A stretch of DNA of 64,000 nt from Candidatus Planktophila lacus. Its GTDB lineage: Bacteria > Actinomycetota > Actinomycetes > Nanopelagicales > Nanopelagicaceae. Below are positions 1-64,000 of this stretch, piece after piece. Numbering within the stretch: the stretch's first letter is position 1; every line of letters begins with the position of its first letter. The notes beneath the pieces were generated by a model. It saw only the letters and a list, made by a program, of their open reading frames with translations. It had not been told where the DNA came from and did not search any database. Both the position numbers and the translations under genes were made by a program. The stretch lies in assembly GCF_002288385.1 (NCBI RefSeq), contig NZ_CP016783.1, forward strand, positions 682,001 to 746,000, in the 5' to 3' direction.

Positions 1-746
1 AAAGTTTTAATATCTGCGAGAACTTCAGGATAGTTTCGCGGATCAATATCAATGGCATTTTCTGGCCAAATAACTGCATCGTACTTCTGCTTCACAAGTT
101 GGCGCGTAGTGTCGCGATGCAGGTAAAAGACCGCCTTGGCTCGCGAGTTGAACTCAAGACCAACTGAAGGTGTATTTCCCTGAATCGCTATTAATGAAAT
201 CTTCTCGGAAGAGGTTGGATTATTCGGTAAGAAGGTTACAATTAGGAAACCGACTACAACGAGTACGAGTGCTCGGGCTTTAAGGCGATTCAGTGCCAGC
301 GCAGAGAGTAAGGTCGCAAAGCTAAGTAGCAGTACTCCCCCGATTGAAACCAGCGGAAGCAGTGGAGATTCAACTTGGCTAAATGCGATTCTTGTCCAAG
401 CAAATCCACCAAATGGAAAACGTGCCCGCAACTCTTCACAGATCAAAAAGGTAAAGAGAACCCAACGTAGCGAGCTTGTTTTGCGGTAGATCCATCCAAC
501 TGGAAGATAGAAAGCGGCTTGTAGCAGAGTTAATAAGAGCCAAGGCAGCGCTCCAACGTATTTACTACTCCAGTGGAGCACTATTCCGTTAAGAATTGCG
601 CCAAAGATAAATGACGCTAGTACAGGTCTTCTATTCTTCGATAGCGCTCGAAAGAAAAGCGCGTAACCAACGAGCGCGAGATACCAAAGCCCTATCGGCT
701 CAAACGCTGCACTTACAAGAAGCGCAGAAATTAGCGGGATCACCAT
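1..746 (-). CDS. lnt: Apolipoprotein N-acyltransferase, N-terminal part (cut by window edge)
   Basis: Lnt moves an acyl chain from phospholipid to the N-terminal cysteine of lipoproteins at the outer face of the membrane. Reading from the ATG at 746, about 248 codons are visible and the frame stays open to the edge. The first two thirds form several hydrophobic membrane segments and include the family signature PFGGFAWTRIAF. The start of the nitrilase-like domain follows, with WPENAIDIDP, whose Glu matches the first catalytic residue of the Glu-Lys-Cys triad; the Lys and Cys lie outside the window. The start overlaps the stop of the upstream exonuclease gene by 7 bases (ATGGTGA), which suggests coupled translation. 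The call rests on motif and topology and is firm despite the truncation. Confidence 0.9.
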   Translation of the reverse strand, partial: MVIPLISALLVSAAFEPIGLWYLALVGYALFFRALSKNRRPVLASFIFGAILNGIVLHWSSKYVGALPWLLLTLLQAAFYLPVGWIYRKTSSLRWVLFTFLICEELRARFPFGGFAWTRIAFSQVESPLLPLVSIGGVLLLSFATLLSALALNRLKARALVLVVVGFLIVTFLPNNPTSSEKISLIAIQGNTPSVGLEFNSRAKAVFYLHRDTTRQLVKQKYDAVIWPENAIDIDPRNYPEVLADIKT

Positions 747-1642
747 TTGAGTGCAGAGATTAACCGATCAACGCTTGCGCCAAGTCCATAGCGTTCCTTG
801 ATTTCATAAATCTTCGAAAGATCAGCTGGTTTCTGCGGCATCGAGATATCAAGTTTTGGAAGGGCGACATCTCTTGCGCAGTTGACCAAAGTAGGTGCGA
901 TCTTTAAATAATCTGCGCCTTCAATTATCTTCTTAGCAAGAGCAGGCTTTAGGGATGGGTGCGCGTCACGAGCTCCTTGCTGGGCTTCATCGACGTCTGC
1001 AAAGTTGTTTGCAATCAGCGCTGCGCCTTTCTCACCAATTCCCTTAACGCCTGGAAGTCCGTCTGAAGGATCGCCTCTAAACATCGCAAATAAGGCGTAA
1101 CGATCACCGGGAATCGCATACTTGCGAGATATCCACGCTTTATCGACTAAATCGTGCTGAGATAAACCCTTTGCTAAATAGACGACTTTTACATCACGTT
1201 TGTCATCGACCAACTGAAAGAGATCTCGATCTCCAGTAACAATTCGAGTTGGGCCAGGTTCTTTAACCGCAAAGGTCGCCATAACATCATCGGCCTCATA
1301 GTCATCTACGCCGACCATCGGAATTCCAAATTCATCAAGAAGATCTAGCAAGATCGGAATCTGTGGTGTCAATAAATCTGGTTCTTCTTCGCCTTCGCCA
1401 TCTTCTTCCAGGCGGTTAGCTTTGTAATCCGGAAAAATATCTACTCGCCATGAAGGGCGCCAATCGCCTTCAATACAAGCCACAATACGATTTGGTGAGT
1501 ACATGCCAATAAGACGTGCTGTCATATCGAGGTAGCCGCGTATCGCATTTACGGGCGTTCCATCAGGTGCCAACAAGGTATCTGGCATCCCGTAGTAAGC
1601 GCGATACCAAAGAGAAGCGCTATCAAGCAGCATTAAAGTCAT
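740..1642 (-). CDS. Stand-alone 5'-3' exonuclease (PolA N-domain type)
   Basis: This 300-residue protein is the 5'-3' exonuclease/flap nuclease domain without a polymerase attached. Visible family features are the N-terminal DSASLWYRAYYG with a metal-binding Asp, the acidic cluster DDYEADD, VTGDRDLFQLV, and the helix-3-turn-helix segment GDPSDGLPGVKGIGEKGAALI-like around residues 190-210. Such proteins remove RNA primers or flaps and often coexist with full-length PolA in Actinobacteria. Its ATG overlaps the helY stop by 4 bases (ATGA), and it runs on into lnt, so these three genes are probably co-transcribed. Which substrate it prefers cannot be read from the sequence. Confidence 0.93.
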   Translation of the reverse strand: MTLMLLDSASLWYRAYYGMPDTLLAPDGTPVNAIRGYLDMTARLIGMYSPNRIVACIEGDWRPSWRVDIFPDYKANRLEEDGEGEEEPDLLTPQIPILLDLLDEFGIPMVGVDDYEADDVMATFAVKEPGPTRIVTGDRDLFQLVDDKRDVKVVYLAKGLSQHDLVDKAWISRKYAIPGDRYALFAMFRGDPSDGLPGVKGIGEKGAALIANNFADVDEAQQGARDAHPSLKPALAKKIIEGADYLKIAPTLVNCARDVALPKLDISMPQKPADLSKIYEIKERYGLGASVDRLISALKW

Positions 1643-4014
1643 AGGTCATCCACCATATATGAAACTACGCCGCGATCTAAACGCTTGATCGCCTCTCGAC
1701 AAACTGGACGTAACTTCTCGCTGGCACCGGCGATCTGCATAAGTAGATCCATCAACTGCTTAGCTGAGCGAACAAAATCTCCGACCGACATATCCGAACC
1801 CTTTAGAACGTTGGTTAACGAATTGCCTTGTGCCCAACGATAAGAGATATAGGCAAAACCGAAATCGGGTTCTTTCTGGGTTTTAACATCAAACTCGTTC
1901 TCGATATCTTCAAGTTTGGCCCAAAGTTTGGTGATCTCAACGAGTGCGTTAGTGACGTTTTGATGTGGCATTTTTGGTGCGTATTCATCGCGAGATCTTG
2001 ATTGAAAGATCATGCATGAGACAACGGATAAAAGTTCCGGAGCAGATAACTCATCGAGAATTCCATTACGAATAGTCTCGGTTAAAAGAAGATCTGATTC
2101 TGCGTAAATCTTGGCGAGGATCTTGCCTTGCGGAAGTGGCTTCTCCCCCTCGATATATCCGAGATGGGTCAATACATCACAAATGCGGTCAAAAGTTTTT
2201 GCGATAACGTGGGTACGGTTCTCGACTCTTCCACGTAAGCCTTCGGATTCACGGTGCAGGCGTTCAGCGCGCTCAGCAAAGCGGGCGTGCGTTTCGCGAT
2301 CGTTACATGAATGGCAGGGATGAGATCGCGTGCTGCGGCGCAGGCCGTCGATCTCATTCTCCATATGCTGACGCTGGCGATTATCAAAAGTTTTACGGCC
2401 ATCACGTTTGGAGAGCAGCTTCTCTAACTCTTTAATCTCACTTCGCAATCTGGCATAACTTTCGAAGTCACCTAAGTGGCACTCGGCGCTAGCCATTAAC
2501 TCAAGTCGCGCAGTTTCATTCTTCTTAATTTGCTTAACCAAGCCAACTACAGCGCGATCGGCTTGGAACTGCGCAAACGAAGATTCCAGACTCCCGTGGG
2601 CTCTCTCGCGACCGAAACGCGCAATGAGATTTATCGCCATGTTGTAGGTCGGAGTAAATGAAGAACGCAGCGGATAAGTTCTTGTAGATGCCAAGCTCGC
2701 CGCCATCGCTGAATCCACCGTTGGTGACCATTGCACGACGGCATTTCCCTCAATATCGATACCGCGTCTACCCGCACGTCCGGTTAACTGGGTGTACTCC
2801 CCCGGCGTAATTGGAACGTGCGCCTCACCATTCCATTTAGTTAATTTATCTAGGACGACTGTTCGTGCCGGCATGTTGATTCCTAGCGCAAGGGTTTCGG
2901 TAGCAAAGACTGCTTTAACTAAGCCGCGCTGAAAGAGATCTTCGATCGCGTTTTTAAATGAGGGAAGTAAACCAGCGTGATGCGCAGCGATGCCTCTTTC
3001 AAGAGCGGTGATCCATTCGCGATACCCAAGAACTTCGAGATCTTCCTCTGGCAAATTAGCGGTGTAACGCTCGGCAGTTTTGAGAATCTCAGCACGTTCT
3101 TCAGTATTTGTTAACTTAATTCCGGCCGCTAGGCACTGCTTTACTGCAGCATCGCATCCCATGCGAGAGAAGATAAAAGTAATTGCAGGCAACAAGTTTT
3201 CTCGTTGGAGCTTCTCAATTATCTCTGGTCGAGATAAACGTGATTCGGATGCTCCCCATTGTTCGCGACGATGGCGTGGAATCTTTACCTTTCGCATCGC
3301 CTCGCGTTCGGCAGCCAAGATCTCAGGATTTACTTTGCCAGGGCTTGAGAATAAATCGATGAGCGATGAGTTGATCAAGATATGTTGGTAGAGCGGGATC
3401 GGGCGATGCTCGCTCAAGATCACATGGGTTTCACCACGCACTTCCCCGAGCCATTCACCGAACTCTTCAGCGTTAGAAACCGTTGCTGATAGCGAGATAA
3501 CTTGAACTGACTCCATCAGATGGATCAAAACTTCTTCCCAAACCGCACCGCGGAACTTATCGGCAAGGTAATGAACCTCATCCATAACAACTGAACCTAA
3601 ATTGGTGAGCGTTGAAGAGCCGGCATAGAGCATGTTGCGCAGAACTTCTGTGGTCATAACCAAGATATCTGCTTCGGAATTAATATTGGTATCGCCAGTT
3701 AAGAGACCAACCCGATCTTCACCGAATCGATCTACAAACTCTTGGAACTTCTGATTTGATAGCGCTTTGATCGGTGTTGTGTAGAAACACTTCTTGCCGT
3801 TACGTAGTGCAAGAAATGCTGCGAACTCTCCAACGACCGTCTTTCCTGCACCAGTTGGAGCAGCAACTAAGACTCCATGTCCGCTTTCTACCGCGTGACA
3901 GGCTTGGATCTGGAAATCATCAAATGGGAACTTTGATTCGGCTAGAAAATCTTCAGTTACAGCGTGCTTACTTCGACTCTTTGAAGCGGCGAATTTTTCA
4001 GCAGGCGTACTCAC
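1639..4014 (-). CDS. helY: DEAD/DEAH-box RNA helicase of the Mtr4/Ski2-like HelY family
   Basis: This superfamily II helicase is the actinobacterial HelY. From the preferred start it has about 791 residues. Motifs appear in order: Walker A APTGAGKT (about residues 52-59), Walker B DEVH, SATVSN (motif III), FIFSRMGC and the motif VI region QLTGRAGRRGID. The C-terminal half contains the charged coiled and arch-like region typical of the family. An ATG-initiated frame extends to 4047, but the GTG at 4014 is favoured because it gives a 4-base GTGA overlap with the lipid kinase stop and begins with a normal N-terminus. It lies between the Tat genes and the exonuclease, as in mycobacteria. RNA remodelling is inferred from the family. 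Confidence 0.93.
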   Translation of the reverse strand: MSTPAEKFAASKSRSKHAVTEDFLAESKFPFDDFQIQACHAVESGHGVLVAAPTGAGKTVVGEFAAFLALRNGKKCFYTTPIKALSNQKFQEFVDRFGEDRVGLLTGDTNINSEADILVMTTEVLRNMLYAGSSTLTNLGSVVMDEVHYLADKFRGAVWEEVLIHLMESVQVISLSATVSNAEEFGEWLGEVRGETHVILSEHRPIPLYQHILINSSLIDLFSSPGKVNPEILAAEREAMRKVKIPRHRREQWGASESRLSRPEIIEKLQRENLLPAITFIFSRMGCDAAVKQCLAAGIKLTNTEERAEILKTAERYTANLPEEDLEVLGYREWITALERGIAAHHAGLLPSFKNAIEDLFQRGLVKAVFATETLALGINMPARTVVLDKLTKWNGEAHVPITPGEYTQLTGRAGRRGIDIEGNAVVQWSPTVDSAMAASLASTRTYPLRSSFTPTYNMAINLIARFGRERAHGSLESSFAQFQADRAVVGLVKQIKKNETARLELMASAECHLGDFESYARLRSEIKELEKLLSKRDGRKTFDNRQRQHMENEIDGLRRSTRSHPCHSCNDRETHARFAERAERLHRESEGLRGRVENRTHVIAKTFDRICDVLTHLGYIEGEKPLPQGKILAKIYAESDLLLTETIRNGILDELSAPELLSVVSCMIFQSRSRDEYAPKMPHQNVTNALVEITKLWAKLEDIENEFDVKTQKEPDFGFAYISYRWAQGNSLTNVLKGSDMSVGDFVRSAKQLMDLLMQIAGASEKLRPVCREAIKRLDRGVVSYMVDDL

Positions 4015-4886
4015 GGGGTCCACGATAGTCCAGCACCTGCCATACATTCAGCACGAACTGGCAAACCTCCGATTCGCTCTCCATCGGCATACGCAACGGC
4101 AGCAGATGAGATGGAGACACGAGCACTGCGATAAATGCACACTTGAGGGTGTCCGATATGAGCGCCCTTGAATACCTTGGGAAAGACCTTGATAAATTCA
4201 AATTTGCTAACGGGATGCAGAATCATCACATCAAAGAGTCCATCGGTCATAGATGCATCAGGGCAAACTTGCATGCCTCCCCCGTAACTCTTGCCATTTG
4301 CAACGGCGATCAACATCGCTTCAACTTGGAGTAATTGGGTATCCAATTCAATTGTGTAAGAAATCGGTGCAAATCTTGGCAACTCCATCGCAATAGCCAA
4401 GTTGTACTTCATTGGTCCTTTCGGCCATCTCATGGTGTTGGCTCGCTCGTTTACCACCGAATCAAAACCGGTTGAGAGTATTGCGCCAAACCATTCCGAA
4501 TCAACCATTCCAAGATCAATTGCAGTCGGTTGCGTTGTTGTCACAAAATCTAATTGCTTAGTAATCGAGTCTAGGCTCCAACCCATGGTTCGAACCAAAT
4601 CATTTCCAGTTCCTGCCGGAATCACTGAAAATGGGATCTTTCTTGGGGCAACCAATTGGATGACGAGATGCGCCAGGCCATCACCGCCAACTGCAATCAC
4701 GCCCTGACATGGTTGACCGTCGGCTAGATCAAGAAAGTTAGCTAAGTTCTCTTTTAATTTGTTCGCTGATGTAGCGGTGATAATCGTGTATTCAAGTCCG
4801 TGCTTTGCGAAGTAACCAGCAACTTCCCTACCGAGAATGGCGCCTTTGCCTCCCCCAGATACAGGGTTGATAACGATCGCCCACAC
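4011..4886 (-). CDS. Diacylglycerol/lipid kinase (DagK/YegS catalytic family)
   Basis: The 291-residue product belongs to the diacylglycerol-kinase catalytic family, which phosphorylates lipid hydroxyls with ATP. The N-terminal NPVSGGGKG, the nucleotide-binding VGGDGLAHLV (GGDG at residues 67-70) and PAGTGNDLVRTMG (about 90-100) are intact. The C-terminal half carries the family's YADGERI segment. It starts just 3 bases after the tatC stop and overlaps the helY start, so it sits in the tatA-tatC-helY transcript. Candidate substrates are diacylglycerol, as in phospholipid recycling, or another isoprenoid or sphingoid lipid; sequence alone does not decide. Confidence 0.9.
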   Translation of the reverse strand: MWAIVINPVSGGGKGAILGREVAGYFAKHGLEYTIITATSANKLKENLANFLDLADGQPCQGVIAVGGDGLAHLVIQLVAPRKIPFSVIPAGTGNDLVRTMGWSLDSITKQLDFVTTTQPTAIDLGMVDSEWFGAILSTGFDSVVNERANTMRWPKGPMKYNLAIAMELPRFAPISYTIELDTQLLQVEAMLIAVANGKSYGGGMQVCPDASMTDGLFDVMILHPVSKFEFIKVFPKVFKGAHIGHPQVCIYRSARVSISSAAVAYADGERIGGLPVRAECMAGAGLSWTP

Positions 4887-4889
4887 GAT

Positions 4890-5666
4890 TTAATCCAGTG
4901 GAATTTCTTTTTTAGCTCGCCGCTTGTCATTCCAAAGCGCGAATACTCCCGAAAGTAGGTACAGAATAATTAGTGGAATAGCTAGAAGAATCATCGATAG
5001 CGGATCGGCGCTTGGTGAGAACCCAGCAACAAAGAGAACAATACAGAAGACCCAAATGCGCCAAGGTCTGAGAATTGTCACGCCGCTTAAGAAGCCAATC
5101 AAGTTAAAGGTAACTAGGAAGACAGGAAGTTCAAAGGCCAAGCCAAAGACCAATATCGTTCGCATTACAAAATCTAGATAATCATCGAATTTCACCAAGT
5201 TGTTAAGTGCATCTGGGGTGAAGCCGAATAGAACCTTGATCGCTAAAGGAAGAATTGCGTAGCCGAGGAAAGTTCCGGCAGCGAAGAATGGAGTGGCGGC
5301 GACGAAGAAGAAGACGGAGTTACGCTTTTCTTTTCGGTGAAGTGCCGGTGCTATGAAGGCCCATAGTTGATAGAGCCAATATGGCGCAGCGATGATCAGC
5401 CCGGTAAGTAGCGCGACTTTAATCTGAAGGTTCAATGGACCCAGTACGCCACTGATGTAGAGAGAACCGCAGGTGTCAGATCCAGTTCTTTGAGCTAGGG
5501 CTAAATCGCAAACTGGTTCTGCTAACTTCGCGATAATCTCGTTATAGAAGAACCAGCCAATTAACGCGGCGAGCAAGATTGCCGAAACCGAACGAACGAT
5601 TCTCTTTCTAAACTCGCGTAGATGATCTAACAAAGGCATGCGAGCCGCTTTTGCTCCAGCCATCAT
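4890..5666 (-). CDS. tatC: Sec-independent protein translocase subunit TatC
   Basis: TatC is the polytopic membrane receptor of the twin-arginine pathway, recognising RR signal peptides of folded exported proteins. The 258 residues show the N-terminal cytoplasmic signature MPLLDHLREFRKRI, then six hydrophobic segments, and the usual lysine/arginine-rich C-terminus (DKRRAKKEIPLD). Translation may start at the ATG at 5666, the one after it, or the internal Met ten residues in, just before PLLDHL. tatA lies 33 bases upstream on the same strand, so the window encodes a minimal TatA/TatC pair. No tatB is visible nearby; in many Gram-positive bacteria TatA fulfils both roles. Confidence 0.96.
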   Translation of the reverse strand: MMAGAKAARMPLLDHLREFRKRIVRSVSAILLAALIGWFFYNEIIAKLAEPVCDLALAQRTGSDTCGSLYISGVLGPLNLQIKVALLTGLIIAAPYWLYQLWAFIAPALHRKEKRNSVFFFVAATPFFAAGTFLGYAILPLAIKVLFGFTPDALNNLVKFDDYLDFVMRTILVFGLAFELPVFLVTFNLIGFLSGVTILRPWRIWVFCIVLFVAGFSPSADPLSMILLAIPLIILYLLSGVFALWNDKRRAKKEIPLD

Positions 5667-5699
5667 AAGAGTAGGACGCGGGCCTAATTACTTACTGAA

Positions 5700-5879
5700 T
5701 TACTTAGTTGATGAATCGTCGTCGTTCTTCTTTTCATCCCCATCGTTCTTCATCTCGCTCTTAAAGATGCGAAGTGATTGACCAAGGGAGCGCGCTGAAT
5801 CAGGCAGGCGCTTTGCACCGAAGAGAACGATAAATACCAATAGGACAAGAAGGAGGTGACTTGGTTGCGCTAAATTCAT
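5700..5879 (-). CDS. tatA: Sec-independent protein translocase subunit TatA
   Basis: TatA forms the protein-conducting assembly of the twin-arginine system. The product is about 59 residues from the ATG at 5879: one N-terminal membrane helix ([20 protein letters not shown]), the conserved FGxKRLP hinge, an amphipathic helix ([14 protein letters not shown]) and a very acidic/lysine-rich tail ending in DDDSSTK. An upstream ATG at 5897 would add six residues before the helix, but family length favours the internal start. It sits between pafC and tatC, the same order as in mycobacteria. Its short length and hydrophobic-amphipathic layout separate it from unrelated small membrane proteins. Confidence 0.93.
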
Positions 5880-5921
5880 AGGTACAAGATATCCCATTAG
5901 CGCCAGTATGCGCAGGCGTGC

Positions 5922-6875
5922 CTAGGACGAGAAGCGCTCGTTCTTATAAAGTTCCAAGGTCGCTTGCGCCTTTTGGCCCACAGCTTTGGCTAGCTCTGCC
6001 GGCTCTGTAATCTCTGTATTGGCCAACGTACTCATGAAATTTCTCACCAACCAATCTCGGCTAAATGAGGTGACCTCAACAGAAACCGCCTTGCCTGAAT
6101 CAACGCTCGGAGCGGTCGCAAGCGCTGTCTCTAACCGGAATCTCTCAAAGGTGGTTCGCAATCGAGAGTTAACTTTGCATTTGGCTCGGAATAACTCTTC
6201 GCTATCGCTCTTAGCATCTGAAATCATCTGGCTTGAATCCAAGAGCCTTGCTTGCTTCACATTATCTAGGCGGAATGTACGAAATCCTAAAGCCTTATTG
6301 CAGTAAGCCAGAAGAACTTCGATCCCTTTATCCTCGCCCAACTCCAGTGGCGTTACCGCCCTGGTGGAAACTTCATCACGAATTAGAGAGTGATATTCAA
6401 TCTCGAGATCTTTACGCTCTTTTATCGCTCTTAGAATTACCGCACGGTGTGCGCTATCTACCGTTGGTGATGCCTGCGCGATATCACCTATGAGGGATTT
6501 AATTTTAATTTGCAGCGAAGCAATTGCAGCGATTAGATCTACCCGATCTTTGGAAATCGAATCTCTTAGGAAATCTAACCCGATTGCAACGACAACCAAC
6601 TCTTCTTTGGTGAGTAAGCGAACTTTCTGGAGTATTTCGGCGTTACGAATTGATACGTAACCAGATTCAAAGGCGAGGTCTATCAGCTCAAGTGGTGTGT
6701 ATCCAGGAAGCCCGCACATCCAAAGGGTGTTCAAATCATCAAGCAACTCTTCTGTTGAAATGGAGAACTCGTTCGCTAGATCCTTAACTGATACTCCCTG
6801 ATGGGTAGTTATATAAGGAACTAAATCCAATAGACGAGCGGTTTTAGCGATCGGTGAGGATGGTTGCTTAGCCAT
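5922..6875 (-). CDS. pafC: WYL-domain transcriptional regulator PafC
   Basis: PafC is half of the heterodimer-like PafBC activator that switches on the LexA/RecA-independent DNA-damage response in mycobacteria. The 317 residues contain an N-terminal winged-helix region (ARLLDLVPYITTHQGVSVKDLANEF), a WYL-type domain around residues 150-210 (ERKDLEIEYHS, RAVTPLEL) and a C-terminal WCX-like region. Its start overlaps pafB by 8 bases, so the pair is translated together. The usual pupylation partner genes are absent from this neighbourhood. The WYL motif itself is degenerate here, which is common in PafC. Confidence 0.9.
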   Translation of the reverse strand: MAKQPSSPIAKTARLLDLVPYITTHQGVSVKDLANEFSISTEELLDDLNTLWMCGLPGYTPLELIDLAFESGYVSIRNAEILQKVRLLTKEELVVVAIGLDFLRDSISKDRVDLIAAIASLQIKIKSLIGDIAQASPTVDSAHRAVILRAIKERKDLEIEYHSLIRDEVSTRAVTPLELGEDKGIEVLLAYCNKALGFRTFRLDNVKQARLLDSSQMISDAKSDSEELFRAKCKVNSRLRTTFERFRLETALATAPSVDSGKAVSVEVTSFSRDWLVRNFMSTLANTEITEPAELAKAVGQKAQATLELYKNERFSS

Positions 6876-7818
6876 AGCGCTTCACCCCGAGTTCCAATCT
6901 CTTGATAATTTCAGCCCTAACATCGCCCGGTTCGAGGACGATTGCATCATCTGCATACCAGAGGACTTCTTCAATAAATCTCTCTTGATCTCGATAACTC
7001 AATTCGACTAAATCCCAGCCAGCAATTGAACTCTTGGTGGATGCGGTCTTGGATCTCGAACGTAGCGCTAACGCTCTACCGGTTCGCAAAAAGATCGTCG
7101 CTGTACGAATCTCATCTGCGTTACTGCCTTGGCTGGATAGATCAAAACTCTTTTCCACCTCGAAAGATCCTGACTTACCTTCAGGTGCGATATCTCCTGA
7201 AATGCGATCGAGTCGGAAGCTTCTAACTCCTAACTTCTCCAGATCTAGGCCATATAGATACCAGTGGCCATAGCGAGAAGTGACCGCGTAAGGATCGATT
7301 TTCCGTTCCTGTTCGGTTAGCTCTTCGCTTAGGTATTTAAAGGAGATCTTCTGTCGAGATGTAATAGCACTGATCGCAACTTGTAAATTCTTATCTCGAA
7401 TATTTGCATGCGGTGCGAGATCAGGAATTGATTCGATATCTGACTCGATACCAATGGCGTGCAATTTTCTTAGCGCAGTAAGCGCAGATCCATCTAGCGC
7501 CGCTCCTCGCCAAGCTTCTGCGGCTAGAGAAAGAAGTGAGATCTCCTGGCTAGTAACTTCACCTAATTGGAATTGGTAACTATCCGGCTTAATTCGATAG
7601 CCAGCCTCATCTTCAAATAGTGGATCGAACGAGCCAACTTCAATTTCAATTCCGAGATTTCGAAGATCATCTTTATCGCGCTCAAACATCCGCTCTTTGC
7701 TCTCTGCAGTACCTTCATAGCCATCAACAGTGCGAAAGATTTCAGATTTCGTTATATATCTCTTTGTTGCCAGGAGCGCGATTGTTAAATTTACTAAACG
7801 CTCAGTCTTCCGCGACAC
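6868..7818 (-). CDS. pafB: WYL-domain transcriptional regulator PafB
   Basis: PafB pairs with PafC as an activator of DNA-repair genes; in mycobacteria single-stranded DNA is thought to be the signal read by the WYL domains. The N-terminus is a winged helix-turn-helix (RLVNLTIALLATKRYITKSEIF, then the recognition part ESKERMFERDKDDLRNLGI). The WYL domain lies around residues 170-230 (ISFKYLSEE, RKIDPYAVTSRYGHWYLYGLDL). The GTG at 7818 is preferred over the upstream frame opening at 7863 because an AGGGG Shine-Dalgarno sits 7 bases before it. The gene then overlaps the trmI stop by 17 bases. In relatives with a proteasome, pafA comes directly upstream; here trmI does. Confidence 0.9.
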   Translation of the reverse strand: MSRKTERLVNLTIALLATKRYITKSEIFRTVDGYEGTAESKERMFERDKDDLRNLGIEIEVGSFDPLFEDEAGYRIKPDSYQFQLGEVTSQEISLLSLAAEAWRGAALDGSALTALRKLHAIGIESDIESIPDLAPHANIRDKNLQVAISAITSRQKISFKYLSEELTEQERKIDPYAVTSRYGHWYLYGLDLEKLGVRSFRLDRISGDIAPEGKSGSFEVEKSFDLSSQGSNADEIRTATIFLRTGRALALRSRSKTASTKSSIAGWDLVELSYRDQERFIEEVLWYADDAIVLEPGDVRAEIIKRLELGVKRYG

Positions 7819-8686
7819 CGTAAGACCCCTTCGCAGGACGACGACGTCGAGCCAGGACCTCAACGCCTGGAGCCATGCGGCGAGAGAAGATCAAGAATCC
7901 GGTGTGACCGATCATTCTCTGCTGCGGACGAACTGCTAAACCTTCATGGTGCCAACCACGAACCATGCTCTCAAAACTTTCTGGCTCAGTGAAGTGGCCA
8001 TCATCTTTTAGCGCCTCTGCTGTGGCTGATAGCTGCGTGGTTGTTGCGACATAAGCCATAAAGACTCCCCCAGGGCGCAAAACTTTCGCTGCCATCTCGA
8101 CACACTCCCAAGGGGCAAGCATGTCTAGTATCACGCGATCAAACTCGTGGTCGAACTCTTGTTCCTGCACTGAACCGATTGCAAGTGACCAGTTTGCAGG
8201 TCGCCCACCAAAGTAATTTTCAATATTGGATGTTGCGTTCGCGGCAAACTCTTCGCGACGTTCGACAGAGTGCACAGAACCCGATGGGCCAACTGCGCGT
8301 AAAAGCGAGAGCGTCAGCGCACCGCTTCCCACACCTGCTTCAAGTACTCGCGCACCCGGAAAAATATCTGCAAAGCCTACAATTAGCGCGGCATCTTTAG
8401 GATAAACAATCGTCGCGCCGCGAGGCATAGATAGAACGTAATCAGTGAGCAGAGGAATGAAAGCGGTGAACTTCAAACCAGCGCTTGTGCTGACAACTGA
8501 ACCTTCCGGAAGTCCGATCAAATCATCGTGAATGATCCAACCTTTGTGGGTGTGCCACTCCTTACCTGGAGTTATGGTGATGCTGTAAATCTTTCCTTTT
8601 TGATCGGTCAGTTGAACTCGATCGCCAGCGACAAAACGTCCGCGATTGGCTTCTAGATCGGCGTTGCTCTCAATATGGCTAGACAC
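7802..8686 (-). CDS. trmI: tRNA (adenine-58-N1)-methyltransferase TrmI
   Basis: TrmI methylates N1 of adenine 58 in the T-loop of tRNAs using S-adenosylmethionine. The 294 residues show the N-terminal small beta domain (GDRVQLTDQKGKIYSITI), then the Rossmann fold with SAM motif I (VLEAGVGSGALTLSLL, about residues 115-130) and the DMLAPWE motif. It diverges from the RecB-family nuclease upstream, the arrangement seen in mycobacteria (Rv2118c/Rv2119 region). Downstream it runs straight into pafB with overlapping frames. The function call is firm; the odd point is the loss of the genes that usually follow it. Confidence 0.94.
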   Translation of the reverse strand: MSSHIESNADLEANRGRFVAGDRVQLTDQKGKIYSITITPGKEWHTHKGWIIHDDLIGLPEGSVVSTSAGLKFTAFIPLLTDYVLSMPRGATIVYPKDAALIVGFADIFPGARVLEAGVGSGALTLSLLRAVGPSGSVHSVERREEFAANATSNIENYFGGRPANWSLAIGSVQEQEFDHEFDRVILDMLAPWECVEMAAKVLRPGGVFMAYVATTTQLSATAEALKDDGHFTEPESFESMVRGWHHEGLAVRPQQRMIGHTGFLIFSRRMAPGVEVLARRRRPAKGSYGVAED

Positions 8687-8735
8687 GGGAGCATCTTAGG
8701 CGCAAAGCTCGGGTGAACGGGTATCTTCCTTCATT

Positions 8736-9491
8736 ATGAGCCAATTGAGACTTTCGCCCAGCCGCATCAGCGACTTTAACAATTGTCCACAGCTCTATAA
8801 ATATCGCACGATTGACCTGCTGCCAGAGCCACCGAGTATTGATGCCGAACGCGGAACTTTAATTCATACCGTTCTGGAAGATCTCTTTGAAGTTCCTGCA
8901 TCCGATCGCACCGTCTCCAACGCTGCACAGATGTTGCCAGAGAAATGGCAGGCACAGATCGAAGCTAAGCCCGCCATTAAAGAACTGGTTTTAGATTCCG
9001 GAGCATGGTTTAAGAGAGCCGAAGAGCTGTTGGGCAATTACTTTACTTTGGAGAATCCAACTCTCTTTGAACCAACTTACCGAGAGCTACATCTAGAGAT
9101 GGATCTCTCCCCCGAACTTTATCTTCACGGCTATGTAGATCGTTTAGATGTTGCACCAACTGGTGAGGTACGAATCGTCGACTATAAAACTGGTAAATCT
9201 CCCAAACCAGGTTGGGAAGATAAAGCCTTCTTTCAGCTACGTGTGTATGCCCTTCTTTATTGGAAGAATCACGGCGTAATTCCAAAGTTGTTGCAGTTGA
9301 TTTATATGGGCGATACCCGATTGATCAAAAGTACGCCCACTGAGAAAGATCTAATTAAGACCGAACAAATACTCTTTGATGTCGCCGCCGATATCTTGCG
9401 CGCTATTGAGCGAAATGAGTTCCGACCACGTCCAACCAAATTATGCGATTGGTGCTTCTTTAAGGCAATCTGCCCAGCTCACGTTGGTTAA
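8736..9491 (+). CDS. RecB-family PD-(D/E)XK exonuclease with probable 4Fe-4S cluster
   Basis: This 251-residue protein matches the compact RecB/Cas4-like nuclease family. The nuclease core is visible as DRLDVAPTG, IVDYKTGKSP and the QLRVYALLYW (QxxxY) helix. One Cys near the N-terminus (C17, NNCPQLYKYR) and three in the C-terminal LCDWCFFKAICP (C237, C240, C246) form the four-ligand pattern for an iron-sulfur cluster that pins the two ends together. It is divergent from trmI with a 49-base gap and converges with the HAD gene, overlapping it by 32 bases. A DNA-repair nuclease role is inferred. No CRISPR array is present, so Cas4 is unlikely. Confidence 0.9.
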   Translation: MSQLRLSPSRISDFNNCPQLYKYRTIDLLPEPPSIDAERGTLIHTVLEDLFEVPASDRTVSNAAQMLPEKWQAQIEAKPAIKELVLDSGAWFKRAEELLGNYFTLENPTLFEPTYRELHLEMDLSPELYLHGYVDRLDVAPTGEVRIVDYKTGKSPKPGWEDKAFFQLRVYALLYWKNHGVIPKLLQLIYMGDTRLIKSTPTEKDLIKTEQILFDVAADILRAIERNEFRPRPTKLCDWCFFKAICPAHVG

Positions 9492-10137
9492 CTTCTGCCC
9501 ACTTCTCTAAATCTGCAAAAGTTATATCCTCAAATGAAGCAATGACTTTCAATCGAGGCTGTTCCTGCACTTCTACATAGTGTGGGACCGCCACGACAAA
9601 CGCTCCACTTGCGACAGCCGCCGTTATGCCAGTTGGAGAGTCTTCAAAGATAAGCGATTGCTCAATATCGACGCCAAGAAGTTTGGCTGCATGCAGATAA
9701 GGATCAGGAAAAGGTTTAGTTCGTTCGATATCACCAGCACCTACCGTTACATCAAAGTACTTCTCGCTCATGCCGCGAAGAACTCCATCTACGATCGGGC
9801 GTGGACTAGCTGAAACTAAACCTTGTTTCGTGCCCGAACCGTGTATCGCTTTAGATATTGCTAGCGCACCTGGCATCAATGGAACTTTTCTGGAAAGACG
9901 ATCGGTCATCTCGGCGATGATGATCGCCTCTAACTCTGTTGGCGATTTACGTCCCTCAAGACAATTAGACATATATTCCGCGACGCGACGAAGTGGCCCG
10001 CCGAGACAGTGCAGTTGATCTTCCGGCTTCCAGTCATAACCATTTTCACGCATCATTAGCGTCTCGGCTTCATGCCACTGTGGCTCGGAATCTAGGAAGA
10101 GTCCGTCCATATCAAAGAAGATTGCTTGGAAACTCAA
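9460..10137 (-). CDS. HAD-superfamily hydrolase (beta-phosphoglucomutase/phosphatase-like)
   Basis: The 225-residue product is a HAD subfamily IA phosphohydrolase. It has the nucleophile motif FFDMDGLFLDSEP (Asp9 and Asp11), a helical cap, the motif II region LVSASPRP, the lysine motif KPFPDPY and the acidic motif EDSPTGI. Members dephosphorylate or isomerise small sugar phosphates or nucleotides; the substrate is not predictable here. It directly follows metH, overlapping its stop by 4 bases, so it probably shares that transcript. Its own 3' end overlaps the convergent nuclease gene by 32 bases. Confidence 0.9.
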   Translation of the reverse strand: MSFQAIFFDMDGLFLDSEPQWHEAETLMMRENGYDWKPEDQLHCLGGPLRRVAEYMSNCLEGRKSPTELEAIIIAEMTDRLSRKVPLMPGALAISKAIHGSGTKQGLVSASPRPIVDGVLRGMSEKYFDVTVGAGDIERTKPFPDPYLHAAKLLGVDIEQSLIFEDSPTGITAAVASGAFVVAVPHYVEVQEQPRLKVIASFEDITFADLEKWAEVNQRELGRLP

Positions 10138-13100
10138 TTTGCGTTGAAGTATTTCGCCTCAGGATGATGAACGATGATCGCAGATGTACTTTGTTCAGGA
10201 TGTAACTGGAACTCTTCAGAGAGCTCTACGCCAATGCGTCCTGGTTCTAGCAACTCGCATAGTTCAACTTGTTGTTCGATGTTTGGGCACGCTGGATAAC
10301 CGAATGAGTATCTAGATCCGCGGTAACCCTGATCCAAAATTCCTTGCAGATCTGGTGCATCATCTCCGCGGACATGGAATTCTTCGCGAATTCGCGCATG
10401 CCAATGCTCAGCCAGCGCCTCTGTTAACTGAACTGATAAGCCGTGTAGCTCTAAATATTCGCGGTAGTTGTTTGCGGCAAAGAGTTCATTTGCCGCTTTA
10501 CTGATCTCGCTACCCATCGTGACCACGTGGAATGCGACAACATCGGTCTTACCTGAATCTTTAGCGGCGAAAAAGTCACTCAAACAGAGTCTGCGATCGC
10601 GTGATTGACGTGGGAATGAGAAGCGGGTTCGTTCTTTTCCTTTATCAGGGCCTTCGTGATGCAAGATAACTAGATCATTGCCATCGCTAACACATGGGAA
10701 GTAGCCGTAAACAACGGCGGCATTTAACCAACCTTTAGATTGCACCTGATTTAGAAGTGCGCGAAGACGAGGACGCCCTTCATTTTCAACCATCGTTTCA
10801 TATTCACCGCGGGCACCCTTTAAGCCCCACTGACCAACGAACAAAGCTCGTTCATCAAGCATTTCAACATAATCCGCTAAAGGAACACCCTTAATGATTC
10901 GAGAACCAAAAAATGGAGCGGCCGGAATATCGATATCGATCGCGACATCGCTTCGCTTGGTATCAATTACTAAATCTTCATCTTTCTTAGGACGTAGCGG
11001 AACTTTACGTTCTCTTAGCGCCGGCAAGATAGCCCCTGGAACTCCGCGCTTAACTGCCATAATCGAATCCATCAAGCGAAGTCCTTCAAATGCATCACGT
11101 GCATAACGAACTTCTCCGGGAAACATCCCAGCAAGATCTTGCTCTACGAAAGCGCGAGTCAACGCTGCTCCCCCAAGCACAACCGGCCACTTTTCAGCAA
11201 GCCCACGATTAGTTAACTCTTCGAGGTTCTCTTTCATGATCACCGTTGATTTAACAAGCAACCCGCTCATGCCGATGGCATCGACGTTAGATTCTTGCGC
11301 AGCATCAATAATCTGATTAATTGTCTGCTTAATTCCAATATTTACCACGGTATATCCGTTGTTGCTCAGAATAATATCTACCAGGTTCTTGCCGATATCG
11401 TGAACATCGCCCTTGACGGTAGCCAGCAGCATTGTGCCGCGACCTTCGTCATCGGTCTTCTCCATAAGCGGCTCAAGATAAGCAACTGCCGTCTTCATAA
11501 CTTCAGCGCTCTGAAGTACGAAAGGAAGCTGCATCTCGCCTTTACCGAAGAGTTCGCCTACTACCTTCATTCCTTCGAGGAGATAATCGTTAATAATCAT
11601 GAGCGGTTTGATGCCTTCAGCCATTGCGGTATCTAGATCATCGCTGAGGCCAACTTTTTCACCATCGATAATGCGACGTTGCAAACGTTCAGTAAGTGGC
11701 AAAGCGGCTAATTCTGAGGCTCGAACATTTCGAGATGCGGCTAGTTCAACGCCTTCAAAGAGTTGTAGAAATTCAGTTAACGGATCATAGATACAGCTTT
11801 CACCATCGTATTTACGGCGGTCATAAACTAAATCGAGGGCTACTTCCTTTTGTCGCTCTTCAATACGGGCAAGAGGCGTGATCTTTGAAGGATGAACGAT
11901 CGCTGAGTCAAGACCTGCCACTACACACTCATGTAAAAATACCGAGTTAAGAACAACGCGCGCTGCGGGGTTTAGGCCAAATGAAACATTTGATACGCCC
12001 AGAGTTGTTTGAACATCTGGATACTCAGCCTTGAGCTGACGAATCGCCTCTAGCGTTTCGATACCGTCGCGGCGAGTTTCCTCTTGGCCGGTTGCGATTG
12101 GAAATGTCAGGGCATCGATCAAGATATCGCCGGTCTTCATCTGCCAATTGGTAGTTAGATCTTCAATTAGTCGACGCGCAACGCGCAACTTCCATTCTGC
12201 GGTACGGGCTTGACCTTCTTCATCGATAGTAAGTGCAACAACTGATGCGCCATGTTCTTTAACCAAGGGCATTATTCGCGCGAAGCGAGATGTAGGACCG
12301 TCACCATCTTCGTAGTTAACTGAGTTGATAACGCAGCGACCACCGAGCGCTTCGAGCCCTGCTTTGATCACATTAGGTTCGGTCGAATCAAGAACAATCG
12401 GCAAAGTAGACGCAGTAGCAAAACGTGATGCGATCTCGTACATATCTTTAGCGCCATCGCGACCGACGTAATCCACTGAAAGATCGAGCATATGCGCTCC
12501 GTCGCGGATCTGATCGCGGGCGATTTCTACGCACTTCTCCCAATCTTCGGCGACCAGTGCATCGCGGAATGCGCGAGAACCGTTGGCGTTGGTCTTCTCA
12601 CCGATCGCTAAATAAGTATTGTCTTGGCGAAATGGAACATACTGGTAAAGCGATGAAGCGCCCGGATCGAGCGCTGCTCCGCGATCTTTAAATGGCTTGC
12701 TCGACATTTTCTCAACAACCGCCGCTAAATGCTCTGGCGTAGTTCCACAGCAACCACCAATTAGGCCGATGCCATAATCGCCCACAAATGTTTCGAGTGC
12801 ATCGGCTAACTCTTTAGGCCCAAGCGGATATTCAGCGCCCTTTGCACCGAGTATTGGCAGGCCAGCATTTGGCATTACTGAAATGGCACAGTTTGCAAAC
12901 TTTGAAAGGTAACGCAGGTGCTCAGACATTTCTGCAGGACCCGTCGCACAATTCAGGCCAATTAGATCAATCTCTAGCGGCTCTAGCGCATTTAGCGCTG
13001 CGCCAATCTCGGAGCCCAGCAACATCGTGCCAGTTGTTTCAACAGTTACCTGTGCAATCAGCACTACATCGAAATCAACTTCTTCGATCGCTTGGCGACA

Positions 13101-13640
13101 ACCATTTACCGCAGCTTTTGCCTGCAACAAATCTTGAGTTGTTTCAACTAAGAGCGCATCTGACTTTGCATCAAGCAGACCCTTCGCCGCTGTGTAATAA
13201 GCTTCTTTAAGCTTTTGATATGTCGTGTGTCCGAGCGAAGGCAACTTCGTTCCGGGTCCAAGTGAGCCAAGCACGAAACGCGGCTTCTCTTTCGTGCTCG
13301 CGGCATCTGCTGCCTCGCGAGCGATCTTGCCACCGGCAAAAGCCAGTTCGTAAATTCGATCTTCAATTCCGTACTCGGCTAAATTCGCCCAGTTCGCACC
13401 GAAAGTGTTGGTTTCAATTGCATCAACGCCCACGGCTAAATATTTGTCGTGAACTCCGCGAACAACATCTGGCCGCGAGACGTTAAGAATCTCGTTGCAA
13501 CCTTCATGGCCTTGGAAATCCTCCAGCGTTGGATCGGCCTCTTGCAACATCGTGCCCATCGCCCCATCGGCGATTACCGTGCGCGATGCCAGGGCTTGGC
13601 GGAGTAATCCCGCGGGTCTCTGGCGATTAGGGCTCGTCAC
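10134..13640 (-). CDS. metH: Cobalamin-dependent methionine synthase
   Basis: MetH transfers a methyl group from 5-methyltetrahydrofolate to homocysteine through methylcobalamin. All four modules are present in 1168 residues: the homocysteine domain (zinc ligands Cys231 in GLNCATGP and Cys297/Cys298 in GGCCGT), the pterin domain (about 340-610, starting AIGEKTNANGS), the cap plus B12 domain (GDVHDIG with the cobalt ligand His747) and the C-terminal SAM-binding activation domain (to residue 1168). The gene starts with GTG at 13640, only 20 bases from the divergent PAC2 gene. No B12 riboswitch fits in that space. The organism therefore needs cobalamin, made or imported, unless metE is elsewhere. 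Confidence 0.97.
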   Translation of the reverse strand: MTSPNRQRPAGLLRQALASRTVIADGAMGTMLQEADPTLEDFQGHEGCNEILNVSRPDVVRGVHDKYLAVGVDAIETNTFGANWANLAEYGIEDRIYELAFAGGKIAREAADAASTKEKPRFVLGSLGPGTKLPSLGHTTYQKLKEAYYTAAKGLLDAKSDALLVETTQDLLQAKAAVNGCRQAIEEVDFDVVLIAQVTVETTGTMLLGSEIGAALNALEPLEIDLIGLNCATGPAEMSEHLRYLSKFANCAISVMPNAGLPILGAKGAEYPLGPKELADALETFVGDYGIGLIGGCCGTTPEHLAAVVEKMSSKPFKDRGAALDPGASSLYQYVPFRQDNTYLAIGEKTNANGSRAFRDALVAEDWEKCVEIARDQIRDGAHMLDLSVDYVGRDGAKDMYEIASRFATASTLPIVLDSTEPNVIKAGLEALGGRCVINSVNYEDGDGPTSRFARIMPLVKEHGASVVALTIDEEGQARTAEWKLRVARRLIEDLTTNWQMKTGDILIDALTFPIATGQEETRRDGIETLEAIRQLKAEYPDVQTTLGVSNVSFGLNPAARVVLNSVFLHECVVAGLDSAIVHPSKITPLARIEERQKEVALDLVYDRRKYDGESCIYDPLTEFLQLFEGVELAASRNVRASELAALPLTERLQRRIIDGEKVGLSDDLDTAMAEGIKPLMIINDYLLEGMKVVGELFGKGEMQLPFVLQSAEVMKTAVAYLEPLMEKTDDEGRGTMLLATVKGDVHDIGKNLVDIILSNNGYTVVNIGIKQTINQIIDAAQESNVDAIGMSGLLVKSTVIMKENLEELTNRGLAEKWPVVLGGAALTRAFVEQDLAGMFPGEVRYARDAFEGLRLMDSIMAVKRGVPGAILPALRERKVPLRPKKDEDLVIDTKRSDVAIDIDIPAAPFFGSRIIKGVPLADYVEMLDERALFVGQWGLKGARGEYETMVENEGRPRLRALLNQVQSKGWLNAAVVYGYFPCVSDGNDLVILHHEGPDKGKERTRFSFPRQSRDRRLCLSDFFAAKDSGKTDVVAFHVVTMGSEISKAANELFAANNYREYLELHGLSVQLTEALAEHWHARIREEFHVRGDDAPDLQGILDQGYRGSRYSFGYPACPNIEQQVELCELLEPGRIGVELSEEFQLHPEQSTSAIIVHHPEAKYFNAN

Positions 13641-13660
13641 TTGGCAGAGGTTACCGTAAG

Positions 13661-14554
13661 GTGATCAATGTGGAGATTCATAAGATACCTGCGCTGCGCT
13701 CACCAGTCATGGTTATCGCATTCTCTGGTTGGAACGATGCCGCAGAAGCGGCAACTGGCGCCGTCTCTCATCTCTTAGGTATCTGGAGTGAAATCGCTGA
13801 TGTAGATAATCCAAAGGCGACCGATTTGATTCCAGAGCTAATCGCGGATGTAGATTCTGAAGATTATTACGATTTCCAAGTAAATCGACCAATGATCGAA
13901 ATAGATGGTTCCCTTGTTCGATCTCTAATCTGGCCCGGAACCCAAGTCTTTGGTCTTTCTACACCGCAGTTTGCCAATGACTTTGTAATTGTTCGCGGCG
14001 TTGAACCTTCGATGAAATGGCGCACATTTACGCATCAACTATTAGATCTCGCCGATGATTTAGAAGTATCAACGATTATTACCTTGGGATCGATGCTCGC
14101 TGATGCGCCACATAGTCGCCCAATTACTGTTACGGGATCAGGTGCACATCCTGAGATTGCCAAGCGTTTAGGAATAGAAGTAAGCCGTTATGAGGGACCA
14201 ACCGGAATTCTCGGTGTCATCCAAGATGCATGTCTGCGCCGTGGAATTGATGCGATTTCACTCTGGGCTGCGGTTCCTCACTATGCGAGTAGCTCACCAT
14301 CTCCGAAGGCAACTCTCGCATTGATAAACGCTTTAGAGGATTTTTTAGAGATCGAATTCCCATTGGGTGAGTTAAATGATCACGCCCAAGAATGGGAGAA
14401 GGAAGTTGATGAGTTAACGCAGGAAGATAGTGAGATCGGAGATTACGTTAAAGCGTTGGAAGAGAGTAAAGATAGCGCCGCCTTCTCCGATGTATCTGGC
14501 GATGAGATTGCCCGTGAACTAGAGAAATTCTTAAGACGACAAGAAGGCAGTTAG
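13661..14554 (+). CDS. PAC2-family protein (proteasome-assembly-chaperone-like fold)
   Basis: The 297 residues match the PAC2 family, named after the eukaryotic proteasome assembly chaperone 2 but widespread in Actinobacteria with unknown function. The hallmark N-terminal VIAFSGWNDAAEAATGAV is present, followed by the alpha/beta core (ITLGSMLADAPHSRPITVTGSG, YEGPTGILGVI) and an acidic helical C-terminus. The start is GTG at 13661; another GTG three codons in is possible. It diverges from metH and converges with mshC, overlapping its stop by 4 bases. The same neighbours flank it in mycobacteria. Its persistence here, where the proteasome genes are missing from their usual locus, argues that its job is not proteasome assembly. 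Confidence 0.88.
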   Translation: MINVEIHKIPALRSPVMVIAFSGWNDAAEAATGAVSHLLGIWSEIADVDNPKATDLIPELIADVDSEDYYDFQVNRPMIEIDGSLVRSLIWPGTQVFGLSTPQFANDFVIVRGVEPSMKWRTFTHQLLDLADDLEVSTIITLGSMLADAPHSRPITVTGSGAHPEIAKRLGIEVSRYEGPTGILGVIQDACLRRGIDAISLWAAVPHYASSSPSPKATLALINALEDFLEIEFPLGELNDHAQEWEKEVDELTQEDSEIGDYVKALEESKDSAAFSDVSGDEIARELEKFLRRQEGS

Positions 14555-15792
14555 AAAGCGATACCGAGCAAGGTATCAATCGCGCGTGATAGTTCTCCCG
14601 GGCTTCCGCCAATTTTTCCAGCGTTAGTAGCTGCCAGCCAGTTTCGTAGAGCCTTGATAGCCCGTGGAGTATCGAGATCGTTTGAGAGCGCAGCAATAAT
14701 TTCATTGATAGTGGCATCTGTTGGTGCAACTTCCATACGCGAGAGCGCAATACGTAGTTGCTCCATAAACTCCTCGGCGTTAACTAGATCTGTATCCGTC
14801 CACATATGGTCGCTGCGATAGTGATGGCTTAACAAAGCCAAGCGAATCGCCATCGCATCGCGACCTTCTTTGAGCAAATTAGAGACCAGAACAAGGTTTC
14901 CCTTGGATTTACTCATCTTTTCGCCATCAAGTCCGATCATTCCTGCGTGAACATAATGCGTTGCAAACTCGCGTCCGTTGATCATCTTCGACTGAGCAGC
15001 AGACATTTCATGATGTGGAAAAATCAAATCGCTTCCGCCACCTTGGATATCTATCGAGGTGGCATCGTCTTCTGCAATATCTAAATAATTGAGCGCAATT
15101 GCACAGCATTCGATATGCCATCCTGGACGTCCACTGCCGAATTCGCTTTCCCAACCCGGTTCATTGGGACGTTGTGCAAGCCAGAGAAGAGCATCAAGTG
15201 GATCTTTCTTGCCCGGCTTCAACGGATCTCCCCCGCGTTGCGCGAATATTTCGAGCATCTCTGGTTGAGATAAATTTGAACGTCGGCCAAAGTCGGCATC
15301 ACTTCTAACTTCGAAGTAGAGGTCTTGGTTTACGTTATAGACCGTACCCTTTTCTCGGAGCGTCTTAATTGCGCTTATTACTTCTGGAATCGCTTCAACC
15401 GCTCCGATGTAACGAGCTGGTGGAATCACATGAAGTGCGACCATATCCGACTTAAAGAGCTCAATCTGTGAATGAGCCAGATCTTTCCAGTCGATGCCAT
15501 CGCGGGCGGCTCGCTCTAAAAGCGGATCATCGATATCAGTGATGTTCTCAACGAAGTTTACTTGTGCACCGGTTGCTCGGAGATAACGGTTCACTAGATC
15601 AAAGGTTAAGTAAGTATTGGCATGGCCTAGATGCGTTGCATCGTACGGAGTTATTCCACAGACATAGATTCGATAGATGATCTTTCGCGCAAGTGGCTTG
15701 ACCGAACTAGTTGCAGTGTCGTGAAGTGCGAGATCTGCTAAAGGAAAGCGCGCATCAAGTGGCGGGATATATAGATCTGACCAGGACTTCAT
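14551..15792 (-). CDS. mshC: Cysteine-glucosaminyl-inositol ligase (mycothiol synthesis)
   Basis: MshC joins cysteine to 1-D-myo-inosityl-2-amino-2-deoxy-alpha-D-glucopyranoside, the third step to mycothiol. It is a class I cysteinyl-tRNA synthetase relative: HIGH-like HLGH at residues 54-57, zinc ligands around Cys45 (VCGITPYDATHLGH) and Cys229 (WHIECCAIAL), and KMSKS at 292-296. At 413 residues it lacks the C-terminal anticodon-binding part of CysS. It also carries the MshC-type N-terminal extension (MKSWSDLYIPPL), which supports MshC over CysS. It lies 9 bases downstream of the SCO1664-type gene, at the end of the cassette. Its presence implies mycothiol is the main low-molecular thiol. 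Confidence 0.93.
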   Translation of the reverse strand: MKSWSDLYIPPLDARFPLADLALHDTATSSVKPLARKIIYRIYVCGITPYDATHLGHANTYLTFDLVNRYLRATGAQVNFVENITDIDDPLLERAARDGIDWKDLAHSQIELFKSDMVALHVIPPARYIGAVEAIPEVISAIKTLREKGTVYNVNQDLYFEVRSDADFGRRSNLSQPEMLEIFAQRGGDPLKPGKKDPLDALLWLAQRPNEPGWESEFGSGRPGWHIECCAIALNYLDIAEDDATSIDIQGGGSDLIFPHHEMSAAQSKMINGREFATHYVHAGMIGLDGEKMSKSKGNLVLVSNLLKEGRDAMAIRLALLSHHYRSDHMWTDTDLVNAEEFMEQLRIALSRMEVAPTDATINEIIAALSNDLDTPRAIKALRNWLAATNAGKIGGSPGELSRAIDTLLGIAF

Positions 15793-15801
15793 TTGCTCAT
15801 C

Positions 15802-16530
15802 CTAGAACGGTGGCCAAGGAACTGCTGGCCAATCTGGGTTGGGTTCCGGGAAACACTTCTCAGTAAGGGCTCTATCGATCCGATCAACAGTTGCATCCAA
15901 CTCTTCTTCTTCAATCAAACCCAGAACAACATCTCGCTTCTCAGTTGCAATCAACATCCTTGCTAATTGTAAAAGTTCTAGCTCGGCCGGAGAGAAAGGT
16001 TGCTTTGCCCACTGCCACAAAACAGTCCGCAATTTATCTTCAGCGTGAAAGGTAACACCGTGATCGCAGCCATAAACTGCACCTTCGGAAGTCGGAATCA
16101 AATGGCCGATTTTTCGATCTGTGTTGTTAGTTATCAGATCGAGTAGCGCAATCTTGCGAAGCTCAGCGTGATCTTCCTTGAAGAACTCCATAAGATCAAC
16201 GCTCTCGTCGATATCGATCCAAAGTTGGACCATTCCAGTTCCGTAAGGGCCATCGCGAAGCACCGTTGGTGGGACGAGATGTAAACCTAACCAATGGCTC
16301 ACTAAGAATGTTAGGTATTCGCGGTTTGCTAACGTGCCGTCGGGAAAATCCCACAGCGGACGTTCGCCAGCGATTGGTTTGTAGATACAAATTAAAGTTC
16401 TTTCCTTAACTTCGCACGAGGCATACAAAGTTGCATTGGATGCATCAACCAATCTGCCGGTCACGGATATTTCACCGTGGCTAAGATCTCGCAGATATTC
16501 TTCAATTTCCTGAGCGCCGAGAAAACTCAT
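15802..16530 (-). CDS. SCO1664-family protein, PI3/PI4-kinase-like fold
   Basis: This 242-residue protein belongs to an actinobacterial family with distant likeness to phosphatidylinositol 3-/4-kinases. Kinase-like elements are visible: a lysine strand (ICIYKPIAGERPLWDFP), a catalytic-loop-like LLDLITNNTDRKIGHLI and a metal-site-like GCDHGVTFH. No substrate is established. Its ATG overlaps the DUF3090 stop by 4 bases, DUF3090 in turn overlaps the phosphatase stop by 4 bases, and mshC follows 9 bases later. This implies one co-translated unit. A small-molecule or protein kinase working opposite the neighbouring phosphatase is a reasonable inference only. Confidence 0.88.
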   Translation of the reverse strand: MSFLGAQEIEEYLRDLSHGEISVTGRLVDASNATLYASCEVKERTLICIYKPIAGERPLWDFPDGTLANREYLTFLVSHWLGLHLVPPTVLRDGPYGTGMVQLWIDIDESVDLMEFFKEDHAELRKIALLDLITNNTDRKIGHLIPTSEGAVYGCDHGVTFHAEDKLRTVLWQWAKQPFSPAELELLQLARMLIATEKRDVVLGLIEEEELDATVDRIDRALTEKCFPEPNPDWPAVPWPPF

Positions 16531-17075
16531 CTTCGGTATCCATTTGCACGGGGACAGAGATGGCCACTCGGATCAATTGGGCCACCGCAGAATGGACAAG
16601 GTGCGCGACCAGCGCCAACGACTGCGATGGCGCGTTTTGCAAAACTTTCGGCATAACCCAGCGGAATCAAAACTCGCAATATGTCCTGGCTATCAGATAA
16701 CTCCATCAGCAACTCTTCATCTTCAGGAGATTGGCTATCTGCGATCGCCTGAAGATCAATCTCAATCATCTTGCGATCTGAAAGATAGGCCAGACCGATA
16801 ACTCCAACGCGAAACTCTTCATCGATAGGTGTCTCGAGCGGTTGATCATCCCGACCTACGCGCTCAAAGACCGTCAAAGGTTCTGATGATCTAACTTCTC
16901 GAAGAATCTGTTGAGTTCTCTCAGCAAGTGCAGCCACTTGTGCCTTCTCTAGCGAAACCGAAATCAATCGCGATCCTCCTCGCGCTTGAAGAAAGAAAGT
17001 GCGCTCCCCCGGTACGCCTACCGTTCCAGCGACAAAACGCTCTGCCGGATCAAAGAGGAATATCTGACCGCTCAT
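16527..17075 (-). CDS. DUF3090 family protein
   Basis: The 182 residues match DUF3090, a conserved actinobacterial family of unknown function. The N-terminus begins with the family's IFLFDPAERFVAGTVG and a beta-rich RTFFLQARGG stretch. The middle is a helical segment with an acidic run (SPEDEELLMELSD). The C-terminus has CPFCGGPIDPSGHLCPRANGYRR, read as CxxC plus a His-x-Cys, a likely zinc site. It is sandwiched with 4-base overlaps between the histidine phosphatase and the SCO1664-type kinase-like gene. No enzymatic motif is recognised, so a partner or adaptor role is as likely as catalysis. Confidence 0.88.
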   Translation of the reverse strand: MSGQIFLFDPAERFVAGTVGVPGERTFFLQARGGSRLISVSLEKAQVAALAERTQQILREVRSSEPLTVFERVGRDDQPLETPIDEEFRVGVIGLAYLSDRKMIEIDLQAIADSQSPEDEELLMELSDSQDILRVLIPLGYAESFAKRAIAVVGAGRAPCPFCGGPIDPSGHLCPRANGYRR

Positions 17076-17776
17076 CCCTTACCTTTGCGCCCGGATCCTC
17101 CACCAAGCAGCGCTGACACACCCTTCTTCTTGGAACTCTCTTCTTTCAAGAAGGCGGTGATTGGAGATGTAGTGCTATTTAAAGTCAGAACTCGATAATC
17201 AGCGCCATTGAAATCAAGAACGGTTATCGATGCGGGATCAATGACGATCTTTTGAAAATGATCTAAATGGGTACCTAATACGCTGGCAATAATCGATTTA
17301 ATTACATCACCATGACTCACTAGAAGCTTCGCACCTCTACCTGGAGTGTTTGCCGCTCCATTTAAAGCGCGCATCGCTCGGGCTTGGACATCTAAAAGTC
17401 CTTCACCGCCCGGAAAGTACATCGCGCTTGGAGTATTTTGCACAACCTTCCAAGCCTTATCTCTTGAAAGAACAGCGAGCTTTCGCCCTGTCCATTTACC
17501 GTAATCCACTTCCACAAGATCGCTCTCAACTTCAATTAACGATTTAACCCCACTGCTCTTCGATAGTTGCGTCAATAGTGGTTCAATCGTTTGCGCACAG
17601 CGCTCCATAGGGCTAACTCTGATTAAGGAAAAATCAACGCCTTTTAATCTCTTCGCAACATCCAACGATTCTTTTCTCCCGCGATCAGATAGATCTACAC
17701 CAGGTGCTCTTCCGGCAAGGATTGCTTTGGCATTGGCTGTGGAATGTGCATGCCTCAATAAAACTATCCGTGTCAT
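17072..17776 (-). CDS. Histidine phosphatase, MSMEG_4193-type phosphomutase family
   Basis: This 234-residue member of the histidine-phosphatase superfamily has the nucleophile motif LLRHAHSTAN (His9), the acidic DYGKWTG region and the second His in LLVSHGDVIKSI. It resembles cofactor-dependent phosphoglycerate mutases in fold, but family members are usually phosphatases. It is the first gene of the four-gene unit ending in mshC. The AT-richer gap to the divergent aldo/keto reductase gene (17777-17826) probably holds its promoter. The C-terminus is glycine/lysine rich (GGGSGRKGKG). The substrate is unknown; a product of the adjacent kinase-like protein is an attractive but untested guess. Confidence 0.88.
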   Translation of the reverse strand: MTRIVLLRHAHSTANAKAILAGRAPGVDLSDRGRKESLDVAKRLKGVDFSLIRVSPMERCAQTIEPLLTQLSKSSGVKSLIEVESDLVEVDYGKWTGRKLAVLSRDKAWKVVQNTPSAMYFPGGEGLLDVQARAMRALNGAANTPGRGAKLLVSHGDVIKSIIASVLGTHLDHFQKIVIDPASITVLDFNGADYRVLTLNSTTSPITAFLKEESSKKKGVSALLGGGSGRKGKG

Positions 17777-17826
17777 GTTAGAAGGTTATCCGCAAAATTC
17801 ATTTGCGTCTTGCTAGGGTGGCCGCC

Positions 17827-18777
17827 ATGGAACTTCGTCGCGCTGGCAGATCAGGTCTTTCGCTATCGCGCCTTGCCTTAGGGACGATGACCTGGGGGCG
17901 AGATACCGATACCCATGAAGCAGCCGACCAAGCCCGTGCCTTTATAGATGCTGGCGGAAATTACTTTGACTCAGCTAGTCACTACGGCGATGGAGATGCT
18001 GAGCGGGTAATTGGTGGATTAATCGGAACGCTCTTCAAACGAGAAGATGTCGTTATCTCAACCAAGGCAGGGTCTTCATACATAGACGGTTCTTTAGTAA
18101 CCGACAATTCGCGCACCTCTTTAATGAGTTCACTCGATAAATCACTCACTCGACTAGGTACAAGTTATGTAGATATCTGGATGATTCAAAGTTGGGATGA
18201 TGCTGCGCAATTAGAAGATGCGCTATCGGCTCTTGACTGGGCATATACCTCTGGTCGCGCCAGATATGTGGGCATTTCAAACTTCAACGGTTGGCAGAGC
18301 GCACGGGCTATCTCGTTACAGGAAGCCAATAGCAGCAAGGCACCTATCGCCGTTATGCAGAATGAATTTTCACTTCTGAATCGAAGAGTGGAAGAAGATT
18401 CGTTGCAATGCTCCCGCAATCTGGAAACCGGATTTATCGCATGGTCTCCACTAGGTCGCGGTGTTTTAACCGGTAAATATCGCAACGGAATTCCTGCCGA
18501 TTCTCGCGCTGCTACACCGCACTTTGCGCCCTTTATTGAACCTTACTTAAATGATCGTTCACGTCGCATAGTTGAAGCTGTCTCTGTTGCTGCTCAAGGT
18601 CTCGGCTATTCACCACTAGAGGTGGCCTTAGCTTGGGTACGTGATTTTCCCGGTGTTACTAGTTCAGTCGTAGGTGCTCGTACCGCGGCTCAATTGCAGG
18701 GAATACTGGCTAGCGAAGAGATTGAACTTCCTGAAGTTGTACGTAACGCGTTAAACGAAGTATCAGCAACTCTCTAA
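17827..18777 (+). CDS. Aldo/keto reductase with a Gln in place of the catalytic His
   Basis: This is an NADP-dependent (alpha/beta)8 aldo/keto reductase of about 316 residues. Counting from the ATG at 17827, the tetrad residues are Asp48 and Tyr53 (NYFDSASHYGDGD) and Lys80 (VISTKAG). The position normally held by His is Gln121 (DIWMIQSWDD). The C-terminal cofactor segment VTSSVVGARTAAQ is normal. The ATG is preferred over an upstream TTG at 17803 because AGGGTGG sits 7 bases before it. It diverges from the phosphatase gene and overlaps the convergent M20 peptidase by 15 bases. Substrate unknown. Confidence 0.9.
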   Translation: MELRRAGRSGLSLSRLALGTMTWGRDTDTHEAADQARAFIDAGGNYFDSASHYGDGDAERVIGGLIGTLFKREDVVISTKAGSSYIDGSLVTDNSRTSLMSSLDKSLTRLGTSYVDIWMIQSWDDAAQLEDALSALDWAYTSGRARYVGISNFNGWQSARAISLQEANSSKAPIAVMQNEFSLLNRRVEEDSLQCSRNLETGFIAWSPLGRGVLTGKYRNGIPADSRAATPHFAPFIEPYLNDRSRRIVEAVSVAAQGLGYSPLEVALAWVRDFPGVTSSVVGARTAAQLQGILASEEIELPEVVRNALNEVSATL

Positions 18778-20070
18778 AAAGTCGTTAAGTACTCGTACTC
18801 CAAAGCGCAGGCCATCAATTGGAACTCGCTCATCTACTCCATGGAATAGAGACATAAAGTCGAGATCTGCTGGAAGGCGCAGTGGAGAAAAACCGTAACC
18901 AACAATTCCAATTTCAGAGAGAGCTTTATTGTCCGTGCCACCGCTCATCAGATAAGGAACGGGAATTCCTTCTGGATCATGGGCGAGAATTGCAGCCTTC
19001 ATCGCATCGACAAGCGGTGCATCAAAGTCAACTTCTAAAGCAATATCGTGAGAGATGGTTTCGATTAAAATATCAGGACCAACAATCGCTCTAACAGTCT
19101 CATTTAGCTCAGCTTCATAACCTGGTAGGAAACGTCCATCAATAACCGCACTTGCCGTTCCTGGAATTACATTTGCCTTGTAGCCTGCTTCCAACATCGT
19201 TGGATTTGCAGTGTTCTGCAACGTTGCTCCAATCATTCGCGCAGTTGAACCAATCTCCTTCAAAAGCGGCCGTAGATCCTTCTCGTCATATGCTTTTCCA
19301 GTAACGCGCGCAACTTCTTTAAACAAATCTTTTACCGTCTTGGTGTAACGCTGTGGCCATTCGTAGCGACCAATTTTGGCGACTGCTTCAGTTAGCGCCG
19401 TTAACGCATTTTCATCGTTCATCATCGAGCCATGGCCTGCGCGACCTTGCGCGGTTAATTTCATCCAATGAATACCCTTTTGTGCTGCTTCAATAAAGTA
19501 GAGACGCTTGCCATCGGCAACGGTTACGGAGAAACCACCGACTTCTGAAATCGCTTCTGAACAACCAGCGAATACTTCAGGGTGATTTGCCGTCATCCAA
19601 CGAGAACCAAAGGTCATTCCTGCTTCTTCATCTGCGAAGAAGGCGAGAACAATGTCGCGTTCTGGAACATAACCGCGCTGCGCCCAATCTCGCACGATGG
19701 CCAAGATCATTGCATCCACATTCTTCATATCAACTGCGCCACGACCCCAGATACATCCATCTTTAATCTCGCCGGCGAAAGGATCGACTGACCATTCAGC
19801 AGCGTTAGCGGGCACGACATCGATATGTCCGTGGACAACGAGACCTGGTTTATCTGGGTTGCTCCCTTTAATTCGTGCAATTACGTTGCATCGCTTGGGC
19901 GCGGATTCATAAATTTTCGCTTCGATTCCAACTTCCGCGAGTGAGGAAACAATGTATTTAGCAACCGCTTCTTCGTCGCCGCGTCCTTCACCAAAGTTCA
20001 CACTAGGAATTCGGATTAAATCTTGGCAGATACGAATTGCTTCATCTTCAAAATTTCTTATCTCGCTCAT
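18763..20070 (-). CDS. M20-family metallopeptidase (dipeptidase/acylase-like)
   Basis: The product is a zinc-dependent M20 peptidase of about 435 residues. It shows GHIDVVPANAAEW (first metal His and the catalytic Asp), GRGAVDMKN (bridging Asp), the EEAG glutamate pair and the dimerisation domain around residues 195-310 (AGHGSMMNDENALT). The ATG at 20070 (MSEIRNFEDEA) is favoured over the longer frame from 20088. Members release amino acids from dipeptides or N-acyl amino acids. It is transcribed away from the tRNA-Leu gene and converges with the aldo/keto reductase, overlapping it by 15 bases. Exact substrate cannot be assigned. Confidence 0.92.
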   Translation of the reverse strand: MSEIRNFEDEAIRICQDLIRIPSVNFGEGRGDEEAVAKYIVSSLAEVGIEAKIYESAPKRCNVIARIKGSNPDKPGLVVHGHIDVVPANAAEWSVDPFAGEIKDGCIWGRGAVDMKNVDAMILAIVRDWAQRGYVPERDIVLAFFADEEAGMTFGSRWMTANHPEVFAGCSEAISEVGGFSVTVADGKRLYFIEAAQKGIHWMKLTAQGRAGHGSMMNDENALTALTEAVAKIGRYEWPQRYTKTVKDLFKEVARVTGKAYDEKDLRPLLKEIGSTARMIGATLQNTANPTMLEAGYKANVIPGTASAVIDGRFLPGYEAELNETVRAIVGPDILIETISHDIALEVDFDAPLVDAMKAAILAHDPEGIPVPYLMSGGTDNKALSEIGIVGYGFSPLRLPADLDFMSLFHGVDERVPIDGLRFGVRVLNDFLESC

Positions 20071-20112
20071 GCCGTCATTCTCCCCCACAATCGCTCGAAA
20101 AAGGACCTGCTT

Positions 20113-20141
20113 TTGCGTGGTTGCTTCAGCGTTGCTATCGT
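20113..20141 (+). promoter_or_regulatory. Probable sigma70-type promoter of tRNA-Leu
   Basis: A -35-like TTGCGT (20113-20118) and a -10-like TATCGT (20136-20141) are separated by exactly 17 bases. They would start transcription about 7 bases before the tRNA. No other regulatory signal is seen. The assignment is from hexamer match and spacing only. Confidence 0.45.
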
Positions 20142-20154
20142 TTGCAGCGCACTG

Positions 20155-20238
20155 GTCCGGGTGGCGGAATTGGCAGACGCGCTAGCTTGAGGTGTTAGTG
20201 CCCGCAAGGGCTTGAGGGTTCAACTCCCTTCCCGGACA
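20155..20238 (+). tRNA. tRNA-Leu (anticodon GAG)
   Basis: The 84-base gene folds as a class II tRNA. The acceptor stem is GTCCGGG paired with CCCGGAC, with discriminator A73. The D-arm is typical for leucine (TGGCGGAATTGGCAGACGCG region). The anticodon stem CTAGC/GTTAG closes the loop TTGAGGT, giving anticodon GAG, which reads CUC/CUU. A long variable arm (TGCCCGCAAGGGC) and the T-loop GGTTCAACTCC follow. The 3' CCA is not encoded and must be added by tRNA nucleotidyltransferase. It lies just upstream of apt and probably has its own promoter. Confidence 0.97.
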
Positions 20239-20265
20239 CGTTTAATGTGGTGGAATTGGATCGTT

Positions 20266-20793
20266 ATGAAGTTAGCAGACGCCCTCTCCCTGATCAGAGA
20301 TATTCCAGATTACCCAAAACCTGGCATCCTCTTTAAAGATATAACGCCGCTACTGGCCGATCCAACTGCTTACTCAACTGTAATCAAAGCCTTCGCATCC
20401 CAGATCGACGACGTAGATGTAATTGCTGGCATTGAAGCTCGTGGTTTTATCTTTGCCGCAGCGATTGCCTTAGAGAAGAGCGCTGGTTTCGTGCCCTTTA
20501 GAAAGAGTGGAAAACTCCCCTTTGAAACTATCGGCGCGAAATACGGTCTGGAATATGGCGAAGATGAGATAGAAGTTCATATCGATGCATTTGCCAATGG
20601 AAAAACGGTAGTGATTATTGACGACGTCCTCGCAACAGGCGGAACGATCGCTGCCGCGCTCGAACTCGCTGAACGCACTGGGGCGGTCGTCAAATCCGTT
20701 CAGGTTCTCTTTGAAATTTCTGGACTCGGTGGCCGGGAGTTAATCGCCAAGCGTTTTCCCAAGATCGAGATTAAATCGTTGGTAACTTCTTGA
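20266..20793 (+). CDS. apt: Adenine phosphoribosyltransferase
   Basis: Apt salvages adenine with PRPP to make AMP. About 175 residues are read from the ATG at 20266. It has the family N-terminus IRDIPDYPKPGILFKDITPLL, the FIFAAAIAL/FRKSGKLP region that handles the base, and the PRPP loop VVIIDDVLATGGTIAAA. An earlier ATG (20245) and a frame reaching back to 20212 exist, but the latter would run inside the tRNA-Leu, so the internal start is chosen. Its stop overlaps the TTG start of the acyltransferase by 4 bases (TTGA). Salvage fits with the purine permease encoded further on. Confidence 0.94.
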   Translation: MKLADALSLIRDIPDYPKPGILFKDITPLLADPTAYSTVIKAFASQIDDVDVIAGIEARGFIFAAAIALEKSAGFVPFRKSGKLPFETIGAKYGLEYGEDEIEVHIDAFANGKTVVIIDDVLATGGTIAAALELAERTGAVVKSVQVLFEISGLGGRELIAKRFPKIEIKSLVTS

Positions 20794-22661
20794 GTTCTAA
20801 AGTTCGCATCCACCAGATCCAAGCGCTGCGTGCCGTCGCTGCAACGCTGGTTGTTCTCTTCCATGCAAAGTTAGCTCCTGGTGGGTTCATTGGCGTAGAT
20901 ATCTTCTATGTGATCTCTGGATATCTAATAACTGGCATCATCATTAAAGAGATAACGCTAAGTGGCGCCTTTAACTACCGAAACTTCTTTTTGCGGCGAG
21001 CCAAGCGGTTACTGCCTGCCTCAATAAGCGTTCTGATACTTACCGCATTCGGGGCCTGGCTTTTTCTTCCACCAACTATTCGATCATCTCTGGGTCAGGA
21101 TATCTTCGCCGCTTCGATCTATATTTCCAATTACCTTTTTGCTTGGTGGCAGAACGATTATCAGAATCTAAACGCGACGCCATCGCCAGTAATTCACTAC
21201 TGGTCGCTCGCCGTAGAGGAGCAGTTCTATCTTCTCTGGCCACTGATAATTTTCACACTCTGGAAGATTGGTCGCCAACGCTTAGTCTTTCGCGGCGTTC
21301 TCGGTATCACCATCCTCTCTTTTCCATTCTCGCTCTTCCTAACTAACGCAGCACCGATCTGGGCTTTCTACAGTCTTCCAACTCGCGCTTGGGAACTCGG
21401 CGTGGGCGCGCTACTACTCTTCATACCGAAAGAGCTTCTTGAGAAGAAATCGGTTGCTCGAACGCTGATCGTTTGGTTATCTGCGCTAACACTTCTCTAC
21501 GGCGTAATTCGATTCAGTGACAACACGCCGTTCCCAGGTACTGCAGCTCTGTATCCGGTTTTGGCTACTGCGCTACTGATTGCATTCATACAATCGTGGC
21601 CACCAATACTCAATGATTTTTCACGCCTGCGCTTTGTTCAATGGTTAGGTGAAATCTCCTATCCTTTCTATCTCTGGCACTGGCCTCTACTAGTAATTCC
21701 TAGTACTCGCTTCGGTCGCCCTTTAACCCTGCTTGAGCGATTTCTCTTAATTGCCCTAACCGCTCTGGCCGCCGATTTAACTCATAGATTTATTGAAAAA
21801 CCGTTCTCCCGAATCAAGTTATCAAATCGCCAGACTACGAAGTTCGCATTAGCGGCAACTCTCTCCGGCGTTATGGTGGCAAGTGCAATATTGCTCACCA
21901 CAAAAGATGACATCTCTCTACCGAATGGTCGCTCTGTATCAATAGCGGCAGTGATGCAGAAGCCTAAGATCTACGACGATGGATGTCATGCAAACTATGG
22001 CAACAAAAACTCTCCAGAATGTCTCTACGGAGATGTTAATTCGAAGCGGAAGATAGTTCTCTACGGGGATTCACATGCAGCGCAATGGTTTCCGGCCCTT
22101 GAAAAAATCGCAATCGATGACGGGTTTGCACTAATCAGTCTCACCAAATCCGCCTGTCCTGCCGTTGAAGTAGATCGCGTTAATTCAGGTGCTTTTAAAA
22201 ACTCCGACTGCAACGCTTGGCGTGAGAACTCCATAAAGCGAATAAAGGAGTTAAAGCCCGATGCGGTGATCATGAGCGGATTCCAGCATTTCGCGTTCCC
22301 AAAGCGTTACTCATCGCGTGATGCCTGGTGGTTTGAAGGACAGCGTTCTCTCTATGCCAAGGTTTTAAATAGTTCTCCAAATTTGATTTATATCTCCGAT
22401 ACGCCGAAGCCACAGCGAGATATCCCTAGTTGCTTAGCAACAGCGAAGGGCGATGAATGTGATGCCAATGAGAAATCTGATCCGCGAGTAGCGGGAGGGT
22501 TTATCGCGCTAGATCCAACTCCATGGCTCTGTAACGATTCCTGCCCAGCAATTGTCGATGGGATCGTGGCCTATCGTGACGCCTCACACATAAGCGTTGA
22601 TATGAGCGCGGCGCTTTCCGATAATCTTCGTGAATTCTTGAGGAGCAATGGCGTCATATGA
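20790..22661 (+). CDS. Membrane O-acyltransferase (acyltransferase 3 plus SGNH domain, OafA-like)
   Basis: This 623-residue protein has an N-terminal acyltransferase-3 domain with about ten membrane helices (residues 1-370; QALRAVAATLVVLFHA, the HYWSLAVEEQFYLLWPL active region and YPFYLWHWPLL). A periplasmic-side SGNH hydrolase-like domain follows (LYGDSHAAQW with the nucleophile Ser, ending with DASHIS). Such two-domain proteins acetylate cell-wall or surface polysaccharides. It starts with TTG inside the apt stop, so it is translationally coupled to apt although the functions are unrelated. The target polymer cannot be told from sequence. Confidence 0.92.
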   Translation: MSSKVRIHQIQALRAVAATLVVLFHAKLAPGGFIGVDIFYVISGYLITGIIIKEITLSGAFNYRNFFLRRAKRLLPASISVLILTAFGAWLFLPPTIRSSLGQDIFAASIYISNYLFAWWQNDYQNLNATPSPVIHYWSLAVEEQFYLLWPLIIFTLWKIGRQRLVFRGVLGITILSFPFSLFLTNAAPIWAFYSLPTRAWELGVGALLLFIPKELLEKKSVARTLIVWLSALTLLYGVIRFSDNTPFPGTAALYPVLATALLIAFIQSWPPILNDFSRLRFVQWLGEISYPFYLWHWPLLVIPSTRFGRPLTLLERFLLIALTALAADLTHRFIEKPFSRIKLSNRQTTKFALAATLSGVMVASAILLTTKDDISLPNGRSVSIAAVMQKPKIYDDGCHANYGNKNSPECLYGDVNSKRKIVLYGDSHAAQWFPALEKIAIDDGFALISLTKSACPAVEVDRVNSGAFKNSDCNAWRENSIKRIKELKPDAVIMSGFQHFAFPKRYSSRDAWWFEGQRSLYAKVLNSSPNLIYISDTPKPQRDIPSCLATAKGDECDANEKSDPRVAGGFIALDPTPWLCNDSCPAIVDGIVAYRDASHISVDMSAALSDNLREFLRSNGVI

Positions 22662-22697
22662 AGTCACTCTCGCCAATTTCCTTGATTAGATGCAAAG

Positions 22698-23357
22698 ATG
22701 CACCCCGTGGCTGAACTCATCTATTACTGCGGAACGATGGATAGTGGTAAATCCACGCTTGCACTGCAGACCGCCCACAACCATAAGAGCCGTGGACGTT
22801 CGGGTTTAATTTTCACAAGTAAAGACCGCGCCGGTTCTGGAGTTATCTCATCTCGTCTTGGCTTACAGAGCGCTGCGATTGAAGTTGATCCAGATCTAGA
22901 TCTTCACAAGTTAGTTGTGGAACGTCTCTCTCTTGGAGATCGCATTGATTACATAATCTGCGATGAGGCCCAGTTCTATCAGGAAGAACAAATTGAACAA
23001 CTTGCAAAGATAGTTGATGGTTTAGGGATTGATGTCTTCGCCTTCGGAATTTTGGCAGATTTTCGCACAAAGTTATTTCCAGGATCGGCTCGATTGGTAG
23101 AACTTGCTGATCGAGTAAATACGCTACAAGTTGAAGCACTTTGCTGGTGTGGTTCAAGAGCAACTCACAATGCCAGAACTCTCGGCGGAGTAATGGTCAC
23201 CGAAGGCGAACAAGTCGTTGTCGGAGATGTTGCACCAGGTGCAGAAATTGCCTACGAAGTCTTGTGTCGGCGCCACCATATGCGCCGTGTTACTGCGCGG
23301 GCATCTCGGGCAGGACATACTTCACCGTTGCCTTTACCATTTACAGAGACTGAATAG
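22698..23357 (+). CDS. tdk: Thymidine kinase
   Basis: Tdk phosphorylates thymidine (and deoxyuridine) with ATP in pyrimidine salvage. The 219 residues show the P-loop GTMDSGKST (12-20), the DEAQF motif carrying the catalytic acid, and the lasso/zinc region with WCGSRATHNAR and a final LCRRHH. It is a type II (short) kinase. It lies 36 bases after the acyltransferase on the same strand. A clear Shine-Dalgarno is not visible before the ATG; the start is set by the family N-terminus (ELIYYCG). Together with apt and the permease it gives this region a nucleoside-salvage flavour. Confidence 0.95.
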   Translation: MHPVAELIYYCGTMDSGKSTLALQTAHNHKSRGRSGLIFTSKDRAGSGVISSRLGLQSAAIEVDPDLDLHKLVVERLSLGDRIDYIICDEAQFYQEEQIEQLAKIVDGLGIDVFAFGILADFRTKLFPGSARLVELADRVNTLQVEALCWCGSRATHNARTLGGVMVTEGEQVVVGDVAPGAEIAYEVLCRRHHMRRVTARASRAGHTSPLPLPFTETE

Positions 23358-23395
23358 TTCAAGCCACTAATAAGAACCAAAATAGGGAGAGAAAA

Positions 23396-24436
23396 ATGAA
23401 AATACGTGGATATGCTGCAATGACCGCTAAGGCCCCGCTTGCCCCTTGGGAGTTTGAGCGTCGCGATCTTGGCGCACACGATGTCGCCCTAGATATTAAG
23501 TACTCAGGCATCTGTCATTCAGATATCCATCAAGCTCGCGAGGAATGGGGGCCAGCAATTTTCCCTATGGTTCCGGGCCACGAGATCGCAGGCGTCGTAA
23601 CAAGCATTGGCTCTGCAGTATCCAAGTTTAAAGTTGGAGATCTAATCGGTGTTGGCGTTTTCGTTGACTCATGTCGCGTATGCGAGCCTTGCAAAAATGG
23701 AACGCAGCAATACTGCATCGAAGGAATGACAGGAACTTATAACCAACTAGAACGCGATGGTAAGACTCCTGCAATGGGAGGCTATGCAAATGTCATGGTT
23801 ATTAATGAAGATTACGCAGTAACTATTCCCGCAAATCTTTCACTAGATGGCGTCGCCCCCCTGCTTTGTGCTGGAATTACTTTGTATTCACCAATTAAGC
23901 ATTGGAAAGCCGGCCCTGGTAAGAAAGTTGCGGTGATGGGTCTGGGCGGTCTTGGCCATATGGGAGTGAAGTTTGCAGCGGCGTTGGGCGCAGAAGTTAC
24001 CGTCTTCTCTCATTCACCATCTAAGGAAGCGGATGCAAAGGCGATGGGAGCAGATCACTTTGTTTCAACAAAGTCCGAAGGTTTCCACACTAAGTACAGC
24101 AAGCACTTTGACTTAATCTTGAACACAGTCAGCGCTGAGTTAGATATCAATATCTACCTCTCAATGCTCGGTGTCGACGGAACGCTCGTCGTTATTGGAC
24201 TTCCAGGAAAGCCGTATTCGGTTGAAGCTGGTTCGTTACTTCCTGCACGCCGTTCACTATCTGGATCAATGATTGGTGGCATCCCCGAGATGCAAGAGAT
24301 GCTTGATTTCTGCGGGAAACATAACATTGTCAGTGACGTTGAAGTCATTAAGGCTGATTACATCAACGAAGCCTATGAACGCACAGTCGCAAGCGATGTT
24401 AAATATCGCTTCGTGATTGACGCAACTACTTTCTAA
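23396..24436 (+). CDS. Zinc-dependent NAD(P) alcohol dehydrogenase (cinnamyl/AdhC type)
   Basis: A medium-chain dehydrogenase of 346 residues, reducing aldehydes or oxidising alcohols. The catalytic-zinc ligands lie in GICHSDIH and PGHE, and the structural-zinc cysteines in SCRVCEPCKNGTQQYC. The cofactor site GLGGLGHMGVKFA is followed by the SHSPSKEADA segment typical of NADPH-preferring members. A strong Shine-Dalgarno (GGGAGAG) stands 4 bases before the ATG. It follows tdk by 38 bases and converges with the DUF554 gene. The closest general family is YahK/CAD-like broad-range aldehyde reductase; the natural substrate is unknown. Confidence 0.93.
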   Translation: MKIRGYAAMTAKAPLAPWEFERRDLGAHDVALDIKYSGICHSDIHQAREEWGPAIFPMVPGHEIAGVVTSIGSAVSKFKVGDLIGVGVFVDSCRVCEPCKNGTQQYCIEGMTGTYNQLERDGKTPAMGGYANVMVINEDYAVTIPANLSLDGVAPLLCAGITLYSPIKHWKAGPGKKVAVMGLGGLGHMGVKFAAALGAEVTVFSHSPSKEADAKAMGADHFVSTKSEGFHTKYSKHFDLILNTVSAELDINIYLSMLGVDGTLVVIGLPGKPYSVEAGSLLPARRSLSGSMIGGIPEMQEMLDFCGKHNIVSDVEVIKADYINEAYERTVASDVKYRFVIDATTF

Positions 24437-24455
24437 AAATCCTAAAGAGTAATTC

Positions 24456-25190
24456 CTAAAGGAAGTTATTTAGCACAAGAACAAAGATAGGTGCGATAAA
24501 CAGCGCTGGTAACAAATTGCCAACGGCGATATCTTTGATCTTTAGTAGTCGTAGACCGATGCATACCAACATCACTCCGCCTGTAATTGTCATGGCATCA
24601 ACCTGATAACCCTCAAGAATGCTGCCTAGCCCGAGTCCAATTACCGTCCAAATACCTTGATAGATCGCTACCGGAATCGCCGCAGCAGCTACGCCCCAAC
24701 CCAGACTTGCTGCAAAAGCCATTGCCGCAAAAAAGTCGAGACTTGATTTGAGAAGTAGCTGATCAATACCGGTAGACATTCCATCGCTTATCGATCCAAG
24801 AATTGCCAACGGCCCTATTGCAAATAGCAACGCTGCTGAAACGAAACCTTCTATGAAGGTGCTCTCTTTATGGGCACCAAATTTAACTCGTAGAGTTTCA
24901 CCTAAACCTTCGAGTCGAGACTCGAGTGATAGCGCGGAACCTATAGCGCCACCGATAAGAAGTGAACCCAGAATCGCTAAGAGAGTCCAACCTTTAGGAA
25001 TTGAATTGATATAGCGATCGCTCCACATTGGAGCCAGTGCACTGACAGCGCCAAGAATCGTTACTAGGCCAAGTACTTCCGTGATCAATATTCTGGTTCG
25101 CGCCAACATTCGGGTGCCAACAAGAACACCAATAGCCGCTCCCCCGATGATTGTCGAGATATTAATTAGAGTGCCGAGGCCAACGAACAT
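24456..25190 (-). CDS. DUF554 family membrane protein (YdfK-like)
   Basis: The 244-residue product is a DUF554 integral membrane protein. About seven hydrophobic segments alternate with short loops, with conserved patterns such as LGTLINISTIIGGAAIG at the N-terminus and FAAMAFAASLGWGVAAAAIP in the middle. Family members are widespread and uncharacterised, possibly transporters. It is a single gene on the minus strand, convergent with the alcohol dehydrogenase (19-base gap) and divergent from the YczE-type gene (50-base gap). Nothing in the context fixes a substrate. Confidence 0.87.
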   Translation of the reverse strand: MFVGLGTLINISTIIGGAAIGVLVGTRMLARTRILITEVLGLVTILGAVSALAPMWSDRYINSIPKGWTLLAILGSLLIGGAIGSALSLESRLEGLGETLRVKFGAHKESTFIEGFVSAALLFAIGPLAILGSISDGMSTGIDQLLLKSSLDFFAAMAFAASLGWGVAAAAIPVAIYQGIWTVIGLGLGSILEGYQVDAMTITGGVMLVCIGLRLLKIKDIAVGNLLPALFIAPIFVLVLNNFL

Positions 25191-25240
25191 TTGATTAGGA
25201 TACGGCCTTTAAAGCGAATTATTTGCGTTAAACTCACAAA

Positions 25241-25912
25241 ATGAGTTTTATGAGTAGGTTCTCCGAATTCTTAAAACCCCACAAGACGGTTCCAATCACC
25301 CCTTGGCGCGCGAATTCTCGTTGGGATCTCTCATTCTCTCGCGTCGCGATTCTCTTCTTTGGGCTAGCTATCTTTGGTTTAGGAGATGCGCTAGTTGTTC
25401 AATCGAATCTAGGAAATGCACCGTGGACTGTATTTGCACAGGGCCTTAGTTTAAAGACCGGCCTATCACTCGGATGGGCAACATTTGTTACCGGTTGCTT
25501 CGTTCTACTTTTATGGATTCCATTACGTGAAAAACCAGGATTTGGAACGCTTACAAATATCGTGATCATCTCCGCTGCGATCGAGTTCGGTGTTTCAGTA
25601 TTTCCTTTACAAGAAACGTTAATTGGTGGGCTTGCCTCTGCACTGATTGGTATCGCACTAGTTGGCCTCGGATCAGCGCTCTATATAACTTGTGGCCTTG
25701 GTCCTGGCCCGCGCGATGGCGCAATGACAGGAATTCATCAACGTACCGGCGTTCGCGTGGGACGTGTGCGTATGGGAATTGAAGTAACTGTTTTGATCGT
25801 GGGTGCGCTGCTAGGCGGCAATATTGGCCTCGGCACCGCGCTCTTTGCCCTCTTAATCGGCCAATCTGTCGCTATTTCCTTCGGCATAGTCGCGCGTCTA
25901 ACCTCAAAGTAA
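25241..25912 (+). CDS. YczE/YitT-like integral membrane protein
   Basis: This 223-residue protein has about five membrane spans and the family's landmarks: LFFGLAIFGLGDALVVQSNLGNAPW, then SLGWATFVTG, and the late ITCGLGPGPRDGAMTG. It matches the YczE/YyaS/YitT-like membrane family, found next to many regulators but of unknown function. It starts 50 bases from the divergent DUF554 gene. Both being small membrane proteins with shared upstream DNA hints at joint regulation. The 100 bases after it form the structured leader of the purine permease. Confidence 0.87.
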   Translation: MSFMSRFSEFLKPHKTVPITPWRANSRWDLSFSRVAILFFGLAIFGLGDALVVQSNLGNAPWTVFAQGLSLKTGLSLGWATFVTGCFVLLLWIPLREKPGFGTLTNIVIISAAIEFGVSVFPLQETLIGGLASALIGIALVGLGSALYITCGLGPGPRDGAMTGIHQRTGVRVGRVRMGIEVTVLIVGALLGGNIGLGTALFALLIGQSVAISFGIVARLTSK

Positions 25913-25949
25913 CCGCTCTTTTAGGTTTAAATCCTCTTATCCCTCGGTC

Positions 25950-25989
25950 TGTGAGCCGTCATTTCACACGGGGTCGCAAACACCCCCGT
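25950..25989 (+). promoter_or_regulatory. Candidate structured leader of the NCS2 permease gene
   Basis: Between the YczE-type gene and the permease start lie two hairpins that share bases. The first is TGTGA (25950-25954) with TCACA (25964-25968). The second is ACGGGG (25968-25973) with CCCCGT (25984-25989). In addition CCGT (25956-25959) can pair with ACGG (25968-25971), which would break the second hairpin. The ribosome-binding GAAAGG (26001-26006) follows. It does not resemble the classical purine riboswitch core. Function is inferred from position. Confidence 0.4.
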
Positions 25990-26012
25990 TAACAAAATTA
26001 GAAAGGTTCGTC

Positions 26013-27449
26013 ATGCTCGATAGCTATTTCAAAATATCGGAACGTGGCTCAACTGTAGCTCGGGAAGTTCGCGGCGGCATCGTCACCTTCTTCACCATGG
26101 CATACATAGTCGCTCTAAATCCACTCATCATTGGTCTCGCAAAAGATGCTGATGGCAAATACATCGGTGGCGGAGATGCTCCTAATCTCGCTCTAGTTGC
26201 CGCGATGACTGCGCTAATGGCCGGTGTATTAACAATCCTGATGGGTGTAGTTGGAAACTATCCACTCGCACTCGCCACAGGTCTTGGCCTTAACACCTTC
26301 GTTGCAGTTGGTATCGCATCGAAAATGACATGGGCAGATGCTATGGGCCTTGTTGTAATCGAAGGCATAATCATCACCATCTTGGTGCTTACCGGCTTCA
26401 GAACAGCGGTCTTTAGAGCAGTACCTGCACAGCTAAAGATTGCAATCTCCGTGGGTATTGGTTTATTTATCGCACTTATCGGTCTTGTTGATGCGGGATT
26501 CGTTCGACGCACTGGCGCCGGTCCGGTTCCAGTAACTCTTGGTGATGGCGGAACTCTTGTTGGTTGGCCAGTAATCATCTTCGCACTTGGACTCTTCCTA
26601 ACTATCGCTCTGATGGTCAAGAAGGTAAAGGGTGCGATTCTTATCGGAATCATCGTTGCAACTATCGCAGCGGTTATCGTCGAGACAACTCTTAAGATTG
26701 GGCCGCTATTTAACGGCGCAACCGGTGAAGTAAATCCAAAGGGATGGAACCTAAACGTTCCTGCGGTACCTGAAAAGATCGCCGCTACCCCAGATTTCAG
26801 CCTCTTTGGAGATTTCAATCTTCTTGGCTCATTTGACCGTCTTCCTTTGGTCACAGTTATCCTCTTGATCTTCACCTTGCTGCTCTCAGACTTCTTCGAC
26901 ACTGTCGGAACGGTTACAGCAATCGGACACGAGTCAGGCTTGATCGATAAAGATGGAAACGTTCCAAATAACGATCGCATCCTTCTCGTCGACTCATTGG
27001 CTGCCGTTGCAGGTGGCGCTGGAAGCATCTCTTCCAATACCAGTTACATCGAATCTGCATCAGGAGTTGGCGAAGGCGCACGAACTGGTCTGGCATCTGT
27101 TGTAACCGGAGCTTGCTTCTTGCTTACGACATTCCTTGCTCCGTTAGTTGCGATCATTCCTTACGAGGCTGCAACTCCTGCCCTCATCATCGTTGGTTTC
27201 TTGATGATGACTCAGATCAAAGCCATTGATTGGGATGATTACGGAATCGCAATTCCAGCGTTCCTCACAATCATCTTGATGCCATTTACCTACAACATCT
27301 CAGTTGGTATCGGCGCTGGCTTCGTTACTCATGTAGTAATCCGCTACATCCAAGGCCGTCGCAAGGAAGTACATCCACTACTTCTTTTGGTCTCTGGCCT
27401 CTTTATGATCTACTTCTTATCTTCACCAATCAATACCTGGGTTGGATAA
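26013..27449 (+). CDS. NCS2-family nucleobase permease (AzgA/guanine-hypoxanthine type)
   Basis: The 478-residue protein is a nucleobase:cation symporter-2 of the AzgA-like branch, which imports adenine, guanine or hypoxanthine. Signature segments are TFFTMAYIVALNP in the first span, ATGLGLNTFVAVG, LLLSDFFDTVGTVTAIG in the eighth-span region with a conserved acidic residue, and SNTSYIESASGVGEGARTG. About 12-14 hydrophobic segments are present. A GAAAGG ribosome-binding site lies 6 bases before the ATG. It feeds adenine to Apt, encoded 6 kb earlier. A very strong hairpin terminator follows its stop. Exact purine specificity is not decided. Confidence 0.93.
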   Translation: MLDSYFKISERGSTVAREVRGGIVTFFTMAYIVALNPLIIGLAKDADGKYIGGGDAPNLALVAAMTALMAGVLTILMGVVGNYPLALATGLGLNTFVAVGIASKMTWADAMGLVVIEGIIITILVLTGFRTAVFRAVPAQLKIAISVGIGLFIALIGLVDAGFVRRTGAGPVPVTLGDGGTLVGWPVIIFALGLFLTIALMVKKVKGAILIGIIVATIAAVIVETTLKIGPLFNGATGEVNPKGWNLNVPAVPEKIAATPDFSLFGDFNLLGSFDRLPLVTVILLIFTLLLSDFFDTVGTVTAIGHESGLIDKDGNVPNNDRILLVDSLAAVAGGAGSISSNTSYIESASGVGEGARTGLASVVTGACFLLTTFLAPLVAIIPYEAATPALIIVGFLMMTQIKAIDWDDYGIAIPAFLTIILMPFTYNISVGIGAGFVTHVVIRYIQGRRKEVHPLLLLVSGLFMIYFLSSPINTWVG

Positions 27450-27464
27450 GTAAGTAATTAGTAA

Positions 27465-27504
27465 GTAGAAAGCCCCCGGTTGTTGTTAACCGGGGGCTTT
27501 CTAC
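27465..27504. terminator. Bidirectional intrinsic terminator between the permease and ung
   Basis: A perfect 17-base-pair stem (27465-27481 with 27488-27504) with a 6-base loop GTTGTT sits between two convergent stops. The GC core is GCCCCCGG/CCGGGGGC, bounded by A-rich and T-rich flanks (AGAAA/TTTCT), so it can terminate transcripts from both sides. The ung stop codon begins 2 bases after the stem. Confidence 0.9.
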
Positions 27505-27505
27505 T

Positions 27506-28153
27506 TTAAATAGACCAGTCGATGGGTTGGCGCCCCTTGCTAACCAATACTTGATTAGCTCGGCTAAAAGGTTTGGAACCGAAAAATCCACGGTAGGCAG
27601 ATAGCGGACTGGGATGAACGGATGAAATGCAATCCGATTTAGGAAAGTGGTGTTCCACCTCTTGCGCGTTGGCGCCCCAAAGAATTGCAACAACTCCTTG
27701 TTGGGCGAGAACAGAAACAACTTGATCCGTAAATTCTCTCCAACCTATATCTCTATGTGAATTGCTCTCGCCTTCTGCACATGTAAGGGTTCGATTTAAA
27801 AGAACAACACCCTGTTTGCACCAAGGAGAAAGATCTCCTGAAGTTGGGTGAGGAATATCTAAGTCATCAACTAATTCACGATATATGTTCTTTAGTGAAG
27901 CCGGCAGTTTTCCGTCTCTTCGCGCTGTTGAGAAGGCCAGGCCCATCGCATCATCTGAGTTTGGATAAGGATCTTGCCCAAAGATTAAAACTCTTGCCTG
28001 CGTCGGATCAAAGCTTAAGGACTTCATAACATCTTCGCGTGCCGGTAGATAGGCGTCCGCCTGAAGTTCTCTCTCAATCCGATCTAGGAGATCTAGTGAA
28101 CCCTCGAGCAAATCGCGCCAGCCAGGATGTAACTGTTCTCTGAAACTAGTCAT
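27506..28153 (-). CDS. ung: Uracil-DNA glycosylase
   Basis: Ung excises uracil from DNA to start base-excision repair. The 215 residues show the water-activating loop GQDPYPN (Asp61), the Asn-containing LLNRTLT strand that reads uracil, the WGANAQEV segment and the minor-groove loop HPSPLSAYRGF (His180). It is a family 1 enzyme. Its ATG overlaps the stop of the upstream ABC ATPase by 4 bases, so the two are co-translated although the functions differ. The gene ends at the shared terminator. Confidence 0.96.
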   Translation of the reverse strand: MTSFREQLHPGWRDLLEGSLDLLDRIERELQADAYLPAREDVMKSLSFDPTQARVLIFGQDPYPNSDDAMGLAFSTARRDGKLPASLKNIYRELVDDLDIPHPTSGDLSPWCKQGVVLLNRTLTCAEGESNSHRDIGWREFTDQVVSVLAQQGVVAILWGANAQEVEHHFPKSDCISSVHPSPLSAYRGFFGSKPFSRANQVLVSKGRQPIDWSI

Positions 28154-28947
28154 CTACTTCTAGCGAAGAAACGCGAACCATCTGTAGTCACATCGATACT
28201 AACTCCGAAAACAGCGCTCATATGCTCCGATGTAATTACTTCGGCGATAGGTCCTGAAATCGCAATTACCCCATCTTTGATAATGAGTGCATGCGTAGTT
28301 CCGGCTGGAATTTCTTCAATGTGATGAGTAACGATGATGCTAGATGGTGCTAACGGATCTAATGAAAATTCTGAGAAGCGACGAAGTAAATCCTCGCGAC
28401 CACCCAGATCAAGACCAGCGGTAGGTTCATCTAAAAGGAGTAGTTCAGGGTCAGCCATCAATGCGCGGGCGATCTGTACTCTCTTTTTTTCTCCATCACT
28501 AAGCGTGTAGTAACGGCGATCGGCGAACTCGCGAACTCCGAAGGTGGTTAACAGCGCTACAGCACGTGACTCATCCCAGAGATCATAAACTTCATTCCAT
28601 CTACCAATCACGGCGTATGCCGCAGTTAGAACAACATCTCGAACAAATTCATCATCGGGAATATCTTCAGCAAGTAACGATGCACAAATTCCGATACGGG
28701 TTCGCAGTTCAGAGAGATCAACTTTTCCCATCTGTTTATCGAGTATCGAAACTGTTCCAGAAGTCGGAAAGATGCGCGTGGCTAAGATGTTGAGAAGTGT
28801 GGATTTACCTGCGCCATTAGGTCCAAGAATTACCCAACGCTCTCCGCTTTGAATTCGGAAATCTATCGGTCCGAGAATACGTTTATCGCCGCGGGTAACG
28901 CTCACCCCTTGCATTGCTAGGACAACTTGGCTCGGTGCGGCGTTCAT
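28150..28947 (-). CDS. ABC-type ATPase subunit without a neighbouring permease
   Basis: A single ABC ATPase domain of 265 residues: Walker A GPNGAGKST (42-50), a variant signature LSDGEKKRV instead of LSGGQ, Walker B LLLLDEPTAGLD and the switch His in VTHHIEEIP. The architecture resembles ModF/YlmA-like single-domain ATPases rather than a known importer. No permease or binding protein is adjacent; the gene is followed by ung and preceded by the divergent serB. It may serve a transporter encoded elsewhere or act on a soluble target. An inverted repeat lies in the shared upstream region. Confidence 0.88.
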   Translation of the reverse strand: MNAAPSQVVLAMQGVSVTRGDKRILGPIDFRIQSGERWVILGPNGAGKSTLLNILATRIFPTSGTVSILDKQMGKVDLSELRTRIGICASLLAEDIPDDEFVRDVVLTAAYAVIGRWNEVYDLWDESRAVALLTTFGVREFADRRYYTLSDGEKKRVQIARALMADPELLLLDEPTAGLDLGGREDLLRRFSEFSLDPLAPSSIIVTHHIEEIPAGTTHALIIKDGVIAISGPIAEVITSEHMSAVFGVSIDVTTDGSRFFARSR

Positions 28948-28974
28948 AGATGAAAAAGATAGCGGTAAAGGGGA

Positions 28975-29013
28975 TGAATCACTTGCAATTGCGCCATGCG
29001 CTGATGTGATTCA
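28975..29013. repeat. 8-bp inverted repeat in the ABC ATPase/serB divergent region
   Basis: TGAATCAC (28975-28982) is repeated inverted as GTGATTCA (29006-29013), 31 bases centre to centre, about three helical turns. A short GCGCCATGCGC palindrome lies between them. The arrangement suits a protein operator or a hairpin in the intergenic DNA between two divergent genes. A matching regulator is not identified. Confidence 0.6.
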
Positions 29014-29014
29014 C

Positions 29015-29020
29015 GATAAT
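29015..29020 (+). promoter_or_regulatory. Candidate -10 element of serB (near-leaderless)
   Basis: GATAAT lies 10 bases before the serB ATG, which would place transcription start only about 4 bases upstream of the start codon. No Shine-Dalgarno is seen there, in keeping with leaderless mRNAs common in Actinobacteria. No good -35 match is found at normal spacing. Confidence 0.35.
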
Positions 29021-29030
29021 CTTCTCCATT

Positions 29031-30230
29031 ATGGAGTCAAAAAACGGTGTTTCAGAGCAACAATTCACCGGCCTTATCTTGGTCTCCGGAGTTGATAGTC
29101 CAGGCATTACAGAGGCTCTCTTCGAAACGCTCTCCCCTTTTGCTGTAACTATTCTTGATATCCAGCAAGTCGTAATTCGTGGTCGATTGATTTTGACAGT
29201 TTTAATCTCTCTTTCACCCGCTCACGCTAAATCGATTGAGGCGGACCTAGAAGAATGTGCCGCGAAATTAGGCGTAGATATCGCAACCTCCTTTGAAAGC
29301 AGCGACCAGAGCTCGATTGCTGCAAAGAAATCTCTTCTGCACGTCGTTGTGCTTTCACAATCTCTAAAGCCGCAAGCCATAAATGCCATCGCTGCAGTGA
29401 TTGCCCAAGATGGCGGAAATATTGAACGCATAAACCGAACCGCTAGTTATCCAGTAACCGCTGTCGAATTAACCGTCTCTGGTGCTGATTTGGCAACGCT
29501 GCGCAGCGCGCTAGCTACGACCGGAAGTGAACTCGGTGTTGATATCGCAGTCTCCCTTGGGGGGCTAATGCGCTTTGCAACGAAGTTGGTAGTAATGGAT
29601 GTGGATTCAACGCTGATTAAACAAGAAGTGATTGAACTTCTCGGTGCCAAGGCAGGCGTTCAAAGTAAGATTGCAGAGATCACCGAGGCAGCGATGAGAG
29701 GCGAACTCGACTTTGAAGCAAGCCTACGCGCACGTGTTGCACTTCTCAAGGGTCTACCTGAATCCGTTCTAGTTGATGTGCAATCTGAGATCACTTTGAC
29801 ACCTGGTGCTCGCACACTAGTTCGCACCTTAAAGAAACTCGGACACCATATCGCTCTAGTTTCTGGCGGCTTTGAACCTGTTATTGCACCGCTGGCTTCC
29901 GAATTAGGTATCGACCATATGCGCGCCAATAATCTAGAAATTGCAGATGGAAAGCTAACTGGCGCACTTGTCGGTCCAGTTATTGATCGCGCAGGAAAAG
30001 CAACTGCCCTGCGTGATTTCGCCGCCGAACATAACATTGATTTAGAGCAGACTATTGCTATCGGTGATGGCGCAAATGATTTAGATATGATCGCCATAGC
30101 GGGAATGGGAATAGCATTTAATGCTAAACCCGCCGTTAAAGCAGCGGCAGACAGCTCTGTTTCTGCGCCATATCTAGATTCCGTTCTCTACCTAATGGGA
30201 ATTTCTCGTGAAGAGGTTGAAGAGGCTTAA
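29031..30230 (+). CDS. serB: Phosphoserine phosphatase with N-terminal ACT domains
   Basis: SerB removes phosphate from O-phosphoserine, the last step of serine synthesis. The 399 residues comprise two ACT-type regulatory domains (about 10-90 and 102-175), as in mycobacterial SerB2, then a HAD phosphatase domain with the nucleophile motif VVMDVDSTLI (Asp190 and Asp192), SGGFEPVIAPLA (motif II) and GDGANDLDMI (motif III/IV). The ACT domains suggest feedback by an amino acid. The gene stands alone on the plus strand, divergent from the ABC ATPase, and its stop is a single base away from the convergent hisG stop. Confidence 0.95.
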   Translation: MESKNGVSEQQFTGLILVSGVDSPGITEALFETLSPFAVTILDIQQVVIRGRLILTVLISLSPAHAKSIEADLEECAAKLGVDIATSFESSDQSSIAAKKSLLHVVVLSQSLKPQAINAIAAVIAQDGGNIERINRTASYPVTAVELTVSGADLATLRSALATTGSELGVDIAVSLGGLMRFATKLVVMDVDSTLIKQEVIELLGAKAGVQSKIAEITEAAMRGELDFEASLRARVALLKGLPESVLVDVQSEITLTPGARTLVRTLKKLGHHIALVSGGFEPVIAPLASELGIDHMRANNLEIADGKLTGALVGPVIDRAGKATALRDFAAEHNIDLEQTIAIGDGANDLDMIAIAGMGIAFNAKPAVKAAADSSVSAPYLDSVLYLMGISREEVEEA

Positions 30231-30231
30231 T

Positions 30232-31077
30232 TTAAAGCCGGCACGCGTGGATATCTGTAACCAAGATTCCACGTGCACCTAAAGACCACAACTCATCCAT
30301 TAAACGATTTGTATCTTTACGAAGCACCATCGCGCGAACTGCGACCCAATCCTCTTTCTGTAGAGGTGAGATAGTTGGTGATTCAAGTCCTGGTGTGATT
30401 GCGCAAGCTTTATCAACGCTCACCTTCGGAATGTCATAATCTAGAAGAACATACTCGCGAGCAGTTACGACTCCTTGCAGGCGTCGTTGCAGAACTTCTA
30501 AACCAGCTGGTACAGCAGCACCGCTACGTGTAATAAGAACGGCCTCGCTCACCAAGATCGGATCTCCGAATATTGCAAGTCCCGCCTGGCGAAGAGTGTT
30601 TCCGGTACTCACAACATCTGCGATTACATCAGCAACGCCAAGACGAACGCTACTTTCAACTGCTCCATCTAAGCGAACAACCTCGGCCTTGATTGACTTC
30701 TGAGCAAGGTAATTTTGAACAAGTCCTGGGTATGCGGTTGCGACCCGCTTTCCATTTAAATCCGAGATCGAAAGTTTTTCAGACGCAGGTCCTGCAAATC
30801 TAAATGTTGAACCACCAAAACCAAGTGATAGAACTTCAGTAGCGGCGGCTCCAGAATCTATAAGTAAATCTCGCCCAGTTACGCCCGCTTCTAGTTCGCC
30901 AGAGCCAACATACAGAGCAATATCTCGCGGACGAAGATAATAGAACTCAACGTTATTTTCGGGATCGATTAAGACTAGATCTCGAGAGTCACTTCTCTGT
31001 CGGTAGCCTGCCTCTTTGAAAATTTCGATTGAGGCGTCAGCCAACGAACCCTTATTTGGAATTGCGATCTTTAACAT
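30232..31077 (-). CDS. hisG: ATP phosphoribosyltransferase (long form)
   Basis: HisG condenses ATP and PRPP in the first step of histidine synthesis. With 281 residues it is the long form, with a catalytic domain (KIAIPNKGSLADAS, ELEAGVTGRDLL, the PRPP-binding VADVIADVVSTGNTLRQAGL) and a C-terminal ACT-like regulatory domain (residues about 205-281) that binds histidine. Short-form HisG would need HisZ. It follows hisE by 13 bases and ends the long minus-strand run. Histidine feedback is expected from the family. Confidence 0.96.
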   Translation of the reverse strand: MLKIAIPNKGSLADASIEIFKEAGYRQRSDSRDLVLIDPENNVEFYYLRPRDIALYVGSGELEAGVTGRDLLIDSGAAATEVLSLGFGGSTFRFAGPASEKLSISDLNGKRVATAYPGLVQNYLAQKSIKAEVVRLDGAVESSVRLGVADVIADVVSTGNTLRQAGLAIFGDPILVSEAVLITRSGAAVPAGLEVLQRRLQGVVTAREYVLLDYDIPKVSVDKACAITPGLESPTISPLQKEDWVAVRAMVLRKDTNRLMDELWSLGARGILVTDIHACRL

Positions 31078-31090
31078 TTACTACCTATCT

Positions 31091-31354
31091 CTAGAGAAAC
31101 TTGTATATATCTGAAGGTTGTAACCCGCGCGCTAACATCAAAGTTTGGAGATGATAGATAAGTTGGCTGATCTCCTCGGCCAGTGCTTGATCGCTCTCAT
31201 GTTCTGCAGCCAGCCAGACTTCACCGGCTTCTTCAAGAACCTTCTTTCCGATCGAATGAACTCCGGCATCTATCGCCGCCACAGTGCCCGAACCCGCTTC
31301 ACGGGTAGCCACCTTTGCAGCAAGCTCTTCAAAGAGTTGATCGAAAGTCTTCAT
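31091..31354 (-). CDS. hisE: Phosphoribosyl-ATP pyrophosphatase
   Basis: HisE hydrolyses phosphoribosyl-ATP to phosphoribosyl-AMP and pyrophosphate, the second step of histidine synthesis. The 87 residues form the all-alpha MazG-like fold: [14 protein letters not shown] at the start, the metal-binding [18 protein letters not shown] helices and [17 protein letters not shown]. It is a stand-alone protein, not fused to HisI. It sits between rpe and hisG with 12- and 13-base gaps. The hisE-hisG pair is common in Actinobacteria away from the main his operon. Confidence 0.95.
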
Positions 31355-31366
31355 GCTCAGAGTTTA

Positions 31367-32029
31367 CTAGAGTGCGCTTGCGCGATGGCGGAGCATTTCA
31401 ACCATAGCCGCAGGTTCTGGAGAGTTGAAAACAGCAGATCCAGCGACAAAGGTATCTGCCCCTGCTTCACGTGCCATTGCGATGGTATCGATAGAGATTC
31501 CACCATCTACTTGCAACCAGATTGGACGATCGCCTATCGATCTACGGGTAAGGCGAACCTTATCCATCATCTCTGCCATGAATTTCTGGCCCCCGAATCC
31601 TGGTTCCACCGTCATGATGAGAAACATGTCGACGAGATCAGAAAATTCTAAGTAATTTTCAATTGGAGTTCCGGGCTTTACTGCAAGGCCAGCTCTTGCG
31701 CCATGTGATTTAATCCCCCGCAACGTCTTATTGATATCAACAGCCGCTTCTGCGTGGATCGTGACGCTTCCCGAACCGGCAATTGCATATTCAATCGCTA
31801 AGGTGTCAACATCCTCGACCATTAAATGAGCATCGATGAGGGTTGGTGATGCGGCGATAATCGCCTGTGCCTCCGCTAAGTTCCAAGTTTCGTTCGGAAC
31901 AAAGCGATTATCCATAATATCTAGATGAATGAGATCTGAAACTTCGGCGATCTTGGCAATCTCACTGACAATATTCTCGCGATCGGCGCTAAGAATGCTT
32001 GGCGTGATTCGAATATGTTGATCGCTCAT
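31367..32029 (-). CDS. rpe: Ribulose-phosphate 3-epimerase
   Basis: Rpe interconverts ribulose 5-phosphate and xylulose 5-phosphate in the pentose phosphate pathway. The 220 residues show the TIM-barrel landmarks ITPSILSAD, LIHLDIMDNRFVPN with metal ligands, DAHLMVED, MTVEPGFGGQKF and the phosphate-binding VAGSAVF end. It lies 9 bases after rsmB and 12 before hisE, placing a PRPP-related sugar step next to the PRPP-using hisG. The order fmt-rsmB-rpe is conserved in Actinobacteria. Confidence 0.96.
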   Translation of the reverse strand: MSDQHIRITPSILSADRENIVSEIAKIAEVSDLIHLDIMDNRFVPNETWNLAEAQAIIAASPTLIDAHLMVEDVDTLAIEYAIAGSGSVTIHAEAAVDINKTLRGIKSHGARAGLAVKPGTPIENYLEFSDLVDMFLIMTVEPGFGGQKFMAEMMDKVRLTRRSIGDRPIWLQVDGGISIDTIAMAREAGADTFVAGSAVFNSPEPAAMVEMLRHRASAL

Positions 32030-32038
32030 AGAAATACC

Positions 32039-33409
32039 TTATTCGCCTTTCTTGCGAAATACCGCCATGAACATGGAATCGCTCTGATGGCGATGGGTCC
32101 ATAGCGAAAGGGATTTACCGCGCATCGCGCTGTTAAGTCCTTCTGGAAGAAAGGGCGCCAAATCGATCTGTTCTAACTCTGGATGAGCCTTCAAAATATC
32201 AGCAACCGCAACAGTAGTTTCGGCAAAGTGCGGCGAGCAAGTTGCATAAGCAAAGAGCCCACCATCTGCCAACACGGATACTGCGCTATCGGATAATTCG
32301 CGTTGTAACGCTGTTAACGCACGTAGATCGGTGACAGTTCTGCGCCAACGAACTTCGGGACGGCGACGTAACGCACCGAGCCCAGTGCAAGGAACATCAG
32401 CAAGAATGGCATCGAAGAGTTCACCGTGTGAAGCGATTTCGCGACCATCTCCTACCCAAACTCTCGCACTTCCAATTACTTGTCTAACTAACTCTGCTCT
32501 TGGTTGGCTAACTTCATTTGCCGTAAATTCTTTCCCATTTTCTTGCGCGATTGAAGAAAGAAGCGCCGCTTTTCCGCCAGGCCCAGCACACAGATCTAGC
32601 CATCGTTGTGATTGCCCAGCAACGTTAGAAAAAATCTGCGCAACGAGCTGAGATCCTTCATCCTGCACGCCCGCTCTTCTACGTCGCACCGGCTCTAGTG
32701 AATTCGGAATACCATCAAACTTAATTCCATACTCTGAAAACTCCGTGGGTACTCCGCCCAACTCAACTAACTCTGCCTGCGAGGAACGCCCTGGCCACCA
32801 AACTAAAGTCGGTGATGCCGGAATATTGTTAGCAATTAGCGCAGATTCAACCTCTGAGAAATCCTTAAGCAAGTCAAAGTAAGCCGAAACTATCCACTCT
32901 GGGTGCGAGTGAATTATCGCTAACCGTTCAACCTCATCTTTAATATCGTTAACCGGCTCCATCCACTGATCCAGCGTCTGAGCGCTCATCTTTCGCAACA
33001 TGGCGTTGACGAATGAGGCTTTCGACTCCCCCAGCACTTTACGGGCAAGTTCCACCGTCTCAGATACCGCCGCATGAGTTGCGACTCTCATCTCGAAGAG
33101 CTGGTGCGCTCCCAGACGAATTACATCGACAATTCCGTTATCGACTTCACTCCAGGGTCTATCGGAAATCTGCGCAGCAATGTAATCGTGTCGCCCCTGC
33201 ATGCGCAGAGTTCCGTAGAGAAGTTCGGTAGCAAAACCCTTATCCCGTTGCTCATACTTAGAATCATTTAACGCACTTGGAAGTAATAAATTTGAATATC
33301 CGCCACGCTGATTAACCTCTTGCAAGATGTCGAAGACTAATAAGCGAATAGGATCTGGCTTAGGTGATTTGAAGGTGTTGCGACGAGCTGGCGTTGACTT
33401 TTCGTTCAT
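32039..33409 (-). CDS. rsmB: 16S rRNA m5C967 methyltransferase RsmB
   Basis: RsmB methylates C967 of 16S rRNA. The 456 residues have an N-terminal NusB-like RNA-binding domain (about 20-150; RLLVFDILQEVNQRGGYSNLLLPSAL) and a C-terminal NOL1/NOP2/Sun methyltransferase domain with the SAM motif LCAGPGGKAALL, the first cysteine motif DVPCTGLGALRRRPEVRWRR and the catalytic cysteine motif YATCSPHFAET. The start overlaps the fmt stop by 4 bases. The order def-fmt-rsmB matches other bacteria and groups translation-initiation and ribosome-modification genes. Confidence 0.95.
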   Translation of the reverse strand: MNEKSTPARRNTFKSPKPDPIRLLVFDILQEVNQRGGYSNLLLPSALNDSKYEQRDKGFATELLYGTLRMQGRHDYIAAQISDRPWSEVDNGIVDVIRLGAHQLFEMRVATHAAVSETVELARKVLGESKASFVNAMLRKMSAQTLDQWMEPVNDIKDEVERLAIIHSHPEWIVSAYFDLLKDFSEVESALIANNIPASPTLVWWPGRSSQAELVELGGVPTEFSEYGIKFDGIPNSLEPVRRRRAGVQDEGSQLVAQIFSNVAGQSQRWLDLCAGPGGKAALLSSIAQENGKEFTANEVSQPRAELVRQVIGSARVWVGDGREIASHGELFDAILADVPCTGLGALRRRPEVRWRRTVTDLRALTALQRELSDSAVSVLADGGLFAYATCSPHFAETTVAVADILKAHPELEQIDLAPFLPEGLNSAMRGKSLSLWTHRHQSDSMFMAVFRKKGE

Positions 33410-34314
33410 TTAAAGCACGCTTCTGGCTCAATACGGGCTCCATTTACCCAGTCCATAGCCGGCATAGATGCTTTACCTGCAGGCTTTAAAGTAAAGATTT
33501 TTAGTGAGCCCTCGGAGGTGGAGACAAACAATTCTTTTCCTTCGAGAAGTATTTCTCCTGGTTGGCCAGACTTCGCCTCACTTGTTTCAGCAGACTCAAT
33601 TTTTATCGCTTCATCGCGGAAAGTGGTCCATGCTCCAGGTGCTGGGTAGAAAGCGCGAATCTTTCGCTCGATCTTCGTTGCTGGCAGTTGCCAATCAATC
33701 CGCCCCTCATCTTTTGATAACTTCTCCGCACGTGATCTCCCAATCTCTGATTGGATCACTGGGCTCTCGTTGGCTTCGATTGCCTTGATCGCATCTAAAA
33801 CTACTGGCGCACCAATTGCTGCTAGATCTTGCAGCAGAGATGAGGTAGTTGCCTTATCTGGCATCGCTATCTCTTTCTGGCGATAGATCGGCCCAGTATC
33901 CATACCTTTATCGAGTTGAAAGACGGTAATTCCCGTGCTTTGATCCCCTGCTTCAATTGCGCGTTGTACTGGAGCAGCGCCCTGCCACTTGGGAAGCAGT
34001 GAAAAATGAAGATTTAAAAAACCATGTCTAGGTACGTTGAGAACTTCCTCTTTAATGATCACACCAAAGCCAATGGTGATAACTAGATCTATATCTGCGA
34101 CCGCTAATTTGAGCTCTTCTTGGTCTACTGGCTTACGAACGATAATTCCATGGTCCTTGGCCCAGATAGCAACTGGTGATTCCTTGCGCGCCAGCCCACG
34201 ACCCGCGGGTCTATCTGGCTGGGTGATCACCGCAACAAGATCGTGTCCACTAACGAAGAGCGCCTCAAGAGTTGGTAGAGCGACTTCAGGCGTTGCAGCA
34301 ACTGCGATCTGCAC
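33406..34314 (-). CDS. fmt: Methionyl-tRNA formyltransferase
   Basis: Fmt formylates initiator Met-tRNA with 10-formyltetrahydrofolate. The 302 residues show the formyltransferase domain with VITQPDRPAGRG, the catalytic NLHFSLLPKWQGAAPVQRAI and the TGITVFQLDKGMDTGPI segment, then the C-terminal OB-like tRNA-binding domain (KIRAFYPAPGAWT onward). It shares a base with the def stop and overlaps rsmB by 4 bases, so def, fmt and rsmB are tightly coupled. The folate supply links it to metH in one-carbon metabolism. Confidence 0.97.
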   Translation of the reverse strand: MQIAVAATPEVALPTLEALFVSGHDLVAVITQPDRPAGRGLARKESPVAIWAKDHGIIVRKPVDQEELKLAVADIDLVITIGFGVIIKEEVLNVPRHGFLNLHFSLLPKWQGAAPVQRAIEAGDQSTGITVFQLDKGMDTGPIYRQKEIAMPDKATTSSLLQDLAAIGAPVVLDAIKAIEANESPVIQSEIGRSRAEKLSKDEGRIDWQLPATKIERKIRAFYPAPGAWTTFRDEAIKIESAETSEAKSGQPGEILLEGKELFVSTSEGSLKIFTLKPAGKASMPAMDWVNGARIEPEACFK

Positions 34315-34874
34315 TAAATACTCTTCCCGAACATGTTATGCGGTGAAGTCTTTATCACTGGGCTATCTCCGCCATCTAAAGCGGTACCGAACCATTCTGA
34401 TTCACGAATCTCTTTCATCGCTAACTTTCGATCTTCAACAGATAGACGATCGATAAAGACGATCCCATCTAGATGATCGGTCTCATGTTGCAAGCATCGG
34501 GCTAATAATTCAGTACCTTCAACGGTAATTGGTTCGCCATACATATTAAATCCCTTAGCAACGGCGCGAAAGGCGCGCGGAGTTTCATAGCTAAGTGCAG
34601 GGAAAGAGAGGCAACCTTCCTCGCCATCTTGCAGTTCTGCACTCAAATCCAGCGTGGGATTTATGAGATGTCCAATCGCTTCATCGATATCCCAGACAAA
34701 TACTCGAAGCGGCACACCAATTTGTGGCGCCGCTAGTCCAGCGCCAGGTGCTTCCAGCATGGTCTCGGTTAAATCTTGAACCAGAGTTCGTAACTCCTTA
34801 TCGAAATCCAAAACCGCAGATGCCGGCGTCGTTAGCACGGGATCGCCAAAGAGGCGGATCGGTTGAATAGACAT
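34314..34874 (-). CDS. def: Peptide deformylase
   Basis: Def removes the N-formyl group from nascent proteins. The 186 residues contain motif 1 GAGLAAPQIGV, motif 2 EGCLSFPAL with the metal-binding Cys, and motif 3 QHETDHLDGI with the HExxH-type pair of His. It is immediately followed by fmt (one shared base). The 57-base gap to priA upstream is one of the larger gaps in this run and probably contains a promoter, so def may begin a sub-operon. No Shine-Dalgarno is visible; the ATG may be read as a leaderless start. Confidence 0.96.
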   Translation of the reverse strand: MSIQPIRLFGDPVLTTPASAVLDFDKELRTLVQDLTETMLEAPGAGLAAPQIGVPLRVFVWDIDEAIGHLINPTLDLSAELQDGEEGCLSFPALSYETPRAFRAVAKGFNMYGEPITVEGTELLARCLQHETDHLDGIVFIDRLSVEDRKLAMKEIRESEWFGTALDGGDSPVIKTSPHNMFGKSI

Positions 34875-34880
34875 GTGAGA

Positions 34881-34886
34881 AGTCTA
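34881..34886 (-). promoter_or_regulatory. Candidate -10 element for a leaderless def transcript
   Basis: Read on the minus strand, TAGACT stands six bases before the def ATG, the position and form (TAnnnT) expected for leaderless transcription in Actinobacteria. The same bases form the loop of a small TGAGA/TCTCA hairpin (34876-34891). No clear -35 is present. Confidence 0.3.
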
Positions 34887-34931
34887 TCTCAGTGCGGAAA
34901 TAAATAAGTTATCCGCCTCTGATACTGTAAC

Positions 34932-36815
34932 TCAAGAGAGTGAATATGGGTCGATTCGCACTTGTATCGCCTCTTTCTTGGCTATAGCGCGATGCTTTAC
35001 AAATTCACCAACGAATTGCGTTAGCTGCAAAAAATCATTTAGTGAAGCAGTCAAAATAATTCTTGCCTTATCTCCGCCTCGAATCGAAGGCCCTAGTATT
35101 TTTGTTGAGGAAGGAATACGAGAATCAAGGAGCGCCTTCTTAAATCCATCTGCAACCGCGCTTGCTTCACGCGTTACTAAATCGATGGTTAGCGATCTTG
35201 TAAACGGTGGAAGCTCCAGCGATTCGAGATCTGCTAGTTCTCGTTTATACATATGAGCCGGATTCCAACTAGCTAGCGCGGCGCTGATTGGGTGGCTAGT
35301 ATCGATAGCAACTAATACCGAACCTCCAACCTTTACCTGGCCCGCCGCCTCAAAGAAAGCTTCACGGGATCTCTCTTGTCCACGTAGATCAGAGTAGGAA
35401 AAGAATGAAACACCTTCTAGAAGTACTACTGCTGAATATCCGCCTTCGCAGATTGGCGTCATGCCCTGAGTTGAAATTACTACCGATTTTTTACCTGTGA
35501 TCTCTTTGACCGGTGTATCAGCATCGGAGTTAATCACTTGGAAACCCGGAAACGCCCTACCTATTTCCTCTGCATGTCGGATCGCTCCCCTGCCAAGAAG
35601 AACCAACTTATCTTCGTTGCACCACTTGCATTTCCAATTAGAAAAGACGTTTGAACAATGAACACAGGATGGTGAAGAGCTCTGACTCGAACGGGAAAGT
35701 TTTCCACCACAAGAGCAGATCGCTAGATTTCGACATTTCTTGCACATCAGAGCGCTGGCATAACCTTTCTTGGGAACGAGAAAGAGAACTGGTCCCGACT
35801 TTAGCGCACTGCGGATTGGAGAAAAGATCCGCTCCGGTAACAACTCTGAATTGCCTTGCGGAAATGTAAATACCTGAAGACGCGCTTTTTTACTTAAGAA
35901 TTTCACCGAACCCGATTCGATGGCCCGAGCCATTTCGAATGACGGTGAATGGCCAACAAAGTAAAGGTTTAACTCCTCTTCACTCTGGCGCAAAAGGGCG
36001 ACATCTCGCACATTCCATCCAGGGTGGCGCGGTTCATAATGGCTCTGTGAATTTTCGCGGTAGATAATCAGCGTAGTTAAATCGGGTGGCGTTAAAAAGA
36101 TCGCACTTCGGGTACCGATAATAATCTGGTTGGAACTAGTAATCGCAGTAAGGTAATTTGCATATCGCTGAGTGCGGGATAACGATGAAGTCAAAATTAG
36201 CGCATCAGGAAGTTCAGTCTTAAGAAGTTCTAATTCGCGATCTTCTGGAACGACTATTAATACAGTTCCCTTTGCTTGAGCCTTCACTGCAAACTCGCTT
36301 AAGCGCTTTAAAGGATCTTCATGAGGAGCTAGATGGAGATAGGTCACCTCCCCCTGCGCTTTCTTGACCAAGTCTTGAACCTTTGAACTTCTAGCCTCGG
36401 TAGCAAAGGCTTTATCAACGCTAGCCACGCGCGCCGGAATTGCGCTCTTAATGAGATCGTAGGGATTACAGATCCAGCGTTTAGCGATTAGGGAAACCAG
36501 GTTGATAAGGGTCGGAGTTGCAACCACCTCCTCTGATATTACTGATGAGATGAATTTCAAGTTTGTTATCTCGCTCTTATCTGTGCGCTCCAAAACCAGC
36601 GCTTCTACATCACGTCCCGCAAATGGCACACCGATGCGGATTCCGGGGTGTACCGAATTTGTTAGCCGCTCGGGAACTAAGTAATCGTAAGTACCATCTA
36701 GATGGCTAACGGAAGTATCCACCCACACCTTTACGAAGGCGGCTTGCTCGGCTTGAGCGCTATCTACTCGCTTTGCTTCTTCTCGCTTCAAGCGAAGTGG
36801 ACGCGCCGTAGCCAC
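34932..36815 (-). CDS. priA: PriA-type primosomal protein with degenerate helicase motifs
   Basis: This 627-residue protein has the PriA N-terminal DNA-binding domain (VKVWVDTSVSHLDGTYDYLVPERL, PGIRIGVPFAGR), a helicase-like core and the zinc-binding cysteine pairs (CKKCRNLAICSCGG, CVHC, CKWC). The ATPase motifs are broken: where GVTGSGKT is expected it reads EVTYLHLAPHED, and the DEEH box reads YRENSQSHY. Helicase activity is therefore not expected, as in other actinobacterial PriA-like proteins, but restart-protein loading remains possible. The start is GTG at 36815, 14 bases after the metK stop. It is probably still essential for replication restart. Confidence 0.88.
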   Translation of the reverse strand: MATARPLRLKREEAKRVDSAQAEQAAFVKVWVDTSVSHLDGTYDYLVPERLTNSVHPGIRIGVPFAGRDVEALVLERTDKSEITNLKFISSVISEEVVATPTLINLVSLIAKRWICNPYDLIKSAIPARVASVDKAFATEARSSKVQDLVKKAQGEVTYLHLAPHEDPLKRLSEFAVKAQAKGTVLIVVPEDRELELLKTELPDALILTSSLSRTQRYANYLTAITSSNQIIIGTRSAIFLTPPDLTTLIIYRENSQSHYEPRHPGWNVRDVALLRQSEEELNLYFVGHSPSFEMARAIESGSVKFLSKKARLQVFTFPQGNSELLPERIFSPIRSALKSGPVLFLVPKKGYASALMCKKCRNLAICSCGGKLSRSSQSSSPSCVHCSNVFSNWKCKWCNEDKLVLLGRGAIRHAEEIGRAFPGFQVINSDADTPVKEITGKKSVVISTQGMTPICEGGYSAVVLLEGVSFFSYSDLRGQERSREAFFEAAGQVKVGGSVLVAIDTSHPISAALASWNPAHMYKRELADLESLELPPFTRSLTIDLVTREASAVADGFKKALLDSRIPSSTKILGPSIRGGDKARIILTASLNDFLQLTQFVGEFVKHRAIAKKEAIQVRIDPYSLS

Positions 36816-36829
36816 GGCGTTACTTCTCT

Positions 36830-38020
36830 TTAGTTAACAGCAGCGCGTAGCGCATCGACTCGCGAAGTTGTTTCCCATGTGAAATTTGGGAGTTCGCGAC
36901 CGAAGTGGCCGTACGCAGCGGTTTGTGAATAGATTGGACGCAGCAGATTAAGGTCACGAATAATCGCAGCAGGACGTAGATCAAAGACCGTGGTCACAGC
37001 ATCTTGAATCTTCTGTACTGGAACGGTTTCAGTTCCGAAAGTTTCAACGAAGACACCTACTGGCTGTGCTTTACCAATCGCGTAAGCGACTTGAACTTCA
37101 CAGCGACGCGCAAGTCCGGCGGCGACAACGTTCTTGGCTACCCAACGCATTGCATATGCAGCAGAACGGTCAACCTTTGAAGGATCTTTACCTGAAAATG
37201 CTCCTCCGCCGTGGCGGGCCATTCCACCATAAGTATCTACGATGATCTTGCGGCCAGTTAAACCAGCATCACCCATCGGACCGCCGATAACGAAGCGACC
37301 GGTTGGGTTAATCAAGGTGCGCATATCTTTACGTGGCAGATCGATCTTGGAAAGCACAGGTTCAATAACGTGTTCAATAATTTCAGGGGTTAACTTCTTT
37401 ACAACATCTACTTCTTCAGCGTGCTGACTAGAGATGACCACGGTATCTAGCGCAACTGCCTTGTCGCCATCGTATTCAATGGTTACTTGGGTCTTGCCAT
37501 CAGGGCGTAGATATCCGAGAGCACCTGATTTGCGAACCTTGGAAAGTTGTTGTGCAAGTTCGTGAGCCAACCAAATTGGAAGTGGCATCAACTCTTTAGT
37601 GTCATCACAGGCATAACCGAACATCAAACCCTGATCTCCAGCACCTTGTAAATCTAAAGGATCGGCTGAGGATGCCACGCGATTTTCGTAAGCATCATCT
37701 ACGCCTTGGGCAATATCTTGCGATTGCTGTCCAATCGAAATAGATACACCACAGCTATTTCCATCAAATCCTTTTACTGAAGAGTCATAACCAATACCGA
37801 TAACGGTGTCGCGAACAATGCCCATTACATCTGCATATCCATTAGTTGTTACTTCACCAGCAACATGTACTTGACCTGTAGTGATGAGAGTTTCTACGGC
37901 AACGCGACTTGAGGGATCCTGAGAGAGAAGTGAATCTAAGATCGCATCCGAGATTTGATCGGCGATCTTATCTGGGTGCCCTTCGGTGACAGATTCGGAG
38001 GTAAATAGACGCTTTGACAT
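36830..38020 (-). CDS. metK: S-adenosylmethionine synthetase
   Basis: MetK makes S-adenosylmethionine from methionine and ATP. The 396 residues carry [19 protein letters not shown], the methionine-loop [12 protein letters not shown], the phosphate-binding [19 protein letters not shown] and the C-terminal [14 protein letters not shown]. All three repeats of the fold are complete. The start follows the coaBC stop by 4 bases. No SAM riboswitch fits. It supplies methyl groups to RsmB and TrmI and recycles through MetH. Confidence 0.98.
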
Positions 38021-38024
38021 GGGC

Positions 38025-39221
38025 TTAACCTAACTGAATAAGGGCTTGGTCGAGGAGAAGTTCGGCCAGCGAGTCCTTGCTTGAAGTTGGTACTTCAATT
38101 TGAGCGCCATTGCTCGTTAAAACAATTCCTTGAGTCTCAGTAGCACCGAATATGGCGCCTTCTGAAACATCGTTGAGATAGAGAATATTAGCGCCTTTAG
38201 CGACTAACTTTGCTTTAGCGATCTCAATATTCAGCGATGTCTCTGCGGCAAAGGCAACAACTATCTGTTTATCCCTTAGGCGAGCGATTGATTTAAGTAG
38301 ATCTGGATTCTCTGATAGCTCGATCTGTTGCAGATCGCCCTTCTTTATCTTGCCTTCGGAATACTGCGAAGGTCTAGCATCTGCAACCGCCGCGCTCATG
38401 ACCAATACGTCGGTCTTAGGAAATTCTTCTTCCAAAAATTGGTGCATTTCAATAGCGGTTTCAACCGGAATAACACGGACTCCTTGCAGAGCGCGAGACT
38501 CTTCCTCAGTTAACTGTGAATTAGCCATAATCAAAGTAACTTCTGCGCCACGATTTAGCGCAGCGCTAGCAACTGCTGCACCCTGTCTACCGCTAGAACG
38601 GTTGCCGATATAGCGAACTGGATCTATCGCCTCACGTGTTCCACCAGCCGTAACTAAAACTTTACGACCCAGGAAGTCCTTCTTCGCGCCAATAGCTTGC
38701 TCAAAATTTTCGATGATCGCTGCAGTTTCGGGAAATCTTCCCGGACCAATGTCATCGCCAGTGAGTCGACCTACTTCAGGTTCCATAACCTTAAATCCAC
38801 GCGATCTAAGTGTTGCCACATTTGCGACAGTTGCTGGATCCAGCCACATCTGCGGATGCATAGCTGGTACGACCAGGATTGGTACATCGATTGCGAGAAT
38901 TAGGTTTGTTAACAGATCGTCAGCGCGACCAGCTGCGATACGTGCGATGAGGTCAGCGGTAGCCGGAGCGATGATTGCGCAATCTGCATCCTTGGCAAGT
39001 GAGATATGGCGAACTTCATCAACGCGCTCCCAAACTTGCGTAGTAACTGGTCTGCCAGAGAGCGCTTCCCAGGTAGCAGCACCGACGAAATTCAGACTTG
39101 ATGGAGTTGGAACAATAGTTACTAGGTAGCCACGATCTTGCAGACGACGAAGTAGATCGCAGGATTTATAGGCAGCGATGCCTCCGCCAACTCCGAGAAT
39201 TACTTCCCGAGCGCGCGCCAT
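38025..39221 (-). CDS. coaBC: Bifunctional phosphopantothenoylcysteine decarboxylase/synthetase
   Basis: CoaBC carries out two coenzyme A steps: joining cysteine to 4'-phosphopantothenate (CoaB) and decarboxylating the product (CoaC). The 398 residues show the flavin-binding N-terminal domain ([21 protein letters not shown], the VPAMHPQMW motif) and the C-terminal synthetase domain ([25 protein letters not shown], with the KIKK lysine). Here it sits between rpoZ (24-base gap) and metK (4-base gap), the normal actinobacterial order. Confidence 0.96.
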
Positions 39222-39245
39222 AACTCAAACCTAATTAAAGGTTAA

Positions 39246-39494
39246 TTAAGCAGTTGGCTCGAGGTTTTCGATGGTCAATAGACCTTCGTTGATTTCGCGT
39301 AGCGCGATTGAGAGAGGCTTCTCATGAACGTGGGTCTCAACTAGTGGACCAACATATTCAAGTAAACCTTCTCCGAGTTGTGAATAATAAGCGTTGATCT
39401 GGCGTGCGCGCTTTGCCGCATAGAGAACGAGGCTGTACTTAGAACCGCTCTTCTCGAGAAGTTCGTCGATTGGTGGATTAGTGATGCCGTCCAT
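39246..39494 (-). CDS. rpoZ: RNA polymerase omega subunit
   Basis: Omega helps assemble the beta' subunit of RNA polymerase. The 82 residues carry the conserved helical core [32 protein letters not shown], which wraps around beta', and a variable acidic tail. It lies 72 bases after the mIHF-Gmk fusion gene, the usual gmk-rpoZ-coaBC order, and an internal promoter there is possible. Short length and clear signature make the call safe. Confidence 0.95.
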
Positions 39495-39566
39495 TTGAGC
39501 CTCCAGTAATTATTGCTAACTGCTTCTAAAAGTAATTTGCTCGGCAACTGTTAAAGAACAGCAGTC

Positions 39567-40445
39567 CTAGCGTTGAGTCACCAATGATATCAGGTGTGCG
39601 ACGACCTCTTCTACTCGCTCATTTACCAAGGAAATATCGAAAAAACCAGCCTGGGCTAGCTCTTCTTGGGCCAACTCTAAACGCGCTGCCCTTCGCTCTG
39701 GTGAATCAGTACCACGTCCTTCTAACCGCGAAACTAACTCTTCCCATGATGGCGGCTCTAGAAATACAAGTACCGCTTCAGGGGCGCGTTCTTTGACTTG
39801 CTTAGCGCCAGCAATTTCGATTTCAAGTAAAACGCTCTTGCCATCGCGGAGCGCATCTTCGACAGGCTTGCGTGGCGTTCCATAACGAGCGCCTGCAAAA
39901 TTTGCCCACTCCAAGAAGAGCGCACCTTTTACCGCGTTATCAAATTCCTCGTCGGTATAAAAGAAGTAATCAACGCCATCTATTTCATTATGGCGCGCTG
40001 TTCTTGTGGTGGCTGAAATGCTGACCCAAAATTCGCCGGAGTCACGAAGCAATTTGGCGATCGTGCTCTTACCAACTCCCCCGGGTCCAGATAGAACCAG
40101 CAACTTTCCACGCTGAGCGGCGGCGACGCGATCAGGAAACTCTTTCAATAGATTTTCACGTTGTGAAACTCCTAAGCCTTGAATTCTGCGCGTTGGAGAG
40201 ATATTTAACTTCTCAAGAATTCCCAAGGCTCGAACTTTGCCGACCCCTGCAAAAGATTCGAGTAACTCAGCAACGCGCATCTTGGCGATCGCTTCATCAT
40301 TTACCGCCAGCGTTAAAATCGCAGAAAGTGAGAGATCACCGGCTTTCACGCGCGCTTTGATCGCAGCTCTTACTTGGCGAGAAGCGGTAGATTTCGCTAA
40401 CGCCGCAGATCTTTGTGCGGGGGTTAACTGTGGTGGCGTTGGCAT
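39567..40445 (-). CDS. gmk: Fusion of mycobacterial-type integration host factor (mIHF) and guanylate kinase
   Basis: One open frame encodes two proteins that are separate neighbours (mihF and gmk) in mycobacteria and streptomycetes. From the ATG at 40445, residues 1-103 are an mIHF domain: a basic N-terminal helix, then the helix-two-turns-helix DNA-binding stretch LLESFAGVGKVRALGILEKL (61-80). Residues about 113-292 are a complete guanylate kinase: P-loop GPGGVGKST (120-128), GMP-binding SATTRTAR and GVDYFFYTDEEF, FAGARYGTP, and the lid ERRAARLEL. The link is only about ten residues (DRVAAAQRGK). No stop or frameshift signature is seen between the domains. The frame continues to 40481, but the 40445 ATG fits mIHF length. 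Confidence 0.93.
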   Translation of the reverse strand: MPTPPQLTPAQRSAALAKSTASRQVRAAIKARVKAGDLSLSAILTLAVNDEAIAKMRVAELLESFAGVGKVRALGILEKLNISPTRRIQGLGVSQRENLLKEFPDRVAAAQRGKLLVLSGPGGVGKSTIAKLLRDSGEFWVSISATTRTARHNEIDGVDYFFYTDEEFDNAVKGALFLEWANFAGARYGTPRKPVEDALRDGKSVLLEIEIAGAKQVKERAPEAVLVFLEPPSWEELVSRLEGRGTDSPERRAARLELAQEELAQAGFFDISLVNERVEEVVAHLISLVTQR

Positions 40446-40455
40446 ATCTAAAAGT

Positions 40456-41160
40456 CTAGTTACTAAGAATTTCGCTAGCAATCAATGCAGCTTTATCGCG
40501 CAGCGCCTGTGGACCTTGGCTCCATGCCGAAGTAATAGGGCGACCAATCACCACGAAATTTGCACCTTGTGCAATTGCATCGGCCGGAGTCATCGTTCGC
40601 TTCTGATCGTCTGAGCCAACTTCAGTTAGTGGCCGCACGCCAGGGGTAATGATTATTGGCTCGCTTCCAACCGCGCTTCGAATCGCAACCGTTTCAAGAG
40701 GGGAACAGACCAATGATCTCGCTCCTGCAGATACTGCCATCTTTGCCAGAGCGACAGCGCTTTCTAGTGCGGGGCTTGCAAAACCAACTTCAAAGAGATC
40801 TTCTTCAGACAAAGAGGTCAAGATAGTTACCGCAGTCACGCTAACTTCGGGAACTGCCGCAGCTGCAGCCTTAACCATCTCTCTACCTCCACTTGCATGG
40901 ACCGTCAAAAACTTGGGAGATAAGTACGCGATGGCTTTCGCCGCACCTGCAACTGTGTGCGGAATATCGTGCAACTTTAGATCAAGAAATATCTCAGCAC
41001 CGGTCTCTTCGATAATTCGTGAAACTCCAGCACTTCCAAAGTTAAGGTAGAACTCGAGCCCCAACTTATAGACCGATACCGATTCCTTAGTGTTATCGAT
41101 CCACGCTAGAGCAGTATCGAAATCAGAGGTATCAACCGCCAGAATTATCGGGGCTTTCAT
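40456..41160 (-). CDS. pyrF: Orotidine-5'-phosphate decarboxylase (class I)
   Basis: PyrF decarboxylates OMP to UMP, the final step of the pathway encoded here. The 234 residues are the compact class I form: ILAVDTSDFDTALAWID, the catalytic DLKLHDIPHTV (Asp-x-Lys-x-x-Asp), VHASGGREM, ITPGVRP and the phosphate-binding VVIGRPITSA. Mycobacteria and many Actinobacteria have a longer class II enzyme, so the class is a small point of interest. Its ATG overlaps pyrD by 4 bases. The mIHF-Gmk fusion follows after 10 bases. Confidence 0.96.
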   Translation of the reverse strand: MKAPIILAVDTSDFDTALAWIDNTKESVSVYKLGLEFYLNFGSAGVSRIIEETGAEIFLDLKLHDIPHTVAGAAKAIAYLSPKFLTVHASGGREMVKAAAAAVPEVSVTAVTILTSLSEEDLFEVGFASPALESAVALAKMAVSAGARSLVCSPLETVAIRSAVGSEPIIITPGVRPLTEVGSDDQKRTMTPADAIAQGANFVVIGRPITSAWSQGPQALRDKAALIASEILSN

Positions 41161-42110
41161 GGCACATCCGTTCTGTGTGCGTACCCGATGGCAGATTTCA
41201 AAGATTTAAAACCCTTATCTATCAAAATCTGCTGCAACTGGTTTTGAACATCAATAAGCGCATGTGGATTTCCAAAACTTGCTGTTCCTACGGAAACTCC
41301 AGATGCACCAGCAAGGATTAGTTCAAAGGCATCGCGCCCGGTTGTTACGCCACCCATTCCGAGAATCGGAACGTTCGGTAGCGCTTGATGGACTTGGTAG
41401 ATAGCGCGGACCGCCACTGGACGAATCGCTGGACCAGATAGACCGCCTGTTTTTCCACCGAGGTGCGGACGCATGGAGTCAACGTTGATAACCATTCCAA
41501 GAACGGTGTTGATCAAGGCAAGTGCATCGGCCCCAGATTCAACTACTCCCGCTGCAATCGATGGAAGGTCAGTTACATCTGGAGATAGCTTTGCGATGAT
41601 CGGAAGGTCTCCCCCAATTATTCGACGAACTCCATCAATCACTCGCCGCGAAGCTTCGGGATCGCAAGCAAAGACAAGTCCACGATTTTCCACATTCGGA
41701 CATGAGATATTTACTTCCAAAGCGCTGATGCCGGAAACCGAGCGAACCTTGCGCGCCAAGGTTGCATACTCTTCAATTGTTTCTCCCGCGATCGAAACAA
41801 TTACTCGTGCTTTTTCTTCAACTAGCCACAGAACATCATTAGCCAGAAAGGCATCAATTCCTGGACCTTGTAGACCAATTGAGTTGAGCATTCCAGACGG
41901 AGTCTCTGCCATACGTGGTGTTGGGCGACCATGGCGCGGTTTATTCATAACCGATTTCGTTACGACAGCACCGATCTGACTTAATGGAAAGAACTGCGCC
42001 AACTCTTTGCCAGAACTGGCGCAACCACTTGCGGTGAAGATCGGTGAGGAAAAATAAGCATTTCCTAGAGTTGTCGAAAAATCGAAGTTCTCTGTGTTAT
42101 TTAAGGTCAT
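41157..42110 (-). CDS. pyrD: Dihydroorotate dehydrogenase, class 1B catalytic subunit
   Basis: PyrD oxidises dihydroorotate to orotate. The about 317 residues show EVNISCPNVENRG with the class 1 active-site Cys, the FMN lysine in PIIAKLSPDVTD, and TVLGMVINVDSMRPHLGGKTGGLSGPAIRPVAVR, typical of class 1B. Class 1B enzymes need the PyrK subunit to pass electrons to NAD, and pyrK lies directly upstream. The ATG at 42110 is preferred over the frame opening at 42146 because it forms an ATGA overlap with the pyrK stop. Mycobacteria use the membrane-bound class 2 enzyme instead. Confidence 0.95.
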   Translation of the reverse strand: MTLNNTENFDFSTTLGNAYFSSPIFTASGCASSGKELAQFFPLSQIGAVVTKSVMNKPRHGRPTPRMAETPSGMLNSIGLQGPGIDAFLANDVLWLVEEKARVIVSIAGETIEEYATLARKVRSVSGISALEVNISCPNVENRGLVFACDPEASRRVIDGVRRIIGGDLPIIAKLSPDVTDLPSIAAGVVESGADALALINTVLGMVINVDSMRPHLGGKTGGLSGPAIRPVAVRAIYQVHQALPNVPILGMGGVTTGRDAFELILAGASGVSVGTASFGNPHALIDVQNQLQQILIDKGFKSLKSAIGYAHRTDVP

Positions 42111-42955
42111 TGCTGCACCTGCGGAGTCTGTCCAACTAAGTGCCATTGCACATCAGCGCCATCCATTACCGGACCGTCAATGCAAGAGCGCAACATTGAA
42201 ACTTGCCCATCACTGCCCTTTACTGGCAAAACACAAGTCATGCAGATACCAATGCCACAAGCCATCGCTTCTTCAACCGCACACTGGTGAACTACATCGC
42301 TTCCTTCGGTGAGTTTAGATATGGCAGATAACATTCCCATCGGGCCACATGAATAAATAACGTCAACGCTGCCGGCCTTGATCAAGTCAACGATTGGTTC
42401 GGTAACTCTTCCAGTCTGACCCATGGTTCCATCTTCGGTGTAAATCTTGAGTGAATTAACTGAACGCTTACCTTCCATCGGCGCGTAAATCTTTGCTCCG
42501 GTAGATGCACCTAGCAACATATCTACTTTGCAGCCACGAGATTTCAAAACTTCTGCAAGACCGAAGAGCGGTGCCGACCCGTAACCGCCACCAACTAGGA
42601 GCGCGTTCACAGGAGATGTTGGAATACCGAAGGCGGTACCAAGCGGAGCGACAATATCGATCTCAGAACCTTCTGGTTGGGAACATAACCATTGTGAACC
42701 GCTACCGTGAGGAGCCGCGATTAACTCCATCGTTCCACCGAATGATGTGCTTTCTGCAACGCGTGAAATAGCAAATGCGCGACGAAGAATCATTCGAGAA
42801 CTGTCACCTCCAACCTTGATTGCAACAAAGTTTCCAGGCTTACAAGCTTTAACTAGATCTCCAACTCCGAGGAGAATCTGATGGTATTGACCTACGCGCT
42901 TATTAGATAGAACTGTTGCGAAGGTGTGTGTTGCGCCACGATTTATAGTTGTCAT
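42107..42955 (-). CDS. pyrK: Dihydroorotate dehydrogenase electron-transfer subunit
   Basis: PyrK carries FAD and a 2Fe-2S cluster and links PyrD to NAD. From the ATG at 42955 it has about 282 residues. It shows the FAD-binding LRRAFAIS segment, the NAD domain with LLVGGGYGSAPLFGLAEVL and YSCGPMGML, and the cluster motif CGIGICMTC plus a later Cys (LRSC). The ATG overlaps the last base of the carB stop (TAATG). An in-frame upstream ATG at 42970 would lie inside carB. Its tight pairing with pyrD is the key evidence for the 1B type. Confidence 0.94.
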   Translation of the reverse strand: MTTINRGATHTFATVLSNKRVGQYHQILLGVGDLVKACKPGNFVAIKVGGDSSRMILRRAFAISRVAESTSFGGTMELIAAPHGSGSQWLCSQPEGSEIDIVAPLGTAFGIPTSPVNALLVGGGYGSAPLFGLAEVLKSRGCKVDMLLGASTGAKIYAPMEGKRSVNSLKIYTEDGTMGQTGRVTEPIVDLIKAGSVDVIYSCGPMGMLSAISKLTEGSDVVHQCAVEEAMACGIGICMTCVLPVKGSDGQVSMLRSCIDGPVMDGADVQWHLVGQTPQVQQ

Positions 42956-45900
42956 TACTTCTTCAACCATTCTTGAATTGGTTGCACCGATAATTCACCG
43001 CGTTGCAGCGCCTTAATTCCCTCTACAGCGGCGCTAAATCCTGCAGTGGTTGTGATGCATGGAATAGATCGTTGCACAGCTGCGGTACGAATTGCCCAAC
43101 CATCGGCTCGAGTTCCACGACCTACTGGTGTATTAATGACTAGATCTATCTCTCCACTGTTGAGTAGTTCGACGATCGTCCTTTCACCCAGAGGACCTGT
43201 TCCTTCAGAGTTCTTTCGGACTTTTTGAGCAAGAATGTTATTGACTGCAAAGAAATCTGCTGTTCCGCCTGTTGCAATCAACTTAAAGCCAAGTTGCAGA
43301 AGGGCGCGCGCCGGAGCAAGACCTGCATCCTTATCTTTATCCGCGAGTGAAACAAATACTGAACCTTTTTTTGGTAAAGGGCCAAATGCTGAGATTTGAC
43401 TCTTGGCATAACTCTCACCAAATGTTTCGGCTATTCCCATAACTTCACCGGTTGAGCGCATCTCTGGTCCCAGAACTGCATCAATTCCCCGACCATCAGT
43501 GCGACGGAATCTGTTCCATGGAAGTACCGCCTCTTTAACTGAAATTCCCTTGGCAACTCCATCTCCACTTGCTGGGAGAAGACCTTCGCTTCGCAGCTCT
43601 GAAATCTTTGTGCCCATCGCAATTCGCGCCGCCGCCTTTGCTAGAGGAACTCCGGTCGCTTTGCTAACAAAAGGTACTGTGCGCGAGGCGCGTGGATTGG
43701 CCTCAAGAACATAGAGAATCTCATCAGCCATAGCGAATTGAATATTGATTAAGCCGAGCACTCCAACGCCTTGTGCGATCTTGACGGTCGCTTCGCGAAT
43801 CGCTTTCTGCTGCGCCGGATTAATTGTCATCGCAGGTAGAACGCACGCGCTATCACCTGAGTGAATCCCAGCTTCTTCAATGTGTTCCATGATGCCACCT
43901 AAGAAGAGTTCTTCGCCATCAAAGAGGGCGTCAACATCTAATTCAATAGCGCTATCTAGGAAACGATCTACTAAAACTGGATGATCTGGAGTTATATCGG
44001 TAGCTCTTGAGATAAATCCAGCCAGGGCTGCATCGTCGTAAACGATCTCCATGCCGCGCCCACCTAGAACAAAGGAAGGACGCACAAGTACCGGATAACC
44101 GATACGTGTAGCAATGGATTGTGCTTCTAATTGTGAAGCAGCCATTCCAAACTCTGGTGCGAGCAGTGATTGCTCTGCAAGAACTTGGCCAAATGCACCG
44201 CGCTCTTCCGCCAAGTTAATCGCCTCTGGTGATGTTCCAAGAATTGTTACACCCGCTGCCTTTAAACCTGCCGCTAGCCCAAGAGGTGTTTGTCCGCCTA
44301 ATTGAGTTATCACACCAAGAACAGGACCAGCCAAAGTTTCGGCGTGAACAACTTCTAAAACATCTTCCAAAGTAAGCGGTTCAAAGTAAAGACGGTCAGA
44401 AGTGTCATAATCTGTCGAAACTGTCTCTGGATTACAGTTGATCATTACAGTTTCAAAGCCCGCTTCACGTAGAGTAAATGATGCGTGAACGCATGAATAA
44501 TCAAATTCAATTCCTTGACCGATGCGATTTGGTCCACTACCTAAGATAATTACCGCTGGTTTGGTGCGCGGGCGAACTTCGGTCTCTTCCTCATAGCTTG
44601 AATAGTGATACGGGGTAAAGGCTTCAAACTCAGCAGCACAAGTGTCGACAGTCTTATAGACAGGTCTAACGCCTAAGTGATAGCGAGCCTTACGAATATC
44701 TTCATCTGTTACTCCACGAAGAGCAGCAATTTGAAGATCTGAGAAGCCCATCTCCTTGGCGCTACGCAGGAACTCTTCGCTAATCTCGCCAGGTTGGGCG
44801 ATCTCGCGTGCTCGCTCATTAATCAACTGCAACTGATGCAAGAACCAGCGGTCAATCTTGGTGGCTGCAAATACATCTTCCATGTTGGCACCAGCCCAAA
44901 GTGCGAGCTGTACTTGCTGCAGACGGTACTCAGTAGGAATAACCATTGCCTTAAGCAGATGTGGCAGATCGATCTTTGAAAGATCGGTAGGGAATGTGAA
45001 GATCGCTTCCTTGCGCTCCAAAGATCGCGACGCCTTCATCAACGCTTCTGGAAATGACCGGCCGATCGCCATAGCTTCGCCAACGCTCTTCATCGTTGTA
45101 GTAAGCCTTGGATCGGCATCAGCAAATTTCTCAAAGGCAAAGCGCGGCGCCTTAACGACTATGTAATCAAGGGTTGGCTCAAAAGATGCTGGAGTTACTT
45201 GGGTAATGTCATTCTTAATCTCATCAAGGGTGTAACCGATCGCCAACTTGGTAGCGATCTTGGCGATAGGAAAACCAGTTGCCTTAGATGCAAGTGCGCT
45301 TGACCTGGAAACACGTGGGTTCATCTCAATCACAATAATGCGACCATTATCTGGATTAACAGCGAATTGGATGTTGCATCCACCTGTAGCCACGCCAACT
45401 TCGCGAATGATATCTATTGAAAGATTACGTAGCTTCTGAAATTCGACATCAGTAAGTGTTAGCGCAGGGGCAACGGTAAGTGAATCTCCGGTGTGAACAC
45501 CCATCGGGTCAATGTTCTCAATACTGCAGACGATAACGACGTTATCTGATTTATCGCGCATTACTTCGAGTTCGTACTCTTTCCAGCCAATGATAGATTC
45601 TTCAAGGAGAACTTCTGTAGTTGGGCTATGGCGAAGACCCGCGCCCGCGATCTGTCGCAAACTCTCTACTTCAAATGCGATTCCGGATCCGAGTCCACCC
45701 ATCGTAAAAGAAGGGCGTACGACGACTGGATATTTGAGAATTGCGGCGCCCGCAATTACCTCGTCCATCGTGTGACAGATAATCGACTTAGCCGACTCTC
45801 CCCCGATTTTCTCAACGATGGTGCGGAAGATTTCACGATTCTCACCGCGTTCGATCGCATCAACATCGGCGCCAATTAACTGCGCACCATAACGTTGCAG

Positions 45901-46221
45901 CGTCCCAGCCTTGTGTAGACCAATCGCTGCATTAAGCGCAGTTTGTCCGCCGAGCGTTGCAAGCACTGCATCGGGACGTTCTTTAGCGATAATTCGTTCG
46001 ATAAATTCTGGGGTAATTGGTTCGATATATGTAGCATCGGCAAACTCTGGGTCGGTCATGATCGTTGCGGGATTGGAGTTAACCAGAACTACGCGGATAC
46101 CTTCGGCGCGCAGAACGCGGCAGGCTTGCGTTCCTGAATAATCGAATTCGCAGGCTTGGCCAATAACAATTGGTCCAGAACCAATTACAAGAACGCTCTT
46201 GATCGAGGTATCGCGTGGCAT
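42955..46221 (-). CDS. carB: Carbamoyl-phosphate synthase large subunit
   Basis: CarB makes carbamoyl phosphate from bicarbonate, ammonia and two ATP. The 1088 residues hold the duplicated ATP-grasp halves: an N-terminal carboxyphosphate half ([38 protein letters not shown]) and a C-terminal carbamate half ([37 protein letters not shown]). The C-terminal MGS-like allosteric domain (about 925-1088, [14 protein letters not shown]) binds UMP/ornithine. The start overlaps the carA stop by one base (TAATG). Pathway control at this step by UMP is expected from the family. Confidence 0.98.
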
Positions 46222-47348
46222 TAGATCGCCACCTTTGCTCGTGGGTAACGCAGCATTAATTCTATGAAGCGATCGAATAGATAGGCAGCATCATGCGGAC
46301 CAGCCGCAGCTTCAGGGTGATACTGAACGCTAAATGCACCGCGTTCCAGCAATTGCAAACCTTCAACGACGCCATCATTTAGGCCAAGGTGAGTTACTTC
46401 GCCGGCACCAAATACGGTGTTGAAGGTTCCCTCAGTCGGAGCTTTGATTGCGAATCCATGGTTATGCGCCGTGATTTCGACCTTTCCAGTTCGCTTATCG
46501 ATTACCGGTTGATTGATTCCGCGGTGACCAAATTGCAACTTATACGTTTCGAAACCAAGTGCGCGTCCGAGAATTTGATGGCCAAAACAAATTCCAAAGA
46601 TCGGTATCTGCTCCAGCAAAATATCTCTAACCAGATCAACGACATCGTTCATCGTTGAGGGATCGCCTGGACCATTCGATAAAAAAACACCGTCCGGTGA
46701 GATCGCCATGATCTGCTCAAGGGTTGAGTTGTAAGGCATGACATGGACTTCTACTCCACGTTGGGCAAGGGCGCGTGGCGTTGCTCCCTTAATTCCGAGA
46801 TCAAGTGCGGCAACAGTAAATTTCTTTTCACCAATTGCAGGGATGATGTAGGTCTCTTTGGTGGAGACATCCTCGCTCAAGTAAGCACCGCTCATCTGAG
46901 AAGTTTTACGAACTTCGACAACCATCTCTTCTTTACTCAACTCTTCACCGGAGAAAATTCCAACTCGCATCGCACCGCGATCGCGTAAATGGCGGGTTAA
47001 AGCGCGTGTATCAATCCCCTGAATTCCTACAATATTCTGATCGATTAACTCTGCTTCCAGATCTTTCTCACTGCGCCAGTTGCTAGTTAAAGTAGATGGA
47101 TTTCTTACGACAAAGCCAGCCACCCAGATCTTCTTTGATTCATTGTCGGTTGAGTTAACGCCAGTATTTCCAATATGAGGCGAGGTCATGACCACCACTT
47201 GTCGGTGGTAGCTAGGGTCGGTAAGAGTCTCTTGATAACCAGTCATACCAGTTTGAAAAACTGCTTCACCGAAAGTTCTTCCTGGTGCGGCCCAAGATTT
47301 ACCTTCAAAGATCCGTCCATCATCTAAAACCAGGTAGGCCTTACTCAT
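46221..47348 (-). CDS. carA: Carbamoyl-phosphate synthase small subunit
   Basis: CarA is the glutaminase that feeds ammonia to CarB. The 375 residues have an N-terminal domain ([34 protein letters not shown]) and a class I amidotransferase domain with the nucleophile Cys in [12 protein letters not shown] and the His-Glu pair in [13 protein letters not shown]. It overlaps pyrC by 4 bases and carB by 1. The conserved hypothetical gene that sits before carA in some relatives is absent. Confidence 0.97.
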
Positions 47349-48697
47349 CTAGAGCTACCTCCCTGCGCTTCTGAATTTGAACCGTTGCTATGTATCGATG
47401 TTAGTTGTCCAGCCAAATAGGTCGGAATACCTCGGAAGAAAGTTCCCTGAATTACTCCAGAGAGTTCCATTCCATGGAAGGGAGTATTGCGACTTCGAGA
47501 GGCAACTAGGTCGCGATCCACGCGGTAAGTCTGGGTCGGGTTAATCACAGTCAGATGTGCAGGTGCACCAACCGCGATCTTGCCACCATGGTTTTCATAA
47601 CCTGCGATGCGAGAAGGAGCGCGGCTCATACGATCTGCCACACCCTCCCAATTTAAGAGGCCGGTTTGAACCATTGTTTGGTTAACGATCGAGAGCGCGC
47701 TCTCCAAGCCCAGCATTCCAAATGCAGCTTCTTGCCACTCACACTCTTTCGCTTCCGCTGGATGTGGTGCGTGATCTGTTGCAACGATATCGATAGTGCC
47801 ATCTGCTAAACCTTCACGAAGCGCTTCCACATCTCGTTGTGTACGGAGTGGTGGATTAACTTTAAAAATCGGATCATAACTATTTGCGTAGTCATCGGTC
47901 AGAAGTAAGTGATGCGGCGTAACTTCTGCGGTTACATTGATTCCGCGGGCCTTTGCCCATCGAATAATGTCGACGCCACCAGCAGTTGTTAAGTGGCAGA
48001 TATGTAGCCTTGATTGGACATGATCAGCAAGTAAGACATCTCTAGCAATAATCGCTTCTTCGGCGACCGCAGGCCAACCCTTCAAACCTAAGCGAGAAGA
48101 GTTAATACCTTCATTCATCTGCGAACCGATTGTCAGCGCTGGCTCCTGCGCATGTTGGGCAATAACGCCATTGAATTTCTTTACATACTCCAAAGCCCGG
48201 CGCATGACTAATGGATCATGAACGCAATTTCCATCATCGCTAAATACTCGAACTCGCGCATTTGAATCTGCCATTGCCCCGATCTCAGAGAGCGTTTGTC
48301 CATTTAAACCTTGCGTAACTGCGCCAATTGGAAAAACGTCCACAAAGCCAGCGCTCTGGCCAAGTGCGTAAACCTGTTCCACGACTCCTGCGGTATCAGC
48401 AACTGGTGAGGTATTGGCCATCGCAGATATCGCAACGAAGCCACCTTTTGCCGCTGCCATCGAACCAGATAGAACTGTTTCAGCATCTTCCTTACCTGGT
48501 TCTCGCAAATGTGTATGGAGGTCAACTAAACCAGGAAGTACTACCGAACCCTTGAAGTCAATAACTTCGTCTGCAGAGTTTTTAGGAAGTGATTTGCCGA
48601 TTGCGGTGATAACTCCATTTGCAATCTGAATATCACTAGTTGTTCCATCTGGCAGAGTTAACCCTGTTAAGAGAAAGTTTGAATTCGATGCGCTCAT
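47345..48697 (-). CDS. pyrC: Dihydroorotase
   Basis: PyrC closes carbamoyl aspartate to dihydroorotate. The 450 residues show the amidohydrolase zinc motif [17 protein letters not shown] before it, the [14 protein letters not shown] segment, [18 protein letters not shown] and the catalytic Asp in [14 protein letters not shown]. It overlaps pyrB by 1 base and carA by 4. The type I dihydroorotase form is the usual one in Actinobacteria. Confidence 0.97.
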
Positions 48698-49668
48698 TAC
48701 AAAGCACCTACCTCTCTGTTAATTCCGATAATTTCACCTTCAGGAGCGCCAGCTAACAACATATATAAAATCGCCATTCTTACGCTGACACCGTTGGATA
48801 CCTGCTCAACAATCACAGATCGAGCACCATCTGCGGCATCTGCGGTGATTTCTAAGCCACGATTCATTGGACCTGGGTGCATAACCAGCGCTGTTGGTTT
48901 AAGACTTTTAACGCGATCACCATTTAAACCAAAGTATCTTGAATACTCACGGGCATTGGGAAAGAACATTTCAGACATACGTTCTAGTTGAATGCGAAGC
49001 ATCATCACCGCATCGGCGCCAACCAGCGCATTATCAAAGTCATAGGAAATCTTGCATGGCCAACTTTCAACACCTACCGGTAGCAAAGTAGGTGGCGCTA
49101 CCAAAGTTACATCGGCTCCCAACTTTGCCAGTAGAAGTACATTCGAGCGCGCAACTCGTGAGTGCAGTACATCGCCAACGATGACGACTTTTATACCCGT
49201 GAGATCCTCACCTGATTTTGCCAAATGCTTACGGATGGTGAAGGCATCAAGCAGAGCCTGACTTGGATGCTCGTGCGTTCCATCGCCTGCATTTATCACC
49301 GAACCAGACATCCATTTTGAATCTGCTAAACGTTGTGCGGCGCCCGATGCGCCATGGCGAATGATCACCGCATCTGCGCCCATCGCCTGCAACGTCTGTG
49401 CGGTGTCTTTTAAGGATTCGCCTTTACTGATACTTGAACCTTTAGCCGAGAAGTTGATTACATCGGCCGATAGCCTCTTAGCTGCGGCTTCAAATGAGAT
49501 TCGAGTTCTGGTGGAATCTTCCGCGAAGAGATTTACTATCGTTCTTCCGCGAAGAGTAGGAAGTTTCTTCATCGGTCCATCGCTTACACGAGCCAACTCC
49601 TGGGCCGTATCTAAAATTGCAATCGACTCAGCTTTACTCAAATCATTTATTGACAATAGGTGCTTCAT
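48697..49668 (-). CDS. pyrB: Aspartate carbamoyltransferase catalytic subunit
   Basis: PyrB makes carbamoyl aspartate. The 323 residues contain the carbamoyl-phosphate loop [18 protein letters not shown], the [12 protein letters not shown] aspartate-side motif and [10 protein letters not shown] (LHPxPxxR). No regulatory chain PyrI is present, so control comes at PyrR and CarB. The ATG overlaps the pyrR stop by 4 bases, so PyrR-level control of translation can spread to pyrB. The catalytic residues are all conserved. Confidence 0.97.
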
Positions 49669-50198
49669 TTTGCGCCACCTTCAATCAAGACTTCATCAGC
49701 GCCATCGAGCTCTGTTAGATGAACAAGGACGCTCTGATCTATAGACGTTGGCAAGTTTTTGCCTACGAAATCTGCTCGGATCGGAAGTTCGCGATGGCCA
49801 CGATCTACTAAAACTGCCAATTGCACACTCTTCGGGCGACCGATCTCACCGAGGGCATCGAGTGCAGCTCGGATCGTTCTGCCAGAGAAGAGAACATCAT
49901 CGATCAGAACAACGTTTCTTCCTTCAACGCCGAGTGGAGGTATCAGAGTCGGCATCAAGGCGCGAGGCGGTCTCATCCGAAGATCGTCTCGGTGCAAGGT
50001 GATATCTAAAGTTCCAACTTGAACCGGGACCTTCTCGATCGTTTCAATTATTGCGGCGATTCTCTTGGCTAAATGTGCACCGCGCGTGGGAATTCCAAGA
50101 AGTGTGATTGATTCAGAACCTGAGTTGCGTTCTAGGATTTCATGGGAGATGCGGGTTAGCGCGCGCGTTATATCTGGCGCAGGCAGGGCAAGGCTCAT
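49665..50198 (-). CDS. pyrR: Pyrimidine operon regulator PyrR (uracil phosphoribosyltransferase-like)
   Basis: PyrR binds UMP and the operon's leader RNA and lowers pyr expression; it also has weak uracil phosphoribosyltransferase activity. The about 177-residue protein has [10 protein letters not shown] at the N-terminus, the [14 protein letters not shown] hook, [11 protein letters not shown] in the RNA-contact region, and the PRPP loop [18 protein letters not shown]. The ATG at 50198 is chosen because it follows a perfect AAGGAG Shine-Dalgarno. The frame continues back to 50426, but the extra residues would run through the leader and bldD. It is the first gene of the pyr operon. Confidence 0.95.
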
Positions 50199-50324
50199 CG
50201 TAAATCTCCTTCCCCGCCTCGCAGGACGGGTCGTTAAAGGATGTTGGCTGATGTTACACCGAAATTCAATAGCCCTGTGGACAGCCACGGTAGCGCAACT
50301 GATGGGTGATCTACCTTTGCGCGC
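50199..50324. promoter_or_regulatory. Shared divergent control region of pyrR and bldD
   Basis: These 126 bases hold the start regions of both genes. Beside the PyrR hairpin there is a GTGG-acag-CCAC inverted repeat around 50277-50288 and, on the plus strand, a TACCTT (50312-50317) eight bases before the bldD ATG. The latter could be a -10 for a leaderless bldD mRNA. No match to the published BldD box (TnACnC[A/T]GnGTnA) was recognised by eye. Confidence 0.45.
50213..50230 (-). promoter_or_regulatory. pyrR: PyrR-binding hairpin in the pyrR leader
   Basis: On the mRNA the stem CCCG/CGGG encloses TCCTGCGAGG, which matches the PyrR-binding loop consensus UCCnGnGAGG. The 3' arm runs straight into GGGGAAGGAG, so PyrR bound to the hairpin would cover the ribosome-binding site. 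No terminator-antiterminator pair is seen in the short leader. This is the translational-repression layout known from mycobacteria. Confidence 0.8.
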
Positions 50325-50840
50325 ATGAGCCAGATAACACCCGCCACAGCATTCACTCAGCCTACGACCGCGACCATCAGCGCACGCATCCGCGCGCAGC
50401 GGAAAGCGCGATCCTTGACGCTGCAAGATATCGAAAGACTTTCAAATGGGAGGATCAAAGCGGTTGTGATGGGTTCTTACGAGAGAGGCTCTCGGGCGAT
50501 CTCCTTGGCGCGAACAATTGAGATAGCAAACCTATTCACTATTCCGCTTTCTGAACTGATCGAAGAATCGAAAAATCCCGAACGAGGAAGCGACGATCAG
50601 TTGATCTTTGACCTTAGAAAATTGCGTGAGATTTCTTTAGCGGTGACGGGAAGTGAGATCAGCAAAATCAACGCTTTCGTTAGCGCTATCTGCGCCAGGC
50701 GTAGAGATTGGAATGGTGAAATATTAACGCTACGTTCCGGCGATTTAGATACGCTCACGCTCGTACTTTCCGCGCCTCGCGCAGCAGTTCAAGAACTCTT
50801 AGAGCGCTTCCAACTAGTTATTAAAGCGCCCAGAAACTAA
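50325..50840 (+). CDS. bldD: BldD-like regulator with a c-di-GMP-binding C-terminal domain
   Basis: BldD is a helix-turn-helix repressor that in Streptomyces dimerises when bound to c-di-GMP and holds back sporulation genes. The 171 residues have an XRE-type helix-turn-helix (about 18-78; ISARIRAQRKARSLTLQDIE, VVMGSYERGSRAIS) and a small C-terminal domain. The c-di-GMP signature (RGD-x8-RxDD in Streptomyces) reads RRD-x8-RSGD here: Arg126, Asp128, Arg137 and Asp140 are kept, while the central Gly and one Asp are changed. It diverges from pyrR, as in Streptomyces. Its stop overlaps the nusB stop by 4 bases. The targets in this non-sporulating-looking genome are unknown. Confidence 0.9.
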   Translation: MSQITPATAFTQPTTATISARIRAQRKARSLTLQDIERLSNGRIKAVVMGSYERGSRAISLARTIEIANLFTIPLSELIEESKNPERGSDDQLIFDLRKLREISLAVTGSEISKINAFVSAICARRRDWNGEILTLRSGDLDTLTLVLSAPRAAVQELLERFQLVIKAPRN

Positions 50841-51259
50841 AGGGCGAGGCCATCTTTCAGCGAGGCGATACGACCCAAAACTCCATGGATATACCCGGCT
50901 GATTCATCGGTGGAAAGCTCCTTAGCAAGCGAAAGCGCTTCATCGATTGCAATCGCATCATCTAAACCCGGTGACCAGAGAATCTCATAGAGCGCAAGGC
51001 GCATAATATTGCGATCCACTGCTGGCAAGCGATCCATATCCCAGCCCTGCGCGTAGGTAGCAATCAACTCATCAATTTTTCGGCGGTGCTCAGCAACGCC
51101 AGTAATTATCTCGCGGGTGTATTCACGAATAGGACGCGCATCCGGTCCATCTTCAGTTACATCTCGAGATGCCAAAATATCAAGCGGCAGAGTTCCCCGG
51201 ATATCTGCCTCAAAGAGAATATCCAGACTCTGTTTACGCGCTTTACTGCGAGCTGACAC
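50837..51259 (-). CDS. nusB: Transcription antitermination protein NusB
   Basis: NusB binds boxA with S10 and prevents early termination of rRNA transcripts. The 140 residues show the all-helical fold: ARKQSLDILFEADIRG at the start, a central helix (PIREYTREIITGVAEHRRKID), the RLPAVDRNIMRLALYEILW segment and AIDEALSLAKELSTDESAGYIHGVLGRI at the end. The start shares one base with the efp stop. It converges with bldD with 4 bases overlap. Confidence 0.96.
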   Translation of the reverse strand: MSARSKARKQSLDILFEADIRGTLPLDILASRDVTEDGPDARPIREYTREIITGVAEHRRKIDELIATYAQGWDMDRLPAVDRNIMRLALYEILWSPGLDDAIAIDEALSLAKELSTDESAGYIHGVLGRIASLKDGLAL

Positions 51260-51819
51260 TAGTTAGCGCGACCTTGGTATGACCCATCGCGTGTATCTAC
51301 CAATACCTTCTCATCCTGCTTGATGAAGAGCGGAACCTGGATTTCAATTCCAGTTTCAACGGTGGCAGGTTTTGTTCCACCTGAAGAGCGATCGCCCTGA
51401 AGGCCTGGTTCGGTGTAGGTAACGGTGAGTACAACTGATGCCGGAAGTTCGATATATAGCGGGTTATTCTCATTGATAGCAACGATAGCCTCAGTGTTCT
51501 CAAGCATGTAGTTCACAGCATCTCCAACAATCGCTGCTGAGATATTCATCTGGTCAAAAGTTTTGTTATCCATGAAAACGAAATCTTCGCCCTCTTTGTA
51601 AAGGAAGTTCATCTCGCGCTTTTCTAGAATAGCAACTTCGACTTTGACGCCTGCGTTAAAGGTCTTATCGACAACCTTGCCAGTCAGAACTTGCTTTAAC
51701 TTTGTACGAACGAAAGCTGGGCCTTTGCCTGGCTTCACATGCTGAAACTCAACGACCGTCCATAGCTGGCCTTCAATATCTAAAGTCATGCCATTTTTTA
51801 GATCATTTGTTGTTGCCAC
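51259..51819 (-). CDS. efp: Translation elongation factor P
   Basis: EF-P helps ribosomes through polyproline stretches. The 186 residues show three beta-barrel domains. It begins [17 protein letters not shown] and the modification loop is near [13 protein letters not shown] (Lys at the loop tip, unlike the Arg of some bacteria). The C-terminus carries the [26 protein letters not shown] signature in domain III. The start is GTG at 51819 with GGAG 7 bases upstream. The gap to aroQ (122 bases) is the longest in this section and probably contains its promoter. No lysine-modification genes are in the window. Confidence 0.96.
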
Positions 51820-51898
51820 GAGAAACTCCAGTTCACGTCCGTTGACGTAATAATTTCAACCATCAGCGAACCAAAGTGCCTTTGATCTAGCGCGGTTG

Positions 51899-51917
51899 GC
51901 CTTCGAATGTCGAAGGC
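51899..51917. other. Hairpin between aroQ and efp
   Basis: An 8-base-pair perfect stem GCCTTCGA/TCGAAGGC closes a 3-base loop, about 25 bases after the aroQ stop in the direction of transcription. No U-run follows it, so it is a weak terminator candidate, an mRNA 3'-end stabiliser, or a protein-binding palindrome ahead of efp. Confidence 0.5.
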
Positions 51918-51941
51918 GAATGCTTAAGTTTACCTGAACTT

Positions 51942-52373
51942 TTAGGCTAGCAACGCCTTCAGCGCGATCAGCGCAAGAACGTAAGAGTTTGGACCAAATC
52001 CCCCAATGGTGCCGTTGGCTACTCCCGAAATTACCGATGTGTGGCGGAATTCCTCGCGCGCCAATGGATTTGAGAGGTGCACTTCAATCACTGGAGATTT
52101 CACTAATTCGACAGCGTCACGAATTGCATATGAATAGTGTGTGAAGGCGGCGGGATTGATGATTACCGGCAATTTCTTATCGGCAGCTTCGTGCAACCAA
52201 CCGATGATTGTCGCTTCATCATCGCTCTGTCGAACATCCGCCTTAAAACCATGTGTCTCTGCCGCGTTTTCAATGTGAGCGACCAATTGGGGGTAAGTCA
52301 TATCGCCATAGATTGCGGAATCTCGGATATCTAAGCGAGCAAGATTTGGGCCATTGATTACCAGTACATTCAT
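51942..52373 (-). CDS. aroQ: 3-Dehydroquinate dehydratase, type II
   Basis: AroQ dehydrates 3-dehydroquinate in the third step of the shikimate pathway. The 143 residues contain INGPNLARLDIR at the N-terminus (the tyrosine-bearing loop is slightly altered: SAIYGDMTY), the catalytic Asn/His in INPAAFTHYSYAIRDAV and HLSNPLAREEFRHTSVIS. It ends with a variant GGFGPNSYVLAL. It overlaps aroB by 4 bases. The order aroC-aroK-aroB-aroQ-efp-nusB is typical of Actinobacteria. Confidence 0.95.
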   Translation of the reverse strand: MNVLVINGPNLARLDIRDSAIYGDMTYPQLVAHIENAAETHGFKADVRQSDDEATIIGWLHEAADKKLPVIINPAAFTHYSYAIRDAVELVKSPVIEVHLSNPLAREEFRHTSVISGVANGTIGGFGPNSYVLALIALKALLA

Positions 52374-53425
52374 GAACTCACCTTTTCATATGCGGCATAC
52401 AACGTCTTGGGATCAGGGTTTTCTAACCTATCCGTCTTTCCTATCTCGCTAATGGTAACGAATCGCAGGCTATTGCCGCGGGACTTTTTATCAACTGCCA
52501 TATGAGCCAATAACTTAGGCCAACTTTCGCGCTTGTATTTGATCGGCAAATCCAAATCTTGCAATATCTGCAGATGATCTGCTGCCAACTCTTTACTAAT
52601 TAACCCTAAATCTAATTGGAGATTTGCCATGAAGGCCATCCCAATCGCTACACATTCGCCATGGCGCATTGAATATCCGCAATCAAGTTCAACTGCGTGG
52701 CCTAAGGTGTGGCCATAATTCAACGCCTCACGTGCAAAGCTCTCTTTAAAGTCCTGCGATACAACCTCGCCCTTAACCTTTACTGAGCGTTCTACTAACT
52801 CCTTTACGAGCGATAGATCTTTTCGGATCTCGGAGGTTTTCTTTCCTCGCAAGAGATCCAAGATCTTCCCGTCAGCGATAAAACCACATTTAACTACCTC
52901 TGCTAAGCCCGCTGCGAAATCACGATCGGAGAGAGTGATAAACCAATCAAGATCAATAATCACCTTGATCGGACTGTGAAATGCTCCAATTAAATTCTTT
53001 CCGTAATCGCTATTGATCGCAGTTTTGCCACCGATTGCAGCATCAACTGCTCCAGCAACTGTCGTCGGAATTGCGATCCAATCAAGGCCACGCAGCCAAC
53101 TGGCCGCGGCAAAACCTGCAAAGTCGGTAACTGCTCCCCCGCCAATTCCAACAATTAAATCACTTCGTGTAAATCCGGCCGCACCGAGCCAATCCCAAAT
53201 CTCGAGCAAGGTATCGGAAGATTTACCAGCTTCGCCATCAGGTATTGCAAAGGTAAAAATCTCTACGCTGCCCAGATCTAAGCCCTGAACTCTCGAAGTT
53301 AACGATTCTGAAACTATAAGTGCAACACGAGATCGACCTTGCACGCTCTCGGACAACGAGCTTCTCCAAGATTGGGAAATTAGAACGCTGTAATCGCGTT
53401 CAGATCTCACCATTATCTCGCTCAT
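52370..53425 (-). CDS. aroB: 3-Dehydroquinate synthase
   Basis: AroB closes DAHP to 3-dehydroquinate, the second shikimate step, with NAD and a metal ion. The 351 residues show the GIGGGAVTDFAGFAAASWLRGLDWIAIPTT region, the GKTAINSDYGKNLIGAFHSP segment and the metal ligands in REALNYGHTLGHAVE and MRHGECVAIGM. It overlaps aroK by one base and aroQ by four. Confidence 0.97.
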   Translation of the reverse strand: MSEIMVRSERDYSVLISQSWRSSLSESVQGRSRVALIVSESLTSRVQGLDLGSVEIFTFAIPDGEAGKSSDTLLEIWDWLGAAGFTRSDLIVGIGGGAVTDFAGFAAASWLRGLDWIAIPTTVAGAVDAAIGGKTAINSDYGKNLIGAFHSPIKVIIDLDWFITLSDRDFAAGLAEVVKCGFIADGKILDLLRGKKTSEIRKDLSLVKELVERSVKVKGEVVSQDFKESFAREALNYGHTLGHAVELDCGYSMRHGECVAIGMAFMANLQLDLGLISKELAADHLQILQDLDLPIKYKRESWPKLLAHMAVDKKSRGNSLRFVTISEIGKTDRLENPDPKTLYAAYEKVSS

Positions 53426-53973
53426 TACTTAACTCCATCCGTTGCCGTTTTAACGCTCTTCTTGCCTGTGATGATCTCGTCGACGATTTCTCTAGGAGTT
53501 AGGTTATCTACTAGGACTACTTGGGTAGCTAAAGAAAGATAAGTTGGACGGCGTTTCTCCATTAACTCTTGCCATGCCGCTCGCGGATTGCTGAGCAGTA
53601 ACGGACGATCACGATTAAATCCCACGCGAGGGGCAGCTGCTGATAACGAGATATCTAGATAAACAACGTTAGCACCAGATTCTTTGATCGCCTTCTGCGC
53701 AATCTCAGATAAAGGTGCACCACCTCCCAGAGAAAGCACTCCAGAGAGTTGAGCTATCTCGCGCGCCACAATTCGTGCTTCAACTTCACGGAACCAAGGC
53801 TCGCCTTTATCAATAAAGATCTGCGAAATGGAAGTACCCACTTCAGATTCAATCAAAGCATCAGTGTCAGATAACTTGAAACTAAGGGCCTTTGATAGCG
53901 CTCTACCAATTGTGCTCTTTCCTGAACCCGGCGGGCCGATGAGGATGTAGTTCTGCTTTCTAGAATCGCTCAT
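53425..53973 (-). CDS. aroK: Shikimate kinase
   Basis: AroK phosphorylates shikimate. The 182 residues have the P-loop GPPGSGKSTIG, the shikimate-binding LSDTDALIESEVG, the GGGAPLSE motif and the lid arginine region GFNRDRPLL. It lies between aroC (5-base gap) and aroB (1-base overlap). Confidence 0.96.
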   Translation of the reverse strand: MSDSRKQNYILIGPPGSGKSTIGRALSKALSFKLSDTDALIESEVGTSISQIFIDKGEPWFREVEARIVAREIAQLSGVLSLGGGAPLSEIAQKAIKESGANVVYLDISLSAAAPRVGFNRDRPLLLSNPRAAWQELMEKRRPTYLSLATQVVLVDNLTPREIVDEIITGKKSVKTATDGVK

Positions 53974-53978
53974 ATCGC

Positions 53979-55166
53979 CTACTTAAAACGTAGGTTGCTC
54001 ATATAGTTTTCGAAGTTGCGACGGGTTTCACTTACATTATCGCCGCCAAATTTTTCGAGGACCGCCTCTGCCAGAACAAGCGCTGCCATCGCTTCTGCAA
54101 CGACTCCCGCAGCAGGAACAGCACAAACATCTGATCGTTGATTAATAGCTTTTGCAGCCTCACCAGTCTTAACATCGATGGTGTCCAACGCCTTTGGCAC
54201 AGTTGAAATCGGTTTCATTGCAACGCTAACGCGAAGGATCTCACCATTAGACATACCGCCTTCGGTACCACCGGCGCGATCGGTGCGTCGCTTTATTAAT
54301 CCATCTGAACCGCGCTCAATTTCATCATGGGCAACTGAACCTCGACGAGTAGCCGTTTGGAAACCATCACCGATTTCCACACCTTTGATTGCTTGAATTC
54401 CCATCATGGCTCCAGCCAAGCGTGCATCTAAGCGGCGATCCCAATGAACATGTGAACCAAGACCGGGCGGCAAGTTGTAAGCAAGAACTTCACAAACGCC
54501 ACCAAGTGTGTCTCCATCCGAGTGTGCAGCTTCAATCTCCGCGATCATTTTGACGCTAGTTGCAGGATCTGCACATCTGACTTGATCTTGATCAATTCTC
54601 GCCATATCTGTTTTCTCTGGAAGTTTTGTACCGTCAGGAATTCTTACCGAACCGATAGAGACAACGTGGCTCAATATTGTGACTCCGACGCTCTGTTCCA
54701 GAAATGCTCGAGCAACTGCACCAAGTGCAACCCGAGCTGCAGTTTCGCGAGCACTTGCACGTTCTAAAATTGGTCGTGCGTCATCTAAGTCATACTTTTG
54801 CATTCCAACTAAGTCGGCATGTCCTGGACGTGGTCTAGTAAGAGGTGCATTTCGAGCCAAGTCTTTAATTTCCTCATCAGGAACCGGATCAGCAGACATT
54901 ACCTTTTCCCACTTTGGCCATTCTGAATTTCCTACTTGAATTGAAATTGGACCGCCTTGAGTTAAACCAAGACGTATACCGCCAAGAATCGAAATTTTAT
55001 CTGCCTCAAAATTCTGTCTAGCGCCGCGACCAAAACCTAAGCGTCGTCTAGCTAAATGAAAATCAATATCCTTCGATGAAATTTCAACACTTGCCGGAAT
55101 GCCCTCAATAATCGCCGACAGGGCTGGGCCATGAGATTCACCTGCTGTTAACCAACGCATTCGCAT
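53979..55166 (-). CDS. aroC: Chorismate synthase
   Basis: AroC makes chorismate from EPSP, using reduced FMN. The 395 residues show [18 protein letters not shown] at the start, [17 protein letters not shown], the [13 protein letters not shown] segment, the [17 protein letters not shown] stretch and [11 protein letters not shown] near the end. Starts at 55166 or at the second Met two codons later fit equally. It is preceded by the A24 peptidase gene and followed by aroK. The EPSP synthase gene aroA is not in the window. Confidence 0.97.
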
Positions 55167-55185
55167 ATTGTGTCAGATAAGCGCG

Positions 55186-55584
55186 TTATCTCGCGCACCA
55201 TATAAAGGCGGCGCAAATTGCTGGTGCCAACGCTATTGGATCGGCTAACGATCTCCTTGAAATGAGATGTCCAATCAGAAGTAACACGCCTCCCAAGATA
55301 AAGCCCTCGATGAAATCACTCCATCTCGATACTTCCAGAGGCAGAAAGAATAGAGCGAGAAGAGCCGCCAATTTCACATCGCCAGCGCCCAAACCAAAGA
55401 ACATCGCAATAAAACCAATTGAGAAAATGGCTAGTGAACTAGCGAGATGAATCTGCCCCTTACCTACGATAGTGGTTGCAGCAAAAATCGCGGCGGTGAA
55501 GATCAGATTTCGATTTCTAACCTTATGAGTAGTGATATCGACTATTGAGATATAGAGCGATGAGATGAGAAGGAGCGCATACAC
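55186..55584 (-). CDS. Minimal A24-type prepilin peptidase (peptidase domain only)
   Basis: The 132-residue membrane protein keeps both catalytic aspartates of A24 peptidases: VDITTHKVRNRNLI (first Asp) and the GAGDVKLAALLALFF motif (second Asp). About four membrane spans are visible. It lacks the N-terminal methyltransferase domain of full PilD, as in TadV/CpaA-type proteins, which clip Flp pilin precursors. It begins with GTG. No pilin or secretion gene is near, so its substrate must be elsewhere; the location between aroE and aroC is typical of Actinobacteria. Confidence 0.85.
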   Translation of the reverse strand: MYALLLISSLYISIVDITTHKVRNRNLIFTAAIFAATTIVGKGQIHLASSLAIFSIGFIAMFFGLGAGDVKLAALLALFFLPLEVSRWSDFIEGFILGGVLLLIGHLISRRSLADPIALAPAICAAFIWCAR

Positions 55585-55640
55585 ACCGTGACGCTAATCG
55601 CTAGATAACCCGAATTTACATCTTTCGCAGAATCTGTGAA

Positions 55641-56468
55641 TTACTTCGAAGCGTTGGTTAGCGCCAGTCTTAGCTCGCTATCGATAATCTTTTGGCCAAG
55701 TGGATAAACAGCGTTTATCTGGTCGATACCCTGATATAGAAGTAGTTCCAATCCACTGATCACCTTACCGCCAGCATCAGACCAGCGACGCGCAAGAAGT
55801 GTTGGCCAAGGTTTATAGAGAACATCGAAGAGCAGGCCTTCGACCTTAGAAGGAATATTATCGGCAACTAAATCCGCCGCACCTGAAGGAGTTGTGTTTA
55901 CTACTAGATCGAAATTGCGAAGATCAATTTGATCATCCCAAGCAATAAACTCCGGCGCTAATTTTCTAAAGCAAGCCGCTATTCCAACATTTCGCCTAAC
56001 GCTTCTTCCCATAATTGCGACGCTGTCTGCGATCTCATCGAGGGCTCCCGCCACTGCTCGAGCGGTTCCACCGGCTCCTAATATCAAAACCGAATTGAAA
56101 TGATCGTATCCAGCATTGGCAAGTGCTTTAACAAATCCTGAGCCGTCTGTACTGGTCGCACTCCAACCCGAACCATTTCTGACAAGAGTGTTAACAGATT
56201 GAATTCGCAACGCAAGCTCATCAACGGTAATCCCAGAACTTTCGGCGATAACCAATACTTCTTCCTTTAAAGGCATAGTAAGTGAGAGGTAGTCATAGTC
56301 AGCGCCTTGGCTTTTAAGAAATTCTGCTAAGCCGCCACTTGCTACTTCAATGGCTTCATAGCTTCCTGCGATACCAAGCAAATCGAAGGCTTTGGCATGC
56401 AATACGGGCGAAAGAGAGTGCGCAATTGGAAAGCCAAGTACGGCAGCTTTTAAACTCTTATCTGACAT
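55641..56468 (-). CDS. aroE: Shikimate dehydrogenase
   Basis: AroE reduces 3-dehydroshikimate to shikimate with NADPH. The 275 residues show the substrate-binding HSLSPVLHAKAFD and LTMPLKEEV (catalytic Lys), SVNTLVRN, TDGSGFVKAL, and the NADPH site LGAGGTARAVAGAL. The C-terminus has MLLYQGIDQ (here ELLLYQGIDQ). It follows mltG by 7 bases. With aroB, aroC, aroK and aroQ it supplies five of the seven shikimate steps. Confidence 0.95.
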   Translation of the reverse strand: MSDKSLKAAVLGFPIAHSLSPVLHAKAFDLLGIAGSYEAIEVASGGLAEFLKSQGADYDYLSLTMPLKEEVLVIAESSGITVDELALRIQSVNTLVRNGSGWSATSTDGSGFVKALANAGYDHFNSVLILGAGGTARAVAGALDEIADSVAIMGRSVRRNVGIAACFRKLAPEFIAWDDQIDLRNFDLVVNTTPSGAADLVADNIPSKVEGLLFDVLYKPWPTLLARRWSDAGGKVISGLELLLYQGIDQINAVYPLGQKIIDSELRLALTNASK

Positions 56469-56475
56469 GTCCTAA

Positions 56476-57528
56476 TCACTCCTTACTCTCAAATAGCCCA
56501 GCACGTAGATTCTTCTTGTATTCAACTTTCCATAAGCCAAACTCTTCAAATGATGAGGTAAATCTAGTGTCATTTGGTGCAACGGTGATGAAGTAAATCC
56601 AGTCCCCCGGTTCAGGGTTAACTGCAGCCAACAAGGCTTGCTTACCTGGGTTTCCTATCGGTCCAGGAGGAAGGCCATATTTTCTGTAGGTGTTATATGG
56701 CGAATTCAACAAAGTCGACTTGGTGCTCAAAAAGATATTGCCCCGCAACTTCTGGACATAATGAATTGTTGAATCCATCTGCAGGGGCATGCCCTTCTCC
56801 AAACGATTTCGAATAACTCGCGATACTTTCGTGAAATCCGCCAGACCGCCTTCCGCCTGAATAATCGAAGCGATTGTTAAAAGCTCTTGCGCGCTGAATT
56901 TTCCTGGAGCTTCTAGAAACCCTACGCTCTTCATTTCAGTCTGAGCCCGTTCAACCATAGTCGCAATTGCAACGGATGCAGTCGTGCCCTTGGCAAATGA
57001 GTACTGCGCAGGGAAGAGAAGTCCTTCAAGTGATTTGTATCCCACCGGCAACTTCAATTGAGCGAGGGCTTCTTTTATCTCAGAACGTGAGTATCCAGCT
57101 TTAACCATATCTTCAAAGACTTCAGAGTTCCATTCACCTTCAACGATATTGATTAGCCCCGCGATTCGCTTGCTATCTAGAAGTTGTTCGAGGGCATCCT
57201 TTGCGCAAAGTTCGGGCGAGATCATATGTAAACCTGGTGCAATTTTGGCGGCACGAGCATCTCCAACTGCCACACCGAAGAAAGCCCTTGAAGATTTGAC
57301 AACGCCTTTCTCAAAAAGTTGAGACGCAATATCAGAACCAGTTGCCCCTGCACCGATCTCTATCGCAATATCTGCCTCTGTTATTTTCTTACCAGCTGAA
57401 GATTCATCGGAACAGGAGAAATCAGGTGCCGCTGATGTCTTGCGAAGTTCGTGAACTCCCCCAGTGAAGACGAATACAAATGCGAGTGCTAAAGCAACGC
57501 GAATAAGCGCCTTTCTATCTCTTATCAA
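56476..57528 (-). CDS. mltG: Endolytic murein transglycosylase MltG
   Basis: MltG cuts nascent peptidoglycan strands at the membrane and sets their length. The 350 residues have one N-terminal membrane anchor (ALIRVALALAFVFVFTGG), a LysM-like region, and the YceG catalytic domain with LLTIASIIQAEGG (catalytic Glu), MQMDSTIHYV-like QMDSTIHYVQKL and STLLNSPYNTYRKYGLPPGPIGNPGKQAL. Its start overlaps the ruvX stop by 14 bases. The order alaS-ruvX-mltG-aroE is a well-conserved actinobacterial block. Confidence 0.94.
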   Translation of the reverse strand: MIRDRKALIRVALALAFVFVFTGGVHELRKTSAAPDFSCSDESSAGKKITEADIAIEIGAGATGSDIASQLFEKGVVKSSRAFFGVAVGDARAAKIAPGLHMISPELCAKDALEQLLDSKRIAGLINIVEGEWNSEVFEDMVKAGYSRSEIKEALAQLKLPVGYKSLEGLLFPAQYSFAKGTTASVAIATMVERAQTEMKSVGFLEAPGKFSAQELLTIASIIQAEGGLADFTKVSRVIRNRLEKGMPLQMDSTIHYVQKLRGNIFLSTKSTLLNSPYNTYRKYGLPPGPIGNPGKQALLAAVNPEPGDWIYFITVAPNDTRFTSSFEEFGLWKVEYKKNLRAGLFESKE

Positions 57529-57937
57529 GTGCTAGCCCTTGTTCAAGAATCGCAACTGCGGCAGCACAATCAATAAGAGTTTTTGCGCTTTTGGCATCGA
57601 TTCCGGCATCTCGTAACTGGCGACTTGCCGAAACAGTTGATAGCCGTTCATCAACCATCGAAATTTCAATATCGAATCTAGCGCTAAGTCTTTCTGCAAA
57701 CTTCAAAGCTTTCTCCGCTGAAGATGAATCAGCGCCACTAAGTTGCTTCGGCTCTCCCACGTAAAACTTAACAGGCTCGTACTCTTGAACAAGTTCGTTG
57801 ATTTTGACTAACAAATTGGGGTCTTTACTCTGTAGAACTTCTAACGGCGTCGCCAATAAACCATCAGGATCACAGATTGCTACACCGATACGGACATCGC
57901 CATAATCAAATGCGATCCTCCGGCCTAGCCTTGCCAT
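57515..57937 (-). CDS. ruvX: Putative pre-16S rRNA nuclease / Holliday-junction resolvase family YqgF
   Basis: This 140-residue RNase H-fold protein has the acidic site IAFDYGDVRIGVAICDPDG, GEPKQLSGADSS, and the VDERLSTVSASRQL segment with a final conserved Asp (LIDCAAAVAIL). E. coli YqgF matures 16S rRNA; others resolve recombination intermediates. It shares one base with the alaS stop. Which role applies here is not decided by sequence. Confidence 0.94.
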   Translation of the reverse strand: MARLGRRIAFDYGDVRIGVAICDPDGLLATPLEVLQSKDPNLLVKINELVQEYEPVKFYVGEPKQLSGADSSSAEKALKFAERLSARFDIEISMVDERLSTVSASRQLRDAGIDAKSAKTLIDCAAAVAILEQGLALDKR

Positions 57938-60612
57938 TACTTCCCGCTTATTGCGAGTTCAATCGCTTGCAGCGCTTTATCAATCGCAGAAATATCAGTT
58001 CCGCCACCTTGTGCGAAATCATCTTTGCCGCCGCCGCCACCGCCCAGAACGGTTGAACCGATCTTGACTAAGGCACCAGCTTTCACTCCACGTGCCCGAG
58101 CGGCATCGCTTGCAGCAACGACTAGAACGGGTTTTCCATCAACGACACTTACCAAGGCTACGACGCTATCGATATCACGGTTGCGCAGTTCAAGCGCAAT
58201 TTTACGAAGATCATCTACCGCTATCCCATCTGGAATGCGATTAGCAATCAACGTTGCGCCACCAATCTTCTTTGCACCCGCAGCAAACTTTGAAATATCA
58301 GCCATTGCCGCAGCGGATCTAACCTGCGCTAGCTCTTTCTCGATCTCTTTAAACTTAGTAAGAAGATCTGAGATTCGTTCTGGAAGTTCCTCTGCGCGCG
58401 AGCCTTTGATCAGCGATGTTAACGAATTGAGCAAGATATGTTCGCGGGCCAGGAATCGGTAAGCATCCACGCCAACTAGGGCTTCAACGCGACGTACGCC
58501 AGCGCCAATTGAGGACTCACTTAACAGCTTTACAACACCTAATTGCCCAGAGCGCTGGACATGTGTGCCACCGCAGAGTTCGCGCGCCCAATCTCCAACG
58601 GACACGACGCGAACGCGATCTCCGTATTTTTCGCCGAAGAGCGCCATTGCGCCCAACTTCTTCGCTTCATCTTGCGACATTACTTCCGCGCTTACTTCAA
58701 GATTATCTAGTAAAAGCGTATTTACGCGCGCTTCAACGTCATTGAGTACTGCTTCAGAGACCGCCCCTGTTGAAGGGAAGTCGAAACGAAAACGTCCTGG
58801 TGAGTTCTCCGAACCTGCCTGAGTTGCAGTCTCACCCAATATTTCGCGGAAAGCTTTATGAACCATATGGGTTGCAGTGTGTGCGCGAGAGATTCCATCT
58901 CGACGTTCTTGATCGATTGTTGCTAGACCCTTAACCCCTACTCCAACTTCACCCGAGATAACTCGACCACGATGTACGGATAATCCGGTAACAGGTGCTT
59001 GAACATCTTCAATTTCAATAACCGCACCATTACTTAAGACAATGCGTCCACCATCGGCTAACTGTCCACCGCCTTCAGCGTAGAAAGGGGTGCGATCTAG
59101 AACTATCTCGACATCGCTTCCTGATTGCGCAGATGTTACGGATATGCCGTCAACCAAAATTCCATTGACCTGAGATTCAGTCTCGGTCTTTATATAACCG
59201 AGGAATTCTGATGCGCCCTTACTGTCGGCGATCTTCTTGTATTCACTCAAATCAGTGTGACCGCTCTTCTTCGCCTTGGCATCGGCCTTCGCGCGATCAC
59301 GTTGTTCTTTCATTAGGCGCGTGAAACCGGCCTCATCGACTTCTAAACCTTCTTCGCGCGCCATTTCAAGAGTGAGATCAAAAGGGAATCCATAAGTGTC
59401 ATGCAATTTGAAGACTTCTTCGCCAGGCAGTACCGATTTCTTAGACTTCTTTAGTTCAGTTGAAGCCATGTCAAAGATCTGGGTTCCGCTCTTTAGCGTC
59501 TGCAGGAATGACTCTTCCTCTGAGACTGAAACCGACAAGATTCGTTTCTTATCTGTAACTAGCTCTGGATACTGCGGCCCCATTGCGCCGATGGCTGCAA
59601 CGGTGAGCTCAGACATGATCGGATCATTGGTACCCAGCAAGCGCATATTTCTAATTGTGCGACGCATCATGCGACGCAGGACATAGCCACGACCTTCATT
59701 GCCAGGAGTTACTCCATCGCCAATCAACATCGCAGATGTTCGAGCATGGTCAGCAATAACACGAAGTGCAACATCAGATTTCTCAGATGAGCCGTATTTA
59801 ACACCCGTTAGCTCCATCGCTTTATTCAAAATCTGCATGGTCGTGTCAATTTCGTAGATATTTTCTACGCCTTGCAATAGCGCAGCTGTGCGTTCTAGCC
59901 CAAGGCCCGTATCAATGCTCTTTGCAGGAAGCTCGCCCAAAATTGGATAACTATCTTTACCACCGCCTGCTCCGCGTTCGTTTTGCATGAAAACAAGGTT
60001 CCAAATTTCTAAGTAACGATTTTCATCCGCGATTGGGCCGCCATCTTTTCCGTAGGCAGGACCGCGATCGAAGTAAATCTCTGAACATGGTCCGCAAGGC
60101 CCTGGAACTCCCATCGACCAGAAGTTATCTGCCATATCGCGGCGTTGAATTCGCTCTTTAGGTATGCCGATCTTTTTATGCCAGATATCGGCTGCTTCAT
60201 CATCGGTTAGATAAACGGTTACCCACAATTTATCTTCAGGAAAACCATAACCACCATCTGAAATCGGCCGGGTTAAAAGATCCCAAGCAAGGGCGATCGC
60301 ACCCTCTTTAAAGTAATCACCAAATGAGAAGTTTCCACACATCTGGAAAAAAGATGCATGGCGGGTTGTCTTTCCAACTTCATCGATATCTAGAGTACGT
60401 ACACATTTTTGGACCGACGTTGCACGCTTAAAGGGAGGAGTTACCTCGCCGAGAAAATAGGGCTTAAATGGAACCATTCCTGCATTTACAAGTAAGAGAT
60501 TTGGATCATCGGCAATTAAAGATGCTGACGGAACAACGGTGTGAGTTAAACCTTCGCGGTTACCGCTTTCAAAAAAGCGCAGCCAGCGTGAACGTATCTC
60601 GGCGGATTCCAC
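57937..60612 (-). CDS. alaS: Alanyl-tRNA synthetase
   Basis: AlaS charges tRNA-Ala. The 891 residues have the class II core ([35 protein letters not shown]), the tRNA-recognition helices, the editing domain with [12 protein letters not shown] and the CGGTH zinc-type motif ([11 protein letters not shown]), and the C-Ala domain ending with [15 protein letters not shown]. It lies 9 bases after the DUF948 gene and shares one base with ruvX. Editing of Ser- and Gly-tRNA-Ala is expected to be intact. Confidence 0.97.
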
Positions 60613-60621
60613 GTTTGGAGA

Positions 60622-61005
60622 TCACTCAGCCTTCTTCTTCTTTTTAGAGCGAGATTTACTCATTCCGGCCGCGCTAATTAGCGCGCCAGCGACTTTAACC
60701 GCAGGACCACTCTTATCCATGAATCCTGTCGTTGCATCAGCAACTTTTGTAGTTACATCTTCTACGTTCTTAGTTATGCGCGCAAAGCTTTCAAGGGGGC
60801 TATTTACTAGTTCTACAGTGCGAGTTGACTCGTGAATTAACGGTGCAGTCTCATCTGTAAGAACTTTAAGTGAGGCTCTTGCCTCATCTACGAGGCGGCC
60901 GATGCGGATTACTGCGTAAGAAATTGCTATGGCGATAACAAGTAGTGAGCATGCCGCAATAATCGTTGCTACTCCGCCTGGACCGGTAACCATTTCCATC
61001 CTCAC
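60622..61005 (-). CDS. DUF948 family membrane-anchored protein
   Basis: A small protein of about 123-127 residues with one N-terminal membrane helix (ATIIAACSLLVIAIAISYAVIRIG), an amphipathic helical region matching DUF948 (VDEARASLKVLTDETAPLIHESTRTVELVN) and a lysine-rich tail (KSRSKKKKKAE). Possible starts are GTG at 61005 and ATG at 60999 or 60993; the last has GAGG at a good distance. It sits between aspS and alaS, as in other Actinobacteria. No function is known; it may be an envelope or cell-division accessory. Confidence 0.8.
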   Translation of the reverse strand: MRMEMVTGPGGVATIIAACSLLVIAIAISYAVIRIGRLVDEARASLKVLTDETAPLIHESTRTVELVNSPLESFARITKNVEDVTTKVADATTGFMDKSGPAVKVAGALISAAGMSKSRSKKKKKAE

Positions 61006-61057
61006 TTAATTTGCACTAATAATCGGCTTAATATCGTTAGCCTACCTGAGATAGCCC

Positions 61058-62806
61058 TTACTTCTGGCTATCTACCTTTGTAACTCCATCAATTCCACTC
61101 TCTTTACGCTGTGCTGGAGTAATTGGCGTTGGCGCCCCAGTAAGCGGATCTCCCCCGCTTGCCGTCTTTGGAAAGGCGATAACTTCACGGATTGAGTCGC
61201 TTCCGGTTAGTAGTGCGCAAACGCGATCTAGGCCAAGTGCGATTCCGCCATGTGGTGGTGGACCGTAATTAAATGCTTCAAGTAAGAAACCAAATTTGCT
61301 CATCGCTTCTTCATCGCTTAACCCAATGACAGAGAAGACATCTTTTTGAATCTGGCGATCATGGATACGAATCGATCCGCCACCGAGTTCGGTTCCGTTA
61401 AGAACGATGTCATATGCATATGCCAAAGCGTTGGCAGGATCAGATGCGAATGTTTTTGCAAACTCTGGCTTTGGACCAGTGAATGGGTGGTGCACTGCAG
61501 TCCATCCACCATTATCCGTTGGTTCGAACATTGGAGCATCCACTACCCATAGGAATTCCCATGCGCCTTCAGAGATTAAATTACAGCGCTTGCCGATTTC
61601 TAGACGAACTGCGCCGAGAAGTGAAAGGGATGCTGAACGCTCACCGGCGGCGAAGAAGATTGCATCGCCTGACTTCGCGCCAGCAGCTGCAACAATTCCG
61701 GCAGTCTCTTTCTCAGAAATATTCTTTGAGACGGGGCCACCTAGAGTTCCATCTTCATTTACAAGGATGTATGCAAGGCCTTTTGCACCGCGCGCCTTTG
61801 CCCAATCCTGCCAAGCATCGAGTTCGCGACGTGGTGATGATGCGCCACCTGGCATCACGACGCTACCAACGTATGGCGCTTGGAAGACACGGAACTCGGT
61901 ATCTTTAAAGAATTCAGTCTGCTCGACTAACTGCAGGCCAAAACGAAGGTCTGGTTTATCTGAACCATAGTTCTGCATTGCATCGGCATAAGTCATATGG
62001 CGAATCGGAGTTGGAATATCGTAACCAACCGCTTCTTTCCAGATCTTAACCAAGAGCTTTTCAGCAACTGCCAAGATATCTGCTTGATCAATGAAAGACA
62101 TTTCGATATCTAGTTGAGTAAATTCTGGCTGGCGATCAGCACGGAAATCTTCATCGCGGAAACAGCGCGCAATTTGGTAATAACGTTCCATGCCGGCAAC
62201 CATCAAGAGTTGCTTAAACAACTGTGGAGATTGAGGGAGTGCATACCAACTTCCGGGTTGCAGACGAACCGGAACTAAGAAGTCGCGTGCACCTTCTGGA
62301 GTGCTACGAGTCAAGTAAGGAGTTTCAATCTCTAGAAAATCGAGATCTTCCATAACACGACGAATTGTTGAAGTTACCTTTGAGCGTAGGCGCATATTTG
62401 CGGCCGGCTTTTCGCGACGCAGATCTAAGTAGCGGTACTTAAGGCGAACTTCTTCAGAAATTTCAGAATCATTTCCGCTATCAACTGGAAAGGGAAGCGC
62501 GGCGCTCTCACTAAGAACGACTATGTCATCGCCCATGACTTCAATTGCTCCGGTTGGGTTTGAAGTATTGGCATTGCCATCAGGGCGCAGAACAACTTCG
62601 CCCTTTATCTGCAGACACCATTCGGCGCGAAGAGATCCAGCTAGAGCTTCGTCGCGAATGACTACCTGAACTGAACCTGTGGCATCACGTAAGTCGATAA
62701 AGGCAACGCCACCGTGATCGCGGCGGCGCGCAACCCAACCAGCCAGGCTTACCGTCTGACCAGCATCGCTTGCGCGCAGAGCGCCAGCATCGTGAGTACG
62801 TAACAT
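61058..62806 (-). CDS. aspS: Aspartyl-tRNA synthetase
   Basis: AspS charges tRNA-Asp. The 582 residues have an N-terminal OB-fold anticodon domain ([25 protein letters not shown]), the class II core with the bacterial insertion (about 270-420), motif 2 [25 protein letters not shown] and motif 3 [17 protein letters not shown]. Many Actinobacteria lack AsnRS and use a non-discriminating AspRS with GatCAB, but this cannot be told here. It follows hisS by 35 bases and precedes the DUF948 gene. Confidence 0.96.
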
Positions 62807-62841
62807 TTTAAAAGCCGCCTTTAATATTTGTAAAACGTTGG

Positions 62842-64000
62842 TCAGAGATCCCCGAGAAGAACGCTCTGTAATTGGTCAATCTTAACCGATCTCGTGCTGC
62901 CATCGCTCATGCGTTTGAGTTCAACGCTCCCTGAGGCTACTTCGCTATCACCAAGAACGATTACATAGCGAGATCCACTTTTATCGGCAGCCTTCATCGC
63001 ACCCTTTAGGGCGCGATCACCAAAGGCGATCTCCGTGCGAATCCCCGCTTCACGCAATTTCGCTGCAATAGATAAGGATGCGCTCTTTTGATTATCGCCC
63101 AAAGGAATGATGAATAGATCTGATGAGAATTGATTTTCAACTAAAACGCCTTCTGCTTGTGCTGCAAGAAGTGCTCGATCCACGCCCAGACCAAAACCGA
63201 TTCCAGAAAGTGCTTGACCGCCAAGAATCTCCATCAGGCCGTCGTAACGTCCACCGCCACCAATTCCTGATTGCGCCCCAAGTCCTTCATGAATGAACTC
63301 AAAAGTAGTGCCGGTGTAATAATCCAATCCGCGGACCATTCGGGGATTTACTACATATGAAATGCCAAGTGAATCTAGATAACTCTTTACCTGCTTAAAG
63401 TTCTCCGCAGAGTCAGCCGAGAGATAGTCAAGTAAGAGAGGTGCCTTTGCCATCGCCTCTTTCATCTCTGGTCGTTTATCGTCAAATAAACGAAGTGGAT
63501 TTATCGCAGCGCGAGTCGCGGTTGCTTCATCCAGATCCAACTTCGATATAAATTGCAGTAAATCAACGCGATGAGCAGCGCGAGATTGTGCATCTCCAAG
63601 CGAAGTGATATCTAAGCGGTAATTCTTTAAACCTAAAGATTTAAATCCTTGATCTGCGATGGCAATCACTTCAGCATCTATCGCTGGATCATCTAGACCA
63701 ATCGCTTCAATTCCAACTTGATAGAACTGGCGATAGCGCCCTGCTTGTGGGCGTTCGGCGCGGAAGAATGCTCCGGAGTACCAGACCTTTACGGGAAGTT
63801 GCCCGCGATCCAAACCCTTTTCGATTACTGCACGCATAACACCAGCAGTGCCTTCGGGGCGCAAAGTTATAGAACGCCCACCGCGATCTTCGAAGGTGTA
63901 CATCTCCTTCGATACAACATCAGTTGACTCGCCTACTCCACGAGAAAATAGTGAAGTGTCTTCAAATACCGGGAGCTCCATTAGTTGATATCCAGCTAAC
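62842..64000 (-). CDS. hisS: Histidyl-tRNA synthetase (start lies beyond the window edge)
   Basis: HisS charges tRNA-His. About 386 residues are visible. The frame stays open through the edge, and the edge codons read [14 protein letters not shown], which is the family's conserved region some 40-50 residues from the true start. Visible parts include motif 2 [23 protein letters not shown], the histidine loop [21 protein letters not shown] and motif 3 [14 protein letters not shown], followed by the anticodon domain. The Met at 63981 is an internal codon, not a start. Confidence 0.95.

Follow-up and report, generated by a model that had tools for sequence, protein, structure and literature searches.

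The mIHF–Gmk gene and its neighborhood

The window, a stretch of 64,000 nucleotides from the genome of Candidatus Planktophila lacus, carries on the minus strand, at 39567..40445, a gene for a protein of 292 amino acids in which the nucleoid protein mIHF and guanylate kinase (Gmk) are joined. The reading frame starts with an ATG at 40445, ends with the stop codon that closes at 39567, and comprises 292 codons without an internal stop, so that the original prediction of an uninterrupted joint frame was right in strand, coordinates and frame. The genome is represented by one closed contig of 1.41 Mb (completeness 99.98%) with a single match to PF00625, which makes the fusion protein the only Gmk of the cell, and with a single mIHF, the fused one; a second copy of either is not found in this closed genome. 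Accordingly annotated gene tables that list just "guanylate kinase" can conceal the sole mIHF of a cell. Besides the fused mIHF, few nucleoid proteins are found in this genome: one HU-family protein is encoded elsewhere, and a search for Lsr2 in the genome detected no match. The closest named relative of the fusion protein, with 84% identity across its full 292 residues, is from Actinobacteria bacterium IMCC26103, followed by a protein from a Candidatus Planktophila MAG (79% identity). Planktophila belongs to the Nanopelagicaceae, the acI freshwater actinobacteria (NCBI taxonomy).

An assembly or sequencing artefact, that is, a missed stop or a frameshift, would be a trivial explanation for the joint frame. 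Its probability is negligible because a joint frame of 289–321 amino acids recurs in all 45 genomes of the genus with at least 90% completeness, all independently assembled; the same frame is present in dozens of independent assemblies, including single-contig genomes. The comparison of gmk loci in related genomes, one of the checks named in the original prediction, confirms that the fusion is a real, single two-domain gene.

The fusion gene is part of an operon with the conserved order pyrB-pyrC-carA-carB-pyrK-pyrD-pyrF-mihF-gmk-rpoZ-coaBC-metK-priA-def-fmt-rsmB-rpe; in the window, pyrF, rpoZ, coaBC and metK are on the minus strand, like the fusion gene. Directly upstream is pyrF (40456..41160), with the ATG of the fusion 10 bases after it; downstream are rpoZ (39246..39494), preceded by a Shine-Dalgarno-like GGAGG, and the conserved operon neighbors coaBC (38025..39221) and metK (36830..38020). 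Among 37 loci of this operon (a set that excludes the window itself), mIHF and Gmk are the only neighboring pair that shares one frame: 20 such loci are identified by tblastn, and two more, g89b and mic66, by a profile search, tblastn having missed their mIHF. That this is the sole fused pair of the operon speaks against mere genome economy, under which other closely spaced genes should have been joined too. In Mycobacterium tuberculosis, deletion of mihF required that gmk and rpoZ be supplied, owing to polar effects, which implies that mihF and gmk are co-transcribed in this organism; its mIHF is essential and is among the most abundant proteins (PMC6155035).

Domain architecture

The N-terminal part of the protein, residues 1–103 (40137..40445, minus strand), is an mIHF domain with the S13-like helix-two-turns-helix (H2TH) region. 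It is recognized by PF22525 (83 bits) and by the NCBIfam actino_IHF model NF041260, which aligns residues 5–103 to model positions 3–101 of 102 (116 bits against a cut-off of 60), and both PDB entries 6tob (M. tuberculosis mIHF) and 4itq (Streptomyces coelicolor sIHF) align to residues 4–103. The domain retains R23, R26, G69, I82, R86, R87, G90, G92 and Q95, and across the fused Nanopelagicaceae proteins the net charge of this half is +5 to +12. The signature RRxRGLG of the H2TH region appears here as RRIQGLG (residues 86–92; 40170..40190, minus strand), with Q89 in the place where most stand-alone mIHFs have arginine and with the other positions retained. This signature is typical of the family without being an absolute requirement, given that the separate mIHFs L115, L123, L164 and L197 lack it. 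The family is typically one of small stand-alone proteins; in the window, mIHF is a domain inside a larger protein.

The C-terminal part, residues 113–292 (39570..40109, minus strand), is a guanylate kinase domain, matched by TIGR03263 (206 bits against a cut-off of 160, residues 113–290 aligned to model positions 1–179 of 180) and by PF00625 (141 bits). Gmk is responsible for an essential step to GTP. The P-loop, GPGGVGKS, is found at residues 120–127, and the near-invariant residues (those conserved in at least 97% of the separate Gmks, from V117 to N275) are retained, with the exception of I143, N153 and D247, which are variable in the fused forms. Both family models are therefore matched over nearly their full length and above the curated cut-offs, as expected under the original prediction that a complete mIHF is joined to a complete Gmk. 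In comparisons with the three nearest relatives, dN/dS is 0.01–0.13 for the mIHF half and 0.03–0.08 for the Gmk half, both being rough values with synonymous sites near saturation. Judging from these sequence comparisons, purifying selection acts strongly on both domains.

The two domains are connected by a linker of about 9 amino acids (residues 104–112, PDRVAAAQR; 40110..40136, minus strand), close to the predicted ten or so. Its sequence is common to close relatives only and is not conserved across lineages. In an AlphaFold2 model built with 26 fused sequences (mean pLDDT 88.5, pTM 0.60), the linker is of low confidence and flexible, the pLDDT falling to about 64 at residues 101–110; the model thus predicts two well-formed domains the mutual orientation of which is not fixed. 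There is no PDB chain that spans both halves, the structural relatives matching either one or the other.

Should an internal start within the fusion frame be used as well, the cell would make the full-length protein along with free Gmk, a case raised in the original prediction as one that would count against the fusion. An in-frame ATG located exactly 15 residues ahead of the P-loop SGP is indeed retained in a sister subclade of the genus (15 sequences of g1, L023:940-1809 among them, a few with a Shine-Dalgarno-like stretch); it could be a site of internal initiation or what is left of the old gmk start. In the window, TTG codons occur at −19 and −4. The positions of the start codons nevertheless vary by lineage, the Shine-Dalgarno-like stretch is absent in most sequences, and L102 and L124, which belong to the subclade of the window, lack all three start codons (ATG, GTG and TTG) in this region. 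An internal start is thus not conserved; it may be used in the sister subclade, but its use in addition to the full-length start appears improbable. Separate Gmk could still come from proteolysis or from unconserved internal initiation.

Phyletic distribution and origins of the fusion

Within the Nanopelagicaceae, the genes are fused in the genera designated g1, g2, g3, g4, g5, g7, g8, g9, g12, g14 and g16 and separate in g6, g10, g11, g13, g15 and g17; in a few drafts from fused genera, the frame is shortened (e.g., 249 amino acids in G060 and 225 in G155). A marker-gene tree was built from up to 12 neighboring genes, with gmk and mihF left out; FastTree and a quick IQ-TREE run concur on the main points, with the long branch of g12 placed differently. 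In this tree, the basal genera g6, g15, g10 and g13 have separate genes and the fused genes are found in the crown, which also includes g11 and g17 with separate genes. The well-supported branches force three changes, which can be read either as a single fusion that was later split in g11 and in g17 or as several fusion events. The mIHFs of g11 and g17 share with the fused forms a PP at the N terminus and an altered motif; these shared features favor secondary fission in g11 and g17 but do not prove it, since the changes could predate the fusion. In nine g11 and g17 loci (L038-L040, L042-L043, L046-L047, L050 and L054), mihF and gmk overlap or adjoin, with the junctions ATGA, TAATG or TGATG. 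Two MAG contigs whose titles name Bifidobacterium breve (L127) and Candidatus Fonsibacter lacus (L158) carry mIHF/gmk loci of the Nanopelagicaceae type, and the corresponding public MAGs accordingly look mislabelled or contaminated.

When the class was searched with a profile built from the fused proteins, stop-free joint frames were found in 12 of the 13 genomes of the family f31, the thirteenth (G346) having two broken matches, and in both genomes of the genus g89 from the family f29, in which the other genera have separate genes. The named genomes indicate that f31 is the Microbacteriaceae: Curtobacterium is assigned to this family by a taxonomy look-up, and the other fused genera, namely, Pseudoclavibacter, Agreia, Frigoribacterium, Frondihabitans, Cryobacterium, Leucobacter, Microbacterium, Gulosibacter and Agromyces, we take to belong to it as well. 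The fused Microbacteriaceae have genomes of 2.8–4.3 Mb. Separate genes are found in Streptomyces, Mycobacterium, Nocardia, Rhodococcus, Corynebacterium, Arthrobacter, Rothia, Cellulomonas and Thermophilibacter. The premise that mihF and gmk are separate in most Actinobacteria thus holds for the genomes sampled, yet the genes are fused also across the Microbacteriaceae examined. A phylum-wide profile search of 198 genomes yields no further stop-free fusions; in approximately three dozen of these genomes, the two domains lie in one frame with one to three stops between them. In the tree, the Nanopelagicaceae, the Microbacteriaceae and g89 stand well apart from one another, with separate-gene relatives next to g89. 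Given the positions of these three groups on distant branches, the mIHF–Gmk fusion arose independently at least three times.

Position 89 and the H2TH motif

At position 89, the third arginine of RRxRGLG, most stand-alone mIHFs have arginine, and so do those of the basal Nanopelagicaceae genera with separate genes; the residue is Q, G, A or K in all fused Nanopelagicaceae proteins, and G in all Microbacteriaceae proteins and both g89 proteins. Altogether, this arginine is absent in all 23 fused rows compared and present in 8 of the 14 separate rows. Separate mIHFs without it are those of g11 and g17 and the stand-alone proteins L115, L123 and L197, which come from two g89 relatives and Streptomyces spiramenti. 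Whether the arginine loss depends on the fusion was assessed with a sign test on independent pairs, in which the association is not significant: no pair opposes the link, and the independent events are too few (p 0.125–0.5). In M. tuberculosis mIHF, an arginine, Arg173 in the old numbering, is reportedly important, and position 89 of the window protein presumably corresponds to it. The fused mIHF half probably binds DNA through a contact that is altered or less strong. The ratio of mIHF to Gmk divergence is 1.35 in the fused Nanopelagicaceae and 1.64 in the Microbacteriaceae, compared to 0.92 for the stand-alone mIHFs of other Actinobacteria, and given this faster relative divergence, the fused mIHF half might bind DNA less well or no longer.

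Functional implications

The available observations are best compatible with a stable two-domain fusion whose halves work independently and in which the kinase is fixed to the nucleoid protein at a 1:1 ratio, a reading that we consider probable. The ancestral state would have been an adjacent, co-transcribed mihF-gmk-rpoZ array; the stop codon of mihF would have been lost with an in-frame join in an ancestor of the crown Nanopelagicaceae, and separate joins would have occurred in the Microbacteriaceae and in g89, which belongs to a third family. One mRNA would then give one polypeptide in which a short flexible tether links an N-terminal mIHF H2TH module to a C-terminal Gmk, the latter predicted to make GDP from GMP. 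Independent function of the halves is most likely; the outcome would be production of nucleoid protein and kinase at 1:1, and part of the Gmk pool may be carried on the nucleoid. Given this fixed output and the abundance of mIHF in M. tuberculosis, we infer that the fusion must either raise the level of Gmk or lower that of mIHF relative to the mycobacterial arrangement.

There are two other interpretations of the fusion. Under the first, the genes almost touch and are often in the same frame, so that an easy and harmless stop loss was fixed by drift or streamlining. The single stop that parts same-frame mihF and gmk in many actinobacteria, the overlapping or nearly touching genes of g11 and g17, and the small, compact genomes of the Nanopelagicaceae all agree with this possibility, but most lineages that are one stop short of the fusion stay unfused, the other operon pairs, several of them overlapping, remain separate in the 37 loci, and the much larger genomes of the fused Microbacteriaceae imply that streamlining is not required. 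As a complete account it is doubtful, although it is compatible with the 1:1 two-domain fusion with independent halves, explaining the origin of the gene and not its function. Streamlining as a sufficient cause is ruled out by the fused Microbacteriaceae together with the lack of any other fused pair in the operon, and economy of the start signal, the alternative offered in the original prediction, is a poor general explanation, since the other neighbors in this compact operon are unfused.

The second interpretation is regulatory coupling, the kind of link from nucleotide supply or ppGpp to chromosome structure that the original prediction suggested, whereby binding of GMP, ATP or ppGpp by the Gmk half alters DNA binding by the mIHF half, or self-association of Gmk confers multivalency on mIHF, so that the purine state would be linked to chromosome compaction. 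The three or more independent origins, the singularity of the fused pair within the operon, the H2TH-motif change shared by the fusions, and the Rel/SpoT protein encoded in the genome are in line with such coupling, as is the inhibition of Gmk by (p)ppGpp in several phyla, which acts via the Gmk dimer interface, the sensitivity depending on the lid and this interface (PMC6783271). Two prerequisites of a ppGpp link are present, the Rel/SpoT protein and the retention of nearly all near-invariant Gmk residues. Conversely, the domains are not packed against each other in the AlphaFold model, the linker sequence differs between lineages, g11 and g17 keep the genes separate, and the arginine loss shows no significant dependence on fusion, all of which makes coupling unlikely. 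In its strongest form, the idea is that of a repeatedly selected metabolic-chromatin switch, in which a modified mIHF would bind DNA according to whether Gmk is occupied by nucleotides or ppGpp or associates with itself. This is a long shot; if true, compaction of the nucleoid would be coupled to the purine state in bacteria that are among the most abundant in freshwater. The recurrence of the fusion itself provides a natural experiment on whether nucleoid proteins are physically linked to GTP metabolism.

Comparison with known systems

The mIHF half belongs, over its whole length, to the same family as M. tuberculosis mIHF (Rv1388; PDB 6TOB) and S. coelicolor sIHF (SCO1480; PDB 4ITQ and 6BEK), with which it shares the place in the operon beside gmk and rpoZ, the conserved glycines and the arginine pair that opens RRxRGLG. 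Those two are separate small proteins with arginine at the site, in contrast to the window protein, which has Q89 and in which the domain is the N-terminal half of a Gmk. Compared with bacterial Gmks (TIGR03263; e.g., 1ZNW from M. tuberculosis and 4QRH from Staphylococcus aureus), the kinase half has the full domain, the P-loop and the near-invariant residues, and differs in the 103-residue predicted DNA-binding domain at the N terminus. The nearest counterparts in architecture are the mIHF–Gmk proteins of the Microbacteriaceae (Curtobacterium, Microbacterium, Leucobacter, Agreia and others), which have the same domain order in a stop-free frame but are of independent origin; their motif is KRxGGLG, and their mIHF half is more divergent, scoring 52–80 bits against a custom profile compared to approximately 107–138 bits for most stand-alone forms.

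A search of the open-access literature, which leaves out most subscription journals, found no paper that describes an mIHF–Gmk fusion. NCBIfam types actino_IHF as an equivalog_domain, which allows longer proteins, and its cut-off admits the Microbacteriaceae fusions; this typing and the permissive cut-off suggest that annotators have probably already met longer proteins of this kind. Thus, both halves represent known families, and what appears to be new is their fusion, which is of interest for its recurrence and for the motif change that the fused forms share.
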